NCBI GenBank assembly: GCA_026692905.1
Contig: JAPLNL010000102.1
Location: 1 to 64,000, forward strand
Reading direction: 5' to 3'
DNA length: 64,000 bases
DNA from: Planctomycetota bacterium
Lineage (GTDB): Bacteria > Planctomycetota > Planctomycetia > Pirellulales > Pirellulaceae
Shown here: piece after piece, positions 1-64,000 of the stretch
Layout of the letters: the number at the start of each line of letters is the position of its first letter
Position numbering within the stretch: the stretch's first letter is position 1
Program-made: the position numbers and the translations under genes
The notes under the pieces: model-generated
The model's database searches: none
Seen by the model: the letters and a program-made list of their open reading frames with translations, nothing else
Told to the model about the DNA's origin: nothing

Positions 1-449
1 AAAAGGCACAAGGGTCACAAAAGACGAATGTTGCTTTTGTATTCTTTGTGATTTTTTGTGGCTCGAAAACGAGTGCGCCGCTTTGGATCAGATCGAACTA
101 CTTTCGCTATCTGCGTTGGTCAAGTTTGAGTGTCCCTGTCCGCCATCGCTTCCTGGATTCTAGCCACCAAAAGGCACAAGGGTCACAAAAGACGAATGTT
201 GCTTTTGTATTCTTTGTGATTTTTTGTGGCTCGAAAACGAGTTCACCGCTTTGGAACAGATCGAACCATTTTCGCGATCTGCGTTGGTCAGGTTTGAGTG
301 TCCCTGGCCGCCATCGCTTCCGGGATTCTAGCCACCAAAAGGCACAAGGGTCACAAAAGACGAATGTTGCTTTTGTGTTCTTTGTGATTTTTTGTGGCTC
401 GAAAACGTGTTCACCACTTTGGAACAGATCGAACTACTTTCGCTATCTG
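1..449. repeat. 168-bp tandem repeat with internal hairpin, about 2.7 copies
   Basis: Units begin at 1, 169 and 337, so the period is 168 bp; the third copy stops at about 449. Each unit contains a long imperfect inverted repeat of about 70 bp (for example 162-231 and 330-399) that starts AGCCACCAAAAGGCACAA and ends with a TTTTTTGTGGCT arm. The rest of the unit is a spacer with GATCGAAC and CGCTATCTG. Because 168 is a multiple of three, frames stay open across the array, but no gene is implied by this. The array reaches into the 3' end of the minus-strand GlgB-like gene and supplies its stop codon. The array may extend left of the window. Confidence 0.9.
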
Positions 450-2175
450 GCACCACCTGCCCAGCAGATCGACAGTCGATAAAGGGTTCTGATGAGTAAT
501 CGCCAAAATCCTCGCTATATCCTTTCCAATCGGAGTTAAACTGCAAGCTCCATTTTCCTGCTTGAGGCATTGGAACAAGAACATCGACTTTTTTCTCGGC
601 GCTGAGATTCACGACTACGAGCACATCATCGCCGATACCTCCGCTATGCCAACGATGGAACGCGATCACTCGATCATCATGATGCTCGTAGATGACGGCG
701 AAGCCGCTGCCAGTCAGTCCTTTGGTATTGTTTCTTTTGTTAAGTCGCAGGTGAACAAGATCGCGGTACATTCGAAGGACCCCAGCAAAAGACTTTTCTT
801 TAGACCAGTCGATGGGGTCTGTGTCGCGAAACCACTCATCCTCCAACATTTCTTGCCCTTGAAAGAGCATCGGAACTCCAGGAGACGTAAAGGCAATTGC
901 GGCAGCCAGGGTACTTCGTTTCTTTGCGTACCACCCGTCTGGGTTCTGAGAATCGATCTCGGTGGTAACGCGTGCTTTACCGTTCGCAACTTCATCGTGT
1001 GACTCAGAATAGATAACACGTTGGAACGGGTCGCCGTTGTAGGTCGCCGTAGCAGCCGTGGTGAGTACCGCTGTTGAGCGATCCTCATCGCTTGGCGAAC
1101 AAACCAATCTCCTTATGGGGTGAACGAAACGCGCATCCCATTGCAGATCGAAGCCCGCCCCGCCGTCGCTGGTCGGTTTCGTTAATGCGTCGCTATTTTG
1201 CAAGTCTTCGGCAATCGTAAGCTTGTTTGGAAACTCGCGATCCACCATGTCATTAATCTCTTGAGTAAGGCTCCATCCCTCGGCCAGTTCACCTCCAGGC
1301 TCACCGTTGCCCGTGACATGGCGGATGTAAAGAGTCATATCCAATCGAAGTCCATCCATTCGGAATTCTTCGAGCCAGTAACGTGCATTATCGACAATGA
1401 ATCGACGCACCTCTGGCCGACCGTAATCAGGGCGAGTATCTCCCCAGGGAGTCGTGCTTTTCCAATCATTGTAGAAGTAAATTCCTCCTTTGTCATTTTC
1501 CGACCAGCCATCGAATTGCCAAAGAGACAGATCGCTAGGGCCAAAGTGATTGTAGACCACATCCAGTAGTACACCGATTCCTCGCGAATGGCAGGCTTTC
1601 ACAAATCGCTTGAACGCGAGCGGCCCCCCATAGGCTTCCTCAATTGCAAAAATATGGGCTGGGTTGTATCCCCACGATAGGTCGCCAGCAAATTCAGCGC
1701 AAGGCATTACCTCGACGACGTTGATCCCCAGCGAAGCTAAGTGATCAAGTTTCTCAATGGCTTCGTCGAAGTTGGATGGTCGTCCAGTCTCTTTCACGTT
1801 GAACGTACCAATATGCATTTCATAGATCACGATCTCGTTTCGAGGCGACAATTGGAACTTGTCATCGCCCCAATCAAAAGCTAAGTCCGTCAGGATTCCG
1901 TTGCCAACCGAGTTCGTGACGGAGCGCGTATAAGGGTCCACCCGCGTGAATCGGATTTCACCTTTGCTGATGTCAAAGCGATATTGTTGCCCATATTTCG
2001 CATCCGGTACTTCTGCAAACCAACATCCATGATCGTCTCGCATCATTTGATTCCGGTTCCAATCCCATCCATTGAACTCCCCGACTACCGACACGCGATC
2101 GGCATTTGGTGCCCACACGCGAAAAGACATCCCCTTGTCAGACCGCCAAACACCCAATCGCTCCTCCTTCGACAT
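328..2175 (-). CDS. GH13 alpha-glucan branching enzyme-like protein with repeat-derived C-terminus
   Basis: Glycoside hydrolase of family GH13, probably acting on alpha-1,4-glucans. Residues about 8-98 form a CBM48-type N-terminal domain (FRVWAPNA, GEFNGWD). The catalytic barrel follows from about 110, with EMHIGTF, DVVYNHFGP, the nucleophile D279 in MDGLRLD, the acid/base E323 in TIAEDL and D394 in SESHDEV. The SHDEV form resembles GlgB more than trehalohydrolase TreZ; substrate choice is not certain. The C-terminal beta domain runs to about residue 575 (SAGQV). The last 40 or so residues are encoded by the third copy of the 168-bp repeat, including the TAG stop, so the usual final strand of this domain seems to be missing. 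No partner genes of glycogen metabolism lie next to it. Confidence 0.85.
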   Translation of the reverse strand: MSKEERLGVWRSDKGMSFRVWAPNADRVSVVGEFNGWDWNRNQMMRDDHGCWFAEVPDAKYGQQYRFDISKGEIRFTRVDPYTRSVTNSVGNGILTDLAFDWGDDKFQLSPRNEIVIYEMHIGTFNVKETGRPSNFDEAIEKLDHLASLGINVVEVMPCAEFAGDLSWGYNPAHIFAIEEAYGGPLAFKRFVKACHSRGIGVLLDVVYNHFGPSDLSLWQFDGWSENDKGGIYFYNDWKSTTPWGDTRPDYGRPEVRRFIVDNARYWLEEFRMDGLRLDMTLYIRHVTGNGEPGGELAEGWSLTQEINDMVDREFPNKLTIAEDLQNSDALTKPTSDGGAGFDLQWDARFVHPIRRLVCSPSDEDRSTAVLTTAATATYNGDPFQRVIYSESHDEVANGKARVTTEIDSQNPDGWYAKKRSTLAAAIAFTSPGVPMLFQGQEMLEDEWFRDTDPIDWSKEKSFAGVLRMYRDLVHLRLNKRNNTKGLTGSGFAVIYEHHDDRVIAFHRWHSGGIGDDVLVVVNLSAEKKVDVLVPMPQAGKWSLQFNSDWKGYSEDFGDYSSEPFIDCRSAGQVVPDSESSSICSKVVNTFSSHKKSQRTQKQHSSFVTLVPFGG

Positions 2176-2355
2176 TTTATGATACTTTCTGTTGATCTTT
2201 GAGACTTACTACTGCAGACGCATAGGCTAAGGAAAGCAAAGCGGGGAAAAGGCGACGCGCACGGCGTGGAGGATGCGCAACCGTGCTGGTCGCTTTTCGA
2301 CCATCGTGACCGACAGCTAAACACTTCGGCATGACTCTTCAAGTGAAACAAACCT

Positions 2356-2431
2356 TTAGCCGTTAGGCGCTAGCCCCGGTTTTCCACTCGACATTCGTCG
2401 AGAACCGGGGCTACTAGCGCCCATCGGCTAA
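2356..2431. repeat. Long palindrome (TTAGCCG...CGGCTAA family)
   Basis: The arms are TTAGCCGTTAGGCGCTAG plus CCCCGGTT on the left and AACCGGGGCTA, AGCGCC and CGGCTAA on the right, with a short loop near 2391. A left-arm fragment of the same family recurs at 27513-27540. The element lies in the 469-bp gap between the divergent GlgB-like gene and the efflux adaptor gene; no other feature was seen in that gap. Short palindromes of this kind are common in planctomycete intergenic DNA (general knowledge). Confidence 0.85.
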
Positions 2432-2644
2432 TGAATACGAAAAACAAATGCGGATGTGCTTAGCATTGAGAGTCACAACGAAGCAATTAACGTGCCGCGC
2501 TCTTAACCTGAAACGGTTAAGAATTGAGCGAATGATTGCCTAGTGCTAGACTTCTGCCTAGACTGGAATACAGCACACATTCTAACCGATACGAGTCCAT
2601 CGTGGACCATTCGGTTCCTACCTGCCAAGAGACTTTTTCTTACG

Positions 2645-4075
2645 GTGTTTGATTCCAAATCGCTAAGACCAATCCTTCTACTTTCAATCACCGTTGAGTG
2701 TTGGTCACTTGCCGGTTGCTCCCAAACGAACACAAAAACCGAAGTGAAACCTTTGACGGCAGTCGTTGTCGCAAAGCCTGTCATCCTCCCAATTGTCGAG
2801 TGGGATGAGTTTGTGGGGAGACTTGCTCCGATCGAGTCGGTTCAAGTCCGAGCAAGAGTCAGTGGTTACCTAGCTTCGACGAGTTTCGAAGAGGGGCAAC
2901 TGGTCCGAGCGGGCGATATCATCGCAGTGATTGATCAGCGCTCTTTCCTTGCGGAAGTAACTCGAAACGAAGCAAACATGGATGCGGCAAATGCATTGCT
3001 GATCCAAGCGAAAGCCGCAGTGGCTCAATCGATGGCGGAAAAGGAACGAGCGAAAATTCGTCGCGATCTCACCAAGAAGCAGTTTGATCGCAACGAAGAA
3101 CTGCGAAAAAAGAATGCAACTGCGATTCAAGACTTTGAAATCAGCGAGGCGGAGTACGAGCAGGCAGAAGCAGAGTTGCTGGTTGCAGGTAGTCGCGTCG
3201 ACTCGGCGGAAGCGACGATTGCAGCCGCCAAGGCTGCTATCAACATTGCTCAGGCAAATCTCGATCTCGCGAAACTCAATCTCCAATACACCGAAGTTCG
3301 CTCGCCAATCGATGGTCGTATTAGCAATCGAAGGGTCACCGAAGGCAATCTTGTCAGTGGCGGCACCAATGATTCTACGTTGTTGACGACTATTGTGTCG
3401 CTGGACCCAATTCACTGTTACTTTGATGCGGACGAAAAAACATTTTTGAAGTATGTTCAGTTAGCGAGGGAAGGCAAACGACCTAGCAGTCGCGAGGTTC
3501 GCAATCCCGTCTTTGTCGCACTTGCCAACGAACAAGTGGGCTTTCCACATCAAGGGCATATGGACTTCGTTGAGAATAGGTTGGACGAAGAGACAGGGAC
3601 CATTCGCGGAAGAGCGATTCTCCCGAACAAAAACCTAGACCTGACTCCCGGGCTGTTTGCGCGTGTGCGTTTGCCTGGTAGCCCACGATATGATGCGACG
3701 CTCATTCCCGACAAAGCCATCGGAACGGATCAGGCCGACAAGTTTATTCTCGCAGTCGATGAAAGCAACAAGGTTGTACGTAAAGTCGTGACGCTCGGTC
3801 CGATCTCTCATGGATTGAGAATCATTCGGACTGGGCTTGATGGAACAGAGCGAGTCATTCTTAGTGGTCAGCAGCGTGCAAGGCCAGGCAGCGAAGTTGC
3901 TGTGTCGGTCGAAGTGGTTGCTCCCGGTAAGGAGTTGCTTCCCGATGAATACGAACCGGTGCCACAGGAGAACTGGTTGACGCCAAAGCGTTCAGCCGCG
4001 GGGAACGTTGCGATTCCCATCGTTCCTGATGGGACCGCCAAGGATCAAGCACCCTCGATTGAGACTAAACCTTGA
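2645..4075 (+). CDS. RND efflux periplasmic adaptor lipoprotein (HlyD/AcrA family)
   Basis: Membrane fusion protein that links an RND pump to the cell envelope. I chose the GTG at 2645 because it gives a short lipoprotein signal: a basic start, a hydrophobic run (PILLLSITV) and the lipobox SLAGC. An ATG at 2543 in the same frame would add 34 unlikely residues. The body shows a lipoyl-like half motif (VQVRARVSGYLAST), a long helical hairpin rich in Ala, Glu and Gln (about residues 95-215 of this form), the second lipoyl half (YTEVRSPIDGRISNR) and a beta-barrel. The stop overlaps the TTG start of the pump gene by four bases, so the two are translationally coupled. No outer-membrane factor lies nearby. 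Confidence 0.88.
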   Translation: MFDSKSLRPILLLSITVECWSLAGCSQTNTKTEVKPLTAVVVAKPVILPIVEWDEFVGRLAPIESVQVRARVSGYLASTSFEEGQLVRAGDIIAVIDQRSFLAEVTRNEANMDAANALLIQAKAAVAQSMAEKERAKIRRDLTKKQFDRNEELRKKNATAIQDFEISEAEYEQAEAELLVAGSRVDSAEATIAAAKAAINIAQANLDLAKLNLQYTEVRSPIDGRISNRRVTEGNLVSGGTNDSTLLTTIVSLDPIHCYFDADEKTFLKYVQLAREGKRPSSREVRNPVFVALANEQVGFPHQGHMDFVENRLDEETGTIRGRAILPNKNLDLTPGLFARVRLPGSPRYDATLIPDKAIGTDQADKFILAVDESNKVVRKVVTLGPISHGLRIIRTGLDGTERVILSGQQRARPGSEVAVSVEVVAPGKELLPDEYEPVPQENWLTPKRSAAGNVAIPIVPDGTAKDQAPSIETKP

Positions 4076-7000
4076 GGATTGCACATTTTTTCATCGACAG
4101 GCCAATTTTCGCGTCGGTTTTGTCGATTGCCATTATCATCCTCGGATCGCTTGCATACGTTGCTTTGCCTGTTTCGCAGTATCCCGATGTTGTTCCTCCA
4201 ACGATCATTGTTCGTGCGAGTTATCCCGGCGCTTCCCCGCAAGTCATCGCGGACTCGGTGGCGACTCCTATTGAGCAGGAGGTTAATGGGGTCGAGGACA
4301 TGCTTTATATGTCATCGCAATGTACGACCGATGGAGCGATGACACTGACAATTACGTTTCGGCTAGGGACCGATTTGAATAAGGCCCAGGTGCTTGTGCA
4401 GAATCGAGTTGCCATCGCAGTTCCGCGGCTGCCGGAGGATGTTCGTCGCCTTGGGGTTACGACCATCAAATCCTCTCCTGACCTTCTTCTTGTAATCCAC
4501 CTAACTTCGCCGGAAGGTAAATACAATCAACTGTATGTGGGCAATTACGGTTTCATTCAATTGAGAGACACCCTGTCTCGAATCGAAGGTGTTGGCGATA
4601 TCAGCATTATCGGCCTTCGTGAATACAGTATGCGAATTTGGCTCGACCCTGAGCGGCTTGCGTTTCTATCGATGACGGCAGGAGATGTGGTAACGAGTCT
4701 CCGCGAACAGAATATTCAGGTCGCGTCCGGAGTCATAGGCCAACGTCCGGTACCGGATGGAAACGCTTTCCAGCTCACCGTCAACACTTTGGGGCGTCTC
4801 ACGGAACCATCGCAGTTCGAGGACATTATCATTCGGACCGGGGAAAATGGTCGGGTCGTCCGAGTCAAAGACGTGTCGCGTATTGAGTTGGGTGCTCGCG
4901 ATTACGCCGCCGATAGCAATCTAGATAACAGCCCAGCCGTTTCCATCATCGTTGCTCAGAGGCCCGGATCGAACGCTCTGGCAACCGCAGAACTCGTTGA
5001 AAAGTCGATAGCGAAATTATCGAAGGATTTTCCAAGCGGCATCGAGTATCGGATCATTTACAATCCGACGGTGTTCGTGCGGGAATCGATCGCTTCGGTG
5101 ATCCATACTCTTTACGAAGCCATTGCGCTCGTCGTTTTGGTCGTACTGGTGTTCTTGCAAAGCTGGCGAGCTAGCATCATCCCGTTGCTCGCCATCCCCG
5201 TGTCGCTAGTTGGCACTTTTGCTGCGATGTACGCCTTTGGCTTTTCATTAAATATCCTATCGTTGTTCGGGTTGGTTCTTGCTATTGGGATCGTTGTCGA
5301 TGATGCGATTGTGGTTGTCGAAAACGTGGAACGCCATATCGCGTTGGGGCTATCACCTCGCGACGCCAGCTACAAGGCAATGGATGAAGTCACGCCGGCG
5401 GTTCTCGCTATCGCTGTTGGACTATCCGCAGTATTCATTCCAACGGCATTTCTGTCGGGTCTAACAGGACAGTTCTATCGTCAGTTCGCCCTGACCATTG
5501 CCGTGTCAACACTCATCTCGGCTTTCAATTCGCTTACGCTGGCACCGGCCTTGTGTGCACTACTTCTTCAGCCGCATGATGCCAAGAAGGATTGGTTTAC
5601 AAAGGTTTGGGATTTTTCGTTGGGCTGGTTCTTTAGGATTTTTAATCGCAGTTTCGACTATACAGCTAACACGTATGGTCGAGCGGTCCGCTGGACCTTA
5701 CGGCGTGCGATTCTGCCTGTGAGCATTTATGTTGGACTGATCGTGTTGGCAGCGATTGGCTTCCTGAGTACACCAACTGGCTTTATTCCAAAGCAGGACA
5801 TGGGCTACTTGATTACGATGGTCCAGCTTCCCGATGGTGCTTCGGTGGAGCGGACAGCCGCGGTCGTTAGCAATGCAGTGGAGATCATTCGCAAGCATCC
5901 AGGGGTTTCCCATGCGATATCCTATTCCGGCTATTCTGGCACGACGCGCAGCAACAGCCCCAATTACGGATCGATTTTCATCATCCCAAAGCCGTTTCAC
6001 GAACGTGTTGCACATGGACCGACGGCAAACCAGATCCAACGCGAACTTCAGAGTTCTCTCGATTTGGTGCCGGACGCGTTGATCTTTGTTATTGCGCCTC
6101 CACCCGTTCGAGGCCTCGGTACTGCAGGTGGCTTTAAGTTCCTCGTTCAAGATCGGGCTGGGTATGGCTATCAAGAGCTACAAAATGCGACAGACAAACT
6201 CATTGCAGCTTGCGGGAAAGATCCAGACCTCGCAAAGGTTTTTACAACCTACCGAGCAACCACACCTCAATTGTACGCCAATGTCGACCGCGTCAAAGCG
6301 AGCATGTTGAATCTGCCCATTGCGAACATCTTTGAAGCTCTCCAAATCAATCTCGGCTCGGCATACGTGAACGATCTGAATTTGTTCGGTCGTACGTTTC
6401 AAGTTCGCGTTCAATCGGAAGGAGAATTTCGCCGGACTTCGGAAGATATCGCTCAGCTCAAAGCTCGCAACAAGAACGGCATGATGGTTCCTCTGGGGGC
6501 AGTAGTTGAAGTTGAGTGGCGGAGCGGACCAGATCGAGTCGTTCGATACAACATGTATCCATCCGCAGAAGTGCAAGGGGACACAGCAATCGGTCGTAGT
6601 TCAAGTCAAGCCATCGCTGCGGTTGAGCGTCTTGCAGCAGAGCATCTGCCACCTGGCATGACGATCGACTGGACCGACATCGCCTTTCAAGAACAGCTAG
6701 CAGGCAACACGGCGATCTTTATCTTCCCGTTGTGCATTCTCTTTGTGTTTCTCGTTCACTCAGCGGAATACGAGAGTTGGATTTTGCCGCTTGCCATTAT
6801 CCTCATCGCGCCTGTTTGCCTACCCTTTGCCTTAGGCGGTGTGGTCCTGCGAGGAATGGATAACAATCTGATTTCCCAGATTGGGTTCATCGTCTTGATT
6901 GGGCTGGCCGCAAAGAATGCGGTTCTAATCGTTGAGTTTTCCAAGCAGTTGGGGGAGGAAGGAAAGAATTCTTTTGATGCGACAGTGGAAGCATGTCGTC

Positions 7001-7251
7001 TGCGACTTCGCCCCATTCTTATGACATCCTTCGCATTCATTCTCGGTGTGCTTCCGATGGCGAGGGCCGTTGGCCCTGGCTCTGAGATTCGGCAAGTCCT
7101 AGGAACGGCCGTATTTTCGGGCATGCTTGGCGTAACTATTTTCGGCTTGTTTTTGACACCGACGTTCTATGTCGTATTGCGAGGATTGGCTGAGCGAGTT
7201 TGGCCGAAAAGGAGTCATGAGGCAGCTGTTAAAACGGAGAACGGAAATTGA
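4072..7251 (+). CDS. RND multidrug efflux permease, HAE1 (AcrB) family
   Basis: Proton-driven inner-membrane pump of 1059 residues, the normal size. Visible features are the N-terminal helix (FIDRPIFASVLSI), the first porter domain, the TM4 aspartate pair in GIVVDDAIVVVENVER and the TM10 lysine in LIGLAAKNAVLIVEF; together these are the proton relay of HAE1 pumps. The start is TTG at 4072 inside TTGA, overlapping the adaptor's stop. With the adaptor it forms a two-gene unit without a visible local regulator. Substrates cannot be read from sequence. Confidence 0.92.
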   Translation: MRIAHFFIDRPIFASVLSIAIIILGSLAYVALPVSQYPDVVPPTIIVRASYPGASPQVIADSVATPIEQEVNGVEDMLYMSSQCTTDGAMTLTITFRLGTDLNKAQVLVQNRVAIAVPRLPEDVRRLGVTTIKSSPDLLLVIHLTSPEGKYNQLYVGNYGFIQLRDTLSRIEGVGDISIIGLREYSMRIWLDPERLAFLSMTAGDVVTSLREQNIQVASGVIGQRPVPDGNAFQLTVNTLGRLTEPSQFEDIIIRTGENGRVVRVKDVSRIELGARDYAADSNLDNSPAVSIIVAQRPGSNALATAELVEKSIAKLSKDFPSGIEYRIIYNPTVFVRESIASVIHTLYEAIALVVLVVLVFLQSWRASIIPLLAIPVSLVGTFAAMYAFGFSLNILSLFGLVLAIGIVVDDAIVVVENVERHIALGLSPRDASYKAMDEVTPAVLAIAVGLSAVFIPTAFLSGLTGQFYRQFALTIAVSTLISAFNSLTLAPALCALLLQPHDAKKDWFTKVWDFSLGWFFRIFNRSFDYTANTYGRAVRWTLRRAILPVSIYVGLIVLAAIGFLSTPTGFIPKQDMGYLITMVQLPDGASVERTAAVVSNAVEIIRKHPGVSHAISYSGYSGTTRSNSPNYGSIFIIPKPFHERVAHGPTANQIQRELQSSLDLVPDALIFVIAPPPVRGLGTAGGFKFLVQDRAGYGYQELQNATDKLIAACGKDPDLAKVFTTYRATTPQLYANVDRVKASMLNLPIANIFEALQINLGSAYVNDLNLFGRTFQVRVQSEGEFRRTSEDIAQLKARNKNGMMVPLGAVVEVEWRSGPDRVVRYNMYPSAEVQGDTAIGRSSSQAIAAVERLAAEHLPPGMTIDWTDIAFQEQLAGNTAIFIFPLCILFVFLVHSAEYESWILPLAIILIAPVCLPFALGGVVLRGMDNNLISQIGFIVLIGLAAKNAVLIVEFSKQLGEEGKNSFDATVEACRLRLRPILMTSFAFILGVLPMARAVGPGSEIRQVLGTAVFSGMLGVTIFGLFLTPTFYVVLRGLAERVWPKRSHEAAVKTENGN

Positions 7252-7347
7252 GCCGCGGGCACCTGTCGTGTCGCGAGTCCTCGAGAGATATTGGCCATCT
7301 GAGCCAACGCAGCGAAAAATCTTGCGCTGCGAAAAACAGGGTTATTT

Positions 7348-7407
7348 GTAGCGTAAGTCGTCAAGACTTTCGGCTGGATTTCCTAATCAACCGAAACTCG
7401 CTACGAA
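7348..7407. repeat. Palindromic repeat (GTAGCG..GTCGTCAAGACTTTCGG family), shortened copy
   Basis: The left arm GTAGCGTAAGTCGTCAAGACT lies at 7348-7368, and a shortened right arm CCGAAACTCGCTAC at 7391-7404. A fuller copy is at 26490-26558. It sits between the 3' ends of the convergent RND pump and ispH genes, a place where it could end transcripts or protect their 3' ends (inference). Confidence 0.8.
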
Positions 7408-7453
7408 ATGCTCGGTAGCATTGTCCACGCTGTCATTCGATCCAAAAAGGCAT

Positions 7454-8392
7454 TCACTTCGTTGCCGCCAGCCCTCGCAGGACTCTAGGCAACGGGAAGT
7501 AAACTTGCTCCTCACGAACAACTTGCTCCTCCACGCTCGCATCAAATCGGTCCTTAAGCCATTGAATGGTGTTTTGGACAACCAATTCGGGTGCGCTGGC
7601 TCCAGCAGTGATGAGGACTGTCTCCAATCCTCGGAAGTTCTCTTCATTCAAGTCATGAGGACCATCCACGAGATAGGCTGGACGACCGAATTCTTCCGCT
7701 AACTCCCTCAGTCGCTGCGAATTACTGCTGTTCTGACTTCCCAGGACGATAACGGCGTCAGCCCTTTGGCACAGGAGCTTTACGGCTTCCTGTCGGTTCT
7801 GAGTTGCGTAACAGATATCCTCTTTAGGTGGTCCGATAATCCAAGGGAAGCGTTCCTTAAGTCTGGAAATGATCCGATTGGCATCATCCACGCTCAAGGT
7901 CGTCTGGGTCAAAAATGCCAATTTGGTTTCTTGAGAAAACTGAAGCGCATCTACGTCCTCGGAGTTCTCGACCAAGATAATCGCTTCTGGCGCCTCGCCC
8001 ATGGTTCCGATGACTTCATCGTGCCCATCATGCCCAATCAAGACAATCGTGTAATGATCTTTGGCAAATTTGATCGCCTCCAAGTGGACTTTGGTAACGA
8101 GCGGACAGGTCGCATCGATTGCGGTTAGTTCGCGTTCCTTAGCCACCCGCCGAATTTCTGGAGAAACGCCGTGTGCCGAAAACAGAACGGTAGAGCCGTT
8201 TGGAATTTCCTCGAGGAAATTGACAAAGACCGCACCTTTCCCCTGGAAGGTTTGGACTACATGCTGGTTGTGAACGATTTCGTGATAAACATAAATGGGT
8301 GAACCAAAGTGTTTTAAAGCTAAATCGAGGCTTTGGACGGCCATATTGACGCCGGCACAAAAACCGCGAGGGGCAGCGAGAATTATTTTCAT
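7454..8392 (-). CDS. ispH: 4-hydroxy-3-methylbut-2-enyl diphosphate reductase
   Basis: Last enzyme of the MEP isoprenoid pathway; it reduces HMBPP to IPP and DMAPP using a [4Fe-4S] cluster. The three cluster cysteines are present: C12 in PRGFCAGV, C96 in DATCPLV and a third near 194 in DICYATQNRQ. Further family motifs are HEIVHN, FSAHGVS, IGHDGHDEV, the TQTTLS loop and GSQNSSNSQRL. The length of 312 residues is usual. It diverges from hpnC with 51 bp between the start codons. The supply of IPP/DMAPP and its use for squalene are therefore encoded side by side, perhaps sharing a control region. Confidence 0.97.
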   Translation of the reverse strand: MKIILAAPRGFCAGVNMAVQSLDLALKHFGSPIYVYHEIVHNQHVVQTFQGKGAVFVNFLEEIPNGSTVLFSAHGVSPEIRRVAKERELTAIDATCPLVTKVHLEAIKFAKDHYTIVLIGHDGHDEVIGTMGEAPEAIILVENSEDVDALQFSQETKLAFLTQTTLSVDDANRIISRLKERFPWIIGPPKEDICYATQNRQEAVKLLCQRADAVIVLGSQNSSNSQRLRELAEEFGRPAYLVDGPHDLNEENFRGLETVLITAGASAPELVVQNTIQWLKDRFDASVEEQVVREEQVYFPLPRVLRGLAATK

Positions 8393-8443
8393 AGGGCACG
8401 AATGTCAGTAAAGGCGAATGGAATTTCACGTTATCATAGCGGT

Positions 8444-9448
8444 ATGTCATCCCCAAGCGAAGCCTCAACTATGTCAGAACAGCATCAGCGAATCGGCGAG
8501 AAAATCGTTGTCGAGGATTTGCAACGGTTCGGGCCAAACGTGCCTCACGAACCGATGGCAGTCGAGCAGGCTCAAAAATACTGCAAATCGTTAGCCAAAC
8601 GACATTACGAGAATTTTTCCATCGCCAGCTTGCTCGTACCATCCGCCATTCGTCAAGATTTTTACAACGTTTATGCTTTTTGCCGCTGGTCCGATGATCT
8701 GGCCGACGAGATAGGAAACGCCGAAAATTCAATCCAGTTGCTGGAATGGTGGCGATCGGAATTGAGGGCGTGTTTTTTGGGGAGAACCAAACACCCCGTT
8801 TTTGTAGCGCTCAAGCAAACAGTCCTCGCTCATTCATTGACGATTGAAAACTTCGAGCATTTGTTGGACGCGTTTGTTCAGGATCAAACTGTAACTCGTT
8901 ATCGTTCCCAGCTTGACATCTTCGAATACTGTCGCGGCAGTGCCAATCCAGTTGGACGAATCCTTCTGCAATTAGCTCGTGTGACGGACCCGGCAGCCCT
9001 GCCGTTGAGTGATCGAATCTGTTCCGGACTGCAAATTGCCAACTTTTGCCAAGATTTACGTCAAGACGCGCTGATCGGGAGAATTTATTTGCCAAGAGAT
9101 TTGTTGAGTAGATTTCAAATCACAGAATCTGAAGTGCTTGCCGGAATGCGAACGGAGAATCTTTGCTTGGCGTTAAAAGTTTGGATCGAATTGGCTCGAA
9201 CGTCCTTGGTGGGTGGACTACCGTTGGTCAAACTCACTCCCCGTTGGCTGGCGCGGGACATCCAATTGTTTGTACGCGGTGGCTTGTCTATTCTCGACAA
9301 CATCGCTCGTGCGGATTTCAACGTCTGGGAGGAGCCGATCACCGTTTCCAAGAAACAGAAATTAGCTTTACTCGTGCGTGCAGCCTTTTCACCTCGCTCC
9401 CTTCAAGTCAGCGAGCTCGCTCGCCCGCGAGGTCAAAAGTCCACATGA
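8444..9448 (+). CDS. hpnC: Squalene synthase HpnC (hydroxysqualene-forming step)
   Basis: Trans-isoprenyl diphosphate synthase of the squalene/phytoene synthase superfamily. In the HpnCDE route, HpnC converts presqualene diphosphate to hydroxysqualene. The first aspartate motif is intact (CRWSDDLADE, D84/D85/D88), and the second is NFCQDLRQD followed by GRIYLPRD. The frame is open upstream to 8333 over the ispH start, but the ATG at 8444 gives a normal 334-residue protein; an ATG at 8471 is a possible alternative. The stop TGA overlaps the ATG of the next gene (ATGA, 9445-9448), so synthesis of the two proteins is probably coupled. Confidence 0.93.
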   Translation: MSSPSEASTMSEQHQRIGEKIVVEDLQRFGPNVPHEPMAVEQAQKYCKSLAKRHYENFSIASLLVPSAIRQDFYNVYAFCRWSDDLADEIGNAENSIQLLEWWRSELRACFLGRTKHPVFVALKQTVLAHSLTIENFEHLLDAFVQDQTVTRYRSQLDIFEYCRGSANPVGRILLQLARVTDPAALPLSDRICSGLQIANFCQDLRQDALIGRIYLPRDLLSRFQITESEVLAGMRTENLCLALKVWIELARTSLVGGLPLVKLTPRWLARDIQLFVRGGLSILDNIARADFNVWEEPITVSKKQKLALLVRAAFSPRSLQVSELARPRGQKST

Positions 9449-11883
9449 AGCTCACGCTTTCCGAGTCCTACCGGAATTGCGAGAAAATCGCGATCCAAAG
9501 TGGCTCCAGCTTTTATCGGTCTTTCGCTCTTTTGCGAGCTGATCGACGCCAGGCTATGACCGCTCTCTATGCCTTTGCTAGACTTGCGGACAATGCGACA
9601 GATGGCGAGGGTTCAATCGCCCCAAACTCCAACGATTGGTCCGCAGCCGCTTGGCATCAATGGCTTGATGTGCTTTGCAGAGGCGATGCAGGGTGCCATG
9701 ACTCAACGAGGAGTCTTGAACCCATTCGGCTGGCACTGTCCGATTCCGTGAACCGGTTTTCGATACCGTTAGATACGCTGCATGATATTATTCGTGGCGT
9801 CGATTCGGATATCGCAATTTCGAGTGATCACTCCACGACTGAGTGCGAATTCGCGCATCCGATATCCCAACCTATTCGAATGAAAAGTTGGGAGGAAACG
9901 TCAAAATACTGCCATCGCGTGGCATCGAGCGTCGGGCTCGCATGTCTATCCATTTGGTCCGAAACGATTGGTCGAACCCCTTGTTCTGGCAGTATCAAAG
10001 CCGCTTTGGACTGCGGTGTCGCGTTTCAAATGACCAACATCTTGAGAGACATTGTCGAGGATAGTGGTCGCAATCGAATTTATCTACCCGAAGACGAATT
10101 CGCTCGATTTGAAATCGACTCCACGAAATGGCTTTCCCTAAACAAGGAGCCTACTACATTTGCACTCAATGAGCTCGGTGACTGGCGAGGGCTGATCCGA
10201 TTGCAAATCGAGCGAACGAAGGCCATGTATGATCGCGGTTGGCAAGTTGCAAACAGCATTTCATTGGACGGCCAACGCATGTTCTCATTGATGTGGCATT
10301 CGTACCGCGAGATTTTGCTTGCGATTGAGAAGAGGCCCGAGCGGATTTGGCAAGAAAGAATAGGGCTGTCCAAGGGGCAGAAACTGCAGCTGGCTGGCCA
10401 GCATTGGTTCACGCCATTGTTTACTGCCTTGATGGAAAGCAAGAGAAATGCGTTGGTTGGGGACTCACGCAATGCGCTGAGCGTCTGGCCAACGGACGGA
10501 CCTCGCGTCGCGGTAATCGGTGCAGGCTTGGCTGGCATCCAATCAGCAATGCACTTGTCCCGACACGGTTGCCGTGTGACTTTACTCGAATCAAAGCATC
10601 GCATCGGAGGAAGAGTCGGTTCCTTTCATGATTCCGAATCGGACAAATCGATCGACTATTGCCAGCACGTCGGAATGAACTGTTGCTCGACGTTGAAGCA
10701 ATGGATCAAAGACACGGATCAAGAACCCTTTTGGACGGAACAGGATTCGCTTTATTTTGTTGGCGCGAATGGCGAACGGATTCGTGTTTCAGCATGGCCC
10801 TTGCCTGCCCCTTTCCATTTGTCGGGCCTCTTGTTTCGTTGGCCGCAGCTCGGCATTTTGGATCGCCTGAGAGTTGGAGTTGGATTGCTGAAATTGAAAC
10901 GCCTCAAGCGGGATGGTGCGATGGCATCGCAATTGGCTATCGCATGGCTACGAGCGAACGGCCAAAACGATCGCTGTATCCAGAATTTCTGGTCGACGAT
11001 CTTGGTCAGCGCACTCGGCGAGCAGATCGATCGAGTGACCCTAGAGGCGACGCACAAAGTACTCATTGATGGCTTTGCGTTGACACGCAATGGATTTCAT
11101 TTGTTGGTGCCCAATCGCCCACTGTCCGAATTGCTGGACTACCATGTCGCGCATCATCTCAAATTGTCGGGCGTGGAAGTTCGATTGGGGAGCATTGTAA
11201 AAGGAATTCAGAGGGATTCCACAGGAAGTTATCTAGTAAGGCTTCAGGGCGCAAAAGAGAAAGAGGCGGCAAGCGAGTCTTATGATGCCGTCGTTATTGC
11301 ATTGCCATGGCACAAGGTAGCGGACATACTCCCTGAAGACATCCAGCCAAAAGTTCGAACGATTGACGCGTTACAGTCTTCGCCGATTACAGGTGTCCAC
11401 ACTTGGTGGGACAGGCCTTGGCTCAAGGAACCCCACGCCATTTTGATCGATCGATTGAGTCAATGGGTATTCCCTGCCCCGCAATCGTCTGATTTGGCGA
11501 ACTCGGATCACGTTGCCACTAAGACAAGGGAGTACTATTATCAAGTTGTTATCAGTGCGTCGCGAAATCTGCCGACGGGCGATTCGGAATCCATTTTGAG
11601 TATGGTCAAGCAGGATCTCTCCGAAATTTTTCCGGAGGCTTCCGTCGCCACGATGTTGCGTGGACGAGTTGTTACCGATCCGAACGCCGTCTTCTCCGTT
11701 TCGGTGGGGCATGAATCGAGTCGGCTCAAAAGTGATTTATTGAGTGCTGAAAAGATTTGGCTCGCGGGAGATTGGACCGATACCAAATGGCCAGCAACGA
11801 TGGAAGGATCGCTTCGTTCCGGGGCCTTCGCTTCGCAAGAATTGCTCGGAGCTTTTGGACGGTCTGTACTCTTGAGCGAATAA
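9445..11883 (+). CDS. hpnD-hpnE: HpnD-HpnE fusion: presqualene diphosphate synthase plus FAD-dependent hydroxysqualene dehydroxylase
   Basis: One 812-residue frame joins two enzymes that are usually separate. Residues about 1-300 are an HpnD-type prenyl synthase (YAFARLADNATDGE; second motif NILRDIVED and NRIYLPED). From about residue 353 an FAD-binding amine-oxidase fold begins (AVIGAGLAGIQSA, then LLESKHRIGGRVGSF). It ends with IWLAGDWTDTKWPATMEGS, as in HpnE. Together with hpnC this covers farnesyl diphosphate to squalene. In the first metal motif the second aspartate is replaced (D49-N50-x-x-D53 instead of DDxxD), which is unusual. No stop or frameshift separates the halves. Planctomycetes use squalene for C30 carotenoids, hopanoids or sterols depending on lineage; no cyclase is in the window. 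Confidence 0.92.
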   Translation: MKLTLSESYRNCEKIAIQSGSSFYRSFALLRADRRQAMTALYAFARLADNATDGEGSIAPNSNDWSAAAWHQWLDVLCRGDAGCHDSTRSLEPIRLALSDSVNRFSIPLDTLHDIIRGVDSDIAISSDHSTTECEFAHPISQPIRMKSWEETSKYCHRVASSVGLACLSIWSETIGRTPCSGSIKAALDCGVAFQMTNILRDIVEDSGRNRIYLPEDEFARFEIDSTKWLSLNKEPTTFALNELGDWRGLIRLQIERTKAMYDRGWQVANSISLDGQRMFSLMWHSYREILLAIEKRPERIWQERIGLSKGQKLQLAGQHWFTPLFTALMESKRNALVGDSRNALSVWPTDGPRVAVIGAGLAGIQSAMHLSRHGCRVTLLESKHRIGGRVGSFHDSESDKSIDYCQHVGMNCCSTLKQWIKDTDQEPFWTEQDSLYFVGANGERIRVSAWPLPAPFHLSGLLFRWPQLGILDRLRVGVGLLKLKRLKRDGAMASQLAIAWLRANGQNDRCIQNFWSTILVSALGEQIDRVTLEATHKVLIDGFALTRNGFHLLVPNRPLSELLDYHVAHHLKLSGVEVRLGSIVKGIQRDSTGSYLVRLQGAKEKEAASESYDAVVIALPWHKVADILPEDIQPKVRTIDALQSSPITGVHTWWDRPWLKEPHAILIDRLSQWVFPAPQSSDLANSDHVATKTREYYYQVVISASRNLPTGDSESILSMVKQDLSEIFPEASVATMLRGRVVTDPNAVFSVSVGHESSRLKSDLLSAEKIWLAGDWTDTKWPATMEGSLRSGAFASQELLGAFGRSVLLSE

Positions 11884-12214
11884 GATTCGATATTCTCTTC
11901 CAACTCTCAGGTGTAAAGCAGGCTTCCTAATCGTTACGACTGGAAAGAATTGGCATATTGCACCTTGCTACGTCCGAAATTGCAAAAATCTTTCTTAAAA
12001 AAACTAAACTTTGGAATCTGAATAATTTGACTCCTGTTAGTTGTGTCCTAAGTTTCTGTGACGTTTCGAATGTAGTAACGTCGGCTGTTCTAACAGCATT
12101 GCTGCCCCAGTAGCATCTGAAGTCATGGCGATGAATTCAGCTTGGCTCCTGAGGGACATGTTTCATTGTTTATGTTCGGGAAAAAACCGAGCGACCTGTC
12201 GGAGGGTTACCTTT
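11884..12214. other. Intergenic region upstream of the Flp pilin gene
   Basis: No gene is supported here. A TTGACT at 12027-12032 could be a -35 box, but the matching -10 position (near 12050) is poor. A Shine-Dalgarno site GGAGGG at 12201-12206 precedes the pilin start by eight bases and decides the start codon at 12215. Confidence 0.6.
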
Positions 12215-12397
12215 ATGAAAAATTTCGCCATGAAGCTAAAGCGTTTTTTGAAGAGCGAAGACGGACCAACTGCGGTTGAATACGCGGTTATGTTGTCGCT
12301 CATTATCGTTGTTTGCTTGACAGCTGTTTCCAGCATCGGAAAGAGCGCGAGCACCACGTTTAGCAACGTTGCCGGTCAGCTTGGTTCGGCCAGTTAG
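12215..12397 (+). CDS. flp: Flp/Tad type IVb pilin
   Basis: Sixty-residue prepilin. It has a short basic leader ending in EDG and then PTAVEYAVMLSL, the Flp pilin cleavage motif with the E-Y pair at positions 5 and 6 of the mature chain. A hydrophobic helix with Val, Ile and Leu follows, then a small polar tail. The ATG at 12215 follows a strong GGAGGG site; an upstream ATG at 12125 lacks one. Processing would need the A24 prepilin peptidase encoded next. No Tad ATPase or secretin genes are in the window, so the assembly machine is elsewhere. Confidence 0.9.
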   Translation: MKNFAMKLKRFLKSEDGPTAVEYAVMLSLIIVVCLTAVSSIGKSASTTFSNVAGQLGSAS

Positions 12398-12495
12398 TTG
12401 AATGAACTGCTCGGCTCACGCCAGCATGTTTCAACAAAATTGCCATTGGTCGTCGCTTCAAAACGTAGTAACGCCAATCGCAGCACGATACAGAA

Positions 12496-12540
12496 CCGAC
12501 GACCGATCTGCGTTCAGCAGGTCGGTCCGTCGGATTCTTT
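12496..12540 (+). terminator. Strong hairpin after the pilin gene
   Basis: The left arm CCGACGACCGATCTGC (12496-12511), a GTTCA loop and the right arm GCAGGTCGGTCCGTCGG form a nearly perfect GC-rich stem, followed by ATTCTTTAAAT. It looks like an intrinsic terminator or a 3' stabiliser for an abundant pilin mRNA, partly separating it from the peptidase gene. The T-run is weak. Confidence 0.6.
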
Positions 12541-12645
12541 AAATCACTAATTGCTGATGTAGACCTGCGACCTAATTAGCATTCGATCCATTCACAATAA
12601 TACACAACAGAAATCTCCACGCATCAGCTGCAAGGAACGACGAAC

Positions 12646-13209
12646 ATGATCTCGACTTCACTATTGGATGGCATCGTAAACCACTGGCATATCTGGTTTG
12701 TTTCGGTTGTTCTGGTCGTCGCGGCAGTGATTGACGGTTGGAAACTCAAGGTGCCAAACTGGCTCACATTCCCAATGATCATGAGCGGATGGGTTTACAG
12801 CTTTGCCTCTGGGGGCTGGGCCGGCCTCGGCTGGAGCTTGCTGGCAACTTGCTTTGGACTCGCACTCCTCTACGGCATCTACATGGTCGGAGGCATGGGC
12901 GCTGGTGACGTGAAGTTGCTAGCTGGTATCGGCGCTTGGGTTCACGCTGAACACACTTGGAACATCTTCGCCACAACGGCGATCGTGGGGGGTGTCATGG
13001 CCGTTTTGATGATCGCTTACTCTGGACGTTGGAAGAAACACCTCCAACAATTCAACATGCTCATCGGTGAGTTCGTTGAAGTTCGCGATCCGGAAGCGTT
13101 GTTTCAACGCGCTGCGGAACGCAAGCCGCGAATGTATTTGCTACCCTACGGTGTACCGATGACGATTGCAGCTCTTGGCTACTTCGCTTTCCAAGGTATG
13201 TATCTCTAA
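12646..13209 (+). CDS. Prepilin peptidase, TadV/CpaA-like (family A24)
   Basis: Integral membrane aspartic protease of 187 residues that would remove the leader of Flp pilins. The first catalytic aspartate is in AAVIDGWKLKVPNW and the second in the family motif GMGAGDVKLLAG. There are about five hydrophobic segments. The N-terminal methylase domain of PilD is absent, as in TadV/CpaA. It lies 248 bp behind the pilin gene on the same strand, with a hairpin between. Confidence 0.9.
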   Translation: MISTSLLDGIVNHWHIWFVSVVLVVAAVIDGWKLKVPNWLTFPMIMSGWVYSFASGGWAGLGWSLLATCFGLALLYGIYMVGGMGAGDVKLLAGIGAWVHAEHTWNIFATTAIVGGVMAVLMIAYSGRWKKHLQQFNMLIGEFVEVRDPEALFQRAAERKPRMYLLPYGVPMTIAALGYFAFQGMYL

Positions 13210-13281
13210 ACACAACGCGACTCTCAACGCGGCGAGTAAGCCTTCGGCTGATAAGGAAGCAAAGTCTTGACGGCGTTTTTT

Positions 13282-14475
13282 CTAAACGGCCGTCACTCGG
13301 ATTTTCTCGATTGCATTCCAACCGTATCCTCCTGGATTCCAAAACAGCCGGCCTTCGACCGGCTGAGTTCGCCCCAAAGCATCCACGGCTCGAACCCACA
13401 GTGAATGCTCTCCTTTGCCAAACGTCGCAACCGAGGACCACTCACGAAATGCATACGGACCCGCGGACGGGGCTAGTTGAGTCGATCTCCAAGTAGTTCC
13501 TCCATCTTGCGAGACTTCAATCGCAACCATCTCAGCGGCACCGTCGTTCCAAGCGACGCCACGCAATTCGATCTTCTGACCAGCAGTCACCATCGTACCG
13601 TCCGCCGGAGTGAAGATGCGACTGTTGATCTTCATGTCAAAGTTCGGGTCGCTATTGTCGAACGTATACTCGATCGCGTCTCCAGGTTCGATTCGCTGTT
13701 TCGGAGTTCGATAGTCCGGAATCTGAAAAAAGTTTGATGTCTCGGTGGCTTCAAATCGCATCCCTGTTAGCCATTTGACCTGAACGTTTCCGTAATAACC
13801 AGGGATAACCAGCCGAAGCGGTCCTCCATGGACAGCAGGTAACTTGACTCCATTGAGCTCCGTCGCAAGCAGTCCTCGCTCGATCGCAACGTAAAGTGGA
13901 ACGCTCTTTTCGTAATCAACTTGACCTTCCTTTTCCGGCTGATCGGCAGCTTCAGCGGTCAAATACTTTGCTTGCTTGCTCAAGCGGACCCCGGCGGCTT
14001 TCAAGAAATCGGAAATACGCACTCCCTCGAATCGGACATTTCCGATCCCACCTTTGTTCCACGGCGTTCCCTTGATCGGCGAAAGCTTGCTGAATTGATA
14101 GCGGAAGTTGCCGGAGCACTGCAGCACCATCTCGACTTCGGTTTTCGGTAACTGGGTGAGTTCGGCCATTGGGTAGCTGATCGGTTTGTCGATTAGGCCG
14201 GACAACGTCAATTGACCGGTTAACTCACGAGGCTTCATGTCCTCAAGGTGCTTGGCTCCGTGATGATTCCTAACAAACAAAGCTGAGGATGGAGTAACGC
14301 GACTGGCAGAGAGGAGTTGATCTGGAGTTTCGAGAACCAACGGGTCCGCTGTGATGAGTTTGAGAGTAGGATCCTTTCCCGATGCGGCAGCGGGAGTTTG
14401 AACGGCGGCTGCGTTGGTAACTTGCGTCAGTGCAAGACTAGCGGCGCTAGCGGAAAGGAAGGTACGTCGATCCAT
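13282..14475 (-). CDS. Sulfite oxidase-like molybdopterin oxidoreductase, probably Tat-exported
   Basis: Molybdenum enzyme of the sulfite oxidase family. The N-terminus MDRRTFLSASAASLALT is a twin-arginine-type signal. The molybdopterin domain (about 45-270) contains the molybdenum-ligand cysteine C120 in MVLQCSGN and substrate-pocket motifs VPLYVAIE and LPAVHGGPLRLVIPGYYG. The C-terminal Mo-co dimerisation domain (about 285-390) has the typical DGGTTWRSTQL and LWVRAVDALGRTQP. No haem subunit is fused or adjacent, so the electron acceptor is unknown. Substrate could be sulfite or another small oxidisable compound. Confidence 0.88.
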   Translation of the reverse strand: MDRRTFLSASAASLALTQVTNAAAVQTPAAASGKDPTLKLITADPLVLETPDQLLSASRVTPSSALFVRNHHGAKHLEDMKPRELTGQLTLSGLIDKPISYPMAELTQLPKTEVEMVLQCSGNFRYQFSKLSPIKGTPWNKGGIGNVRFEGVRISDFLKAAGVRLSKQAKYLTAEAADQPEKEGQVDYEKSVPLYVAIERGLLATELNGVKLPAVHGGPLRLVIPGYYGNVQVKWLTGMRFEATETSNFFQIPDYRTPKQRIEPGDAIEYTFDNSDPNFDMKINSRIFTPADGTMVTAGQKIELRGVAWNDGAAEMVAIEVSQDGGTTWRSTQLAPSAGPYAFREWSSVATFGKGEHSLWVRAVDALGRTQPVEGRLFWNPGGYGWNAIEKIRVTAV

Positions 14476-14538
14476 TGTTGCCTAAACTTTCTGGTGGGTC
14501 GGGTTTGGGGGTTCATCGGAATTTGATTTGGTCGTTTC

Positions 14539-14592
14539 ACAGTCAACCGTAGGCGTACTCCTTTCCAATGCAGTACGCCCACGGTTGACTGT
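14539..14592. repeat. Palindromic repeat (ACAGTCAACCGTAGGCGTACT family), intact copy
   Basis: The left arm ACAGTCAACCGTAGGCGTACT (14539-14559) pairs with the right arm AGTACGCCCACGGTTGACTGT (14572-14592), with an 11- to 12-base loop. It lies between the TraB-like gene's stop and the sulfite-oxidase gene's start. Separated arms of the same family are at 46907-46926 and 47083-47104, and a half copy is near 22700-22720. Confidence 0.88.
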
Positions 14593-14620
14593 TAAACGAG
14601 TGTTCTTGGAACGGAGTTGA

Positions 14621-15562
14621 CTACTTGCTTAGCGGCCAAGCGTCGAGCCATTCGATCTTTGTCTGCGTCGCTTTGTAGTCGCGAACCAAACGTTGATGCA
14701 TGTCGAGCAAGTGTGCGGCGCCGTAAAAAATCGCCAACTTCTTTTTGCCAGCCTTCAGTTCTTTGTCCATAACCTCGAAGGCCTTCGCGTTTCGCTCTGT
14801 CAGCAACGTACTCTTTCCATTCTTGTCTGCCATCGCGGCCATCTGTCCATCCATCGATTCGAACTGGTCGGCCATCACACGTCGGAGTTTGAAGGTGTCC
14901 TTGGAGAGTGCAGCGGCTAACATTTCCGCTTGTTGCGTGGACCCTTTCTTTGAGTTCTGTGCAACAAGGCCTGCTCCCCACATTCGAGCGACCATACCCA
15001 CCACGCTATCGCCGCGGCGCGACATGTCCTCTACGAAGTCTTCCGGGCTCATGTCTGCGTGAACAAAGTTAGTTGGGCTATAGTCCACTTCATCCAGTTG
15101 GAATTTGAGATTAAGCACATCCTTCATGCCCGTCTGCATTGCCCCCAACGGATTGAAGCCACCGCGTTCCGCACGTTTGTCAGGCTTGTTGGCAGATGGA
15201 TCGGCGACCAACTCATAGAGCATCGCATCGTAGGATTTGAATCGCTTGTTCAGTTCCTTGTAGTACTCCTTCGAGCCTACGTGAACCGCGCCAATAAGAT
15301 CAACGGTCGCTCCTTTGGCTGTGCCTTCATGGAATGTATACCGAGCGACTGCCACTTGCAGCGATTCAGGCTCACCTGAGTCCGACTTTTTGATTCGTAG
15401 AAAACTGACGCGATCCGGCTTTTCAGATTCCTTGGCGTCTCCTTCCGTGGAAGCACTCTGCGGGGGCGACGTCTTTTCCTGGGCCATCGTCATCTTGGGA
15501 AAATCCGCCATCCAAGCCGATGTGGCCATTACCAAAATTTTAAGCAGTCCGTGTGTTTTCAT
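14621..15562 (-). CDS. Exported TraB/PrgY/GumN-family protein
   Basis: Protein of the TraB/TIKI/GumN group, a family that includes metal-dependent proteases and pheromone-shutdown proteins. The conserved blocks are VDLIGAVHVGSKEYY near the start, DAMLYELV in the middle and IFYGAAHLLDMHQRL near the end; the two histidines and the glutamate are the family's key residues. I chose the ATG at 15562 (MKTHGLLKILVMATSAWM), which gives a signal-peptide-like start after TTGGATTAAAA; a GTG at 15604 would add 14 residues. The spacer after the signal is rich in Ser, Pro and Glu, as expected for an exported protein. The function in this organism is unknown. Confidence 0.75.
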   Translation of the reverse strand: MKTHGLLKILVMATSAWMADFPKMTMAQEKTSPPQSASTEGDAKESEKPDRVSFLRIKKSDSGEPESLQVAVARYTFHEGTAKGATVDLIGAVHVGSKEYYKELNKRFKSYDAMLYELVADPSANKPDKRAERGGFNPLGAMQTGMKDVLNLKFQLDEVDYSPTNFVHADMSPEDFVEDMSRRGDSVVGMVARMWGAGLVAQNSKKGSTQQAEMLAAALSKDTFKLRRVMADQFESMDGQMAAMADKNGKSTLLTERNAKAFEVMDKELKAGKKKLAIFYGAAHLLDMHQRLVRDYKATQTKIEWLDAWPLSK

Positions 15563-15687
15563 TTTTAATCCAATGACTTTCTTGGCTAGTTGTCGCGAAT
15601 TCACCGCTAAATCGTGTTTAGAAGCACTTCAACTATATCCGAAATTCACGTTCTGGGCCCGAAATGCCCATAATCCTCTTGCACTTT

Positions 15688-15711
15688 TTGACGCCGCGCC
15701 AATAATTGACG
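15688..15711 (+). promoter_or_regulatory. Putative TetR operator in front of the regulator gene
   Basis: TTGACGCCGCGCCAA (15688-15702) is a near-palindrome (one mismatch), followed by AATTGACG, which repeats the half-site. The same arrangement occurs at 16505-16526 in front of the pump operon. It lies just upstream of the tetR ATG at 15714, so binding there would block the regulator's own synthesis (inference). Confidence 0.7.
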
Positions 15712-15713
15712 TT

Positions 15714-16457
15714 ATGGTTGAACTAACGAGAAAACAGCGGGAAATTGAGCGACGGACCTTGGAGATACTCCGAGTAGCCCGGCCGATCTTGATTGCTGAA
15801 GGGTTTCAAGGCCTGAGCATGGATCGGGTCGCTTCTCAAATGGAGTACGCCAAAGGGACGATCTACAACCATTTTCCCAACAAAGAAGAGATCGTTTTGG
15901 CGCTTGCGGTCGAGTCGATGGAGCTACGACGCAATCTATTTGTTCAGAGCGCTTCCGTGGTCGGTCCAGCACGGATTCGCATGATGGCCCTCGGAGCAGC
16001 TTGCGAGTTTTTCACGCAGCATTGCACGGACGATTTCCTCGTCGAGCAGTGCATCCGAAATCAGAGCATTTGGGAAAAGTCCACAGAACCACGACAAAAC
16101 TTGATTCGCCAGTGCGAAGGTCAGTGCATGGGAATAGTTGCCAGCATCGTGCGGGACGCCGTTTTTCGAAACGAATTGGTGATTCCGGAGACATTGACGG
16201 CTGAGGAGCTAGTCTTCGGTTTTTGGGCCATTAACTATGGTAGTCAGATTCTGACCTACTCGAGTCCCTCCTTGCTCGCAATCGGTATCAACGACCCGTT
16301 CAATGCCATCAGAGTTCATTGCTGTACTCTTCTGAACGGCTTCGCTTGGCAGCCCATTATGATGCATGCAGAGTACAACGAAGCGATGAAACAGATCAAC
16401 GAAACGCTTCAACCCAAATTTTGGTCGCTCAAAGAGCAACAACACCCTGTCAACTAA
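15714..16457 (+). CDS. TetR/AcrR-family transcriptional regulator of the adjacent RND pump
   Basis: One-component repressor of 247 residues. The N-terminal helix-turn-helix spans about residues 10-60 (ILIAEGFQGLSMDRVASQME, then AKGTIYNHFPNKEEI). The remaining helices form a ligand domain that is not recognisable at family level. I placed the start at the ATG at 15714, since upstream residues in the open frame from 15315 lie over the TraB-like gene. Identical-type palindromes before this gene and before the adaptor gene, 100 bp downstream, suggest that it represses itself and the pump until a substrate binds, in the manner of acrR-acrAB. Confidence 0.88.
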   Translation: MVELTRKQREIERRTLEILRVARPILIAEGFQGLSMDRVASQMEYAKGTIYNHFPNKEEIVLALAVESMELRRNLFVQSASVVGPARIRMMALGAACEFFTQHCTDDFLVEQCIRNQSIWEKSTEPRQNLIRQCEGQCMGIVASIVRDAVFRNELVIPETLTAEELVFGFWAINYGSQILTYSSPSLLAIGINDPFNAIRVHCCTLLNGFAWQPIMMHAEYNEAMKQINETLQPKFWSLKEQQHPVN

Positions 16458-16504
16458 CAAAGAAGCAAACCAGTCGCTGTATGCGATTTTTTTAACGGAC
16501 AATT

Positions 16505-16526
16505 TTGACGCAGCGTCAATAGATGA
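16505..16526 (+). promoter_or_regulatory. Putative TetR operator in front of the RND pump operon
   Basis: TTGACGCAGCGTCAA (16505-16519) is a perfect 7-1-7 palindrome, followed by TAGATGACG, a further half-site. It matches the element at 15688-15711 at most positions, including the spacing to the extra half-site. It ends 34 bp before the adaptor's ATG. Confidence 0.75.
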
Positions 16527-16559
16527 CGACGCGGCAATTTGCCTGGACGGGAACTGAAC

Positions 16560-17714
16560 ATGAAAATTTCGAAACGAAGAACTCTGCTGTTGGCAACTGC
16601 GGTGCTGATCACATCGATCGGATGTGTGTTTGCCTATCAAAACTTCCAGTCTGAGTCAGCAGAACCGCCGAACGACAAGCGAGCACGTTCGGACGCACTG
16701 CATTTCAAACCCAACGGTTCCGAGTTGGTTGTCCGGGCTCACACCATTGATACGACCACGGGGGCGAATCGAGCCAAGCACTCTTTCACTGGGACATTGC
16801 AACCTCGCTATCAAGCGTCACTTGCCTTCCGGGTGGCTGGCAAAGTATCCGAGCGTTTGGTCGAAGTAGGGCAACGGGTCAAAAAAGGAGAAATTCTTTT
16901 TCGCTTGGATCCCGAGGACATGGAGTTGCAATTGCGAGTGGCAGAGGCCGATCATCTTTCTGCTCAGTCCCTGCAAAAGCAATCCGCAGCAGAGGAAGCC
17001 CGACTCAAGCAGCTGCGAACAACCGGTTCTGTGAGCCAATCAGAATACGACTTGGGGCTCTCCAATCGAGATGTTGCCAAAGCGAGGGTGGACGCCGCCG
17101 ACCGACGCTTAACTCTTGCGATGAACCAGCGAACCTATTGCGATTTGATTGCCGATTCGGATGGCCTCATCACTTCGATAAATGCCGAAGCCGGTCAAGT
17201 TGTCAATGTGGGACAGCCTGTTTTGCAACTGATGCAAAATTGCGAATTGGAGGCAACGGTCAGCTTACCAGAGAACTTCGTTGCCGATGTACCGAAACGG
17301 CGTGCCACCGCAACATTTTGGTCCATGCCTGGTGTCGAGTTGCAAGCGGAATTGAGGGAGCTTTCTCCGATGGCCGATCCCGTTTCTCGCACTTATGATG
17401 CGAAGTTCCGATTGAAGGAGCCAAGCAAAGCGTTGGCCATCGGCATGACCGTAACCATCATGCTGAACAACTCCGAGGAAGATGGAATCTGCATTCCAAT
17501 TACCTCGATTGCAGGCAGCAAGAATCATCCCATGGTTTGGCGTATCGATCCTAAAACAGGTCAAGTTGAACCTGTTGCTGTCGAGATTCTTCAGTATCGC
17601 ACAGAATCAGCCATCGTTCGTGCGTCATTCCAACAAGGAGACAAAATTGTTAGCGCCGGCGTACAGCGCGTGGACGCGAATTCGCTCGTTCGTATTTGGG
17701 ATCCCAAGAATTAA
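16560..17714 (+). CDS. RND efflux periplasmic adaptor (HlyD family)
   Basis: Membrane fusion protein of 384 residues. The start MKISKRRTLLLATAVLITSI gives a hydrophobic anchor or signal; a cysteine follows (SIGC) but the lipobox is weak. Lipoyl half motifs are FRVAGKVSERLVEVGQRVKKGE and CDLIADSDGLITSINAEAGQ, with a helical hairpin between them containing the typical GSVSQSEYD. A beta-barrel and a membrane-proximal domain follow. I chose the ATG at 16560 over an in-frame start at 16539 because of the signal. The pump gene begins 13 bp downstream. The likely regulator is the upstream TetR protein. Confidence 0.88.
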   Translation: MKISKRRTLLLATAVLITSIGCVFAYQNFQSESAEPPNDKRARSDALHFKPNGSELVVRAHTIDTTTGANRAKHSFTGTLQPRYQASLAFRVAGKVSERLVEVGQRVKKGEILFRLDPEDMELQLRVAEADHLSAQSLQKQSAAEEARLKQLRTTGSVSQSEYDLGLSNRDVAKARVDAADRRLTLAMNQRTYCDLIADSDGLITSINAEAGQVVNVGQPVLQLMQNCELEATVSLPENFVADVPKRRATATFWSMPGVELQAELRELSPMADPVSRTYDAKFRLKEPSKALAIGMTVTIMLNNSEEDGICIPITSIAGSKNHPMVWRIDPKTGQVEPVAVEILQYRTESAIVRASFQQGDKIVSAGVQRVDANSLVRIWDPKN

Positions 17715-17727
17715 AGGAGAACAAATC

Positions 17728-20700
17728 ATGAGCAATCCAACAACGCTCCCAAACGGCCAAAGCAAAAGCCACGTATTCAATCTGTCTCGCTGGGCTGTCA
17801 CGCACCCGGCATTCGTCACCTTTTTGATTTTGGCTTGCAGCGTAGCAGGTTTACAGGCCTATCTTCAAATGGGGCGAGCCGAGGATCCTTCGTTCACGAT
17901 CAAGACCTGCATCGTTTCGGCCGTATGGCCCGGTGCAACCTCTGAAGAAATGCAACAGCAAGTTGCCGATGTCGTAGAAGTCAAACTTCGCGAAACTCCC
18001 TATCTGGATTTCTTGCAGACTTATTGCTTGCCCGACCGGATGATGACTTTGGTTCAGCTTAGGGATTCCGTGCCGACCAAGCAAGTTGCCGATATCTGGT
18101 ATCAAGTTCGGAAGAAGCTCAGCGACATAAAAAATGATCTGCCACAAAGTGTGATTGGTCCCAATGTCAATGATGAATACGGCGATGTCTATTCGGCACT
18201 GTACGCATTCAATGGCGACGATTTTTCACCGGCTGAACTCAAGCGAATGTGCGAGGAGGCTCGAAAGCGATTGTTGCGGATTACCGACGTGGAAAAAATT
18301 GACATCATCGGTGAGCAACCGGAACGAATCTATATCGAATTCTCGCACCAAAAGCTCGCAACATTAGGAATATCACCTTCGCAAATTTTTGATAGCGTAC
18401 AAAAGCAAAATGTTCTGGTTCGATCAGGGAGCATCGATACGGCAACGGACAGAATCCATGTCCGGGTTTCACGAGACTTCGACGGGATAGATCAAATCCG
18501 TGCGGTTCCTGTCCAAGCGAATGGTCGCGTGTTTCGATTGGATGATATTGCCACGGTGAAGCGAGGATATGAAGATCCGACTCGATACCTAGTGCGACAC
18601 AACGGAAATCCCGCGGTGGTATTAGGTGTTGTCATGCGCAAAGGAGGCAACGTTCTTCAACTTGGAACCGCACTCGACGGCGCACTTGAAATGATCCGAG
18701 AGCAAGTACCAGCCGGTGTCAGTATCGGCAACATTGCTTTCCAGCCTCACGTTGTGGAGGAGTCGGTCGGTGAGTTCATTCGTTCCTTTGTTGAAGCCCT
18801 CGTGATCGTATTAGTCGTTAGCTTCCTGAGTCTTGGTTTTCGAACGGGAATTGTGGTTGCGTTGAGCGTACCATTGGTGCTTTCCATTTCGCTGGTCGTC
18901 ATGAACTCGATCGGTATGAATCTTGACCGCATTTCATTGGGAGCTCTGATCTTGGCGTTGGGTCTGTTGGTGGACGATGCTATTATCGCTGTTGAGATGA
19001 TGGCGGTGAAGATGGAAGAAGGTTGGACCCGAATCGACGCAGCGACGTTTGCTTGGACTTCGACTGCGTTTCCAATGCTCTCGGGAACGCTGATCACGGT
19101 GGTAGGTTTCTTGCCCGTTGGTTTTGCACGTTCGTCGTCAGGTGAGTACGCAGGGGGAATCTTCTGGGTGGTCGGTATAACTCTTATCGCTTCATGGTTT
19201 GTGGCGGTTGTTTTCACGCCGCATCTCGGCCTACTGCTTCTGCCTGACTTTCACAAAAAGAAGGGGGAGGATCATCATGTTCCGTTTCAGTCTGCGTTTC
19301 ATCGCGTGCTGCGGGCGATGGTTCGCGGTTGTGTTCGCCGTCCCATCTATGTTATTGCAACCACCATCGTCTTGTTCGTGGGTGCGTTGTTCGGCTTTAC
19401 CAAATTGCAACAGCAATTCTTTCCGCTGTCTTCGCGTGAGGAGCTTATCGTTGATATTCGGATGAACGAGGGGGCATCGATTGAGGCAACTGACCGTATG
19501 ATGAAGCAAGTCGAAGAACTGATCCGACCTCATCTTGTGTTATCCGAGGGGGAAAAGGCTCCACTTGTGCTACACTACACCAGCTATGTGGGGGCCGGTT
19601 CTGCGAGGTTTTTTTTGGCTCTTAATCCCGATTTACCAAACCCGAGTTTTGCCAAGTTGATTATTCAGACCAGCGGTATATCGGCTCGAGAAGCCATTCG
19701 CAACGAACTCATGGATCGATTTGAACGCGATCCAAGTTTCTCGGACGCATCGCTTCGTGTCATGCGTTTGGATTTTGGACCACCAGTTGGCTTCCCTGTC
19801 CAGTTCCGAGTTGTCGGTCCAGATGCGAGTACCGTTCGGAAAATCGCGGGAGACGTGCGTGAAGTCATGCGAGCCGAACCAACGGCCCGCGATGTCAACC
19901 TGGAATGGGACGAGCCATCCAAAAGCATTCACGTCGACATCGATCAAGATCGAGCGAGACTTCTGGGGCTGTCGCCGCAAGAGATCGAACTTGCTTTGCA
20001 AACACTTCTTAGCGGGACAACCATTTCGCAATATCGCGAAGGGACTGAAACCATTCAAGTCGTGGCAAGAGCTATTGAATCGGAGCGATTGAACCTTGAG
20101 CAGTTCTCCGACATGACGTTATTTACACAAACGGGAAAAGTGGTTCCGCTGAGTCAGGTCGGTGAGATTCGTGCTGGACTTGAGGAGCCGATCGTATGGC
20201 GGCGCAATCAAGAGCGTTCATTATCGGTTCGCTGCGATATCGCAGACGGCTTCCAAGCTCCGGATATCAGTTCCAAAGTAGAAGCCGCACTAGGCGAATT
20301 GAAAGCGGCGTTACCGCCTGGCTATCGCATCGAGGCTGGCGGTGCGATCGAAGAGAGCAAGAAGGCGAATACGGCATTGTTCTCGCTGTTTCCCGTAATG
20401 ATTTTGATGATGTTGACGCTGTTGATGTCGCAGGTGCATAGCTTCAAAAAGATGATCCTCATCTTTGGTATCGCTCCGCTGGGCCTGATAGGGGCAGTGG
20501 CTTTTCTGCATCTGTTCAACGCACCGTTTGGATTCGTGGCATTACTGGGAGTGATCGCGTTGGCGGGCATGGACATGCGAAACTCGGTGATCTTGGTCGA
20601 CCAGATTGAGCAGGACATGGCTGCGGGACTGAGCGAATGGGACGCGGTCATCGAGTCCTCCGTTCGGAGGGCCAGACCGGTGATTCTTACAGCAGCCACA

Positions 20701-20931
20701 GCAATCCTGGCGATGATCCCCTTAACCCGCAGCGTCTTCTGGGGGCCGATGGCGATCGCAATCATGGGAGGCTTGTCGTTGGCCACGTTCTTGACATTGA
20801 TCAATCTGCCCGCGTTGTATGTCCTGTTCTTCCGAGTGAAGACACCGAAGCTTAGCGACGCGGTGGTGGATGCTGGGAAATTGGAAGGGATTGTTGCGAA
20901 AGAGCAGTCGCCGGAAGTGATGCTCAGATAA
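17728..20931 (+). CDS. RND efflux permease with an arginine in the TM10 relay position
   Basis: Inner-membrane pump of 1067 residues. The ATG at 17728 follows AAAGGAGA. It has the usual first helix (HPAFVTFLILACSVAG), the porter domains, the TM4 aspartate pair in GLLVDDAIIAVEMM, and TM10-12 near the end. At the position of the AcrB relay lysine (AKNA) it has DMRNSVILVDQIE, so an arginine replaces the lysine; this is seen in one branch of RND pumps and sets it apart from the pump at 4072. Its 3' end is overlapped on the other strand by a run-on of the bioF-like frame. It forms one operon with the adaptor upstream. Confidence 0.92.
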   Translation: MSNPTTLPNGQSKSHVFNLSRWAVTHPAFVTFLILACSVAGLQAYLQMGRAEDPSFTIKTCIVSAVWPGATSEEMQQQVADVVEVKLRETPYLDFLQTYCLPDRMMTLVQLRDSVPTKQVADIWYQVRKKLSDIKNDLPQSVIGPNVNDEYGDVYSALYAFNGDDFSPAELKRMCEEARKRLLRITDVEKIDIIGEQPERIYIEFSHQKLATLGISPSQIFDSVQKQNVLVRSGSIDTATDRIHVRVSRDFDGIDQIRAVPVQANGRVFRLDDIATVKRGYEDPTRYLVRHNGNPAVVLGVVMRKGGNVLQLGTALDGALEMIREQVPAGVSIGNIAFQPHVVEESVGEFIRSFVEALVIVLVVSFLSLGFRTGIVVALSVPLVLSISLVVMNSIGMNLDRISLGALILALGLLVDDAIIAVEMMAVKMEEGWTRIDAATFAWTSTAFPMLSGTLITVVGFLPVGFARSSSGEYAGGIFWVVGITLIASWFVAVVFTPHLGLLLLPDFHKKKGEDHHVPFQSAFHRVLRAMVRGCVRRPIYVIATTIVLFVGALFGFTKLQQQFFPLSSREELIVDIRMNEGASIEATDRMMKQVEELIRPHLVLSEGEKAPLVLHYTSYVGAGSARFFLALNPDLPNPSFAKLIIQTSGISAREAIRNELMDRFERDPSFSDASLRVMRLDFGPPVGFPVQFRVVGPDASTVRKIAGDVREVMRAEPTARDVNLEWDEPSKSIHVDIDQDRARLLGLSPQEIELALQTLLSGTTISQYREGTETIQVVARAIESERLNLEQFSDMTLFTQTGKVVPLSQVGEIRAGLEEPIVWRRNQERSLSVRCDIADGFQAPDISSKVEAALGELKAALPPGYRIEAGGAIEESKKANTALFSLFPVMILMMLTLLMSQVHSFKKMILIFGIAPLGLIGAVAFLHLFNAPFGFVALLGVIALAGMDMRNSVILVDQIEQDMAAGLSEWDAVIESSVRRARPVILTAATAILAMIPLTRSVFWGPMAIAIMGGLSLATFLTLINLPALYVLFFRVKTPKLSDAVVDAGKLEGIVAKEQSPEVMLR

Positions 20932-22232
20932 TTGATTGGTAAGAAAATGGGGGTAAGAAAATGGAACACAAAATTTTCATACCACCATTTTCTTACCATA
21001 ATGTGAGTGCGTTTATCAGTAGATCGATAGCGCTTTTGGTATGGTAAACAAATGCTAATTCTTAAGAGACTTCCGTCTTGAGGAACTGTCGGCGGTCGAA
21101 TTGCTGGGACGTAAACGCCCATTTGCAATAGTCGCTCACTTGCCAGTAACACTTGTTTCGGATCGTTGATATACACAGGAATGATTGGACTGTCGCCCAT
21201 TCCTACCTGTAACCCAATGTTGCTTAATGTTGCCCTTAATTGCACAGCCTGCTTTGCAAGTTGAATTCGTTCTGTTCCCATCGTTTGAGCGATGGAAATT
21301 GCTTTGCATGCCGCCGCCGCGTTAGGGATCGTGGAGGCTGTGCTGTAGACCCATGAGCGCGCGAAGTTTGTCAGCCATTCAATCAAGACTCTCGGCCCCG
21401 CAACAAACCCCCCTACGCACCCCAACGCTTTGCTCAAGGTGCCGACACTGATGATTCGATTTGAGACGATGCCGAGACGTTCTGACAACCCCTGCCCGTT
21501 TTCTCCATAGACCCCGGTCGCGTGAGCTTCGTCCAAGATGCACTGCAAATCGAACTCCTCACAGAGTCGATGGATCTCAGCGAGCGGGGCCAAGTCACCA
21601 TCCATACTGAACACTGAGTCGGTTGCGATGAACGCGAATCGGCCTCGATGTCGATTCTGTTGAACGAGTCGCCGCAAAGCCTCGTGGTCGCAGTGTGGAT
21701 AGACAACCACCTGAGCTCGGCTCAATCGGCAGCCATCGATCAAGCTGGCGTGGTTTAAGCGATCGCTAAAGATAATGTCGTCTTTGCCCGCAAGGGAAGC
21801 GACTGTTCCAACGTTGGCTGCGTAGCCGCTTGAAAAAACGATCGCATCTTCGCATTGCTTAAACTCAGCGATTGTCTGTCGCAAATTGGCATGCTGCTCG
21901 GTTTGACCGGTTACCAATGGGCTAGCCCCGCTTCCAAATTTTTTATGCCTGTCCGTCGCATTCAACGCCGCCTGCCGAACCTCGGGGTGCCAGGCGAGGC
22001 CAAGGTAGTCGTTTGCCCCAAAATTGACTGCAGTTGTCCCATTTCTCGAGATGGTTGTTGGCCCTAATGGCTCCGAAACAATGCATTTGCGATTCAGGTT
22101 TTCAGTATGTCTGGCCTTCAAAGCGTCTTCCAAATGAGACCAAAAGGCAGAATGTGACGATTTATCCGACAAAATATGTCGTTCCTCATGGGTAGATTGG
22201 GGAATCGGGTTTGATTTGGGAGGTTGTATCAT
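20322..22232 (-). CDS. bioF: 8-amino-7-oxononanoate synthase-like PLP enzyme (BioF/KBL family) with a lost 3' end
   Basis: Alpha-oxoamine synthase; BioF condenses pimeloyl-ACP or -CoA with alanine in biotin synthesis. Canonical features are NFGANDYLGLAWHP, FGSGASPLVTGQTEQH, VFSSGYAANVG, DRLNHASLIDG, DSVFSMDGDLAPL, DEAHATGVYGENGQG and the PLP-lysine motif GTLSKALGCVGG. Similarity runs to AIRPPTVPQDGSLLRIS (near 21050) and then stops: the usual last 20 or so residues are absent. The frame continues through a palindromic repeat (20938-21000) and then 600 bp antisense to the RND pump gene before a stop at 20322. The natural end is therefore undefined. I chose the ATG at 22232; a TTG at 22244 is possible. 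The gene may be damaged. Confidence 0.8.
   Translation of the reverse strand: MIQPPKSNPIPQSTHEERHILSDKSSHSAFWSHLEDALKARHTENLNRKCIVSEPLGPTTISRNGTTAVNFGANDYLGLAWHPEVRQAALNATDRHKKFGSGASPLVTGQTEQHANLRQTIAEFKQCEDAIVFSSGYAANVGTVASLAGKDDIIFSDRLNHASLIDGCRLSRAQVVVYPHCDHEALRRLVQQNRHRGRFAFIATDSVFSMDGDLAPLAEIHRLCEEFDLQCILDEAHATGVYGENGQGLSERLGIVSNRIISVGTLSKALGCVGGFVAGPRVLIEWLTNFARSWVYSTASTIPNAAAACKAISIAQTMGTERIQLAKQAVQLRATLSNIGLQVGMGDSPIIPVYINDPKQVLLASERLLQMGVYVPAIRPPTVPQDGSLLRISICLPYQKRYRSTDKRTHIMVRKWWYENFVFHFLTPIFLPINYLSITSGDCSFATIPSNFPASTTASLSFGVFTRKNRTYNAGRLINVKNVANDKPPMIAIAIGPQKTLRVKGIIARIAVAAVRITGLALRTEDSMTASHSLSPAAMSCSIWSTKITEFRMSMPANAITPSNATNPNGALNRCRKATAPIRPSGAIPKMRIIFLKLCTCDINSVNIIKIITGNSENNAVFAFLLSSIAPPASMR
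20938..21000. repeat. GGTAAGAAAATGG repeat element
   Basis: Two direct copies of GGTAAGAAAATGG (20938-20950 and 20952-20964) face an inverted copy CCATTTTCTTACC (20985-20997). The element sits just behind the stop of the RND pump and exactly where homology of the bioF-like protein ends on the other strand. It probably replaced or displaced the end of that gene. Confidence 0.85.
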
Positions 22233-22295
22233 CAATAATTTCAAAGTTCATTCCACAGCAAGACCGTACCGGTATTGGAGCGTAAGAGTCTAGTC

Positions 22296-22685
22296 ATGGA
22301 AATGCTAGAGCCCAACCTGTTGATCACCGATGACGATCGAGATTTTCGATTGTCGTTGAGCGAAGCTTTGTCCCGACGCGGGTACAGGACCGTCATGGCC
22401 GCGGATGGCTTGGAGGCTTTAGAAGTCATCCGTAGTCAGCACATCCATCTCGCACTGCTCGACGTGCATATGCCCCGCTTGGATGGGCTAGGGATGCTGC
22501 AGTCGCTACGAGATACTTGTTCTACGTTACCATGCATTCTGATGTCGGCCAAAATGGACGAGTCGATCGTTACCAGGGCGAGGCAATTGAGAACCAATCA
22601 AGTGCTTTCCAAGCCGTTTAGTCTGAATCTTTTGGCCGATACCATTCGCTTGTTGCTTGATCAGTGCTACGGGCCGAAAATCTAG
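22296..22685 (+). CDS. Stand-alone response-regulator receiver domain
   Basis: CheY-like receiver of about 129 residues with no output domain. The acidic pocket is TDDDRDF (D12-D14), the phospho-acceptor is D56 in LALLDVHMP, the switch serine is S84 in ILMSAK, and the conserved lysine is K106 in LSKPF. I chose the ATG at 22296; a TTG at 22275 in frame would add seven residues. No histidine kinase is adjacent. It diverges from the bioF-like gene. Its partner is unknown. Confidence 0.85.
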   Translation: MEMLEPNLLITDDDRDFRLSLSEALSRRGYRTVMAADGLEALEVIRSQHIHLALLDVHMPRLDGLGMLQSLRDTCSTLPCILMSAKMDESIVTRARQLRTNQVLSKPFSLNLLADTIRLLLDQCYGPKI

Positions 22686-22699
22686 AGAGTCGCGGGTAG

Positions 22700-22726
22700 G
22701 TACGCCTACGGCTAACCGTGAAACGA
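22700..22726. repeat. Half copy of the GTCAACCGTAGGCGTACT palindrome family
   Basis: GTACGCCTACGGCTAACCGTGAAACG resembles the right arm of the intact palindrome at 14539-14592. It lies between the convergent receiver-domain gene and the isochorismatase-ThuA gene. No matching left arm was seen. Confidence 0.55.
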
Positions 22727-22759
22727 TTGAACGCCAGGCCGTTAAAATGAATGGAATGA

Positions 22760-24475
22760 CTACTTTCGTTGCCTGCCTTTACCCGTGGAGTAACGCAACT
22801 GGTCCTCGCTAATCTTATCTGAGCTGCGGCGCTCCAATCCACAGGCATCCAGGATTGCGCTTAGCAGCAGCTCTTGAAAGTGTGGCTCAGCGAAATCTGT
22901 TGGATGGCCGAGCGAGGTGTAGAACGACCGCCCTCCGTCGGAACGCACATAAGTCCATGCTACCGGTTCTTCCGGCTGCCCTTCGATGGCTCCAATGTGC
23001 GAGACCCGAGTTCCCGATTTTAGTGGACTAACTTGGTAGAGTGAGCCCTTGCTTGTGAACTGTCGGTTTTCACTTTCTACGCGCCGAATGCCAGGGTGCA
23101 AATCGTTACCGAAATGGTTGGTGTAGTGGCCTCCGAAGGCATACGCGTCGAACTCGGGCCATTGAACTAGTCCCTCTGCTTGCTTGCCATCGCGTAGACA
23201 AAATGCGTGACTGGCCGTTCGAATACCGACAAGTGGGCGGCCTGATTGAACAAACGCTTTGATGGTAGTCAAATCGCTCTCGAGCAGCGGTCTGCGGCGG
23301 ACGCTGACCAACAATGCATCGGCCTGGCTTAAAGCATCTATTCCAGGAATAAGAGATTTGTCCCTGGAATCACCGTGAATGATGGAAACTCTTAATTGGC
23401 CATTCAAATGCATGGCAGCAAATTGAGGCAGCGTCTTCGCCGTTTCGTATTCATCCTCTGCAATGAGGATCGCCAGGTGCGGCCGGCGGTCTGTCGAGAA
23501 TCGGAAAGGGGTCAAGTACTTCGCGGGGGTTGGCGAATTGAGAGAGCGGAAAATCTGATCGCTGGTGGTGGTCGGGCAGACGTATCGCTCGACATGATCA
23601 ATAATGAGGTCTGTGCCTGAGAAGTGATTCACGTACGGCCAACGCAGTGGATTGTACATGGTGTCAGTCAAGTCTCGAATCAAGGCGACGTTCTTGCCGT
23701 GGACAGAGAGTTGCCGAAGTCCAAAGGGGCGACCTAGAACACACATATTGGTGTGGACGCCGCAAATAACAATCTGTCGGATTCCCTTTGACTCGAGGAT
23801 ATTCCAAATCTCATTTCCGGAGTCGCTAATGAAATCGAGATCGGAATTGATGCTGATGGTTGGTATCTGTTGACGCCACGGAGCTTTGGGATTTCGGCCT
23901 TCGCTTGCGAGCTTTTCCGCCCATTGCTGATGATCGTTGGGATCGTCATCCTCGCCACCGTCCGACTGATCGATGGGGTATGCTGCCGCCTCTTCGCTCG
24001 GGATGCGGTCGCACCAAGTTGAGATATCCTTGGGCAGATTCGCTGCGGTTGGTGTGGCTTTGGCTCGATCACGCGCAGGATGAGAATGGTAAAACGGCAT
24101 GCAGTCGCTAGGTGCATGAATAATGGTCGCCCCACTGGCGCGAAGTGTCGTTGCAAGAGACTCGATGCGTGGCGCGAGTTCTTGTACACGGCGAACTGCG
24201 TTGACGCAGTGGTGCGAGTCCCACACATCGCAAATAATAAGTGCAGTTTCTAAGGGGTTCCATGTTGTAACACTTTCGATCCGATGGAATTGGCCTTGAA
24301 AGCCGGCGACCGGTGATTGCCGGGTTGTCTTGATGATCGGATCACTCGCCGATGAAGTTTTTGGAGCAGCCAAGGCGAGTACTACGGTAGCAATAAACAA
24401 ATAGGAGACGAGAGATTGTGTTGGGATGAAAATCTTTGCAGGGAGCGGGAACGGCAAAATAATCACCTTTTTCAA
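22760..24475 (-). CDS. Exported isochorismatase-like hydrolase fused to a ThuA-like domain
   Basis: Two-domain protein of 571 residues. After a signal-like start (SYLFIATVVLALAAPKTSSAS), residues about 70-330 form a cysteine-hydrolase (isochorismatase-like) fold, with the catalytic aspartate in ALIICDVWDSHHC and the nucleophile cysteine in CGVHTNMCVLGRP. From about 345 a ThuA-like, glutamine-amidotransferase-like fold follows (HLAILIAEDEYETA, SGRPLVGIRTASHAF, SFYTSLGHPTDF). ThuA-like proteins are abundant in planctomycetes. The start codon is a TTG with no clear ribosome site, so the true start may differ slightly; a GTG is at 24466. The substrate is unknown. It is convergent with the receiver gene. 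Confidence 0.82.
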   Translation of the reverse strand: MKKVIILPFPLPAKIFIPTQSLVSYLFIATVVLALAAPKTSSASDPIIKTTRQSPVAGFQGQFHRIESVTTWNPLETALIICDVWDSHHCVNAVRRVQELAPRIESLATTLRASGATIIHAPSDCMPFYHSHPARDRAKATPTAANLPKDISTWCDRIPSEEAAAYPIDQSDGGEDDDPNDHQQWAEKLASEGRNPKAPWRQQIPTISINSDLDFISDSGNEIWNILESKGIRQIVICGVHTNMCVLGRPFGLRQLSVHGKNVALIRDLTDTMYNPLRWPYVNHFSGTDLIIDHVERYVCPTTTSDQIFRSLNSPTPAKYLTPFRFSTDRRPHLAILIAEDEYETAKTLPQFAAMHLNGQLRVSIIHGDSRDKSLIPGIDALSQADALLVSVRRRPLLESDLTTIKAFVQSGRPLVGIRTASHAFCLRDGKQAEGLVQWPEFDAYAFGGHYTNHFGNDLHPGIRRVESENRQFTSKGSLYQVSPLKSGTRVSHIGAIEGQPEEPVAWTYVRSDGGRSFYTSLGHPTDFAEPHFQELLLSAILDACGLERRSSDKISEDQLRYSTGKGRQRK

Positions 24476-24746
24476 GTGGGGTTTCAGGAGGGGAGAACAC
24501 CTGCCATATTGGACTGTGTTTTCCTGCAGAAGTCATCCACCATTTCAAAATAAAGTTGGGCTAACCGGTAGGGAAACGGGGGCTAGCTTCGCGGTCAAAC
24601 CCGGCAGGTGCGAACCACTTGATTCCTCTTGCTCCCATATCAAATACTGCATTTTGATGCTTTTGCAATTTTGCCGTTCGGTATACTAGTGCTTCCAGCA
24701 TTGGGACACGCATCCTTGGTCTCGAATCCTTTCCGGCAGGGCAAAA

Positions 24747-25637
24747 ATGAAGTTCAGAACCTTTGTTATCGCATTATTTCTCATTATTCCTTTCGCACTT
24801 GCTGTTTCCGAAGCTCAACAAGCTCCGCTCAACGACAAGCTGTTTGCGAGAGATAACCTAATGGCATGGTGCATTGTTCCCTTCGATGCTGGAAAGCGTA
24901 GCCCAGAGGAAAGAGCGGCAATGCTAAAGGAACTCGGGATCAAACGGTTTGCTTACGATTATCGAGCTGAGCACGTTCCCACATTCGAACGAGAAATTGT
25001 CGCCTTAAAGGAGAACGGGGTCGAACTTTCCGCGTGGTGGTTTCCGATGTCGCTCAATGACGAAGCCAAGATGATTTTGGCTCTTTGTGAAAAGCATAAA
25101 GTCCATCCTCAACTTTGGGTGATGGGAGGAGGGAATCCAAATATGAATGCAGCCGAGGCTGAGGTTTTTGCATTGCAAGAAGCCAAACGCATTCGCGAAA
25201 TAGCACTCGCGGCGCAAAAAGCGGGCTGCAAAGTCGGTTTATACAATCATGGCGGTTGGTTCGGGAAACCTGAAAACCAAATCGAGCTTATTCGTAAAAT
25301 CGATATGCCCAATGTCGGAATAGTATTCAATCTCCACCACGCACACGACGAACTTGATCGTCTACCAGCGATCTTGGAGATGATCAAGCCGCATCTGTTG
25401 GTACTGAATATCAACGGTATGCAAACCGATGGCGAACGACAAGGAAAAAAGATCCTTCCCATCGGTATGGGAGACCGCGACAAAGAGGTTCTGAAGACCA
25501 TTTCGGCAAGCGGCTATTCCGGACCAATTGGGATCCTCAACCATACAGACGAAGATGCACGCAAGCGCCTTGAGGAAAACTTGGCAGGTCTAGAAACCTT
25601 GGTCTCGGAATTGTCAGCTAAAAAAACCAAGAATTGA
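24747..25637 (+). CDS. Exported sugar phosphate isomerase/epimerase-like TIM-barrel protein
   Basis: TIM-barrel protein of the xylose-isomerase-like (AP endonuclease 2) superfamily, 296 residues. A clean signal peptide (MKFRTFVIALFLIIPFALAV, cleavage near AQQA) precedes LNDKLFARDNLMAWC. The barrel strands carry GIKRFAYDYR, VGLYNHGGWFGKPEN, VGIVFNLHHAHDEL, LLVLNINGMQ and ILPIGMGD, with histidines and acidic residues that could bind a metal. Such secreted forms are common in planctomycetes and are thought to act on sugars, without a proven reaction. No operon partner is evident. Confidence 0.82.
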   Translation: MKFRTFVIALFLIIPFALAVSEAQQAPLNDKLFARDNLMAWCIVPFDAGKRSPEERAAMLKELGIKRFAYDYRAEHVPTFEREIVALKENGVELSAWWFPMSLNDEAKMILALCEKHKVHPQLWVMGGGNPNMNAAEAEVFALQEAKRIREIALAAQKAGCKVGLYNHGGWFGKPENQIELIRKIDMPNVGIVFNLHHAHDELDRLPAILEMIKPHLLVLNINGMQTDGERQGKKILPIGMGDRDKEVLKTISASGYSGPIGILNHTDEDARKRLEENLAGLETLVSELSAKKTKN

Positions 25638-25670
25638 GGCGACAGCTTCGAAATCCATTGAGGTAGCTGC

Positions 25671-25728
25671 AGCACGATGTGCAAACTAGTGAATTGGATA
25701 GTAGGTTCACTAGCTTGCGCGTCGTGCT
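25671..25728. repeat. Palindromic repeat (AGCACGAYGYGCAA..TTCACTAGCTTGCGCGTCGTGCT), intact copy
   Basis: The left arm AGCACGATGTGCAAACTAGT (25671-25690) continues GAA; a TTGGATAGTAGG loop separates it from the right arm, which begins TTCACTAG (25706-25713) and continues CTTGCGCGTCGTGCT (25714-25728). This intact copy shows what the repeat looks like across the point where the 47.6-52.9 kb island splits another copy (TTCACTAG joined directly to CTTGCG). It lies 33 bp behind the isomerase-like gene. Confidence 0.92.
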
Positions 25729-25770
25729 AGCTATGTCGTGCTGGGGTATCAGAAACCACGAAAGCAAACT

Positions 25771-26460
25771 ATGGCAAAAGCAGACTTGATTTCGATCGTA
25801 TGTATGCGTGGGATCGTTAGCTACCACCATTATGGTATCGATATCGGTGATGGCACTGTCGTTCATTTGGCGACAGGATCAGATCGACAAACAATGTCGG
25901 TGCAGCGAGTGAGCGTGGAGGAGTTTGCAAAAGGTGCAGACGTTTCGGTTGAGGTGGTCACCGACGAACTTGCTCCCGATGAGGTTATCGAGAGATCACT
26001 CGCTGCGGTCGGGAACGTTGGGTACGATTTGATGATTGGCAATTGCGAACACTTTGCAAGGAAGATGAAAACAGGCAAGGGGCAAAGTCATCAAGTGGAC
26101 ATGTGTGTGAGTTCCATCGTGCGAGCGGCTTTCTCTGGGTTTGCTAGTGCCTCGCGAAAATATGGTATCGCTGGTTCCTTGGCAGGTCTAAGCCAATCGA
26201 AAGTGCTCATAGCAGCGGGTTCGCTAGTGCCGACCGTGGTTGGTGAAACCGCAAGAAATGGAAGTTATTACGCCGCTCGAAAGCTCAAAATGACGCACGA
26301 AGAAGCGGATCGCTCGAGTCGGTCGGTTGGCCACGCAGCCTGCGCGATTGGCGGTTTCGTTGTTGGTGGCCCCGCAGGTTCCGCGGGCGCACTAGCCATC
26401 TCGCTGGCGGCAGATCGCTTGAGTGACGCAATCCAAAAAAAGTTCTTTTCAAGGGACTAA
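25771..26460 (+). CDS. LRAT-domain (NlpC/P60 superfamily) protein with a hydrophobic C-terminal tail
   Basis: Residues 1-110 carry the signature of the LRAT/H-rev107 acyltransferase-phospholipase family: H20 in YHHYGIDIGDG, H32 in VVHLA and the nucleophile C92 in GNCEHFA. Residues 115-229 hold Gly- and Ala-rich helices (AIGGFVVGGPAGSAGALAIS) that may associate with membranes. Known relatives transfer or remove acyl groups on lipids; bacterial members are poorly characterised, and some have been proposed as toxins or effectors. I chose the ATG at 25771 because a GTG at 25738 falls beside the repeat. There is no signal peptide, so it is probably cytosolic. The neighbours give no clue to its role. 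Confidence 0.8.
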   Translation: MAKADLISIVCMRGIVSYHHYGIDIGDGTVVHLATGSDRQTMSVQRVSVEEFAKGADVSVEVVTDELAPDEVIERSLAAVGNVGYDLMIGNCEHFARKMKTGKGQSHQVDMCVSSIVRAAFSGFASASRKYGIAGSLAGLSQSKVLIAAGSLVPTVVGETARNGSYYAARKLKMTHEEADRSSRSVGHAACAIGGFVVGGPAGSAGALAISLAADRLSDAIQKKFFSRD

Positions 26461-26489
26461 ACTAGTTGCTTGTCTAATTAGGCTATTGC

Positions 26490-26558
26490 GTAGCGAAAGT
26501 CGTCAAGACTTTCGGCTGCATCGCCTAAACGTCCGAAACTCTTGACGAGTTTCGCCAC
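26490..26558. repeat. Palindromic repeat (GTAGCGAAAGTCGTCAAGACTTTCGG family), full copy
   Basis: The left arm GTAGCGAAAGTCGTCAAGAC begins at 26490 and the right arm GTCCGAAACTCTTGACGAGT at 26531, ending TTCGCCAC at 26558. The stem is about 28 bp with few mismatches. A shortened copy is at 7348-7407. It lies 30 bp behind the LRAT gene and before the convergent PHP phosphatase gene. Confidence 0.88.
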
Positions 26559-26637
26559 AAAAATGTCCTTGCAAAATGCTTCACAACGTGCCTCTCCCCG
26601 AAGCAAGTCGAGGGGGAGGAAATCGCATCGTTTTTGC

Positions 26638-27459
26638 TCAGTCAACAAGGCTCGCAAGCGCTTCATCGATGCGAACTGATTGAGGCTTTCGGTTCAGGAA
26701 GAAACAAACCTCGGAATAGCCGCATTCCGCTAGTAGTTTCAATGCTGTTTCGTATCCATCGGCGACACGTCCTGGTTCATGAGCATCGGCTCCCAATGTG
26801 ACAGGGATGTTTCTCTTTTGCATCTCACGCAGCATGGCAGGAAAGGGATTCATCTCGGCAATCGTTTTGTTGATCCCAGATGTGTTGAGTTCCATGGCGA
26901 CTCCTGTCCTCGCAATGCGATCGAGAGCGAATCGGATGTCGTCCATAATGGTGTCTGGTTGCCAGACTTTCGAGGTTACATTTTTGATCAAGTCAGGGTG
27001 TGCCAGCGAGTCGAATAAACCGGTTTCAGCCGATTGTGCAAGCAGTTTAAAGTAGGTGCGCTGAACTTCTACTTCATTTGGCTGCCAATACTTGGTCCGG
27101 AATTCTGAAATCTGGGGGTGAACGGAGCCCAATACGAATTGAAAGTCCGCGGACGCGAGTTGGTTCTCAAGGTACGCTTCCGAGCCTTCGAAGTAGTCGG
27201 CTTCGAGTCCAAGACAAACATCGAGTCGTCCAAGCCATTCCTCGCGTGTCTTCGCGACAAGATCGATGTATGCACCCAATTGATCTTCTCGCATTCGCAC
27301 ATGGTGCGAGAAACCGTTGGGCATCGGATTGTGGCATGTTACGATCAAGCCTCGAAGTCCACGTTCGAAAGCGACCGCTGCATACTCCGTTGGGGCACCT
27401 TCAGCGTGATTGCAAAGTGGGGTATGAGAGTGGGACTCGAATAGCATGCGATGCGACAC
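26638..27459 (-). CDS. PHP-domain phosphatase, histidinol-phosphatase (HisK)-like
   Basis: Metal-dependent phosphoesterase of the PHP family, 273 residues. Metal-binding motifs appear in order: ESHSHTPLCNHAEG, TCHNPMP, GLEADYFEG, GSVHPQ, SLAHPDLIK and GADAHEPGRV. The order and length fit HisK-type histidinol-phosphatase, which makes histidinol from its phosphate, but other PHP phosphatases share this plan. The start GTG at 27459 follows AAGGAACCCTG; an ATG four codons later is possible. No other histidine genes are near. Confidence 0.85.
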   Translation of the reverse strand: MSHRMLFESHSHTPLCNHAEGAPTEYAAVAFERGLRGLIVTCHNPMPNGFSHHVRMREDQLGAYIDLVAKTREEWLGRLDVCLGLEADYFEGSEAYLENQLASADFQFVLGSVHPQISEFRTKYWQPNEVEVQRTYFKLLAQSAETGLFDSLAHPDLIKNVTSKVWQPDTIMDDIRFALDRIARTGVAMELNTSGINKTIAEMNPFPAMLREMQKRNIPVTLGADAHEPGRVADGYETALKLLAECGYSEVCFFLNRKPQSVRIDEALASLVD

Positions 27460-27834
27460 CAGGGTTCCTTAGGTTTTGGAGGTTTTTCTAAGGCATCTAT
27501 TTTATCGGACAATAAGCCGTTGGGCGATAGCCCCGGTTTTCTAGAGTGCTCGGCATTCGAAGAGAATGACGGCTATGAACGCCAGAATGGCGTTGAGTTA
27601 AGCCAGTGCTCGACGGGAGACATTAGGCGATCGGCGGAATGAAAAATACCGTGGTCGTGGTACATTTTGTCCTCCGCTCGTCTTAGCACACCAAGCCTAT
27701 TGCAAACTGGGCCTATTGCAAACTGGGGCACAAGGCAGGCGTTCGCATTGTGTCCCTTACTCTGAGGGGTAAACGAAAGCCAGCGGTTAGCTATATCGGT
27801 GGCTACATTCGCTTGAGTACCTTCAACTCATTTG
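27460..27834. other. Intergenic stretch with a partial palindrome and a 16-bp tandem repeat
   Basis: At 27513-27540 there is a left arm of the 2356-2431 palindrome family (TAAGCCGTTGGGCGATAG, then CCCCGGTTTT) without its right arm. At 27695-27726 the unit GCCTATTGCAAACTGG is present twice in a row. No gene is supported in the remainder. Confidence 0.7.
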
Positions 27835-27948
27835 TTATGAGCCGTAGCGAGCCCACTCGATGCCCATGAACAAGCATGCCAAAAACATGAAGATGGCCGA
27901 AAGGATCATCATCATGGTGTAAACGGAAATCGGGTGCTTTGCGGCCAT
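27835..27948 (-). CDS. 37-residue single-span membrane protein
   Basis: Small frame beginning MAAKHPISVY and ending GIEWARYGS. The middle is one hydrophobic helix rich in Met, Leu, Ile and Phe (TMMMILSAIFMFLACLFM). It starts 73 bp after the stop of the coiled-coil membrane protein on the same strand, so the two are probably co-transcribed. No Shine-Dalgarno site is evident, as for several genes here. The amino-acid pattern (short polar start, one clean membrane helix, WARYG end) is unlikely by chance. I do not recognise a named family. Confidence 0.7.
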   Translation of the reverse strand: MAAKHPISVYTMMMILSAIFMFLACLFMGIEWARYGS

Positions 27949-28021
27949 TCTAATTCGATCGATGATTTAGGTAGGAATGAGTCGGGACGAGGAGTGAGTG
28001 TCTCTTGTGGTCGAGACATGA

Positions 28022-28855
28022 TTAGTTGATTTTGGCTGCAACTTTGTCGCCAGCTTGGATGAAGCCCTTGCGGGTCACCAATTTACCAATCGCGTTGTCA
28101 TCCTTGAGGGACTCGATTTCAAGGAGGCCAAGGTATTGACCGGCTCGATAAATGTGAAGTCGGTGTCCAACACGAAGTCCGTCGTCACGCCCAACGGAGA
28201 CGACAACTTGCTGCTTGCTGTTGATTGCTTGAACTTCACCCTTGAGGTCTGCTGGTGGCACATCTTCGTAATCTTTGATGCCTTGAGCCATGAGGGTTGC
28301 TGCAGCGGTTTCAGCCTTGGCTTGGTAAAGCGTTACGTCAGATTGCAAGCGAGTCATTTCTGCTCGAAGGTCAGCTTCAACGCTCATCAGCGAATTCAAC
28401 TTGTCGGTTTGAGCGATGACGGTTCGGCGTTGACTGTTACGATCGGTGATGATCTTGTCAATTTCGATTTTGAGCGTGTCGTTGGCTTTTGTCAGGTCTG
28501 CGACGCGTTGAATGGTTTCTCCAAGCTTCTGAGTTTGGATAGTGAGCGTGGCGGCTTTGTCGTTAAGATTTTTATTGGCGTCAGCGAGTTGTCCGTTTGC
28601 CTTCTCTAGTTGAGTCTGGAGGGCTGCCAGAGCTGTTTTGCGAGCGAGTTGCTCTTGAGCGAGCGAAGTCTTGAGTTGCTCAATCAGCTTCTGCAATTCC
28701 TTTACCGTTGTTGCCAGTTTGGTAGACTCGGTTTGGTAGGCAGCAACCTTTTTCTTATGGTCCAAATGGGACGAGTTCGCCAATAGCGACACAATGAAAA
28801 AGGCTAAGCTGAGGAGTAGAACCAATAAGGTGAAGATTTTGCCGAGGAGTGTCAT
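28022..28855 (-). CDS. Membrane-anchored coiled-coil protein
   Basis: Protein of 277 residues. A single N-terminal helix (IFTLLVLLLSLAFFIVSLLA, about residues 7-26) anchors it, followed by a long coiled coil (about 35-190) rich in Lys, Gln, Leu, Ala and Thr. A small beta-rich C-terminal domain follows (VVVSVGRDDGLRVGHRLHIY, GQYLGLLEIESL, GDKVAAKI), which resembles the barrel of envelope scaffold proteins. The topology suggests the coiled coil faces the periplasm (inference). The 37-residue membrane protein downstream may be its partner. It has no recognised name. Confidence 0.8.
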   Translation of the reverse strand: MTLLGKIFTLLVLLLSLAFFIVSLLANSSHLDHKKKVAAYQTESTKLATTVKELQKLIEQLKTSLAQEQLARKTALAALQTQLEKANGQLADANKNLNDKAATLTIQTQKLGETIQRVADLTKANDTLKIEIDKIITDRNSQRRTVIAQTDKLNSLMSVEADLRAEMTRLQSDVTLYQAKAETAAATLMAQGIKDYEDVPPADLKGEVQAINSKQQVVVSVGRDDGLRVGHRLHIYRAGQYLGLLEIESLKDDNAIGKLVTRKGFIQAGDKVAAKIN

Positions 28856-29399
28856 TTGGCATCCGCTGGAAGTAAAGCGTTAGGCTGGTGGAGCAAGCGA
28901 GTCGGTTTTTTGTCCATCGCGTGAGCGTTGGTGTCGAGTCGGGTGAAAGGGCGACGGCAATTCACCAGCAAACGAGTATAGTTCGGCAAATTCTACCCTG
29001 TCAACGAAAGCGGAAATTTTGACACGATTGGTAGTTCCTCGATTTGTCCAGACGCCAAGACTTTTTGGCAACGAAAGAATCGTGTTTTAGCCAGGGAAAA
29101 GGGATGGTTTCCGTGTTTTCGTGTGGCTTCAGACCGCCAAAAATCGGTCGGTCGGCAGAAACCGAGTTCCCGATTCGTTGGTTACGCAATTCGATTGTGA
29201 GGTTTTTAAGGGTGTTTGGATTATCTCGAACAGGGTATCGGACCGGATAGGGCAATAAGATTTTGAGCAATTTGGGATAGCACTTGGATCCAGGTTAAAA
29301 CTGGGATATCTTCTACAGTGTTAAGTGTGACGGGAAACCTTTTTTCGCCACTACAGCGACTATCTGTCCTTACTCGCCGATCGACCAAGAAATTTTTGT
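28856..29399. other. Intergenic region between divergent genes
   Basis: About 540 bp separate the coiled-coil gene (leftward) and sdhC (rightward). No frame here looks coding, and no repeat of the families seen elsewhere was found. Promoters of both transcripts must lie here, but none could be assigned with confidence. Confidence 0.6.
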
Positions 29400-30248
29400 A
29401 TGAGTTCGCCAGCAACCTCGGCCCCTATCCAGTCCTTTCTGCTCCGTCATGATTTCCTCATCCGACGACTGCATTCTCTAAGCGGCTTGGTGCCAGTGGG
29501 AGCCTACATGTGCGTCCATTTGCTCACCAATGCGACTCTAGTTGGGGGGGCATCGGTATTTCAAGACAAAGTTTTCACCATTCACAGCCTGCCTCTTTTG
29601 CCAGTCATTGAGTGGACATTCATCTTCCTGCCAATCATCTTCCATGCGGTAGTCGGCGTTTGGATTTCGAGAAACGGCAAGTCGAATCTTCAGCAATACC
29701 CGCTCTCGGGGAACCGCAGATACACTTGGCAACGAATCACGGCCTACATTGCGATCGTGTTCATTTTCACCCACGTTTTCCATTTGCACGGATGGTTTCA
29801 AAACGAATGGTGGCTCAAGAACATTGCAGAGCCGTTGGGAATGGCGAAATTTCGACCTTATAACGCTGCCAGTTCCCTGTCGACCGCATTGGCAGGACCG
29901 ACGGTGATTGCTGGAATCCTTTGGTCTATTTTTTACGCGGTCGGGGTGTTGGCTTGCACGTTCCATTTGGCGAATGGAATTTGGACTGCTGGAATCACTT
30001 GGGGCATCTGGCTAACGCCAAAATCGCAGCGCCGAGCTAGCATCGCATGCGTGTTGTTCGGGTTGTTCATCGGAGCGGCGGGATTGAGTGCACTCGTTGC
30101 GGCCAAGACCACCAAGGTTGACGCTGCAGCCAGAACGGAAAACGAGATGTACGACGCGAGAATTCAATCGCACTCGATTACACCAGACGATCACAAACGC
30201 TCTGCTCCGCATGTGGTCGAAGAGCCAAAACCGGTTCCGGTGCAGTAA
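29400..30248 (+). CDS. sdhC: Succinate dehydrogenase/fumarate reductase cytochrome b subunit
   Basis: Membrane anchor of complex II, 282 residues, of the five-helix type B form that carries two haems b. Histidines in or near helices are candidates for haem ligands: RRLHSLSGLVPVG, CVHLLTNA, PIIFHAVVGVW, FTHVFHLHGW and CTFHLANGIW. The tail from about 235 is polar and charged. It starts an sdhCAB cluster with gaps of 148 and 67 bp. It would pass electrons from succinate to quinone, or the reverse. Confidence 0.93.
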   Translation: MSSPATSAPIQSFLLRHDFLIRRLHSLSGLVPVGAYMCVHLLTNATLVGGASVFQDKVFTIHSLPLLPVIEWTFIFLPIIFHAVVGVWISRNGKSNLQQYPLSGNRRYTWQRITAYIAIVFIFTHVFHLHGWFQNEWWLKNIAEPLGMAKFRPYNAASSLSTALAGPTVIAGILWSIFYAVGVLACTFHLANGIWTAGITWGIWLTPKSQRRASIACVLFGLFIGAAGLSALVAAKTTKVDAAARTENEMYDARIQSHSITPDDHKRSAPHVVEEPKPVPVQ

Positions 30249-30396
30249 TCAGTAATATAGACAGGCGGTTTCTCGATGGAAATCGCCTTTGGACAAACCG
30301 GTTATAGCGTTATCTGTTCCTTGCTGACGCCGGTTAAAATAAGAACGAATTAGAAACAAACAAACAAAACACGCACTTCGCGATTGGTAAAGACAG

Positions 30397-32379
30397 ATGG
30401 GCAATAATCGAGTTTTGGTAGTTGGCGGTGGATTAGCTGGTTTGGCGGCTACGATGAAGCTGGCGGAACTGGGTATTGCCGTAGATTTGCTGAGTCTCAC
30501 ACCGGTCAAAAGATCGCACAGCGTTTGCGCTCAAGGGGGCATCAACAGTGTTAGCGATATGACTCGTCAAGATGGCGACGACGAGTGGAAGCACTTTGAC
30601 GACACCATCTATGGCGGTGACTTCCTGCAAAACCAACCGCCGGTCAAGGAGATGGCTTACTGGGCTCCTAAGGTTATCGATTTGATGGACCGATTGGGAG
30701 TTACTTTCAATCGAACACCAGAGGGGTTCATTGACCGAAGACGATTCGGCGGTACTTTGTACAAACGAACGGCCTTTGCTGGGGCAACTACTGGACAACA
30801 ACTCCTTTACGCCTTGGACGAACAAGTTCGACGACGCGAGAGCGAAGGGCTCGTCAAGAAATATGAGTTCTGGGATTTCCTCGGTCCAATCGTGGATGAC
30901 AATGGTCGTTGCGTCGGCGCGACAGCTCAAGACATGGTAACGATGGAGATTCGTGCCTTTCCAGCCGACGCAGTTGTGGTTGCCACCGGCGGCAATGGCT
31001 TGATCTACGGCCGCTCAACCATGTCTGTCTTCTGCACGGGCAGCGCCGCAAGTCGTTGTTTTCAAGCGGGCGCGAACATGGGTAATCCAGAGTTCATCCA
31101 AGTGCACCCGACCGCCATTCCTGGTGCTGACAAATTGCGACTGATGAGCGAGTCGGCACGCGGTGAAGGTGGTCGCGTTTGGGTGCCACGAAAAGCCAAC
31201 GATTCTCGCTATCCGAAAGAGATTCCAGAAAAAGAACGTTACTACTTTTTGGAAGAGCGGTTCCCTAAGTACGGTAACTTGGTGCCCCGCGACATTGCAA
31301 CCCGAGAGATCTTTAACATCTGCGTCAAGGAAGGGCTCTCGGTTGATCCGAATCGAATGAGTGTTTATTTGGATTTGACGCATATCTCGCGAGCCGAACT
31401 CGACCGCAAGCTTGGCGGGATTCTGGAAATCTACGAGAAGTTCCAAGGTGTCGATCCTCGGGAAGAGCCGATGAAGATTTTCCCAGCGGTCCATTACAGC
31501 ATGGGTGGCCTTTGGGTTAACTACGAAGCCAACGCGGACGGCGGATTATTGCCCGGTTCACCGAAGAACCAATCGACGAGCTTGCCCGGTCTCTATGCGA
31601 TCGGTGAATGTGATTATCAATATCACGGTGCGAACCGATTGGGTGCCAATTCGCTGCTAAGCTGCATTTTCAGTGGTCTATTCATGGGGCCTGGAATTGT
31701 GAACTGGATGAAGGGGAACAAAGCAGCGGTTGACCTGCCTAAGAGCATTTTCGAAAAAGCCGTTGCGACTCAGGAAGCTCGCCACAAGAAGCTACTGTCC
31801 AACAATTCTGGAGACGAGAACCCTTATCTGATACACCAGGAACTGGGTGATATCATGACTCGGGCTGCGACTGTGGTCCGCGATAACAAGCAGCTTACCG
31901 ACTCACTGGAAAAGATTGGGCAATTGAGTGAACGAGCTTCCAAGTGCGGTCTTTCGGACACGGGTAGCTGGACCAACCAAAACGTGATCTTCACCAAGGC
32001 CGTTCAAGACATGTTCCCGGTCGCTAAGTGCATTCTCAAGGGCGCATTGCAAAGAGACGAGAGCCGCGGAGCACACTTCAAGCCTGAGTTCTGCATGCCA
32101 AGTTTGAGTGCAACGGACCCTGTTGCCAAGCGGGCCGAAGCAGAGCAATGGTGCGATGCTTTTGAAGAGAACAACAAGAAGTTCTTGAAGTCTACGATTT
32201 GCACTTGGAATGGTTCCGATCCTGTCGTCACATACGAAGACATTGATACACGATTGCTTGCTCCTCGTCCTCGTCTTTATGGTTTGGTTGGCGGGGAAGT
32301 GATCGAACAGGTCTGGAACGAACGCTCCGCAGCCAAGGCCAAGGATGCCGGGTCGAAACAGTTAGTGGGGGCCACCTAG
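30397..32379 (+). CDS. sdhA: Succinate dehydrogenase/fumarate reductase flavoprotein subunit
   Basis: FAD-containing catalytic subunit of 660 residues. The dinucleotide fold is VLVVGGGLAGLAATMKLAE; the site for covalent FAD is the histidine in RSHSVCAQGGIN. Substrate-site motifs are IQVHPTAIPG, SARGEGGRVW and HYSMGGLWVNYEA. The helical and capping domains follow in normal order. It forms a complex with the products of sdhC and sdhB on either side. The length and lack of DHTV-type motifs fit the type B group. Confidence 0.96.
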   Translation: MGNNRVLVVGGGLAGLAATMKLAELGIAVDLLSLTPVKRSHSVCAQGGINSVSDMTRQDGDDEWKHFDDTIYGGDFLQNQPPVKEMAYWAPKVIDLMDRLGVTFNRTPEGFIDRRRFGGTLYKRTAFAGATTGQQLLYALDEQVRRRESEGLVKKYEFWDFLGPIVDDNGRCVGATAQDMVTMEIRAFPADAVVVATGGNGLIYGRSTMSVFCTGSAASRCFQAGANMGNPEFIQVHPTAIPGADKLRLMSESARGEGGRVWVPRKANDSRYPKEIPEKERYYFLEERFPKYGNLVPRDIATREIFNICVKEGLSVDPNRMSVYLDLTHISRAELDRKLGGILEIYEKFQGVDPREEPMKIFPAVHYSMGGLWVNYEANADGGLLPGSPKNQSTSLPGLYAIGECDYQYHGANRLGANSLLSCIFSGLFMGPGIVNWMKGNKAAVDLPKSIFEKAVATQEARHKKLLSNNSGDENPYLIHQELGDIMTRAATVVRDNKQLTDSLEKIGQLSERASKCGLSDTGSWTNQNVIFTKAVQDMFPVAKCILKGALQRDESRGAHFKPEFCMPSLSATDPVAKRAEAEQWCDAFEENNKKFLKSTICTWNGSDPVVTYEDIDTRLLAPRPRLYGLVGGEVIEQVWNERSAAKAKDAGSKQLVGAT

Positions 32380-32446
32380 GCCTCGCGTTGAACCGTCTTT
32401 TGCACATCAATCCATTATTTAATTCACTCCAAATCCAATAGCTCCC

Positions 32447-33307
32447 ATGATTGCACCAGGAAACGAAGCTTCGGCCAAACGCCGTCCATCCAAAGTCAAC
32501 GTCCGAATTTTGAGACAAGACGGGCCAGGACTCCCAGGGTATTGGGAGCGGCATCAAGTCGACTATGAACCGGACATGAATGTGATCAGCGTTTTGCAGA
32601 AAGTCGCTGCACAGGCCAAGACGAGCGAGGGCAAAAACGTAGCGCCAGTCGCTTGGGATTGCGGTTGCCTCGAGGAAGTTTGCGGTTCCTGCACGATGGT
32701 GATCAACGGACGTGTGCGACAAAGCTGCAGCGCTCTGGTTGACCGACTATTGGAGGACGATGCCAATGAGATCGAGCTCCGTCCGATGACCAAGTTCCCA
32801 GTAGTTCGTGACTTGGTCATCGATCGTTCTCGACTCTTCCGATCGCTCCAGAGGGTGAAAGCCTGGGTGCCGGTCGACGGGTACTACGACATGGGAGCTG
32901 GTCCTCGTATTTCGCGTGAGGAGCAAGAGCAGAATTATCCATTGAGCCAATGCATGAGCTGTGGATGTTGCTTGGAAGCATGCCCTCAATTTACAAAAAT
33001 TGAACTTCAACGTCAGCCAGGCGAAACGGCAGAGGATTACGCGGCGAGAAAGAACGCCTCCTTCGACGAGGGATTTGTGGGAGCACACGCGATTTCGCAA
33101 GCGATGTTGTTCAACGCGCATCCGGTTGGCAAGAACATGGCCAGTGAGCGAATGGACGCGTTAACTTCGGCTGGCGGCGTTCAGGACTGTGGGAACGCTC
33201 AAAACTGCGTAGCCGTTTGCCCAAAAGAAATTCCCCTTACCACATCCATCGCCAGAGCAGGTCGGGCAGCCACGGTTTACTCGATCAAAAAGATTTTCGA
33301 TCGGTAA
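32447..33307 (+). CDS. sdhB: Succinate dehydrogenase/fumarate reductase iron-sulfur subunit
   Basis: Electron-transfer subunit of 286 residues. The [2Fe-2S] ligands are in WDCGCLEEVCGSC and the later QSC; the [4Fe-4S] and [3Fe-4S] ligands are in CMSCGCCLEACP and CGNAQNCVAVCPKEIP. The start ATG at 32447 follows sdhA by 67 bp without an obvious ribosome site. Last gene of the cluster. Confidence 0.95.
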   Translation: MIAPGNEASAKRRPSKVNVRILRQDGPGLPGYWERHQVDYEPDMNVISVLQKVAAQAKTSEGKNVAPVAWDCGCLEEVCGSCTMVINGRVRQSCSALVDRLLEDDANEIELRPMTKFPVVRDLVIDRSRLFRSLQRVKAWVPVDGYYDMGAGPRISREEQEQNYPLSQCMSCGCCLEACPQFTKIELQRQPGETAEDYAARKNASFDEGFVGAHAISQAMLFNAHPVGKNMASERMDALTSAGGVQDCGNAQNCVAVCPKEIPLTTSIARAGRAATVYSIKKIFDR

Positions 33308-33462
33308 GTAAAGTTGCAGGCAGATTCCATGTGCCGTCAGGCTGCGTCTGGAGGTTCACCCTTTGCTCGCGTGTACGCAATCATCGCGGAGCTACGAGCG
33401 TCAATGTCGCTCTTCGCTCTGCGAAGGTAGCGTGAGGCAAGACCGCGGTACATGAAAATGCT

Positions 33463-35844
33463 CTAGTGAGCCCATTTCCAATTTCGGATCTCGGGCATAT
33501 CTTGTCCTTCTTTTTCGATATAGCGTTTGTGCTCCGCAAGTTTCTCTATCAATTTCTGCTTGAGTGCTGCACCTTTTGCTCCTGTTTTAGGAACTCGGTT
33601 GATGGTGTCCATAACTAAGTGGAATCGATCGAGGTCGTTCAGAACGGTCATGTCAAATGTTGTCGTGATCGTCCCTTCCTCTTTGTATCCTCGAACGTGC
33701 ATGTTGCCGTGGTTGGTGCGACGATAAGTCAGTTGGTGAACCAACGATGGGTAACCGTGAAACGCAAAGATGATCGGTTTGTCGCTTGTGAATAGTGCGT
33801 CAAAAGCTTCGGTACTCAGTCCGTGAGGATGTTCGGAAGCTGATTGCAGCTTCATCAGGTCCACCACATTCACAACCCTAACTTTGAGTTCGGGCAATTG
33901 CTCACGCAGGATAGAAACAGCCGCTAGCGTTTCCAAAGTTGGCACGTCACCGCAACATGCCATTACGACATCCGGATCGCCATCGCCGTCGCTGCTGGCC
34001 CAATGCCATTTACCGATGCCTGCGGCGCAGTGCTTCTCGGCAGCCTCCATGGACAGCCATTGGGGTGATTTGTATTTGCCTGCGATCACCACGTTTACGT
34101 AATGCCTACTTCGCAGACAATGGTCCCAAACATTGAGCAAACAATTTGCATCGGGCGGCAAGTAGACGCGAACGATCGATGCTTTTTTGTTGACCACATG
34201 GTCGATGAACCCCGGGTCTTGGTGGGTGAAGCCGTTGTGAGCTTGCTGCCACACGTGCGACGCGAGCAGATAGTTTAGCGACGCGATCTTCTTCCGCCAT
34301 GGAATATTGGCTGTTATTTTTAGCCATTTGGCATGTTGGTTAAACATCGAATCGACGATATGAATAAACGCTTCGTAGCTGTTGAAAAGGCCGTGTCTTC
34401 CCGTCAATAGATAGCCTTCAAGCCAACCTTCGCACTGGTGCTCGCTGAGCATTTCCATGACTTGGCCATCGCTCGCCAGGAATTCATCGTTGACTCGTGT
34501 TTCCGCGATCCACTGACGATTTGTTACTTCGAAAACTGCGTTGAGTCGATTGGACAGAGTCTCGTCGGGGCCGAAGATCCGGAAGTTGTGATGTTCGCGA
34601 TTCAGTTTGGCGACATCCCGCAAGAACTCACCGAGGACATGGGTGTCAGCTGCTTCCGCGTCGCCCGGGTTTGAAACCGCGACCGCGTAATTCCGAAAGT
34701 CGGGCATCACCAAGTCCTTGAGCAGGGCTCCGCCGTTTGCATGTGGGTTTGCTCCCATACGTCGATTGCCGCGAGGAGCTAGCGCGGCCAACTCAGCAAT
34801 GAGTTTCCCTTGCTCATCGAACAGTTCTTCGGGACGATAGCTTCTGAGCCAACATTCGAGCTGTTCGAGATGCTTTGGATGGGCTGAGTCGATTGATAAT
34901 GGCACTTGGTGGGCACGGAACGTTCCCTCATTCGGCACGCCGTCTACGGTTATGGGGCCCGTCCAGCCTTTCGGCGATTTTAGGATGATAACCGGCCAAT
35001 GCGGACGTGTTGCCTCCTTGTTTTCACGCGCTTTCGATTGGATTTGTCGAATCTCTTCGATGGCCTTAGTCATCGTTCGTGCCATCCGTTTGTGCATGGT
35101 CTTTGGGTCATCTCCCTCGACGAAATAGGGTTTCCATCCGCATCCAAGAAAGAAGTGCTTCAGTTCCTTGTGTGAGATGCGCGCAAAGACGGTTGGATTT
35201 GCAATCTTGTATCCATTCAAATGCAGAATTGGAAGGACAGCTCCGTCGCTGATCGGATTTAGAAATTTGTTTGAATGCCAAGCTGTTGCTAGGGGGCCTG
35301 TCTCGGCTTCGCCATCGCCGACTACACAGGCCGCGATCAAATCGGGATTATCGAAGACAGCACCGAAAGCATGACTTAGTGAGTAGCCAAGTTCGCCACC
35401 TTCGTGGATGGAACCGGGGCACTCAGGAGAGACGTGGCTCGGGATGCCACCGGGAAAGGAGAACTGTTTGAATAGTTTTTTGAGGCCAGCTTCGTCTTGA
35501 GTGATCTCTGGATAAACTTCGCTGTAGGTGCCTTCAAGGTAGGTGTTGCCAACGATGGCAGGACCACCGTGACCTGGCCCTGAGATGTAGATCATGTTCA
35601 AGTCGAACTCTTGTATCACGCGATTCAAGTGCACGTAGATAAAATTCTGCCCAGGGGTCGTTCCCCAATGGCCGAGCAACACTGGCTTGACATGGGATGG
35701 TTGGAGCGGCTGCTTGAGGAGCGGGTTATCAAATAGATAGATTTGGCAAATGGACAAATAGTTGGCGGCTCGCCAGTAAGCGTCCATACGCCGAAGAGTG
35801 CCTTTTGTGAGCTTACCTGTGCTGATTTGGCTCATCTTGCTCAT
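33463..35844 (-). CDS. xfp: Phosphoketolase (xylulose-5-phosphate/fructose-6-phosphate)
   Basis: Thiamine-diphosphate enzyme of 793 residues that splits xylulose 5-phosphate or fructose 6-phosphate with phosphate to acetyl phosphate and a shorter sugar phosphate. Family motifs are [58 protein letters not shown] and [20 protein letters not shown]. The ATG at 35844 gives the usual length; an ATG nine bases later is equally possible. It lies 151 bp behind ackA on the same strand, so acetyl phosphate can be turned into acetate and ATP by its neighbour. Confidence 0.95.
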
Positions 35845-35995
35845 CTTTGGTCCGATTTGGTTTGAGGGTTCGGTGTGTGATTGTGCCAGATCGCAGGGCA
35901 GACAAATGCTCGCGGTACAACCTAGCTGACTTCGCTTGGCAGGCACATGTCGCAAATCCTATTCCAAAAACACGCGACATAAGACCAATTGGTAC

Positions 35996-37339
35996 TCAAC
36001 GTTTGTCAGCTAGGGAACCTGTTTTGAGCAATTCCATGACTGACCTTGCGATGACAATCTCTTCGTCGGTTCGAAGGACGCGGACAGTCACTCGGCTTGC
36101 TTCGGTAGAAATGATACTCGAGCCGCTTTCATTGCGATTATCGTCAATTTCGATTCCGAAACAGTTTAACCCGGCGCAAATACGTGAACGGACAATGGGA
36201 GTGTTTTCGCCGATGCCACCTGCAAAGACAAGCGTGTTTAGGCCACCAAGGGCGGCAACAAAGGAACCGAGCCATTTCTTGACATGGTAACAAAACAACT
36301 CGACCGCTTCCGCGGCGCGAATATCGACTGACTCTAGGGCCAGCAAGTCTCTCATGTCGGAACTGGTCTCAGAAATACCAAGCAAGCCCGAATGATGGTT
36401 GACCATCTGATCAAATTCCTCAGCCGTCAAATTTTCAGTGCGAGAAAGATAGCCGAACAATCCTGGATCCAAGTCCCCTGCGCGTGTGCTCATTGGCAAA
36501 CCGGCAGTGGGCGTGAATCCCATACTTGTGTCAATGCTTTTGCCATCGCGAACAGCGGCCAAGCTGGCCCCGTTCCCAAGATGGGCAAGGATTACCCGTC
36601 CATTCGATGCCGATGCATCTCCAAGTCTCACCAGTTCTTGCATTAGAAAGGTGTAGGAAAGACCATGAAACCCATACCGCTGCACTCCATGTTGATCAAA
36701 TCGCCTTGGAATCGCCAGCAGTTTCGCGACTCGAGGTATCGTACGATGGAACCCTGTATCAAAGCAAGCAAACTGAGCAAGCGATGGAACTCGCGAGCGA
36801 AAAGCCTCAATGAGTTCAATTTCCCCGGGCAGATGCTGAGGGTCACAGTGAACGATAGCACGCAAATCGTCAATCAGTTGTTGGGATACTCGTTCCGGAG
36901 CGGTATGCTGCATTCCATGAACCACTCGGTGGCCGACTGCGTCAAGCGTATTCAATCCAATACGTTCCTCAAGCCAATCGAGCAAGAATGCAATAGCAGA
37001 AGCGGAAGATGCGGAATCGATTGGCTGACTCGCACATTCGCCTGTGCCAAAGTCATGGAATTCCAAAGTTGTATTTTCAAGTCCCATGCGATCGATTTTT
37101 CCGCTGAGCGAGCGATCGAGCGTTTCATTGGAACGAAACAAAGCAAACTTGATGCTCGACGATCCACCATTGATGGTCAGGATACGCGAACCTGGCTGTA
37201 AACGAGCTTGCGAACTCGATGGAGATGGAGCCGTCACACCGTTCCTTCCTTTTTGTATCTGTTGCCACGATAGACCACGAGACGGACGGTGAAAACCGTT
37301 CGGCTCAGACCGATTCGATGTAGTGGACAGAAGCATCAT
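35996..37339 (-). CDS. ackA: Acetate kinase
   Basis: Converts acetyl phosphate and ADP to acetate and ATP, or the reverse. Motifs are ILTINGGSSSIKFALF, VGHRVVHGMQHT, ACFDTGFHRT, YGFHGLSYTFL, LAHLGNGAS and AGGIGENTP. Homology begins near residue 52; the first 50 or so residues are a Ser/Pro/Gln-rich extension, so a later start is possible. It precedes the phosphoketolase gene and probably shares its transcript. The pair gives a phosphoketolase shunt that yields ATP. Confidence 0.93.
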   Translation of the reverse strand: MMLLSTTSNRSEPNGFHRPSRGLSWQQIQKGRNGVTAPSPSSSQARLQPGSRILTINGGSSSIKFALFRSNETLDRSLSGKIDRMGLENTTLEFHDFGTGECASQPIDSASSASAIAFLLDWLEERIGLNTLDAVGHRVVHGMQHTAPERVSQQLIDDLRAIVHCDPQHLPGEIELIEAFRSRVPSLAQFACFDTGFHRTIPRVAKLLAIPRRFDQHGVQRYGFHGLSYTFLMQELVRLGDASASNGRVILAHLGNGASLAAVRDGKSIDTSMGFTPTAGLPMSTRAGDLDPGLFGYLSRTENLTAEEFDQMVNHHSGLLGISETSSDMRDLLALESVDIRAAEAVELFCYHVKKWLGSFVAALGGLNTLVFAGGIGENTPIVRSRICAGLNCFGIEIDDNRNESGSSIISTEASRVTVRVLRTDEEIVIARSVMELLKTGSLADKR

Positions 37340-37445
37340 GAATTACGCAAGACGAATCACACGGATACAAGGCGTTCAAGGAGCAACGCCTTCGAGCATA
37401 ACTTTCGGCCTTTCAAGTAGACTGGAGCCGTTTCGCCAACATTCC

Positions 37446-38090
37446 TTAGGGCTGTAGCCAAATCTTTCGACCGTGGAATGCTTCAGCAAATCCGCTTGCC
37501 GACTTGGCTTCCATGCCGCGAAGTCTCATGATAGCCTGAAACGTTTCACTGCTATACCATGGCTTGGTTTGCTGAGTTGGGAATAGATTCATCAGCATCT
37601 CGGTCTTTTTCAGTGCAATTTTATCTGTCAAGGAGACGAAGACATTTGGGTTGCCCAAATCGCCTTCGAATTTCGCAATTTCATATTCCAAGATCAAGTG
37701 GCCGCGAAAGGTATTCCATGTGACTTCGGCGAGCGTTCGGTGATCCTGATGGAAGTCTTCGCGGCGATGCGTAAAGATTATGTCCGGCTGAATCGATTCC
37801 GACAGTTTGTGCATGGCCCGTTTGATATCCACGATTTGCGACGGGAAAAGCGTGTCTTCGAAATCAAATAAATGTAGGTCGCAATTGTCACGACGGTTGG
37901 TCCAAGATTCAAAGGCCGCTTGGGCTTCCACTTTGCGAAGTTCGTTGCAGCCCAGGACGACCCAATCCAATTTTAAATCGGGATTGTTTTCGAGAAGTGC
38001 AAGCACGGTTCCACCGCAGCCTATCTCAATATCATCCGGGTGAGCCCCAATGCAGAGAACCGATTTCGTTTTGGATAAGTCGAAGAACAA
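37446..38090 (-). CDS. PIG-L family N-deacetylase
   Basis: Zinc-dependent deacetylase of 214 residues (LmbE/PIG-L fold). The metal motif GAHPDDIEIGCGG is near the start, and the second metal region is FTHRREDFHQDHRT. Members remove acetyl groups from N-acetylglucosamine-type sugars. It lies 34 bp behind rfbF on the same strand at the edge of the CDP-sugar cluster, so it probably acts on a surface sugar or its precursor (inference). Confidence 0.88.
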   Translation of the reverse strand: MFFDLSKTKSVLCIGAHPDDIEIGCGGTVLALLENNPDLKLDWVVLGCNELRKVEAQAAFESWTNRRDNCDLHLFDFEDTLFPSQIVDIKRAMHKLSESIQPDIIFTHRREDFHQDHRTLAEVTWNTFRGHLILEYEIAKFEGDLGNPNVFVSLTDKIALKKTEMLMNLFPTQQTKPWYSSETFQAIMRLRGMEAKSASGFAEAFHGRKIWLQP

Positions 38091-38124
38091 AATGGAGAGC
38101 TCCTAGAGCGGGATGGATAGTGGA

Positions 38125-38934
38125 TCAAACGCTTGCGTTGATGGGTGGCTCGAGAGTCGTATTTCTCCAAACTTCCCATGGTGTTTCACCGCGAGCATGA
38201 AAATCGTCGAACATTTGCTTCTCTTTGAACGTATCCATACATCCAAAAAAACCATCGTGTTGCATGGAGTACAGTTGTTTCTTTTCGATCAAACGACCGA
38301 ATGGTTTGGGAATGATCTCTTCGCCTGGTTGGATCGCATCAAAGATCTCTTTTTCAAACACAAAGAACCCAGCATTGACTCGCAGTTTCGCTTCACCGAC
38401 AGCAGTGATGTCATGCACGGAGCCGTCCGCATTCGTGTTTACGCAGTGGAAGGACTGGGGCGGGCGAACAGTCATGAAAGTTGCGACGGCATGATTCTTT
38501 CGGTGACAATCGATCAAATCGGGTAGGTGAACATTGCTTAGCCCGTCGGTGTAGTTTGCCAAAAACGTTTGTTCGCCCTTCAAATGTGGTTCGACCGCTT
38601 TAAGCCGCTGGCCGATGTTCGACATTAAGCCGGTGTCGACGAAAGTAATTTTCCATTGATGCATATCGTTCGAAAGGAGCTTCACGGAATCGTCGACACC
38701 ATTCATCACGAAGTCGTTTGACAAACATTCGTTGTAATTGAGAAAGTACTCTTTGATCGCTTCGGCTTTCCAACCCAGGCAAAGAATGAAGTCGGTGTGC
38801 CCATAATGAGCGTAGTACTTCATTATGTGCCAGAGGATCGGCCGATTTCCGACGTTAACCAACGGTTTCGGAATGGAATCCGAGAATTCTCGCAGGCGCA
38901 TTCCAAATCCACCACAAAAAAGAACAACTTTCAT
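38125..38934 (-). CDS. rfbF: Glucose-1-phosphate cytidylyltransferase
   Basis: Makes CDP-glucose from glucose 1-phosphate and CTP; 269 residues. The nucleotide-binding start is VVLFCGGFGMRLREFS with IPKPLVNVGNRPILWHIMKY; FLANYTDGLSN carries the metal-binding aspartate. The ATG at 38934 follows GGGAGAGGCG, a good ribosome site; an upstream ATG at 38991 lacks one. Its product is the substrate of RfbG, encoded at 41328. It is read leftwards with the PIG-L gene. Confidence 0.95.
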   Translation of the reverse strand: MKVVLFCGGFGMRLREFSDSIPKPLVNVGNRPILWHIMKYYAHYGHTDFILCLGWKAEAIKEYFLNYNECLSNDFVMNGVDDSVKLLSNDMHQWKITFVDTGLMSNIGQRLKAVEPHLKGEQTFLANYTDGLSNVHLPDLIDCHRKNHAVATFMTVRPPQSFHCVNTNADGSVHDITAVGEAKLRVNAGFFVFEKEIFDAIQPGEEIIPKPFGRLIEKKQLYSMQHDGFFGCMDTFKEKQMFDDFHARGETPWEVWRNTTLEPPINASV

Positions 38935-39073
38935 TAACGCCTCTCCCTGATTTCCAAAATAAGTCTTGGGCATTATAATCTGCGCTCTCAAAAATTAAGC
39001 GATATTCCTCGTCCTATCACCATTCTCATGTTCTCATGATTATCCAGACTGTATCGATCAGGACTTTTGTACG

Positions 39074-40009
39074 ATGATAGAAGGATTGTCTGGAAAACGA
39101 GTGATGATATCTGGAGCAAGCGGTTTCATTGGATCAACTCTTAGTTCAAGGCTTGTGGAAATTGGAGCCCATGTAACGGGCCTTTCGCGTACTCCGCCGA
39201 GTGATAACCGTATCGACTGGATCACGTGTGACGTAACAGATGAGAAATCGGTGAGAAATGCTGTATGTCAGGCAAAGCCGAACGTTATCTATCACTTAGC
39301 GAGCGAGGTGACCGGGGCTAGGAGCAGGGAATGGATTGCGCCATGCTTTCATGCGAATCTGGCTAGTACTGTCTACATGATGACAGCCGCAGCCGACGCT
39401 GGAGTCGAGCGTTTCGTCCAAATGGGGTCACAGGAAGAGCCCGACAGTTCAAAGGGGGATGTGATCCCAACTTCACCTTATGCTGCAGCCAAATGGGCAG
39501 CCTCGGCTTATGCCCGGATGTTCCACAATCTCTATGGTTTTGGGGTTGTTCATCTCAGGGTCTTCATGGTTTATGGTCCTGGGCAAATGGACCTGAAAAA
39601 GCTGATTCCGTACTGCACTTTGGAGTGCTTGGCTGGTAGACGGCCTCAGATTGGATTCGGGACGCGAAGGGTAGATTGGGTATACGTCGATGACGTTGTG
39701 CGAGGGCTGCTTCTTTCCGGTACCGTTCCGGGCGTGGAAGGGAAGACTTTTGAAATTGGAACCAGCAAACTTACTAGTCTTCGTGAGGTGGTTGAAAGGG
39801 TTGTACGAACTGCGAATCCGGCAATTACGGCTGAATTTTCAAAGGAAGGACGTGCAATGGAAATCGAATACTCAGCGGATTATTCGCAGTCAGAAGCTCT
39901 CTTAGGATGGAGACCCTCGGTAACAATGGATGAAGGAATTCAACGGACCGTTGATTGGTACTCGGCAAACTTCGTTCGACTAATTCCAAAGCCTTTGGCA
40001 AGCGCGTAG
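39074..40009 (+). CDS. NAD-dependent epimerase/dehydratase (extended SDR)
   Basis: Nucleotide-sugar modifying short-chain dehydrogenase of 311 residues. The cofactor motif is MISGASGFIGSTL; the catalytic motif YxxxK appears as SPYAAAKWAASAYA with the serine of QMGSQEE; VYVDDVVRGLL is the usual late motif. AGGA lies before the ATG. It diverges from rfbF. In the context it may reduce, epimerise or dehydrate the CDP-4-keto-6-deoxy sugar; the exact reaction cannot be read. Confidence 0.85.
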   Translation: MIEGLSGKRVMISGASGFIGSTLSSRLVEIGAHVTGLSRTPPSDNRIDWITCDVTDEKSVRNAVCQAKPNVIYHLASEVTGARSREWIAPCFHANLASTVYMMTAAADAGVERFVQMGSQEEPDSSKGDVIPTSPYAAAKWAASAYARMFHNLYGFGVVHLRVFMVYGPGQMDLKKLIPYCTLECLAGRRPQIGFGTRRVDWVYVDDVVRGLLLSGTVPGVEGKTFEIGTSKLTSLREVVERVVRTANPAITAEFSKEGRAMEIEYSADYSQSEALLGWRPSVTMDEGIQRTVDWYSANFVRLIPKPLASA

Positions 40010-40050
40010 TAACGAGATATTTGTCCCAATTGACTCCGCAGCGCTTGCCA

Positions 40051-41055
40051 TCAAACCACGTCTGTGGATTGCAATTCTTCTTGCTTTCTCAGCGTTTCGC
40101 GTGTGCTGCCACCAATCCCCTTGTTGCCTAATATTTGAGGCAGTACCGATCGCCATTTGCGGAACTGCAATAGGTAGGTGCCAAAACTAACGAGGCAATT
40201 TGCGCGCGACCAAAATCCAATCGGTGCGTCGAAAACATTCTGCACGTGCCCTTTTAGAAGTTGGAATCGGACCAAACCGTTTAGCTTGGACTTGGTCTCG
40301 CCTGGGGCCGACCATGCTGATTCTTCCGCGAGCGTTTTCTTTGCAGAACACGCTTCTTCGTGGATTCGAAAGTAGAACAGCTCCTCTGGGATTTCGGCGC
40401 ATTTTCCTCGGAGGGATAGACCGCTAAGCAATACCTTTTCCCATCCGAAGCACGGTTTCCACAGTGACATTTCCCTTAGAACTTCGCTGCGAATCAGTCC
40501 ATAAATATCAAAGCAACCGGTATTACCTAGCAGCACACTCCGAAAACGATGGTGGGCAGATCGCATCGTTTGGGAATCCGCGAGCTTAGGACGTTGGCCT
40601 TCCTCCACGATCAGTAATTCTGCCGCACCGCTCAATTCTCCAAAGGTGTCCAATTTGTCCCCATTCTTGTCGATGACACCCACTCGCGAATGGCACCATA
40701 CGATTTCTGGGTTGGCATCCAAGACCTCCACGCAGCGAGCTAGGAACGTCGTCGAGCACAGGTCATCGTGCGCCGCCCACTTGAAATAGCTTCCCCGTGC
40801 TAGTTCAAAAACACGATTGTAGTTCCACGGCGCTCCTTTGTTTCTCGCTTGACGTTCATAGCGCACTCGAGAGTCGCGAGCCATATAGCTACGGCAGATC
40901 GATTCTGTCGAATCCGTAGAAGCATTGTCGGAAACAATTAGCTCGAAATCCTGGTAAGTTTGTTCGAGGAGGCTGTCGATTGTTTCCGCAAGAAAAGTCG
41001 CACCGTTGTAGACAGGTATTCCGACGCTTACCTTGGGATTGAAATCAACGACCAT
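40051..41055 (-). CDS. Family 2 glycosyltransferase
   Basis: GT-A fold transferase of 334 residues. The N-terminal half has VSVGIPVYNGATFLAETIDS, SLLEQTYQDFELIVSDNAST and the DxD-type metal site in KWAAHDDLCS. The C-terminal half carries basic and aromatic residues that may contact membranes. The ATG at 41055 follows AGGAGAG. It lies inside the CDP-sugar cluster on the opposite strand and may use the sugar made there. Confidence 0.88.
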   Translation of the reverse strand: MVVDFNPKVSVGIPVYNGATFLAETIDSLLEQTYQDFELIVSDNASTDSTESICRSYMARDSRVRYERQARNKGAPWNYNRVFELARGSYFKWAAHDDLCSTTFLARCVEVLDANPEIVWCHSRVGVIDKNGDKLDTFGELSGAAELLIVEEGQRPKLADSQTMRSAHHRFRSVLLGNTGCFDIYGLIRSEVLREMSLWKPCFGWEKVLLSGLSLRGKCAEIPEELFYFRIHEEACSAKKTLAEESAWSAPGETKSKLNGLVRFQLLKGHVQNVFDAPIGFWSRANCLVSFGTYLLQFRKWRSVLPQILGNKGIGGSTRETLRKQEELQSTDVV

Positions 41056-41327
41056 AAAATCTCTCCTGATCCATTCTCGCCTAGGGTACCGTTAACAAGG
41101 CAAAAGATTGCCAATTCGCAAGCGTTGAATTTCTGAGAGTTGAGAGAAGGACGTTTGAAAGAAAATCTCACGGCAATTGTCGAGTAAGATCGTTTATGAA
41201 GTATACTCCCTGCAATGCTTTCGTCAATTATTTCGTCTTCCCACTGATTTGCTGCGGAGCCCCATTTTTGGCCATTTCTCGGAGGGACTTGAATTGTCCA
41301 TTTGGTCGAGTGGCGTTTTGGTGATTT

Positions 41328-42458
41328 ATGCTGAGTCAATATTTCAAAGACAAATCGGTTTTGGTGACCGGTCATACCGGTTTTAAAGGGTCATGGCTGT
41401 GTCTATGGCTTCATCGATTGGGCGCCAAGGTGTCCGGACTATCGTTGGAGCCACCCACGACCCCCAACCATTTTTCGGAAGCCAACATCGTCGACTTGTT
41501 GGACTTCCATATTCTGGCAGACATACGCGACGAAAAAGCGGTTGGATGCGCAATCGAAGAATCCCAGCCAGATTTGATCCTCCATCTGGCGGCCCAAACA
41601 ATTGTTCGACGTGGCTACCGCGAACCGCTTGAAACCTTCTCAACTAATGTGATGGGCACAGCGTGTGTGCTCGAAGCCATTCGTCTTGCAAAGCGGCCTT
41701 GCAGTGTCGTGGTCGTGACCAGCGACAAATGCTACGACAATCGAGAGCAAGTTTGGGGCTATCGCGAAACAGATCCGATGGGGGAGAAAGATCCGTACGG
41801 TAGTAGCAAAGGCGCTGCAGAACTGGTTGTGCGGTCTTATCGCGATTCGTATTTCCCGGTTTCTAAAATCGCTCAACACGGAATCAAAGTGGCGAGCGCG
41901 CGAGCTGGGAATGTTATCGGCGGTGGTGACTGGACTGAGGATGCCCTCATCGTTGACGTCATCAAAGCCCTTTCCATTGGTGAGCCTGTACTTGTTCGAA
42001 ACCCGAACGCCTTTCGACCTTGGAATCACGTGCTACAAGCATTGAGTGGATATCTGACCCTGTCTGCCAGATTGATGACTTCCAACGATCCTGCTTATTG
42101 CAGCGGTTGGAACATCGGGCCTTTACCTGGTAACGAGATTCCTGTGCGAGAAGTCGTCGAATTGCTCCTCGACGAATGGGGTGAGGGAAGCTGGATTGAT
42201 GGCAATGACCCAAGTGCTCCTCGCGAAGCAGGCATTCTGCGTTTGTCGATTGACAAAGCACTTTGGGAATTGAACTGGAAGCCGTGCTGGGATGTGCGGG
42301 AATCGATTCGACAAACCGCCAAGTGGTATCGGCATCGACAAGGCAACGAAGGTTCCATGCACGACTTCAGTTTGAGCCAAATCATCGAATACGAAGACGC
42401 GATGCGTCTCAGCATGGCAGGTCAACTTGTTCAACCGAACTCATTTGTTCCGTCATAA
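41328..42458 (+). CDS. rfbG: CDP-glucose 4,6-dehydratase
   Basis: Converts CDP-glucose to CDP-4-keto-6-deoxyglucose with bound NAD; 376 residues. The dehydratase-specific cofactor motif is VLVTGHTGFKGSWLCLWL; further motifs are VVVTSDKCYDN, DPYGSSKGAAE, ASARAGNVIGGGDW and RPWNHVLQALSGYL. It is the first gene of a tightly packed rightward operon that continues to 46883; the next gene starts 11 bp after its stop. Confidence 0.95.
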   Translation: MLSQYFKDKSVLVTGHTGFKGSWLCLWLHRLGAKVSGLSLEPPTTPNHFSEANIVDLLDFHILADIRDEKAVGCAIEESQPDLILHLAAQTIVRRGYREPLETFSTNVMGTACVLEAIRLAKRPCSVVVVTSDKCYDNREQVWGYRETDPMGEKDPYGSSKGAAELVVRSYRDSYFPVSKIAQHGIKVASARAGNVIGGGDWTEDALIVDVIKALSIGEPVLVRNPNAFRPWNHVLQALSGYLTLSARLMTSNDPAYCSGWNIGPLPGNEIPVREVVELLLDEWGEGSWIDGNDPSAPREAGILRLSIDKALWELNWKPCWDVRESIRQTAKWYRHRQGNEGSMHDFSLSQIIEYEDAMRLSMAGQLVQPNSFVPS

Positions 42459-42469
42459 GTAAACGAAAA

Positions 42470-43795
42470 ATGGATTTCAAACATTCCAAGGAGCTGAGAG
42501 TCAAAGCTCACGACTTGATTCCGGGCGGTTGCCACACTTATGCAAAGGGTGACGATCAATACCCTGAGTTGTCTCCCGGGTTTATCGTACGAGGAGAGGG
42601 GAGTCATGTTTGGGACATCGACGGAAACGAGTTCATTGAATTCGGACAAGGAAACCGCAGCGTCGGCCTTGGGCACGCATTCCCAGCTGTGATTCAAGCC
42701 GTTCAAACTGCCTTGACCAAAGGTGTCAATTTCTCTCGTCCCGCCGCCATCGAAGTTGAAGCGGCTGAAGCTTTGCTGGGTATGATTCCTAAAGCGGATA
42801 TGGTCAAGTTCTGCAAGGATGGTTCGGATGCGACGACAGCTGCTTTGAAATTGGCGCGAGCTTACACCGGACGAGACATGGTCGCATGCTGTCGCGATCA
42901 GCCGTTGTTCGCAACCAACGATTGGTTCATGGGCACGACACCGCTCGATGCCGGGATCCCAGCATCGATCAAGGCACTGACGTTGACTTTTGGATTCAAT
43001 GATCTCGAAGGTGTCAAAGGTTTATTTGCGGCGCACCCAAACAAAATAGCCGCCATCATTATGGAGGCTGCAAAATATGCCGATCCAGCCCCTGGCTTTC
43101 TTCAAGAGGTCAAAGAGCTTTGCCATTCTAATGGTGCGCTTTTCATACTGGACGAAATGATCACGGGCTTTCGCTGGGACAACGGTGGAGCTCAAGCATA
43201 CTATGGCTTCGATCCAGACTTGTCCTGCTGGGGAAAAGCATTGAGCAATGGCTTCGCCGTTTCTGCTCTGGCTGGCAAACGCAAGTACATGGAGCTTGGC
43301 GGACTAAAGCACTCCTCCGAGAGAGTTTTCTTGTTGTCGACCACACATGGTGCAGAAACGCATGGGCTCGCAGCAGCTATCGCTAACATACAAGTCTATC
43401 GACGGGAGCCAGTTATCGAAACTTTGTATCAACGTGGTCAAAGACTCAAAACCGAGGGGACGCAGGTCATAGCGAGGCATGGACTCAGCCAGCATATCCA
43501 AATCCAGGGAAAACCGTGCTGCATGGTTTACACCACATTGGATCAAAACGGCCAACCATCCCAAGCGATGCGATCGCTCTTCCTTCAAGAGACCATTCGG
43601 CGGGGGGTATTAATTGGTTCTATGGTTGTCAGCTACTCACATTCCGATGAAGATATCGATCGCAGCTTGGAAGCGATGGACGGTGCACTGGAGGTCTATC
43701 GCAAAGCATTGGAGAACGGCGTTGAAAACTATTTGGTAGGCAGGCCATCCCTTCCCGTCTACCGCAGATACAACTTCAAGTGTGATAAAAGCTGA
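42470..43795 (+). CDS. Class III PLP aminotransferase, glutamate-1-semialdehyde aminomutase-like
   Basis: Fold-type I PLP enzyme of 441 residues. Landmarks are LIPGGCHTYAKG, GSHVWDIDGNEFIEFGQG, FCKDGSDATTAALKLARA, ILDEMITGFRW and the PLP-lysine in CWGKALSNGFAVSAL. It resembles glutamate-1-semialdehyde aminomutase, but its place between CDP-sugar genes suggests that it acts on a keto-sugar or related carbonyl (inference). The ATG at 42470 starts just after the rfbG stop; the open frame from 42263 overlaps rfbG. Confidence 0.87.
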   Translation: MDFKHSKELRVKAHDLIPGGCHTYAKGDDQYPELSPGFIVRGEGSHVWDIDGNEFIEFGQGNRSVGLGHAFPAVIQAVQTALTKGVNFSRPAAIEVEAAEALLGMIPKADMVKFCKDGSDATTAALKLARAYTGRDMVACCRDQPLFATNDWFMGTTPLDAGIPASIKALTLTFGFNDLEGVKGLFAAHPNKIAAIIMEAAKYADPAPGFLQEVKELCHSNGALFILDEMITGFRWDNGGAQAYYGFDPDLSCWGKALSNGFAVSALAGKRKYMELGGLKHSSERVFLLSTTHGAETHGLAAAIANIQVYRREPVIETLYQRGQRLKTEGTQVIARHGLSQHIQIQGKPCCMVYTTLDQNGQPSQAMRSLFLQETIRRGVLIGSMVVSYSHSDEDIDRSLEAMDGALEVYRKALENGVENYLVGRPSLPVYRRYNFKCDKS

Positions 43796-43798
43796 TCA

Positions 43799-45073
43799 AT
43801 GACGAAAATGCAACAACCATTTCAATCCAGATCCGCTTTAGGAAAGCGAACCATTTGTCGACATTGCTCGGCACCACTTGTTCACAGCGTAGTCGATCTT
43901 GGCGTGCAGCCACCCTGCGAGGGATTCGTGACAGCGGAACACTTCAATGAACCGGAGCTTTTCTATCCGCTGCATGCCATGGTGTGCGAAGAATGCTTGC
44001 TCGTCCAACTAGAAACGGATGTTTCGCCAGAGTCGATCTACACGGAATATGCTTACTTTTCTTCTTTCTCCGATAGTTGGCTTGAACACTGTCGTCTTTT
44101 TGCGGAAGAGATTTCAAACAGGCTTGGGTTGAACTCTAGGAGTCAAGTTGTCGAGCTAGCCAGCAACGATGGTTATTTGCTCAAGAATTTTGTCGAAAAA
44201 GGTATTCCCGCCTACGGAGTCGAGCCAGCCGCCAATATTGCCAGGGTCGCGGAGGCGAAAGGCATTCCAACCGTTGTTGCTTTTTTTGGCGCCGCCGCAG
44301 CCCGCTCTCTGGTTGCGGAGGGGCGTTCGGCAGATTTGATTGTGGCCAACAATGTCTTTGGTCACGTTCCAGACATCAATGATTTCGTCGCAGGAATCAA
44401 GCTGCTTCTGAAAGCTGGCGGAACGGTTTCTATCGAAATACCTCACTTCATGCGGCTTATGGAGAACAATCAGTTTGATACGATCTACCACGAGCACTAC
44501 TGCTACCATACGCTCCTGGCCGATAATCGCCTATTCGACTCCAATGGACTTCGGCTGTTGGATGTGACAGAGCTTTCGACTCACGGAGGCTCCCTACGCA
44601 TGCTAGTTTGTCACCAAGATGACCCACGCATAACAACCACTGCAGTCCAGGCCTTAGTCGCCATGGAGCGAGCTCAAGGGTTGGATCGGATTGAGACCTA
44701 TACTGCCTTTGGCGAACAAGTACGAGAAACAAAGCGCAAGCTCATCAGCTTTCTGATCGAAGCCAAACGGTTAGACAAGACCATAGCCGGTTATGGAGCG
44801 CCAGGCAAAGGAAATACATTGCTCAATTACTGCGGTATCCGAACGGATTTCATTGATTTCGTAGTGGATCGAAACCCCTATAAGCATGGCAAATTTCTGC
44901 CTGGTTCTCGAATACCAATCTTTCCGCCAGAGAAAATCAATGAGATGAGGCCAGACTATGTGCTAATTTTGCCATGGAACATCAAGGAAGAGATCATGAC
45001 GCAAATGGCGCACATACGAAATTGGGGAGGCCGATTTGTTGTGCCGATCCCCGAGGTTCAGGTGCTGGCATGA
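43799..45073 (+). CDS. Sugar C-methyltransferase (NovU/TylCIII-like)
   Basis: SAM-dependent methyltransferase of 424 residues with three parts. The N-terminal zinc-binding part has CRHCSAP and MVCEECLLVQLE. The Rossmann core has QVVELASNDGYLLKNF and VEPAANIARVAEAKGI, then a base-like region YHEHYCYHTL. The C-terminal part has GYGAPGKGNTLLNYC. This plan is that of deoxysugar C-methyltransferases, which add a branch methyl next to a keto group. It begins three bases after the aminotransferase stop, and its own TGA overlaps the next ATG. The product would be a methyl-branched 6-deoxy CDP-sugar (inference). Confidence 0.9.
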   Translation: MTKMQQPFQSRSALGKRTICRHCSAPLVHSVVDLGVQPPCEGFVTAEHFNEPELFYPLHAMVCEECLLVQLETDVSPESIYTEYAYFSSFSDSWLEHCRLFAEEISNRLGLNSRSQVVELASNDGYLLKNFVEKGIPAYGVEPAANIARVAEAKGIPTVVAFFGAAAARSLVAEGRSADLIVANNVFGHVPDINDFVAGIKLLLKAGGTVSIEIPHFMRLMENNQFDTIYHEHYCYHTLLADNRLFDSNGLRLLDVTELSTHGGSLRMLVCHQDDPRITTTAVQALVAMERAQGLDRIETYTAFGEQVRETKRKLISFLIEAKRLDKTIAGYGAPGKGNTLLNYCGIRTDFIDFVVDRNPYKHGKFLPGSRIPIFPPEKINEMRPDYVLILPWNIKEEIMTQMAHIRNWGGRFVVPIPEVQVLA

Positions 45074-45600
45074 TTTTCACGGAAACTCGCCTCAAGGGTG
45101 CCTTTGTGATCGACATTGAACCCCGAGTGGATGAGCGAGGCTTTTTTGCTCGATCCTACTGCCAGCGAGAGTTTGATTTGCGCGGTTTGGTTCAAACTAC
45201 GGCTCAGTGCAATATCGCTCACAATATCCAGGCGGGCACGCTTCGCGGTATGCACTGGCGTTCCATCCCGTCGCCAGAAGCCAAACTGGTACGCGTGGTG
45301 CGTGGCGCAATCTTAGATGTCATAATCGATCTACGGCCTGATTCAGCAACTTACCTTCAGCACGTCGCGATAGAGCTCAGCGAAAACAACCATCGCGCAC
45401 TCTATGTTCCAGAAAAGTTTGCACACGGTTTTCAAACGCTGGTAGACGATACGCAACTTTTTTACCAAATGAGTGAATTCTACGATCCAAAATACGACTG
45501 CGCTGCTAGATGGAACGATCCAGCGTTCGGAATTGAATGGCCAATACGAAACCCCATTTTGAACGATCGCGACCGTTCCTATCCGGATTTCTTAGCATGA
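45070..45600 (+). CDS. dTDP-4-dehydrorhamnose 3,5-epimerase-like enzyme
   Basis: RmlC-like cupin of 176 residues. The catalytic histidine is in GTLRGMHWRS and the aspartate region is DVIIDLRPDSATY; VPEKFAHGFQTL is the typical late motif. Family enzymes invert C3 and/or C5 of 4-keto-6-deoxy sugars. Here the substrate is probably CDP-linked, since only CDP-sugar genes are present. Its ATG overlaps the previous stop (ATGA at 45070-45073), and its stop overlaps the next start in the same way. Confidence 0.92.
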   Translation: MIFTETRLKGAFVIDIEPRVDERGFFARSYCQREFDLRGLVQTTAQCNIAHNIQAGTLRGMHWRSIPSPEAKLVRVVRGAILDVIIDLRPDSATYLQHVAIELSENNHRALYVPEKFAHGFQTLVDDTQLFYQMSEFYDPKYDCAARWNDPAFGIEWPIRNPILNDRDRSYPDFLA

Positions 45601-46883
45601 GCAACCTAGAGGAAAGTGGGATCGGACAAACGATGCATGATCGGCTTACGTTGCTCTATCCGATTTGCCGGAGTATTACAGGAAACGGCGTTCGCGAGAC
45701 ACTATCGCATCTGCAGGGTTTGCTACCGCTTCAAATCCACGAAGTTCCTAGTGGCACTCAAGTTTTCGATTGGGTCGTACCAAACGAGTGGAACATACGA
45801 GATGCGTGGATCAAGAATGAAGATGGAGTTCGCGTGCTAGACTTCAAAGAGCATAGCTTGCACGTCATGAGCTACAGCACTCCTATCCACCAAACGATGC
45901 CATTAGAGCAGCTGAGAAAACGCATAACCAGTTTGCCAGACCAGCCCGATGTTATTCCATATAAAACGTCGTACTACCAAGAAGACTGGGGCTTTTGCAT
46001 GCGGCATCGCGATTTGGAGGAATTGGAAGATGGGGATTACGAAGTATGCATCGACTCGATTTTGGAACCGGGTAGTTTGACCTACGGTGAGTTCTACTTG
46101 CCCGGGCAGACCGCCGATGAAATATTGTTTTCAGCTCACGTCTGTCACCCATCACTCGCCAATGACAACTTATCGGGAGTGGTTGTCAGTGCGACCTTGG
46201 CGTCCGTACTTGCTGCTAGGCCGCAATTGCGATACTCGTATCGCTTCGTATTTATCCCCGGGACCATCGGCGCGATCACCTGGTTGGCTCGCAATGAGGA
46301 ACGAACACCATACATTCAACACGGACTTGTCTTGAGTGGGCTAGGTGACGCAGGTTCGATTACTTACAAGCAGAGCAGACAAGGGGATGCGATGATTGAC
46401 CGAGCGGTTTCGCATGTATTAGCGTTGAGTGGCGAGCCGTTTTCAATTCAACGCTTTTCACCTTATGGATACGACGAGCGTCAGTATTGCTCACCCGGTT
46501 TCAATCTTCCGGTTGGATGCTTTTCCAGATCGCCGTACGGTACGTATCCGGAGTATCACACGTCGAATGATAATCCGACCTTTGTTCGGCCTGAGTCCCT
46601 GGCAGGTTCGTTGGAAACGATTCTGGGGATTGTCGAAGTCCTCGAAGGGGATTGCATCTATCTCAATACGCAACCAAAATGCGAGCCGCAGCTTGGCCGG
46701 CGAGGTTTGTACCGGGGCTTAGGCAGTACTGGGGAGACCATGGCGATGCTTTGGGTGCTAAATTTGGCAGATGGAAAGGCGACGCTCCTTGAAATGGCCG
46801 AGCGTGCTTCGATTCCATTTGCTAAACTGAGTGGAGTTGCACACACCCTGGAATCACATGGGTTACTGCGAAAGGTAACGTAA
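45597..46883 (+). CDS. DUF4910 aminopeptidase-like protein
   Basis: Protein of 428 residues with the DUF4910 plan: an N-terminal block (MHDRLTLLYPICRSITGNGV), an M28-like metallopeptidase core with metal residues in SAHVCHPSLANDNLSG, a PEYHTSNDNP motif and a C-terminal winged-helix part (LLEMAERASIPFAKLSGVA). This family often sits in polysaccharide clusters, and its role there is unknown. It is the last gene of the rfbG operon and starts inside the epimerase stop (ATGA). A hydrolase role on an amino or amide group of the sugar is possible (inference). Confidence 0.85.
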   Translation: MSNLEESGIGQTMHDRLTLLYPICRSITGNGVRETLSHLQGLLPLQIHEVPSGTQVFDWVVPNEWNIRDAWIKNEDGVRVLDFKEHSLHVMSYSTPIHQTMPLEQLRKRITSLPDQPDVIPYKTSYYQEDWGFCMRHRDLEELEDGDYEVCIDSILEPGSLTYGEFYLPGQTADEILFSAHVCHPSLANDNLSGVVVSATLASVLAARPQLRYSYRFVFIPGTIGAITWLARNEERTPYIQHGLVLSGLGDAGSITYKQSRQGDAMIDRAVSHVLALSGEPFSIQRFSPYGYDERQYCSPGFNLPVGCFSRSPYGTYPEYHTSNDNPTFVRPESLAGSLETILGIVEVLEGDCIYLNTQPKCEPQLGRRGLYRGLGSTGETMAMLWVLNLADGKATLLEMAERASIPFAKLSGVAHTLESHGLLRKVT

Positions 46884-46906
46884 CTTCATTTCTCGTTCGT
46901 TTTACC

Positions 46907-47110
46907 AGTCAGCCGTAGGCGTACTTGCACTGACCAGAGTAAAGCGATTGTCCTCAATCGCTTGGCAGGCACTTTAGGTCCGTCTTGATAAAACACATGG
47001 GAAGCGAATGGGCCGTCAAGCACTTGCGATTTCGGTCATTCAGCAGAGCAAAAATTGATTACAATTGTGCGACACTGGTGCCGAGTACACCTTCGGCTGA
47101 CTGTTAAACG
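46907..47110. repeat. Separated arms of the CAGTCAACCGTAGGCGTACT palindrome family
   Basis: The left arm CAGTCAGCCGTAGGCGTACT (46907-46926) and the right arm GAGTACACCTTCGGCTGACT (47083-47102) are complementary but lie about 156 bp apart; in the intact copy at 14539-14592 the loop is 11-12 bases. The DNA between them shows no gene. It is either a long-loop version or a palindrome opened by an insertion. Confidence 0.65.
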
Positions 47111-47122
47111 GATATTTGAACG

Positions 47123-47518
47123 GTGCTTTCAACTAAACACGCAAGATCGGCTTGGACTTTGGACTTAGAAAAACTCCGCGAGACGGCCTCGCAACTCAAG
47201 ATCGGAAATTTTGCACGACATGTCTTTTTGTGCATCGGGGAAACGTGTTGTTCAAAAGAAGCTGGCGAGTTGGCCTGGAAAGCCCTCAAGGACCAACTCA
47301 AGGAACGCGGACTTTCTCTCTCGTCCGGAGCAGCTGCGTGTTATCGAACTAAGGTAAACTGCTTGCGAGTTTGCATGGGAGGCCCGATCCTGGTGGTATA
47401 TCCAGAGGGAAATTGGTACGGGGGAATGACTGCGGATCGGATCCCGGAATTTATCGAAAGACAATTGGTTCGAGGGGAGGCAATCGAGGAATGGATTTTC
47501 GCCAAGAACCCATTGTGA
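47123..47518 (+). CDS. Thioredoxin-fold [2Fe-2S] ferredoxin
   Basis: Protein of 131 residues in the thioredoxin-like ferredoxin family. The cluster cysteines are in HVFLCIGETCCSKEAG and, later, NCLRVCMGGPILVVYPEG; the end (WYGGMTADRIPEFIE) is also typical of this family. The partner enzyme is unknown. The start is a GTG at 47123; a TTG near 47159 is also possible. It lies between palindromic repeats, just left of the mobile island. Confidence 0.85.
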   Translation: MLSTKHARSAWTLDLEKLRETASQLKIGNFARHVFLCIGETCCSKEAGELAWKALKDQLKERGLSLSSGAAACYRTKVNCLRVCMGGPILVVYPEGNWYGGMTADRIPEFIERQLVRGEAIEEWIFAKNPL

Positions 47519-47569
47519 ACCAACCGCGGTAGAATTGTGCATGAATGCGAACAGCCGGTTCAAATATAC

Positions 47570-47725
47570 CTAGTACGACGCGCAAGCTAGTGAATTGGAT
47601 AATTGATTCACTAGGCTGGTAAGTCCAGGGACGGGGCTTCCATTGATGGGAGCACGAGGCAGCTTGGCCATCTGAGGCATGGGTTCAGACGCGAATGGAG
47701 AGTAGAAGGGATTGACGATGTTCAT
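47570..47725 (-). pseudogene. 5' fragment of an island gene cut at the island's left edge
   Basis: An ATG at 47725 follows a strong site, GGAGG and six bases, inside the end of the upstream gene (ATGA overlap). Thirty-seven codons (MNIVNPFYSP to VPGLTS) lie in the island. From codon 38 the frame runs into the chromosomal palindrome and meets its TAG, giving a 51-residue hybrid. The good ribosome site and coupling show a real gene; the lost remainder may be the frame at 52641-52910 at the other edge, which is in the matching phase. The product is not recognised. Confidence 0.75.
47571..47614. repeat. Left part of a palindromic repeat split by the island
   Basis: TAGTACGACGCGCAAGCTAG (47571-47590) and the following bases to TTCACTAG (47607-47614) match the intact copy at 25671-25713. 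The remaining arm (CTTGCGCG...) is missing here and is found at 52911, on the far side of the island. Confidence 0.9.
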
Positions 47726-48030
47726 AACTGGCCTCCTCCGCGAATAATCGATTGATGGTGTGTTGATTCCAAGTGCTGCATTCGCTCGGCAATGGCTGCA
47801 CGCAACGGTGCTTCATAAAGATCACCGCGATAGCTATTTTCGCCGAAGGTGATGTTGCTGAGAACGAGCCGATCAAAGTCTAAGATGGCTACATGGTAAG
47901 GCGAATCGAAGACGATACCGAGTTTGTAACTCTCGGAGTCGTTGAAAAGTACGGCGTAAAACGGTGCACCGCATATTCCGTTGCGGTGATGTGCAAGATT
48001 GACGATGTTTTTGAGAAGTTGAGTGTTCAT
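47722..48030 (-). CDS. Hypothetical protein of the island
   Basis: Protein of 102 residues, soluble, with several histidines (NLAHHRNGI, STHHQS) and a central beta-like region (GIVFDSPYHVAILDFD). The start ATG at 48030 follows GGAATCACGACC. Its stop TGA overlaps the start of the cut gene at 47725, so the two were coupled. No family is recognised. Confidence 0.7.
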   Translation of the reverse strand: MNTQLLKNIVNLAHHRNGICGAPFYAVLFNDSESYKLGIVFDSPYHVAILDFDRLVLSNITFGENSYRGDLYEAPLRAAIAERMQHLESTHHQSIIRGGGQL

Positions 48031-48052
48031 GGTCGTGATTCCTTTCCGGTGA

Positions 48053-48340
48053 TTAATATTCGTTGTTGGTGTATACGTTGGTTATGTTGTTGTCGGTGAT
48101 AACAACGAGGCCTCGGTCGAACTTTCCGTATCGCGAAAGCAGTTCGCCGCCCCATTTGGCTGCAAACTCGTTCCAGTCCAATTCTTGGCCGTGGATAGTG
48201 CCCCAATCGCAGTTAGCATGGCATTGCAGAACTTCGAACAGCTCTGCGAGAGCGAATTCCTTGTTTGCACCGGCTGAGATCACTATTTGTCCCAGTTCGA
48301 CAAGCACTTCGGGTTTCGATGAATTTGATAAATTGATCAT
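48053..48340 (-). CDS. Plasmid-type protein with a CDWG motif (copy 2)
   Basis: Protein of 95 residues starting at the ATG at 48340, after AAGGAC. HANCDWGTIHGQELDWNEFA and LLSRYGKFDRGLVVITDNN align with the neighbour at 48345-48599 (NCDWG, SAYGKGDRRFWIITN). Small proteins with this pattern are known from plasmids and integrative elements (general memory, not a search). An ATG at 48376 would overlap the upstream gene. Confidence 0.72.
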   Translation of the reverse strand: MINLSNSSKPEVLVELGQIVISAGANKEFALAELFEVLQCHANCDWGTIHGQELDWNEFAAKWGGELLSRYGKFDRGLVVITDNNITNVYTNNEY

Positions 48341-48344
48341 GATG

Positions 48345-48599
48345 CTAAGTCCTTTCGCTGAGTGATAGTGTCGCATTCAAGTAGTCGTCGGGCATGAGAA
48401 CGGTTGTTCTGGAGCCATCACCATTGGTAATAATCCAGAATCGACGGTCGCCTTTGCCATAGGCAGAAAAGATGTCGAAGCCATTTTCCATTGCTTCGAA
48501 GTTCTCCTCGTACCCCTCTGGGCTAATATCGCCCCAATCGCAGTTCATGTGCCGCTTTAGCCCCGCGAAGTACACTCCGCTTGTGAGCCTGTCTTGCAC
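48345..48599 (-). CDS. Plasmid-type protein with a CDWG motif (copy 1)
   Basis: Protein of 84 residues. HMNCDWGDISPEGYEENFEA, then FDIFSAYGKGDRRFWIIT and TTVLMPDDYL, is the pattern of a small 'plasmid-related' family as I remember it. The start is a GTG at 48599 without a clear ribosome site. It is followed five bases later by its paralogue, so the pair looks like a tandem duplication. Confidence 0.72.
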   Translation of the reverse strand: MQDRLTSGVYFAGLKRHMNCDWGDISPEGYEENFEAMENGFDIFSAYGKGDRRFWIITNGDGSRTTVLMPDDYLNATLSLSERT

Positions 48600-48713
48600 G
48601 GCTTAGGATATAACGATAGTGCCAAGACGAAATGTGGAATTTGGTTTGTGTTTTATAGACATGATGTGATTCCTTTCCGATGTGGGCGGGCATCGCTGCC
48701 CGCCCGTTGGTGA

Positions 48714-48917
48714 TTAAGCGTTTTCCTCAGCTTTTGGCGGCGTGCAGACGATGCGACCGTCAAGTGGGACACAATCGAGCTGGAGGGTGAAGCCACCATC
48801 CTTGTTGCTCCAGGCGGCACCAATGCGAGTCCAGTAACTCTTGCCGTTGCCTGTTTCGCGAACATGGTGGGCATAAAGCGTTGGTTTTTTGGAAGTGCTT
48901 GTTGATTCGTTTGACAT
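48714..48917 (-). CDS. Small island protein of plasmid type
   Basis: Sixty-six residues from the ATG at 48917, which follows GAAAGGTC. The centre YAHHVRETGNGKSYWTRIG, then AAWSNKDGGFTLQLDCVPLDG, resembles a small family seen in proteobacterial mobile elements (from memory). Function is unknown. It leads the run of four small genes read leftwards. Confidence 0.7.
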   Translation of the reverse strand: MSNESTSTSKKPTLYAHHVRETGNGKSYWTRIGAAWSNKDGGFTLQLDCVPLDGRIVCTPPKAEENA

Positions 48918-49401
48918 AAAAGACCTTTCTTCATTTGGTTTTAAGGCCACAACCATTGCGGCCTTACGGCAAGCAACTCAAAGCCGCCAAGGCGTGTGCG
49001 TTTACGCATTTACTTTGCAACGCTTAAATTGGGGGCGACCTTCAGGGGGAACCGATTTAAGGGTTGCAAAGCACGACGGCGGCTTTAGCTTCGCCGTAAT
49101 GATGGCTGCATGGTGGGCCGCCTTGAGAGCACTGAAAGAACGAGGGCGATTGCATGGCGAATCACGCGGACAAAGGAACTGCGACTGCTCACTGCCGCTG
49201 GGAATTGCGACCAAGAGTTATCTAAGCATCCGCCGCTGCAATCATGAAGGCGCACCCGACCGCTTCTGAAACTGATTGACAATTGCCAGTCTGTGCCACT
49301 AAGAGCGAGGAGGGTAATCACAACCAACGAGGCGAATAGATGCAACCGACCAACTGGATAAATGCAGCAATGACGCCAAGGCAAACCACGACGAGGAATA
49401 C
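48918..49401. other. Island stretch between divergent genes
   Basis: About 480 bp between the leftward 66-residue gene and the rightward gene at 49402. Open frames here (for example 48889-49269 on the plus strand) do not look like proteins and overlap the neighbour's start. Promoters for both sides are expected but not assigned. Confidence 0.5.
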
Positions 49402-49650
49402 ATGAGCTGGAAGAATCACATAGCCGACATCGCGGTCGGAGACAAGGTGTGCTACAGCCGAACATTTTTGCAAAGCACGGGGCAGCTAACAGGCGATGTG
49501 CCGTTTGCACGTGGAATCGTAACCGCAATTGAATCGCTGGGCGAAACCAAGCTCGCGGCAATTGATTGGGACAATCCCGACATGCCACAACGAGTCAATG
49601 TGGCCAACCTTTCAAAGGTGACCCAAAAAGGCATAAGCGAACTGTCATGA
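49402..49650 (+). CDS. Small island protein, the only clear rightward gene of the island
   Basis: Eighty-two residues. The ATG follows GAGGAATAC. The text IAVGDKVCYSRTFLQSTGQL, GDVPFARGIVTAIESLGE, then IDWDNPDMPQRVNVANLSKV is protein-like and resembles a beta-barrel chromatin- or nucleic-acid-binding fold, though this is only an impression. Similar small proteins occur on plasmids of proteobacteria (from memory). Confidence 0.68.
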   Translation: MSWKNHIADIAVGDKVCYSRTFLQSTGQLTGDVPFARGIVTAIESLGETKLAAIDWDNPDMPQRVNVANLSKVTQKGISELS

Positions 49651-49849
49651 CGTCAACGGAGTTGATGCGATCTTAAAGTGGCTGTGCTTCTGCAGCAATG
49701 TTGTGTCTGTTCGCCCGAAACGATGTCGGGCGAAACATAGGCATGGATGCCACACACCGGCGCGATAGCGCCGAAAATTTTGGCGTGCAATTTTGACTGC
49801 CTGTCGGACCACAGGCAGTCGGTGCGAGTTGTCGAAAATTGCTGGGTGA

Positions 49850-50224
49850 CTAATTGTGGTCTTCGTCTTCCCTCCTCCGACATTCAGGGCAAAGCCCGAT
49901 ATGGCTAAAATTGGGGAGTTCGGTTTCTGGGTCGATTTTAATCCAGCCCTCATCAATGGCCTGCTCAAGGCTTTCGATGTCTTTGCCTGCATCGCAGTGG
50001 AAGCATTGGATGTTAACGAAAGGAAAGCGAAGCGCGGCGGGACGGCATGCGGGCCGCAAAATGCGTCCGAGAGTGTCTAGAATTGCGTTTACCTCGAAGC
50101 CTTTGGGATAGAATCCGCCCGATTCGAGCCAAGCCTTTAGGATTAGGGCGTATTCTCTCGCTCGTCCGTAATCATATTCGCGATTGGCTTCAAGGATCGT
50201 GATATAGCAGGTGGTTGGGTCCAT
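49850..50224 (-). CDS. Hypothetical island protein with paired CxxC motifs
   Basis: Protein of 124 residues. The N-terminal part (YGRAREYALILKAWLESGGF, then YPKGFEVNAILDTLGRI) is helical. The C-terminal part has CFHCDAG and GLCPECRRRE, which could hold one zinc ion. It lies 107 bp after the RadC-like gene on the same strand. No family is recognised. Confidence 0.65.
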   Translation of the reverse strand: MDPTTCYITILEANREYDYGRAREYALILKAWLESGGFYPKGFEVNAILDTLGRILRPACRPAALRFPFVNIQCFHCDAGKDIESLEQAIDEGWIKIDPETELPNFSHIGLCPECRRREDEDHN

Positions 50225-50331
50225 AGTGGTTGCCTATAGGTGGTCTGTGTTGGGTTGCATAAGAAGCCCAGCGGAATTCCGCTGGGCGATGAGAAATGGA
50301 GCCGGTTGCGTGAACTGGCTCCGGGAATGGA

Positions 50332-50763
50332 TCAGACTTTGTTCAAGTCCTGCGGAATCGATTGGGCAAAGCTGTAAAACTCTTCGCCCTCTCCGATAAT
50401 TAGGTGATCATAGAGCGGAATCCCTAGCAGCCGTCCGGCCTCGGCGAGTCGCTTGGTAACGGTTCGGTCTTCACTGCTCGGGGACACATCGCCGGACGGG
50501 TGATTGTGTCCGATGATGAGGGAAGCAACGCCATTCATGATGGCAAAGCGAAATACTTCGCGAGGATGCACTAGGCTTGCGTCTAATGTTCCCATGGTTA
50601 CAACCTCGATGTATTTCACCTTCAGTTTGGTATCTAAACCGATCGCCCAAAAATGCTCTTTGTCCTGGTCAACAATGTTTTGACCGGCGAGCCATGTTCG
50701 AAGTGCGTCAGCAACTTTCTGGTTGCTGTCCAGTTTTCCGGTGATCTTGGTCTTTACGATCAT
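50332..50763 (-). CDS. RadC-like JAB/MPN-domain protein
   Basis: A 143-residue metallo-domain protein of the RadC (UPF0758) type. The JAMM motif is GHNHPSGDVSPSSED (H86, H88, D99). The N-terminal helix-hairpin-helix part of chromosomal RadC is missing, as is usual in plasmid and phage copies. It starts eight bases after the ArdC-like gene's stop. Its biochemical role is unsettled; such genes are frequent with antirestriction genes on mobile elements. Confidence 0.9.
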   Translation of the reverse strand: MIVKTKITGKLDSNQKVADALRTWLAGQNIVDQDKEHFWAIGLDTKLKVKYIEVVTMGTLDASLVHPREVFRFAIMNGVASLIIGHNHPSGDVSPSSEDRTVTKRLAEAGRLLGIPLYDHLIIGEGEEFYSFAQSIPQDLNKV

Positions 50764-50771
50764 GGTTGCAC

Positions 50772-51743
50772 CTAGTTTCCTTCCTTGGTCGACACATCGG
50801 AAACGGCGGTATCTTTGGGCTGCAATCCGTGCATGAATTCAACAGCCTTGGACGCGTAGGAAGCGGCGGTAAAGATGGCTCGCTTGTCGTTTTTCAAGAC
50901 ATGCAGCCAGGTTGCGAGATACTCGGCGTGGTCCACTCGAAGCTCGGGTGTGATGCTCAAATCTGCACAGAGGAACGCGGAGCCAAGTTCGGCTACTAGC
51001 TCTTCCATGGCATAGCCTTCATCGCCGAATCGTTTGCGGCCTAGATCGCGATCAAGCCGTTTTGGGTGTCGGGTCCAGTGGCAAAGCTCATGGGCCATGG
51101 TAGCGGCATGGGTTTCGGAATCGCGAAACGTTTCCAAAAACGGCATGCGAACATAGTCATGGGTGATGGTGTAATAGGCCTTGTCGCCTCCTTCGCGAAT
51201 GTCGGCGTTTAGGTTCTTAAAGAACCGGTCCGCTTGTTCCACCCGTTCGATGGTCGAATTGGGTTGCTCCTTGGTTGCGTAGTAGTGTTCGGGCAAGCCT
51301 TCGCATTGCTCGGCATTGAACACGGTGTATTGCTTCAGGAACGGTATTTCTCGCTCGACTGAATCCCCTTTGTCGTCCGCTTCCGACTTCTTGAAGGTCG
51401 AAGCGTAAACAACAATGGAACCGTGTTCGCCTTTCTTGACGAATCCGCCAAGTTCTTTGGTTTGGTTGAAGGTGAGCCACAATGGGCAGGTGTAACCCTT
51501 GTCCTCTGCCTCGGCCCATAGCATCAAGATATTGATGCCTGAGTAAGGCAGGCCATTGAAGCGAAGCGGCCTTGTGATGCGTCCGGCGGCATGCTCGGCG
51601 TTCCAAGGCTTCATCCAAGGCCTTACACCTTGTTCAAGCTGTTCGATGATGCGGTTAGTCACTCGCTCGTAAACATCGATTCGAGCGGTTTTGGTTTCGG
51701 CAGTTGCTGTAGTGTTTGCAGAAGTGGTAACGGTGGTCGACAT
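50772..51743 (-). CDS. ArdC-like antirestriction protein
   Basis: Protein of 323 residues. The N-terminal ArdC part binds single-stranded DNA (VYERVTNRIIEQLEQGVRPW, PLRFNGLPYSGINILMLW, PLWLTFNQTKELGG, VKKGEHGS). The C-terminal zincin-like part has the metal motif AHELCHWTRHPKRLDR (H218, E219, H222) with a later glutamate in YAMEELVAELGSAF. Proteins of this kind protect incoming DNA from host restriction. The ATG at 51743 follows GGGGAAAGC; the frame upstream to 51902 overlaps noncoding DNA. First of the leftward island genes. Confidence 0.92.
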   Translation of the reverse strand: MSTTVTTSANTTATAETKTARIDVYERVTNRIIEQLEQGVRPWMKPWNAEHAAGRITRPLRFNGLPYSGINILMLWAEAEDKGYTCPLWLTFNQTKELGGFVKKGEHGSIVVYASTFKKSEADDKGDSVEREIPFLKQYTVFNAEQCEGLPEHYYATKEQPNSTIERVEQADRFFKNLNADIREGGDKAYYTITHDYVRMPFLETFRDSETHAATMAHELCHWTRHPKRLDRDLGRKRFGDEGYAMEELVAELGSAFLCADLSITPELRVDHAEYLATWLHVLKNDKRAIFTAASYASKAVEFMHGLQPKDTAVSDVSTKEGN

Positions 51744-52369
51744 AATAAAGCTTTCCCCAAAGTGAATGAAATGAACGTTGTTTTCGTTGCTGCTTGCTGA
51801 GAAGCAGCCCCGCTGTTTTTCAAACAGCCGGGGGGCGAATGCCAAAGGCCTAGGGGGAAGGGCAGTCAAGGCCGAGCGAATGGGGAAGGGACCCGTCTGC
51901 ACAAGCGCAGCGCGGAAGATGGGGAGGCAGCCGCATTGGCTCGCGTGGCTCCGAGCCTTGACGGCCCTGGGGTCTCCCCTGTGCTTAGGAAATCAAATGT
52001 CTTCCGCGCCCAACGAGGCACTCAATCGGGACCGCCTGAACGGCGAACTTAAGGTGTGAACGCGAATGCGTCTCACTCCGCAAGTTTTCGCCACAAACGG
52101 AAATAGGCGGGATCAGCGGAGAGTTGCAACGGGCTTTGGCGTTGCTACGAACCGCCCCGCATCCGATTTAGGCCGATGATGGATCAAGAGGCCGTAGCAC
52201 CAGCGGGAGTAGGGGGACGTGACCTAAGTCACCGAGCGAAGCAAAGCCCCGGATCACGCGGTCCGCAGGAGGTGGCCTGTTTTGCCGTGCTTGAAGGGAT
52301 ACTTGTGTCGCCTTAGAGCTCAAGCAAAGATCGAAAAACGGCAAAACAGATCCAGGACATTGATACGCG
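51744..52369. other. Noncoding island segment with a long hairpin
   Basis: About 620 bp upstream of the ArdC-like gene without a credible frame. It is richer in G and C than its surroundings. The arms CTGTTTTGCCGT (52277-52288) and ACGGCAAAACAG (52338-52349) with inner GCTTGA/TCAAGC form a stem-loop. The segment also holds GCGCGGAAGA and its inverse TCTTCCGCGC near 51911 and 52001. It could hold an origin, a transfer site or an untranslated RNA; nothing proves any of these. Confidence 0.5.
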
Positions 52370-52525
52370 TCATTCGAATTGCAACGTAGCATGTCGATCA
52401 CGCAAAATCTCTACGCGCATTCCGTGAAAGCCTTCTTTTTCCAAAACGCTGATACCATCGCGAAAAATCCGACCAGACAATTCGCCAAGCTCATTGTAAC
52501 CGCACTTCGCGAGTTCATAAGCCAT
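52370..52525 (-). CDS. Possible 51-residue island protein
   Basis: From the ATG at 52525 the frame reads MAYELAKCGYNELGELSG and on to LEKEGFHGMRVEILRDRHA. Composition is protein-like, with mixed charge and no long low-complexity runs. A GTG at 52555 would extend it by ten residues. No ribosome site is clear. It may be a small regulator or chance. Confidence 0.4.
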   Translation of the reverse strand: MAYELAKCGYNELGELSGRIFRDGISVLEKEGFHGMRVEILRDRHATLQFE

Positions 52526-52536
52526 GCTGTCAGTGG

Positions 52537-52623
52537 GCGCTTTAAAAGGGGCCACTCATGAGCGCTTCAAAAGGGGCCATTTGTTGATTTTTTGAGTGCT
52601 ACCTAAGACTTGGCCCCTTTTGA
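52537..52623. repeat. AAAAGGGGCCA repeats, two direct and one inverted
   Basis: GCGCTTTAAAAGGGGCCA (52537-52554) and GCGCTTCAAAAGGGGCCA (52562-52579) are direct copies; TGGCCCCTTTTGA (52611-52623) is inverted. Repeated short ends of this sort occur at the tips of some IS21-family elements, but no transposase is present. It lies just behind the stop of the cut frame at 52641, so it could also be a transcription end. Confidence 0.6.
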
Positions 52624-52640
52624 TGCCTTGTCTCCTGTCT

Positions 52641-52910
52641 TTATATCGGCATCGGACCCGGTGGGCGCTTTGGCCGCTTTGGGTATTCCTGCGGGTCTCG
52701 GGCTTTGATCCAATCCAAGATTTCGATCTTATGGCGAATGCGATATTGCCCTATGGAAACATCTTCGACCATTTGCAATGCGGTGATCGCAGTCACCCCT
52801 CGATCGGTGAGTTCCTTGATTAGCAACCGATTATGGATGCGCTCCGTCTTGTTGCCCTTGAGTGGTTCGTTCACAAGCTGCTTGGTTCGCTGACGCGTGA
52901 AGTGGATTAG
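52641..52910 (-). pseudogene. 3' fragment of an island gene cut at the island's right edge
   Basis: The frame is open from the island border (codon CTA at 52910-52908) to the stop at 52641, 89 codons. From the border it reads LIHFTRQRTKQLVNEPLKG, then NKTERIHNRLLIKELTDRG and a middle with ITALQMVEDVSIGQYRIRHK; it ends PKRPKRPPGPMPI. A GTG at 52874 could start a shorter version. The phase at the border is the same as that of the 5' fragment at 47725, so the two may be halves of one 126-codon gene. Function is unknown. Confidence 0.65.
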
Positions 52911-52926
52911 CTTGCGCGTCGTGCTA
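52911..52926. repeat. Right arm of the palindromic repeat split by the island
   Basis: CTTGCGCGTCGTGCTA is the missing arm of the repeat at 47571-47614; it is complementary to TAGTACGACGCGCAAG there except for one base, and identical to the arm at 25714-25729 in the intact copy. Confidence 0.9.
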
Positions 52927-52978
52927 AGATTGACGTTGTTCTGGAATCAAAATTCGAAATAAAGCAGGTGAAAATATC

Positions 52979-53866
52979 GTGAGCGTTACCAAATTTAGAG
53001 TCACCCCTGTGATTGTATTGACAGCGTTGTTGACGACATCATTTGCGTTCCTTAACGCACAGGATATCAAGCGAGACATTCCGTACGCGACTCCGGCACA
53101 CGCACGTCAAGTGCTCGATGTCGTTTCGCCCAAGGGAGCTAAAAACCTGCCGGTAGTTTTTTGGATTCATGGGGGGGGATGGCAGCAAGGGGACAAGGCA
53201 AACGTTCAGCTAAAGCCACAATGGTTCGTCGAGAATGGATATGTCTTTGTTTCCACCAACTATCGCTTGCTACCTGAAGTTGAAATGGAAACCATTGTTC
53301 GAGATGTAGCAAAATCCTTTGGGTGGGTTAGTGGCCATATTTCCGAATACGGAGGGGATGCAAAACGGATTTTCGTCATGGGCCATTCGGCGGGTGCTCA
53401 GCTTGCTGCTTTGATTTGTACCGACGATCGCTATTTGAAAACGGAAGGAGTTTCGTTGAGTCAGATTGTTGGTTGCGTGCCTGTAGATGGAGATACCTTT
53501 GATATTCCAGCCATCATTTGGACGGCGGAGATGCGGCAGCTTGCTCATTCCATGCCCCAAGCGAAGTTTGGGCACCGAGAAAAATTTGGAAACGATCCAG
53601 AAAAGCATCGCAATTTTTCGGCGGTGAACCATGTCGCCAGAGACAAACAAATTCCGCCATTTTTAATCCTTCACGTATCGGGTCATCCTGACACCTCGAT
53701 TCAAGCGAATCGATTCGGATCGGTTCTGACCAATTCAGGCGTGTCCGCCAAGGTGTTCGGAGCTAAGGAAACGACACACAGCAAGATCAACGACGATCTT
53801 GGCGTGGCTGGAGATCCGACTTCAAAAGTGCTGCTAGAGTTCATGACACAATCGGTCAAACGGTGA
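52979..53866 (+). CDS. Exported alpha/beta-hydrolase esterase
   Basis: Carboxylesterase or lipase of the hormone-sensitive-lipase-like type, 295 residues. A signal peptide ([18 protein letters not shown]) leads. The oxyanion-hole motif is [12 protein letters not shown], the nucleophile serine is in [13 protein letters not shown], and a late histidine is in TTHSKIND. The GTG at 52979 follows AGGTGAAAATATC. It begins 52 bp beyond the island's right border. The substrate is unknown. Confidence 0.88.
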
Positions 53867-54181
53867 TTCGTCGATCTACGCAAAGAATTAATTTTTTGGA
53901 TTTTCGCGTTGCAGCATTAGCTGTTCTGAACCCGTTTTGTTCTTCACAGAAGAAGAAAGCATTGTTGCTGCGTCTTTAGGGCGGTTAAGACGACATTGTT
54001 TGGGTTTGGCTTCATTCGCAAAATGACTCTTCGACTGCCTTAATTGCTGGCAATTTGAAAAGTAAGTTTGTTGCTCCTTGACTCCCTCAATTTGAGTGGG
54101 TATTCTTCGAATCGACAATGTTAATACAGGAGCATTTAGATTAACAAAAGTAATAAAAGAGCTGCTAGCTCCCATGGAGCG
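53867..54181. other. Region upstream of the LysR-type gene
   Basis: About 315 bp without a credible frame; it contains the promoter described at 54078-54106. Nothing else is supported. Confidence 0.55.
54078..54106 (+). promoter_or_regulatory. Putative sigma-70-type promoter of the LysR gene
   Basis: TTGACT (54078-54083), a 17-base spacer and TATTCT (54101-54106) match the housekeeping consensus at good spacing. The start codon of the regulator is 76 bp downstream. Confidence 0.5.
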
Positions 54182-55174
54182 GTGCACATTCGATCCCTCA
54201 AGGTTTTCTATGATGTTGTTCGTCGGCGAAGTTTTTCGCAGGCAGCAAGCGATCATGGGATGACTCAGAGTGCGGCTAGCCAAAGCGTCCAGCATTTGGA
54301 GGACTTTCTATCGGTCCAATTGATCGATCGAACCAAGCGTCCGTTTGTTTTGACCGCCGAGGGGCAAAAATTCTACGATGGTTTGTCTGGCGTTTTGCGT
54401 CAGTTCGATTCGTTGGTGGATGAGGTGCGTATGGGTGATACGAGTTCAGGTGAAGAAGTGACAGGGCACGTCGTGGTTGCATCGATTTATTCGATCGGCT
54501 TGAGCTATATGCCCACCTTGGAGGAGAAATTTCAAAAGAATTGCCCCTCGGCCAGTTTTGCTTACCAGCTTGCTCATCCACATGAAGTTTACCGAATGGT
54601 CGAACAGGGAACGGTTGATTTTGGGATGGTGAGCTACCCTGATCAAAATCATCCGTCATTACTGACCACGTTGTGGCGTCATGAGCCCATGATCTTGGTT
54701 GCATCGCCTCGGCATCGGCTTTCAACGCTCGGCCGAATCTCGCCCGAAGCGCTTTCGCAGGTTGGTTTGGTTGCCTTTGCGAGCAACTTGCGGATCCGTC
54801 AGGAGATCGACAAGGAGCTCCGTAACTTGGGTGTAACGATGCGAGTGGTTGTTGAACTTGATAACATCGATTCGGTCAAGCACGCTGCCATCGTGAACAG
54901 TGGTGTTGCATTCTTGCCGATGTTAACAGTTCAGAGCGAGTTAGCATCGGGCTCGTTAAAAAGGATCCAATGCGATCGGCTTGAATTGACCCGACCTTTA
55001 GGAATCATTCAACGCAGAGAAGTGACGTTGAGCCGAGCCGCCCGAAGCTTCATGGACATTGTGATGAAAAATCGCGTTTGGGACCAAGAAAACGCCAAGC
55101 CGCCAGAAGACGGCAAATCGATGGAAGCAGATGTCGCGCAGAGCGAGTTGTCCACGCCAGAAAAATCTTCTTAA
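54182..55174 (+). CDS. LysR-family transcriptional regulator, possibly of gltB
   Basis: Regulator of 330 residues. The N-terminal winged helix has LKVFYDVVRRRSFSQAA and MTQSAASQSVQHLEDFL; the effector domain follows from about 92 (HVVVASIYSIGLSYMPTLEE, VDFGMVSYP, SVKHAAIVNSGVAFLP). The tail from about 305 is polar. The start is a GTG at 54182 with GGAG close in front. It is read towards gltB, 77 bp upstream of it. By analogy with GltC it may respond to nitrogen or carbon status and control gltB (inference). Confidence 0.88.
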   Translation: MHIRSLKVFYDVVRRRSFSQAASDHGMTQSAASQSVQHLEDFLSVQLIDRTKRPFVLTAEGQKFYDGLSGVLRQFDSLVDEVRMGDTSSGEEVTGHVVVASIYSIGLSYMPTLEEKFQKNCPSASFAYQLAHPHEVYRMVEQGTVDFGMVSYPDQNHPSLLTTLWRHEPMILVASPRHRLSTLGRISPEALSQVGLVAFASNLRIRQEIDKELRNLGVTMRVVVELDNIDSVKHAAIVNSGVAFLPMLTVQSELASGSLKRIQCDRLELTRPLGIIQRREVTLSRAARSFMDIVMKNRVWDQENAKPPEDGKSMEADVAQSELSTPEKSS

Positions 55175-55251
55175 TTCGCAGCGCCACACACGTTGCTCTC
55201 TCTCAAACTACCGAACACTGAAAAAGAATATTGGAATAGGACTTTACAAGC

Positions 55252-59808
<4,557 letters not shown>

Positions 59809-59813
59809 CGAGT

Positions 59814-59873
59814 CGTAGTTTGGGACCATTGTCCCGAACTAATTAGCGGACGGGACGATGGTCCCATCCTACG
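59814..59873. repeat. Palindrome between gltB and gltD
   Basis: The left arm TGGGACCATTGTCCCG (59821-59836), with CGTAG before it, pairs with CGGGACGATGGTCCCA (59851-59866) and CCTACG after it; each arm also has internal symmetry. It begins five bases after the gltB stop. Behind it, near 59905-59950, ACTGACAACCAAAA-type units repeat. It could reduce gltD expression relative to gltB or protect the upstream mRNA. Confidence 0.8.
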
Positions 59874-59964
59874 GTAGATTTAGGTATGCTGATCGCCTAA
59901 GGACAACTGACAACCAAAAACTGACAACCAAAAACTAAAAACGGATAACTGATAAAGAACAAAC

Positions 59965-61467
59965 ATGGGAAAGCCAACTGGATTCAAAGAATTTGAGCGA
60001 AAGAAAGTGGAGTGGAGGCTGCCTATCGTTCGCGTCAACGATTACGGTGAAATCTATACCGAGCCAGCGGACGAGCAATTGCGAACGCAAGGTGCCCGAT
60101 GCATGGACTGCGGTGTTCCGTTTTGTCAGTCCGCAACGGGATGTCCGATCGACAACTTAATCCCTGAGTGGAATGACTTGGTCTACCACGGGCGATGGCG
60201 AGAAGCGGTTGATCGATTGCACAAGACAAACAACTTCCCAGAGTTTACCGGGCGGGTTTGTCCGGCGCCCTGCGAAGGTGCTTGCGTGCTAGGAATCACC
60301 AATCCACCGGTGACGATTAAGAACATTGAAAACGCGATCATCGACAGGGCTTTCGAAGAAGGCTGGGTCACGGCTTCAGCGCCCACAACTCGAACGGGAA
60401 AGAGCGTTGCGATTATCGGTAGCGGGCCTGCGGGACTAGCGGCTGCTGACCAGCTCAACAAGGCTGGCCACTCGGTCACCGTTTACGAGCGGGCAGATCG
60501 TATTGGAGGCTTGCTTACCTATGGTATTCCCAACATGAAATTGGACAAAGGGGTTGTGCAGCGTCGATTGGATTTGATGGCTGCCGAAGGGGTTAAGTTT
60601 GTTACTGGTGCGAACGTCGGAGGAAACGTCGATCCGAAGCAATTGATGGCAGAGAATCATGCCGTTTTACTTTCGACGGGGGCAACCAAGGCTCGCGATT
60701 TGCCGATTCCAGGCCGAGAGCTCAAAGGCGTTCACTTTGCCATGGAGTTTTTGACTGCGAATACGTCGAGCCTACTCGATAGCAATCACGCCGACGGCAA
60801 ATTCATTTCAGCCAAAGGCAAGCGAGTGGTTGTGGTTGGTGGTGGAGATACGGGCTGCGATTGTATCGGCACTAGTTTGCGACATGGTTGCACCCAGTTA
60901 GTGAATTTCGAATTGATGGACAAACCACCACAAGATCGCGCCTCCGATAATCCGTGGCCACAGTGGCCACGAACTTTCCGAGTGGACTATGGCCACGAAG
61001 AGGCCGAAGAGAAATTCGGTCGGGACCCCCGCGAATATTGCATTCTGAGCAAAGAGTTCATCGATGACGGTCATGGTAACGTAACTGGAATCAAGACAGT
61101 GCGAGTGCAATGGGTCAAGAAAGACGGCCGCATGACCATGGAAGAAGTGGCAGGAAGCGAAGAAGTCATCGGAGCCGATTTGGTTCTGTTAGCCATGGGC
61201 TTCTTAGGACCAGAAAGCACGGTGGCCGGTTCGCTAGGTGTTGAGCTTGATCCACGAAGCAATTACAAAGCCGAGCATGGCAAGTTTGAGACCAACGTCA
61301 AAGGTGTCTTTGCAGCAGGCGACTGCCGCCGCGGCCAATCTCTCGTTGTGTGGGCCATCAACGAGGGGCGAGGTGCGGCAAGAGCCATCGATATCTACTT
61401 GCAAGGGAGCAGCACGCTTCCTGCGCCGGGTTTAACGATGGGCTCGGCATTGTTGAGCGCGAGTTGA
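59965..61467 (+). CDS. gltD: Glutamate synthase small (beta) subunit
   Basis: NADPH-dependent flavoprotein of 500 residues that feeds electrons to GltB. The N-terminal part has two cysteine clusters for [4Fe-4S] centres ([18 protein letters not shown] and [14 protein letters not shown]). The FAD motif is [17 protein letters not shown], the NADPH motif is [17 protein letters not shown], and [19 protein letters not shown] closes the FAD site. It forms the gltBD pair with the upstream gene. Confidence 0.97.
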
Positions 61468-61712
61468 GTATTCAGAATTGTTTTTCTGGATCTGAATCCA
61501 ACTATTTGTTGCGGGTTTGCAATAGGCTTGCACGACCAGTGTATTCCCTCGCCTTGGCTAGGGTGTAGTACACTTTTGGGTGCAGTGGGCTTTGGGGGTT
61601 CAGGCCCGAAGGGCTGGCACAACCTCTGCCGGGGGCGAAGGGATTTCATCCGTGGCTTACAAATGTCACTGCTCCGCAGTTAAGGCAATTTATCAAATCG
61701 ACGCTACACCCC

Positions 61713-61778
61713 TGCGATTCAATCGCGAATGCGATGGCATCGATGGTGCATCCTTGCGATTCAATCGCGAATGCGATG
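61713..61778. repeat. Two identical 24-bp units
   Basis: TGCGATTCAATCGCGAATGC plus GATG occurs at 61713-61736 and 61755-61778, 42 bp apart. The GCGATTCAATCGC core is itself symmetric. Confidence 0.85.
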
Positions 61779-62127
61779 ATATTTTTCAGCCTGGGGTAAG
61801 TTCGCACCGCGAACGCAACCCCAGGTACATCGGCCCCATTGGGAACCCGAGCTCTGAAGGAGCGGCATTGGTCGGTATGTCATACCACAATCAAACGCAT
61901 TGATTGATCCATCATGCCAAGTCGATTTCGAGGGAATGCCGTCGCTTCGTGACTCTCCGGCAATCCGTTTTCGACGACCACGGATTTCATCCTCATCTTT
62001 ACCCAGATCCTTGAACATCACATTCCAATTACCTTGAGGTGGCCGACCCTCTCGTACTTTGGGGAAGGCAATAGCCATGTCGAACGCTAAAGGCAAGTCC
62101 GACGTGGACCCCACGGAGTCACGGTAA

Positions 62128-62160
62128 GAGCCGTATGCAGTAATTCTGCACGTACGGATC
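62128..62160 (+). mobile_element. Group II intron domain V relic
   Basis: The sequence begins GAGCCGTATGCAG and ends CTGCACGTACGGATC, with a TAATT loop between. The paired ends GAGCCGTA and TACGGATC, the AGC-like catalytic triad (positions 2-4) and the CGT bulge before ACGG follow the domain V pattern. The loop is not GNRA and the final GGTTC is GGATC, so it is degenerate. A short frame (MSNAKGKSDVDPTESR) ends just before it, as reverse-transcriptase frames do before this region; the rest of the intron is not seen. Confidence 0.5.
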
Positions 62161-62382
62161 TGTGCGTGGGACGGCCAGCAATGGCCGTTCCTACCGCGAT
62201 AAATCTGTCCAGAAATCTGGGTAAAGATGAGGTCGAAGGCCCCGGTCATTGAATGCGATGGAAGCACAAAGGCCTGAAAGGCCGACACACCAACATCCAA
62301 GGTAGGTGTTCAATTGATGTGTCAGCTCGCTGGGCTTAGGACAGTTGGCTTTCACGCTTCAGCCTACCGCAGTCTGATACCA

Positions 62383-63720
62383 TTACTTCCCGATGCAATA
62401 AAGTCGATCGCCGGTTCGCATAATGATTTTGCCGTCCACGATCGCATAACCATATTGAGTTGGTCCGGAAAACATGGCTGCTGAGTTTCGACGCTCTTCG
62501 GTCGTTTCTTTTGCCGCCGCGGCTGGGTCTGGAGCGACTGCGTTCGGATCCCACAGCTCATTTTCGGAGATCACACGAAAGTCTTTGCCTGCGGCGATGA
62601 TGGTGGTGAGACCATCTTTACCAAAGAAATAAACTTGATTCCCAACCCCATACGGGGTCGCCCAGCAAGACTGCTTGGTTCGTTCCTTGTAGTTCAGTTT
62701 GCCCGTCTCCAAATCAAAACAGTAGATGAGGCCCGTTCGATTTACCCAATAAACGCACCCTTGATGCGCCATCGGCGAAGCCCACGATGGGGTGGCTTCT
62801 TCTGCTTTCCAAAGTACGTTAGCCTTCCATCCGTCAGATTCCCTTTTTACTTGCATCAATGCATTCGATTTCCGAGCTAGTTCAACGTTGCCACCATCTC
62901 GTCCTCCAGAGGCCGCGATCAAGAACTTGCCTGAGCCGAGCGAGACCGGAGTGCAACCGGTATTGCCACCGACATCGGTAAACGTCCACAAGAGCTTTCC
63001 GGTCGAGCAGTCATAGCCGTCGACGGAACCAGCGGAGCTTACAACTACCTGTTCTGTGCCATCAATGGTATGTATCCCAGGAGAAGACCAACTGCTCCGT
63101 GGTGTGCGATCTTGTTTCCACACTTCTTTTCCCGTCTTCTTCTCCACTGCGACCAGATAGCTAGGTCCCTCATCGTCAACCAGGACAAAGAAGTGATCCT
63201 TATTTTGAACTGGTGAGCCGCTTAATCCGAACTTGTTTTTGAACTTGCCGTACTTGTCGGTGATGTTCGACTTCCAAAGTTCTTTTCCGAGATGATCGAT
63301 AGCGACGATATCGCCGCTCTCAAAGAAAGTAACAACGCAGTTTTTGTCGACAACGGGAGTCGGAGCCGCTCGGCTTACATAGACACTGTTCTCAACGGGA
63401 TCGGAATTCTTGAGCTTGTAATCCCAAAGCAACTTTCCTTCGCTGGCCGAGTAGCATTGGACATGATAATCATCCTTCTTCGGTCCATTCGTGCTGGTGA
63501 GGAACACTTTGTCACCCCATGAAACCGGACTCGATTGACCGTGACCTGGGGTTGCAACACTCCACAGAACTCCATCCTTGGGGGACCACTTTGTTGGCAG
63601 CTTTTCAGGATTTGAAATGATGGCTCCTTGGCCTAGGAACGCTGGCCATGAGGAATCACCATCCGGGATAACTGCGTAATTGGCAAGTAATGCAGCGAAA
63701 AGAAATAAAAAAACTGCCAT
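62383..63720 (-). CDS. Exported PQQ-like beta-propeller protein
   Basis: Propeller protein of 445 residues. The start MAVFLFLFAALLANYAV is a signal or anchor. The repeated blades contain the WD-like pattern of PQQ-binding-like domains: SEGKLLWDYKL, LGKELWKSNI, KTGKEVWKQD, STGKLLWTFTD and ETGKLNYKER. No catalytic motif of a PQQ dehydrogenase is evident, so it may be a scaffold or sensor. Such proteins are common in planctomycetes. It is convergent with gltD across the repeat-rich stretch. Confidence 0.85.
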   Translation of the reverse strand: MAVFLFLFAALLANYAVIPDGDSSWPAFLGQGAIISNPEKLPTKWSPKDGVLWSVATPGHGQSSPVSWGDKVFLTSTNGPKKDDYHVQCYSASEGKLLWDYKLKNSDPVENSVYVSRAAPTPVVDKNCVVTFFESGDIVAIDHLGKELWKSNITDKYGKFKNKFGLSGSPVQNKDHFFVLVDDEGPSYLVAVEKKTGKEVWKQDRTPRSSWSSPGIHTIDGTEQVVVSSAGSVDGYDCSTGKLLWTFTDVGGNTGCTPVSLGSGKFLIAASGGRDGGNVELARKSNALMQVKRESDGWKANVLWKAEEATPSWASPMAHQGCVYWVNRTGLIYCFDLETGKLNYKERTKQSCWATPYGVGNQVYFFGKDGLTTIIAAGKDFRVISENELWDPNAVAPDPAAAAKETTEERRNSAAMFSGPTQYGYAIVDGKIIMRTGDRLYCIGK

Positions 63721-63862
63721 CGGGATTCCTGTCTGAACCTTAAAAAGTGAAACGAAAACTTGGTTGGAGCATTCTAACGTTGAGATTGGGTTGGGAATAT
63801 GCTAGGGAGGGCCACCGCACTAAACATGTTCCGAATGAGTTTACCTAGGCGATTCATCGCTT

Positions 63863-63923
63863 GGGAGGGTGAGGCTCCTGCCGAACCGTAACGTGGCTGG
63901 CTCGGCAGGAGCCATGCCCTCCC
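63863..63923. repeat. Palindrome upstream of the PQQ-propeller gene
   Basis: GGGAGGGTGAGGCTCCTGCC (63863-63882) pairs with the arm beginning TCGGCAGGAGCC at 63902 and ending CCCTCCC at 63923. The stem is interrupted by one or two mismatches. The rest of 63721-64000 holds no gene that I can support; the window ends there. Confidence 0.85.
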
Positions 63924-64000
63924 GGGCGTTTTACCAGGACTTGGCTTTGCAAAGATGATTAAAGTGGTGGCGTACCGGCCGGTATTGACTCGCATGGTTG

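Follow-up and report, generated by a model that had tools for sequence, protein, structure and literature searches.

A plasmid-like DNA fragment within a REPIN targeted by a DDE transposon family in a Planctomycetota bacterium

The island and the palindrome that it interrupts

The window analysed here is a stretch of 64,000 nt from a Planctomycetota bacterium, and the features of interest within it are collected in Table 1. Direct reading of the sequence places an island of foreign appearance inside a palindrome, between TTCACTAG and CTTGCGCG. When position 47614 is joined to 52911 the palindrome is restored, as is seen directly by comparison with an intact copy elsewhere in the window, and the two junctions have only TAG in common. 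The preliminary description of this DNA had claimed both the exact placement of the island and the solitary shared TAG, and both held when the sequence was read. The interrupted repeat is itself a long, perfect to near-perfect inverted repeat.

Table 1. Features of the island, its flanking half-palindromes and the comparison palindrome. G015, G021, G024 and G026 are other genomes of the same genus.
Feature	Position	Strand	Evidence or remarks
Intact REPIN used as comparison copy	25671..25728	+	Sequence read directly
Interrupted REPIN, left part	47572..47614	+	Arm 47572-47594, loop 47595-47606, TTCACTAG 47607-47614; orthologous palindrome in G026
Island, mosaic fragment of plasmid-like element	47615..52910		Matches within own genome and to G024 and G015
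Methylase-like gene, first 37 codons, cut by left junction	47615..47725	-	243 aa in G024, weak N6_N4_Mtase match
Small gene, 102 aa, no Pfam family	47722..48030	-	76% identity to G024 gene
Two frames jointly matching one 191-aa G024 gene, broken in island	48053..48599	-	Comparison with G024
Small frame, 80 aa, no family	48714..48956	-	ORF list, Pfam scan
Small frame, 82 aa, no family	49402..49650	+	ORF list, Pfam scan
Small gene, 124 aa, no family	49850..50224	-	95% identity to G024
RadC-like JAB domain protein, 143 aa	50332..50763	-	PF04002, 5.3e-38
ArdC-like protein, ArdcN and zincin-like domains	50772..51743	-	PF08401, PF18818
Stretch past end of G024/G015 homology	52275..52527		Homology search
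End of IS21-type element	52528..52680	+	IstB gene adjoins it in G021 (L013)
Frame still open across right junction, hence truncated there	52681..52910	-	Frame reading
Interrupted REPIN, right part	52911..52925	+	CTTGCGCGTCGTGCT; its first 8 bp are the transposon target CTTGCGCG

The palindrome belongs to a large repeat family. Searching the 5.96-Mb genome with the 15-nt arm CTTGCGCGTCGTGCT, at two mismatches or fewer, gives 871 matches (436 + 435), whereas the reversed control gives 13. Of 66 arms in a non-random 455.5-kb sample, 59 are preceded by TTCACTAG (one mismatch or fewer), and many arms form inverted pairs or tandem arrays. A short palindromic unit that is dispersed, present in high copy and often arranged as inverted pairs corresponds to the REP/REPIN class of repeats. 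On a further contig of the own genome (C68) a gene for a Y1-type transposase has arrays of the island-site REP on both sides. Since its Pfam match, at 23.8 bits, lies just above the cut-off of 23, and its matches to the NCBIfam RAYT and IS200 models fall below their cut-offs, it is referred to here only as a probable RAYT gene, residing among the arrays of a dispersed REP/REPIN family. REPs have been reported previously from Planctomycetes, in a study that describes CGTC-tagged REPs without a dedicated transposase (PMC3733652). The present arrangement resembles REPIN/RAYT systems (PMC3733652, PMC8266576) in that inverted pairs of the REP are dispersed and arrays of it surround a probable RAYT gene, but differs in that this gene matches its family weakly and in that the REP has no assignment to a published REP class.

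The Pfam scan of ten island frames left eight without any family match. The ArdC-like and RadC-like genes named in the preliminary description were both confirmed by Pfam; both are intact, and the codon differences that separate them from their G024 counterparts are mostly silent (49 silent to 13 replacement and 31 to 11, respectively). No recombinase, integrase or transposase family was matched among the ten frames scanned, in keeping with the earlier statements that a recognised recombinase and an IS110/IS1111 transposase are both missing from the island, and no terminal inverted repeat was found at the island ends when these were read by eye. For the frame that runs out through the right junction, no relative turned up among the other 26 genomes of the genus or in a search of the plasmid collection; the idea that it represents the tail of a replication protein has no support.

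Provenance of the island and its vacant site

The left flank of the island was searched for in 27 genomes of the genus, including the own genome (G000, 148 contigs) and those designated G015, G016, G021, G024 and G026, and 12 loci were compared with both flanks. Within the stretches compared, the right flank is also present at just one of these loci, on contig C419 of G026, where the left flank is 83.7% and the right flank 84.2-85.7% identical to that of the own genome. The preliminary description had proposed a search for an empty site in a related genome, and this locus provides one: it has the palindrome but not the island, indicating that the palindrome predates the island. The right arm of the G026 palindrome contains a 124-bp MITE, lying between CTTACGCG and CTTGCGCG.

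This comparison bears also upon the integrity of the assembly. A chimera, in which a very common repeat misled the assembler so that the island in truth belongs elsewhere, might be entertained for a genome of 148 contigs with approximately 870 arm copies. However, the overlap at the junctions is only 3 nt, the window contains zero Ns by script check, and the island is bounded on its two sides by the halves of a single REPIN, at the place where G026 has that REPIN, such that a chimera is considered very improbable.

Only one full copy of the island is present in the own genome, the remaining matches there being the IS21-type end and short pieces, and among the 27 genomes other long matches are confined to G024 and G015. 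Contig C79 of G024 is 91% identical over 49711-52274 and 79% over 47615-49417, whereas G015 matches on two contigs, at 84% over 47616-49673 and 89% over 50818-52274. Both matching parts in G024 reside on this single 33-kb contig, with 9.8 kb between them. The contig also encodes a RepA-type initiator, a ParA-type ATPase, a TrwC relaxase, a methylase and a tyrosine recombinase. The methylase-like gene of which the island retains 37 codons continues uninterrupted past the left-junction position in both G024 and G015; at that position G024 reads AGGCTGG, sharing AG with the REP, and G015 reads AGACTGG. Rightward, homology to both relatives ends at 52274.

Plasmid backbone genes on the related contig and truncation at the left end mark the island as a fragment of a plasmid-like element. 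Since the DNA of G024 and G015 runs through the left junction, and the frame at the right end is open, the island resembles a piece of plasmid that was captured and has no ends of its own and, judging from these comparisons, a mosaic internal fragment as opposed to a site-specific mobile element. It does not have the makings of an insertion sequence or transposon, with no inverted repeat at the ends as read by eye, a left end that lies within a gene, and no transposase among the ten frames scanned; an IS110/IS1111 element is not indicated, since no DEDD transposase was among those ten frames either. Nor does it resemble an integrative element with a REP attachment site, there being no integrase in the frames scanned, one full copy, and matches in G024 and G015 that cross the left end. 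Integration at the REP by a plasmid-borne or chromosomal recombinase, a reading already disfavoured, would explain the exact restoration of the REP and the TAG at both junctions, and the related G024 contig does encode a tyrosine recombinase. Both island ends cut reading frames, however, the left of which continues in the relatives, and the island, present as one full copy, carries no recombinase, so that recombinase-mediated integration is scarcely credible.

Capture of plasmid DNA into a REPIN is, in contrast, well supported. The preliminary description had envisaged site-specific insertion into a dispersed palindrome, of which the insertion is real and the palindrome is a real target, albeit that of the transposon/MITE family considered below, whereas the idea of a mobile island that is site-specific and has many targets is not borne out. 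A search for the same island at other copies of the palindrome had likewise been suggested; it exists as one full copy in the genome, and the matching DNA of G024 and G015 continues without interruption past the left junction.

A transposon family directed at the REP arm

The MITE found at the G026 site has at least 32 near full-length copies in that genome, a count that derives from 32 of 120 first-look candidates being scored, and one in the own genome; only these two of the 27 genomes have matches. Detailed examination of 23 copies, 22 from G026 and one from G000, revealed, in 20 of them, a target copy that differs from CTTGCGCG or its complement by no more than one base (the exceptions being L106, L109 and L112) and duplication of at least six of the eight bases, again in 20 (exceptions L091, L108 and L109). 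Junctions between the terminal repeat (TIR) and a REP number 23 in G000 and 55 in G026, against none in the control. Longer elements with MITE-type ends are present in G000, but these run into contig ends. A complete relative was located in G016, with a length of 1,505 bp and a 474-aa DDE transposase (Pfam DDE_Tnp_1) for which the nearest NCBIfam models are IS701 and IS4, all below cut-off. This relative is inserted in another repeat, with the duplication CGCGTCAG, suggesting that the transposon family tracks whichever repeats a given species has. A fixed 8-bp REP target that is duplicated, taken with a DDE transposase, identifies a REP-targeting DDE transposon family.

Comparison of individual loci between G026 and G000 suggests that insertion can be recent. 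At one locus (L110 in G026, C29:1-180 in G000) the MITE of G026 is faced by a plain, undoubled REP in G000 with an inverted loop, which weighs against taking every MITE in G026 as ancestral. The MITE at a second G026 locus, L107, faces a G000 REP that has no right arm, and the other places compared gave no aligned REP.

The same 8-bp target is found doubled without any insert, in the form CTAG-CTTGCGCG-CTTGCGCG-TCG, at 14 places in G000 (eight exact and six with one mismatch; control 0), two of which are only 87 bp apart. No doubled target was found in G026, but arms are fewer there (16 in 0.37 Mb, compared with 178 in 1.17 Mb of G000), and part of the difference in scar counts is therefore to be expected. 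Ordinary slippage was rejected as the source of the doubled 8-mers: within REPs of the 1.17-Mb G000 sample, a non-random selection comprising large contigs, contigs that had given previous matches and those bearing the window and the RAYT gene, every doubling of 6-13 bp is of 8 bp and at the target phase, at four sites, each of which appears at four neighbouring phases in the output. Shorter doublings, of 4-5 bp, were also encountered; by a cut-off of the analyst's choosing, they were discounted as chance or part of the normal sequence. Six of the 14 places were compared with G026, where four have no comparable REP (L267, L268 and L270 among them), one has a different REPIN with another loop, and one is informative. 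In the latter case the orthologue (G026:C8:27491) of the doubled target at G000:C121:43422 keeps the right end of a transposon of this kind in the same arm, its left part having been lost, which supports the view that excision left the doubled target behind as a scar.

Targeting of REPs by insertion sequences is established, with joined flanks restoring the REP, for ISPsy8, ISPa11, ISPpu9/10, ISRm22 and ISRm19 (PMC1525189). Those elements are alike in using a fixed REP position and in leaving a REP that can be restored (PMC1525189), and the present DDE/MITE family does likewise, with an 8-bp duplication; the island differs from them in that it is no IS but a fragment of a plasmid, without transposase or terminal repeats and with 3 bp or less repeated. 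IS110/IS1111 elements share with the present case the use of REPs as targets, but no such transposase was seen in the island, and the element that uses the REP here is a DDE transposon.

How plasmid DNA may have entered the REPIN

The best explanation for these observations, to which a probability of roughly 0.4 is attached, would be a transposase-made break in the REP that was repaired by capture of plasmid DNA, with both the cutter and the joining route presumed. The REPIN was already chromosomal before the break, which would most likely have been made by the DDE transposase of the REP-directed transposon/MITE family at its 8-bp target CTTGCGCG, either when a MITE left the arm or during an abortive attack. 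A piece of a plasmid-like element, mosaic by that time and with ArdC, RadC and small genes on it, would then have been joined into the break in the right arm of the REPIN. The right end of the island would have been joined at the edge of the target and the left end at a point sharing 2-3 nt (AG or TAG), the left target copy having been lost, or perhaps never duplicated.

One edge of the 8-bp target is also the point of insertion, and the orthologous arm in G026 holds the MITE. The chance of a break matching some target edge is about 1 in 4, allowing for four edges, four equivalent positions and some 58 positions in all, and the odds of a MITE in the orthologous arm are at most about 1 in 8. 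In the G026 sample two of 16 arms border an element of the MITE family, which is probably too high a proportion because the sample drew on contigs from earlier hit lists. These figures are rough and post hoc, and they favour the transposase-break model without proving it. Against this model, the island site has a single copy of the 8-mer and no TIR remnant, and thus no direct trace of a transposon, and the MITE in the orthologous arm of G026 could feasibly be a later, separate insertion. No further island of the captured-fragment kind was found in the 1.17-Mb G000 sample. No match to a Ku gene was obtained in the own genome, which is 95.95% complete, so that any end-joining route is conjectural.

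A break could also have arisen without a transposase, if the REPIN formed a hairpin or cruciform that a host nuclease cut, a plasmid fragment then closing the gap. The site is indeed a long inverted repeat and its junctions share only 2-3 nt; however, the break lies beside the 8-mer of the arm, as opposed to at the loop where a hairpin would open, and the scars of other REPs fall at the transposon target, making generic breakage of this sort an unlikely course. A third route would involve the REP-associated Y1 transposase nicking the REP at CT (TTCAC^TAG), with the strand then joined to plasmid DNA. Characterised RAYTs are reported to cleave at CT and to act on single strands (PMC8266576), and this route is retained since CT is present within the ambiguous TAG zone of the junction; a probable RAYT gene does lie among arrays of the island-site REP. 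Yet nothing shows that single-strand action captures kilobases of double-stranded DNA, and the RAYT match is the weak one given above, such that this route is judged distinctly improbable.

Returning to the transposase break, filler DNA captured at the breaks left by transposon excision is known from work on eukaryotes. The proposed logic is alike, in that an excision break is closed with foreign DNA and little homology, the differences being that the host here is a bacterium in which a Ku gene was not detected and that the break is a presumed one. Word searches of open-access titles and abstract beginnings returned no report of plasmid DNA being captured where the target of a REP-directed transposon ends or at a REP excision site, or of doubled-target scars in REPs.

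It is possible, if on balance doubtful, that REP palindromes act more generally as points at which foreign DNA enters the genome. A DDE transposon specific to the REP would cut its 8-bp target repeatedly, leaving doubled-target scars, and in the absence of Ku some breaks would capture plasmid pieces, thereby fixing plasmid genes such as the ArdC-RadC pair at a predictable position. If confirmed, this would link REP-directed transposition to the non-homologous capture of plasmid genes, and foreign DNA with a junction at the edge of the REP target offers a simple genomic test. What is unusual is that one 8-bp REP position is, across related genomes, occupied by a MITE, doubled without an insert, or the point of entry of a captured plasmid fragment.

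Transposon and MITE insertions in REPs

A family comprising a DDE transposon and a 124-bp MITE, with members located in the same-genus genomes G016 and G026, uses REPs as insertion sites and generates an 8-bp duplication. In other species of the genus, members of this family are inserted in a different repeat (CCCGACGCGTCAG). Doubled 8-bp targets that are devoid of any insert are also present within REPs of the island's own genome (G000), and these are probably excision scars. Additionally, two REP arms, at G000:C119:78753 and L280:12737 (G026:C15), start exactly at CTTGCGCG, with unrelated DNA and no transposon end upstream; these are possibly additional captures or truncations.

Locations of the transposon family members and of doubled targets
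Feature	Location	Remark
DDE transposon	L257:123-1627 (G016:C446)	same family as the G026 MITE
MITE	L033:726-849 (G026:C419)	same family as the G016 DDE transposon
Doubled 8-bp transposon target in REP, no insert	G000:C102:67278, C22:19699, C29:61152, C19:43003, C121:43422	and 9 further places

REP arrays and differences between orthologous loci

A probable RAYT gene (G000:C68, L065:1381-1842) is flanked by arrays of the REP that is interrupted by the island, some of which contain the CTGGCGCG variant. Comparison of orthologous REPINs revealed that the loop sequence is inverted between L212:1-180 (G000:C29) and L110 (G026:C9). At two further orthologous intergenic sites, G000 has a REP (L249, L246) whereas G026 has other sequence (L268, L270), that at L270 having a palindromic appearance unlike that of the G000 REP, as if repeats were turning over or replacing one another at these sites.

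The island and its left flank

Two reading frames within the island (window 48053-48599) correspond to a single small plasmid gene of 191 amino acids in the same-genus genome G024, the split being a sign of decay. To the left of the island, window 46934-46979 belongs to a second repeat family, containing CGATTGTCCTCAATCG, which also borders another Y1 transposase gene (L066, G000:C124:58331).
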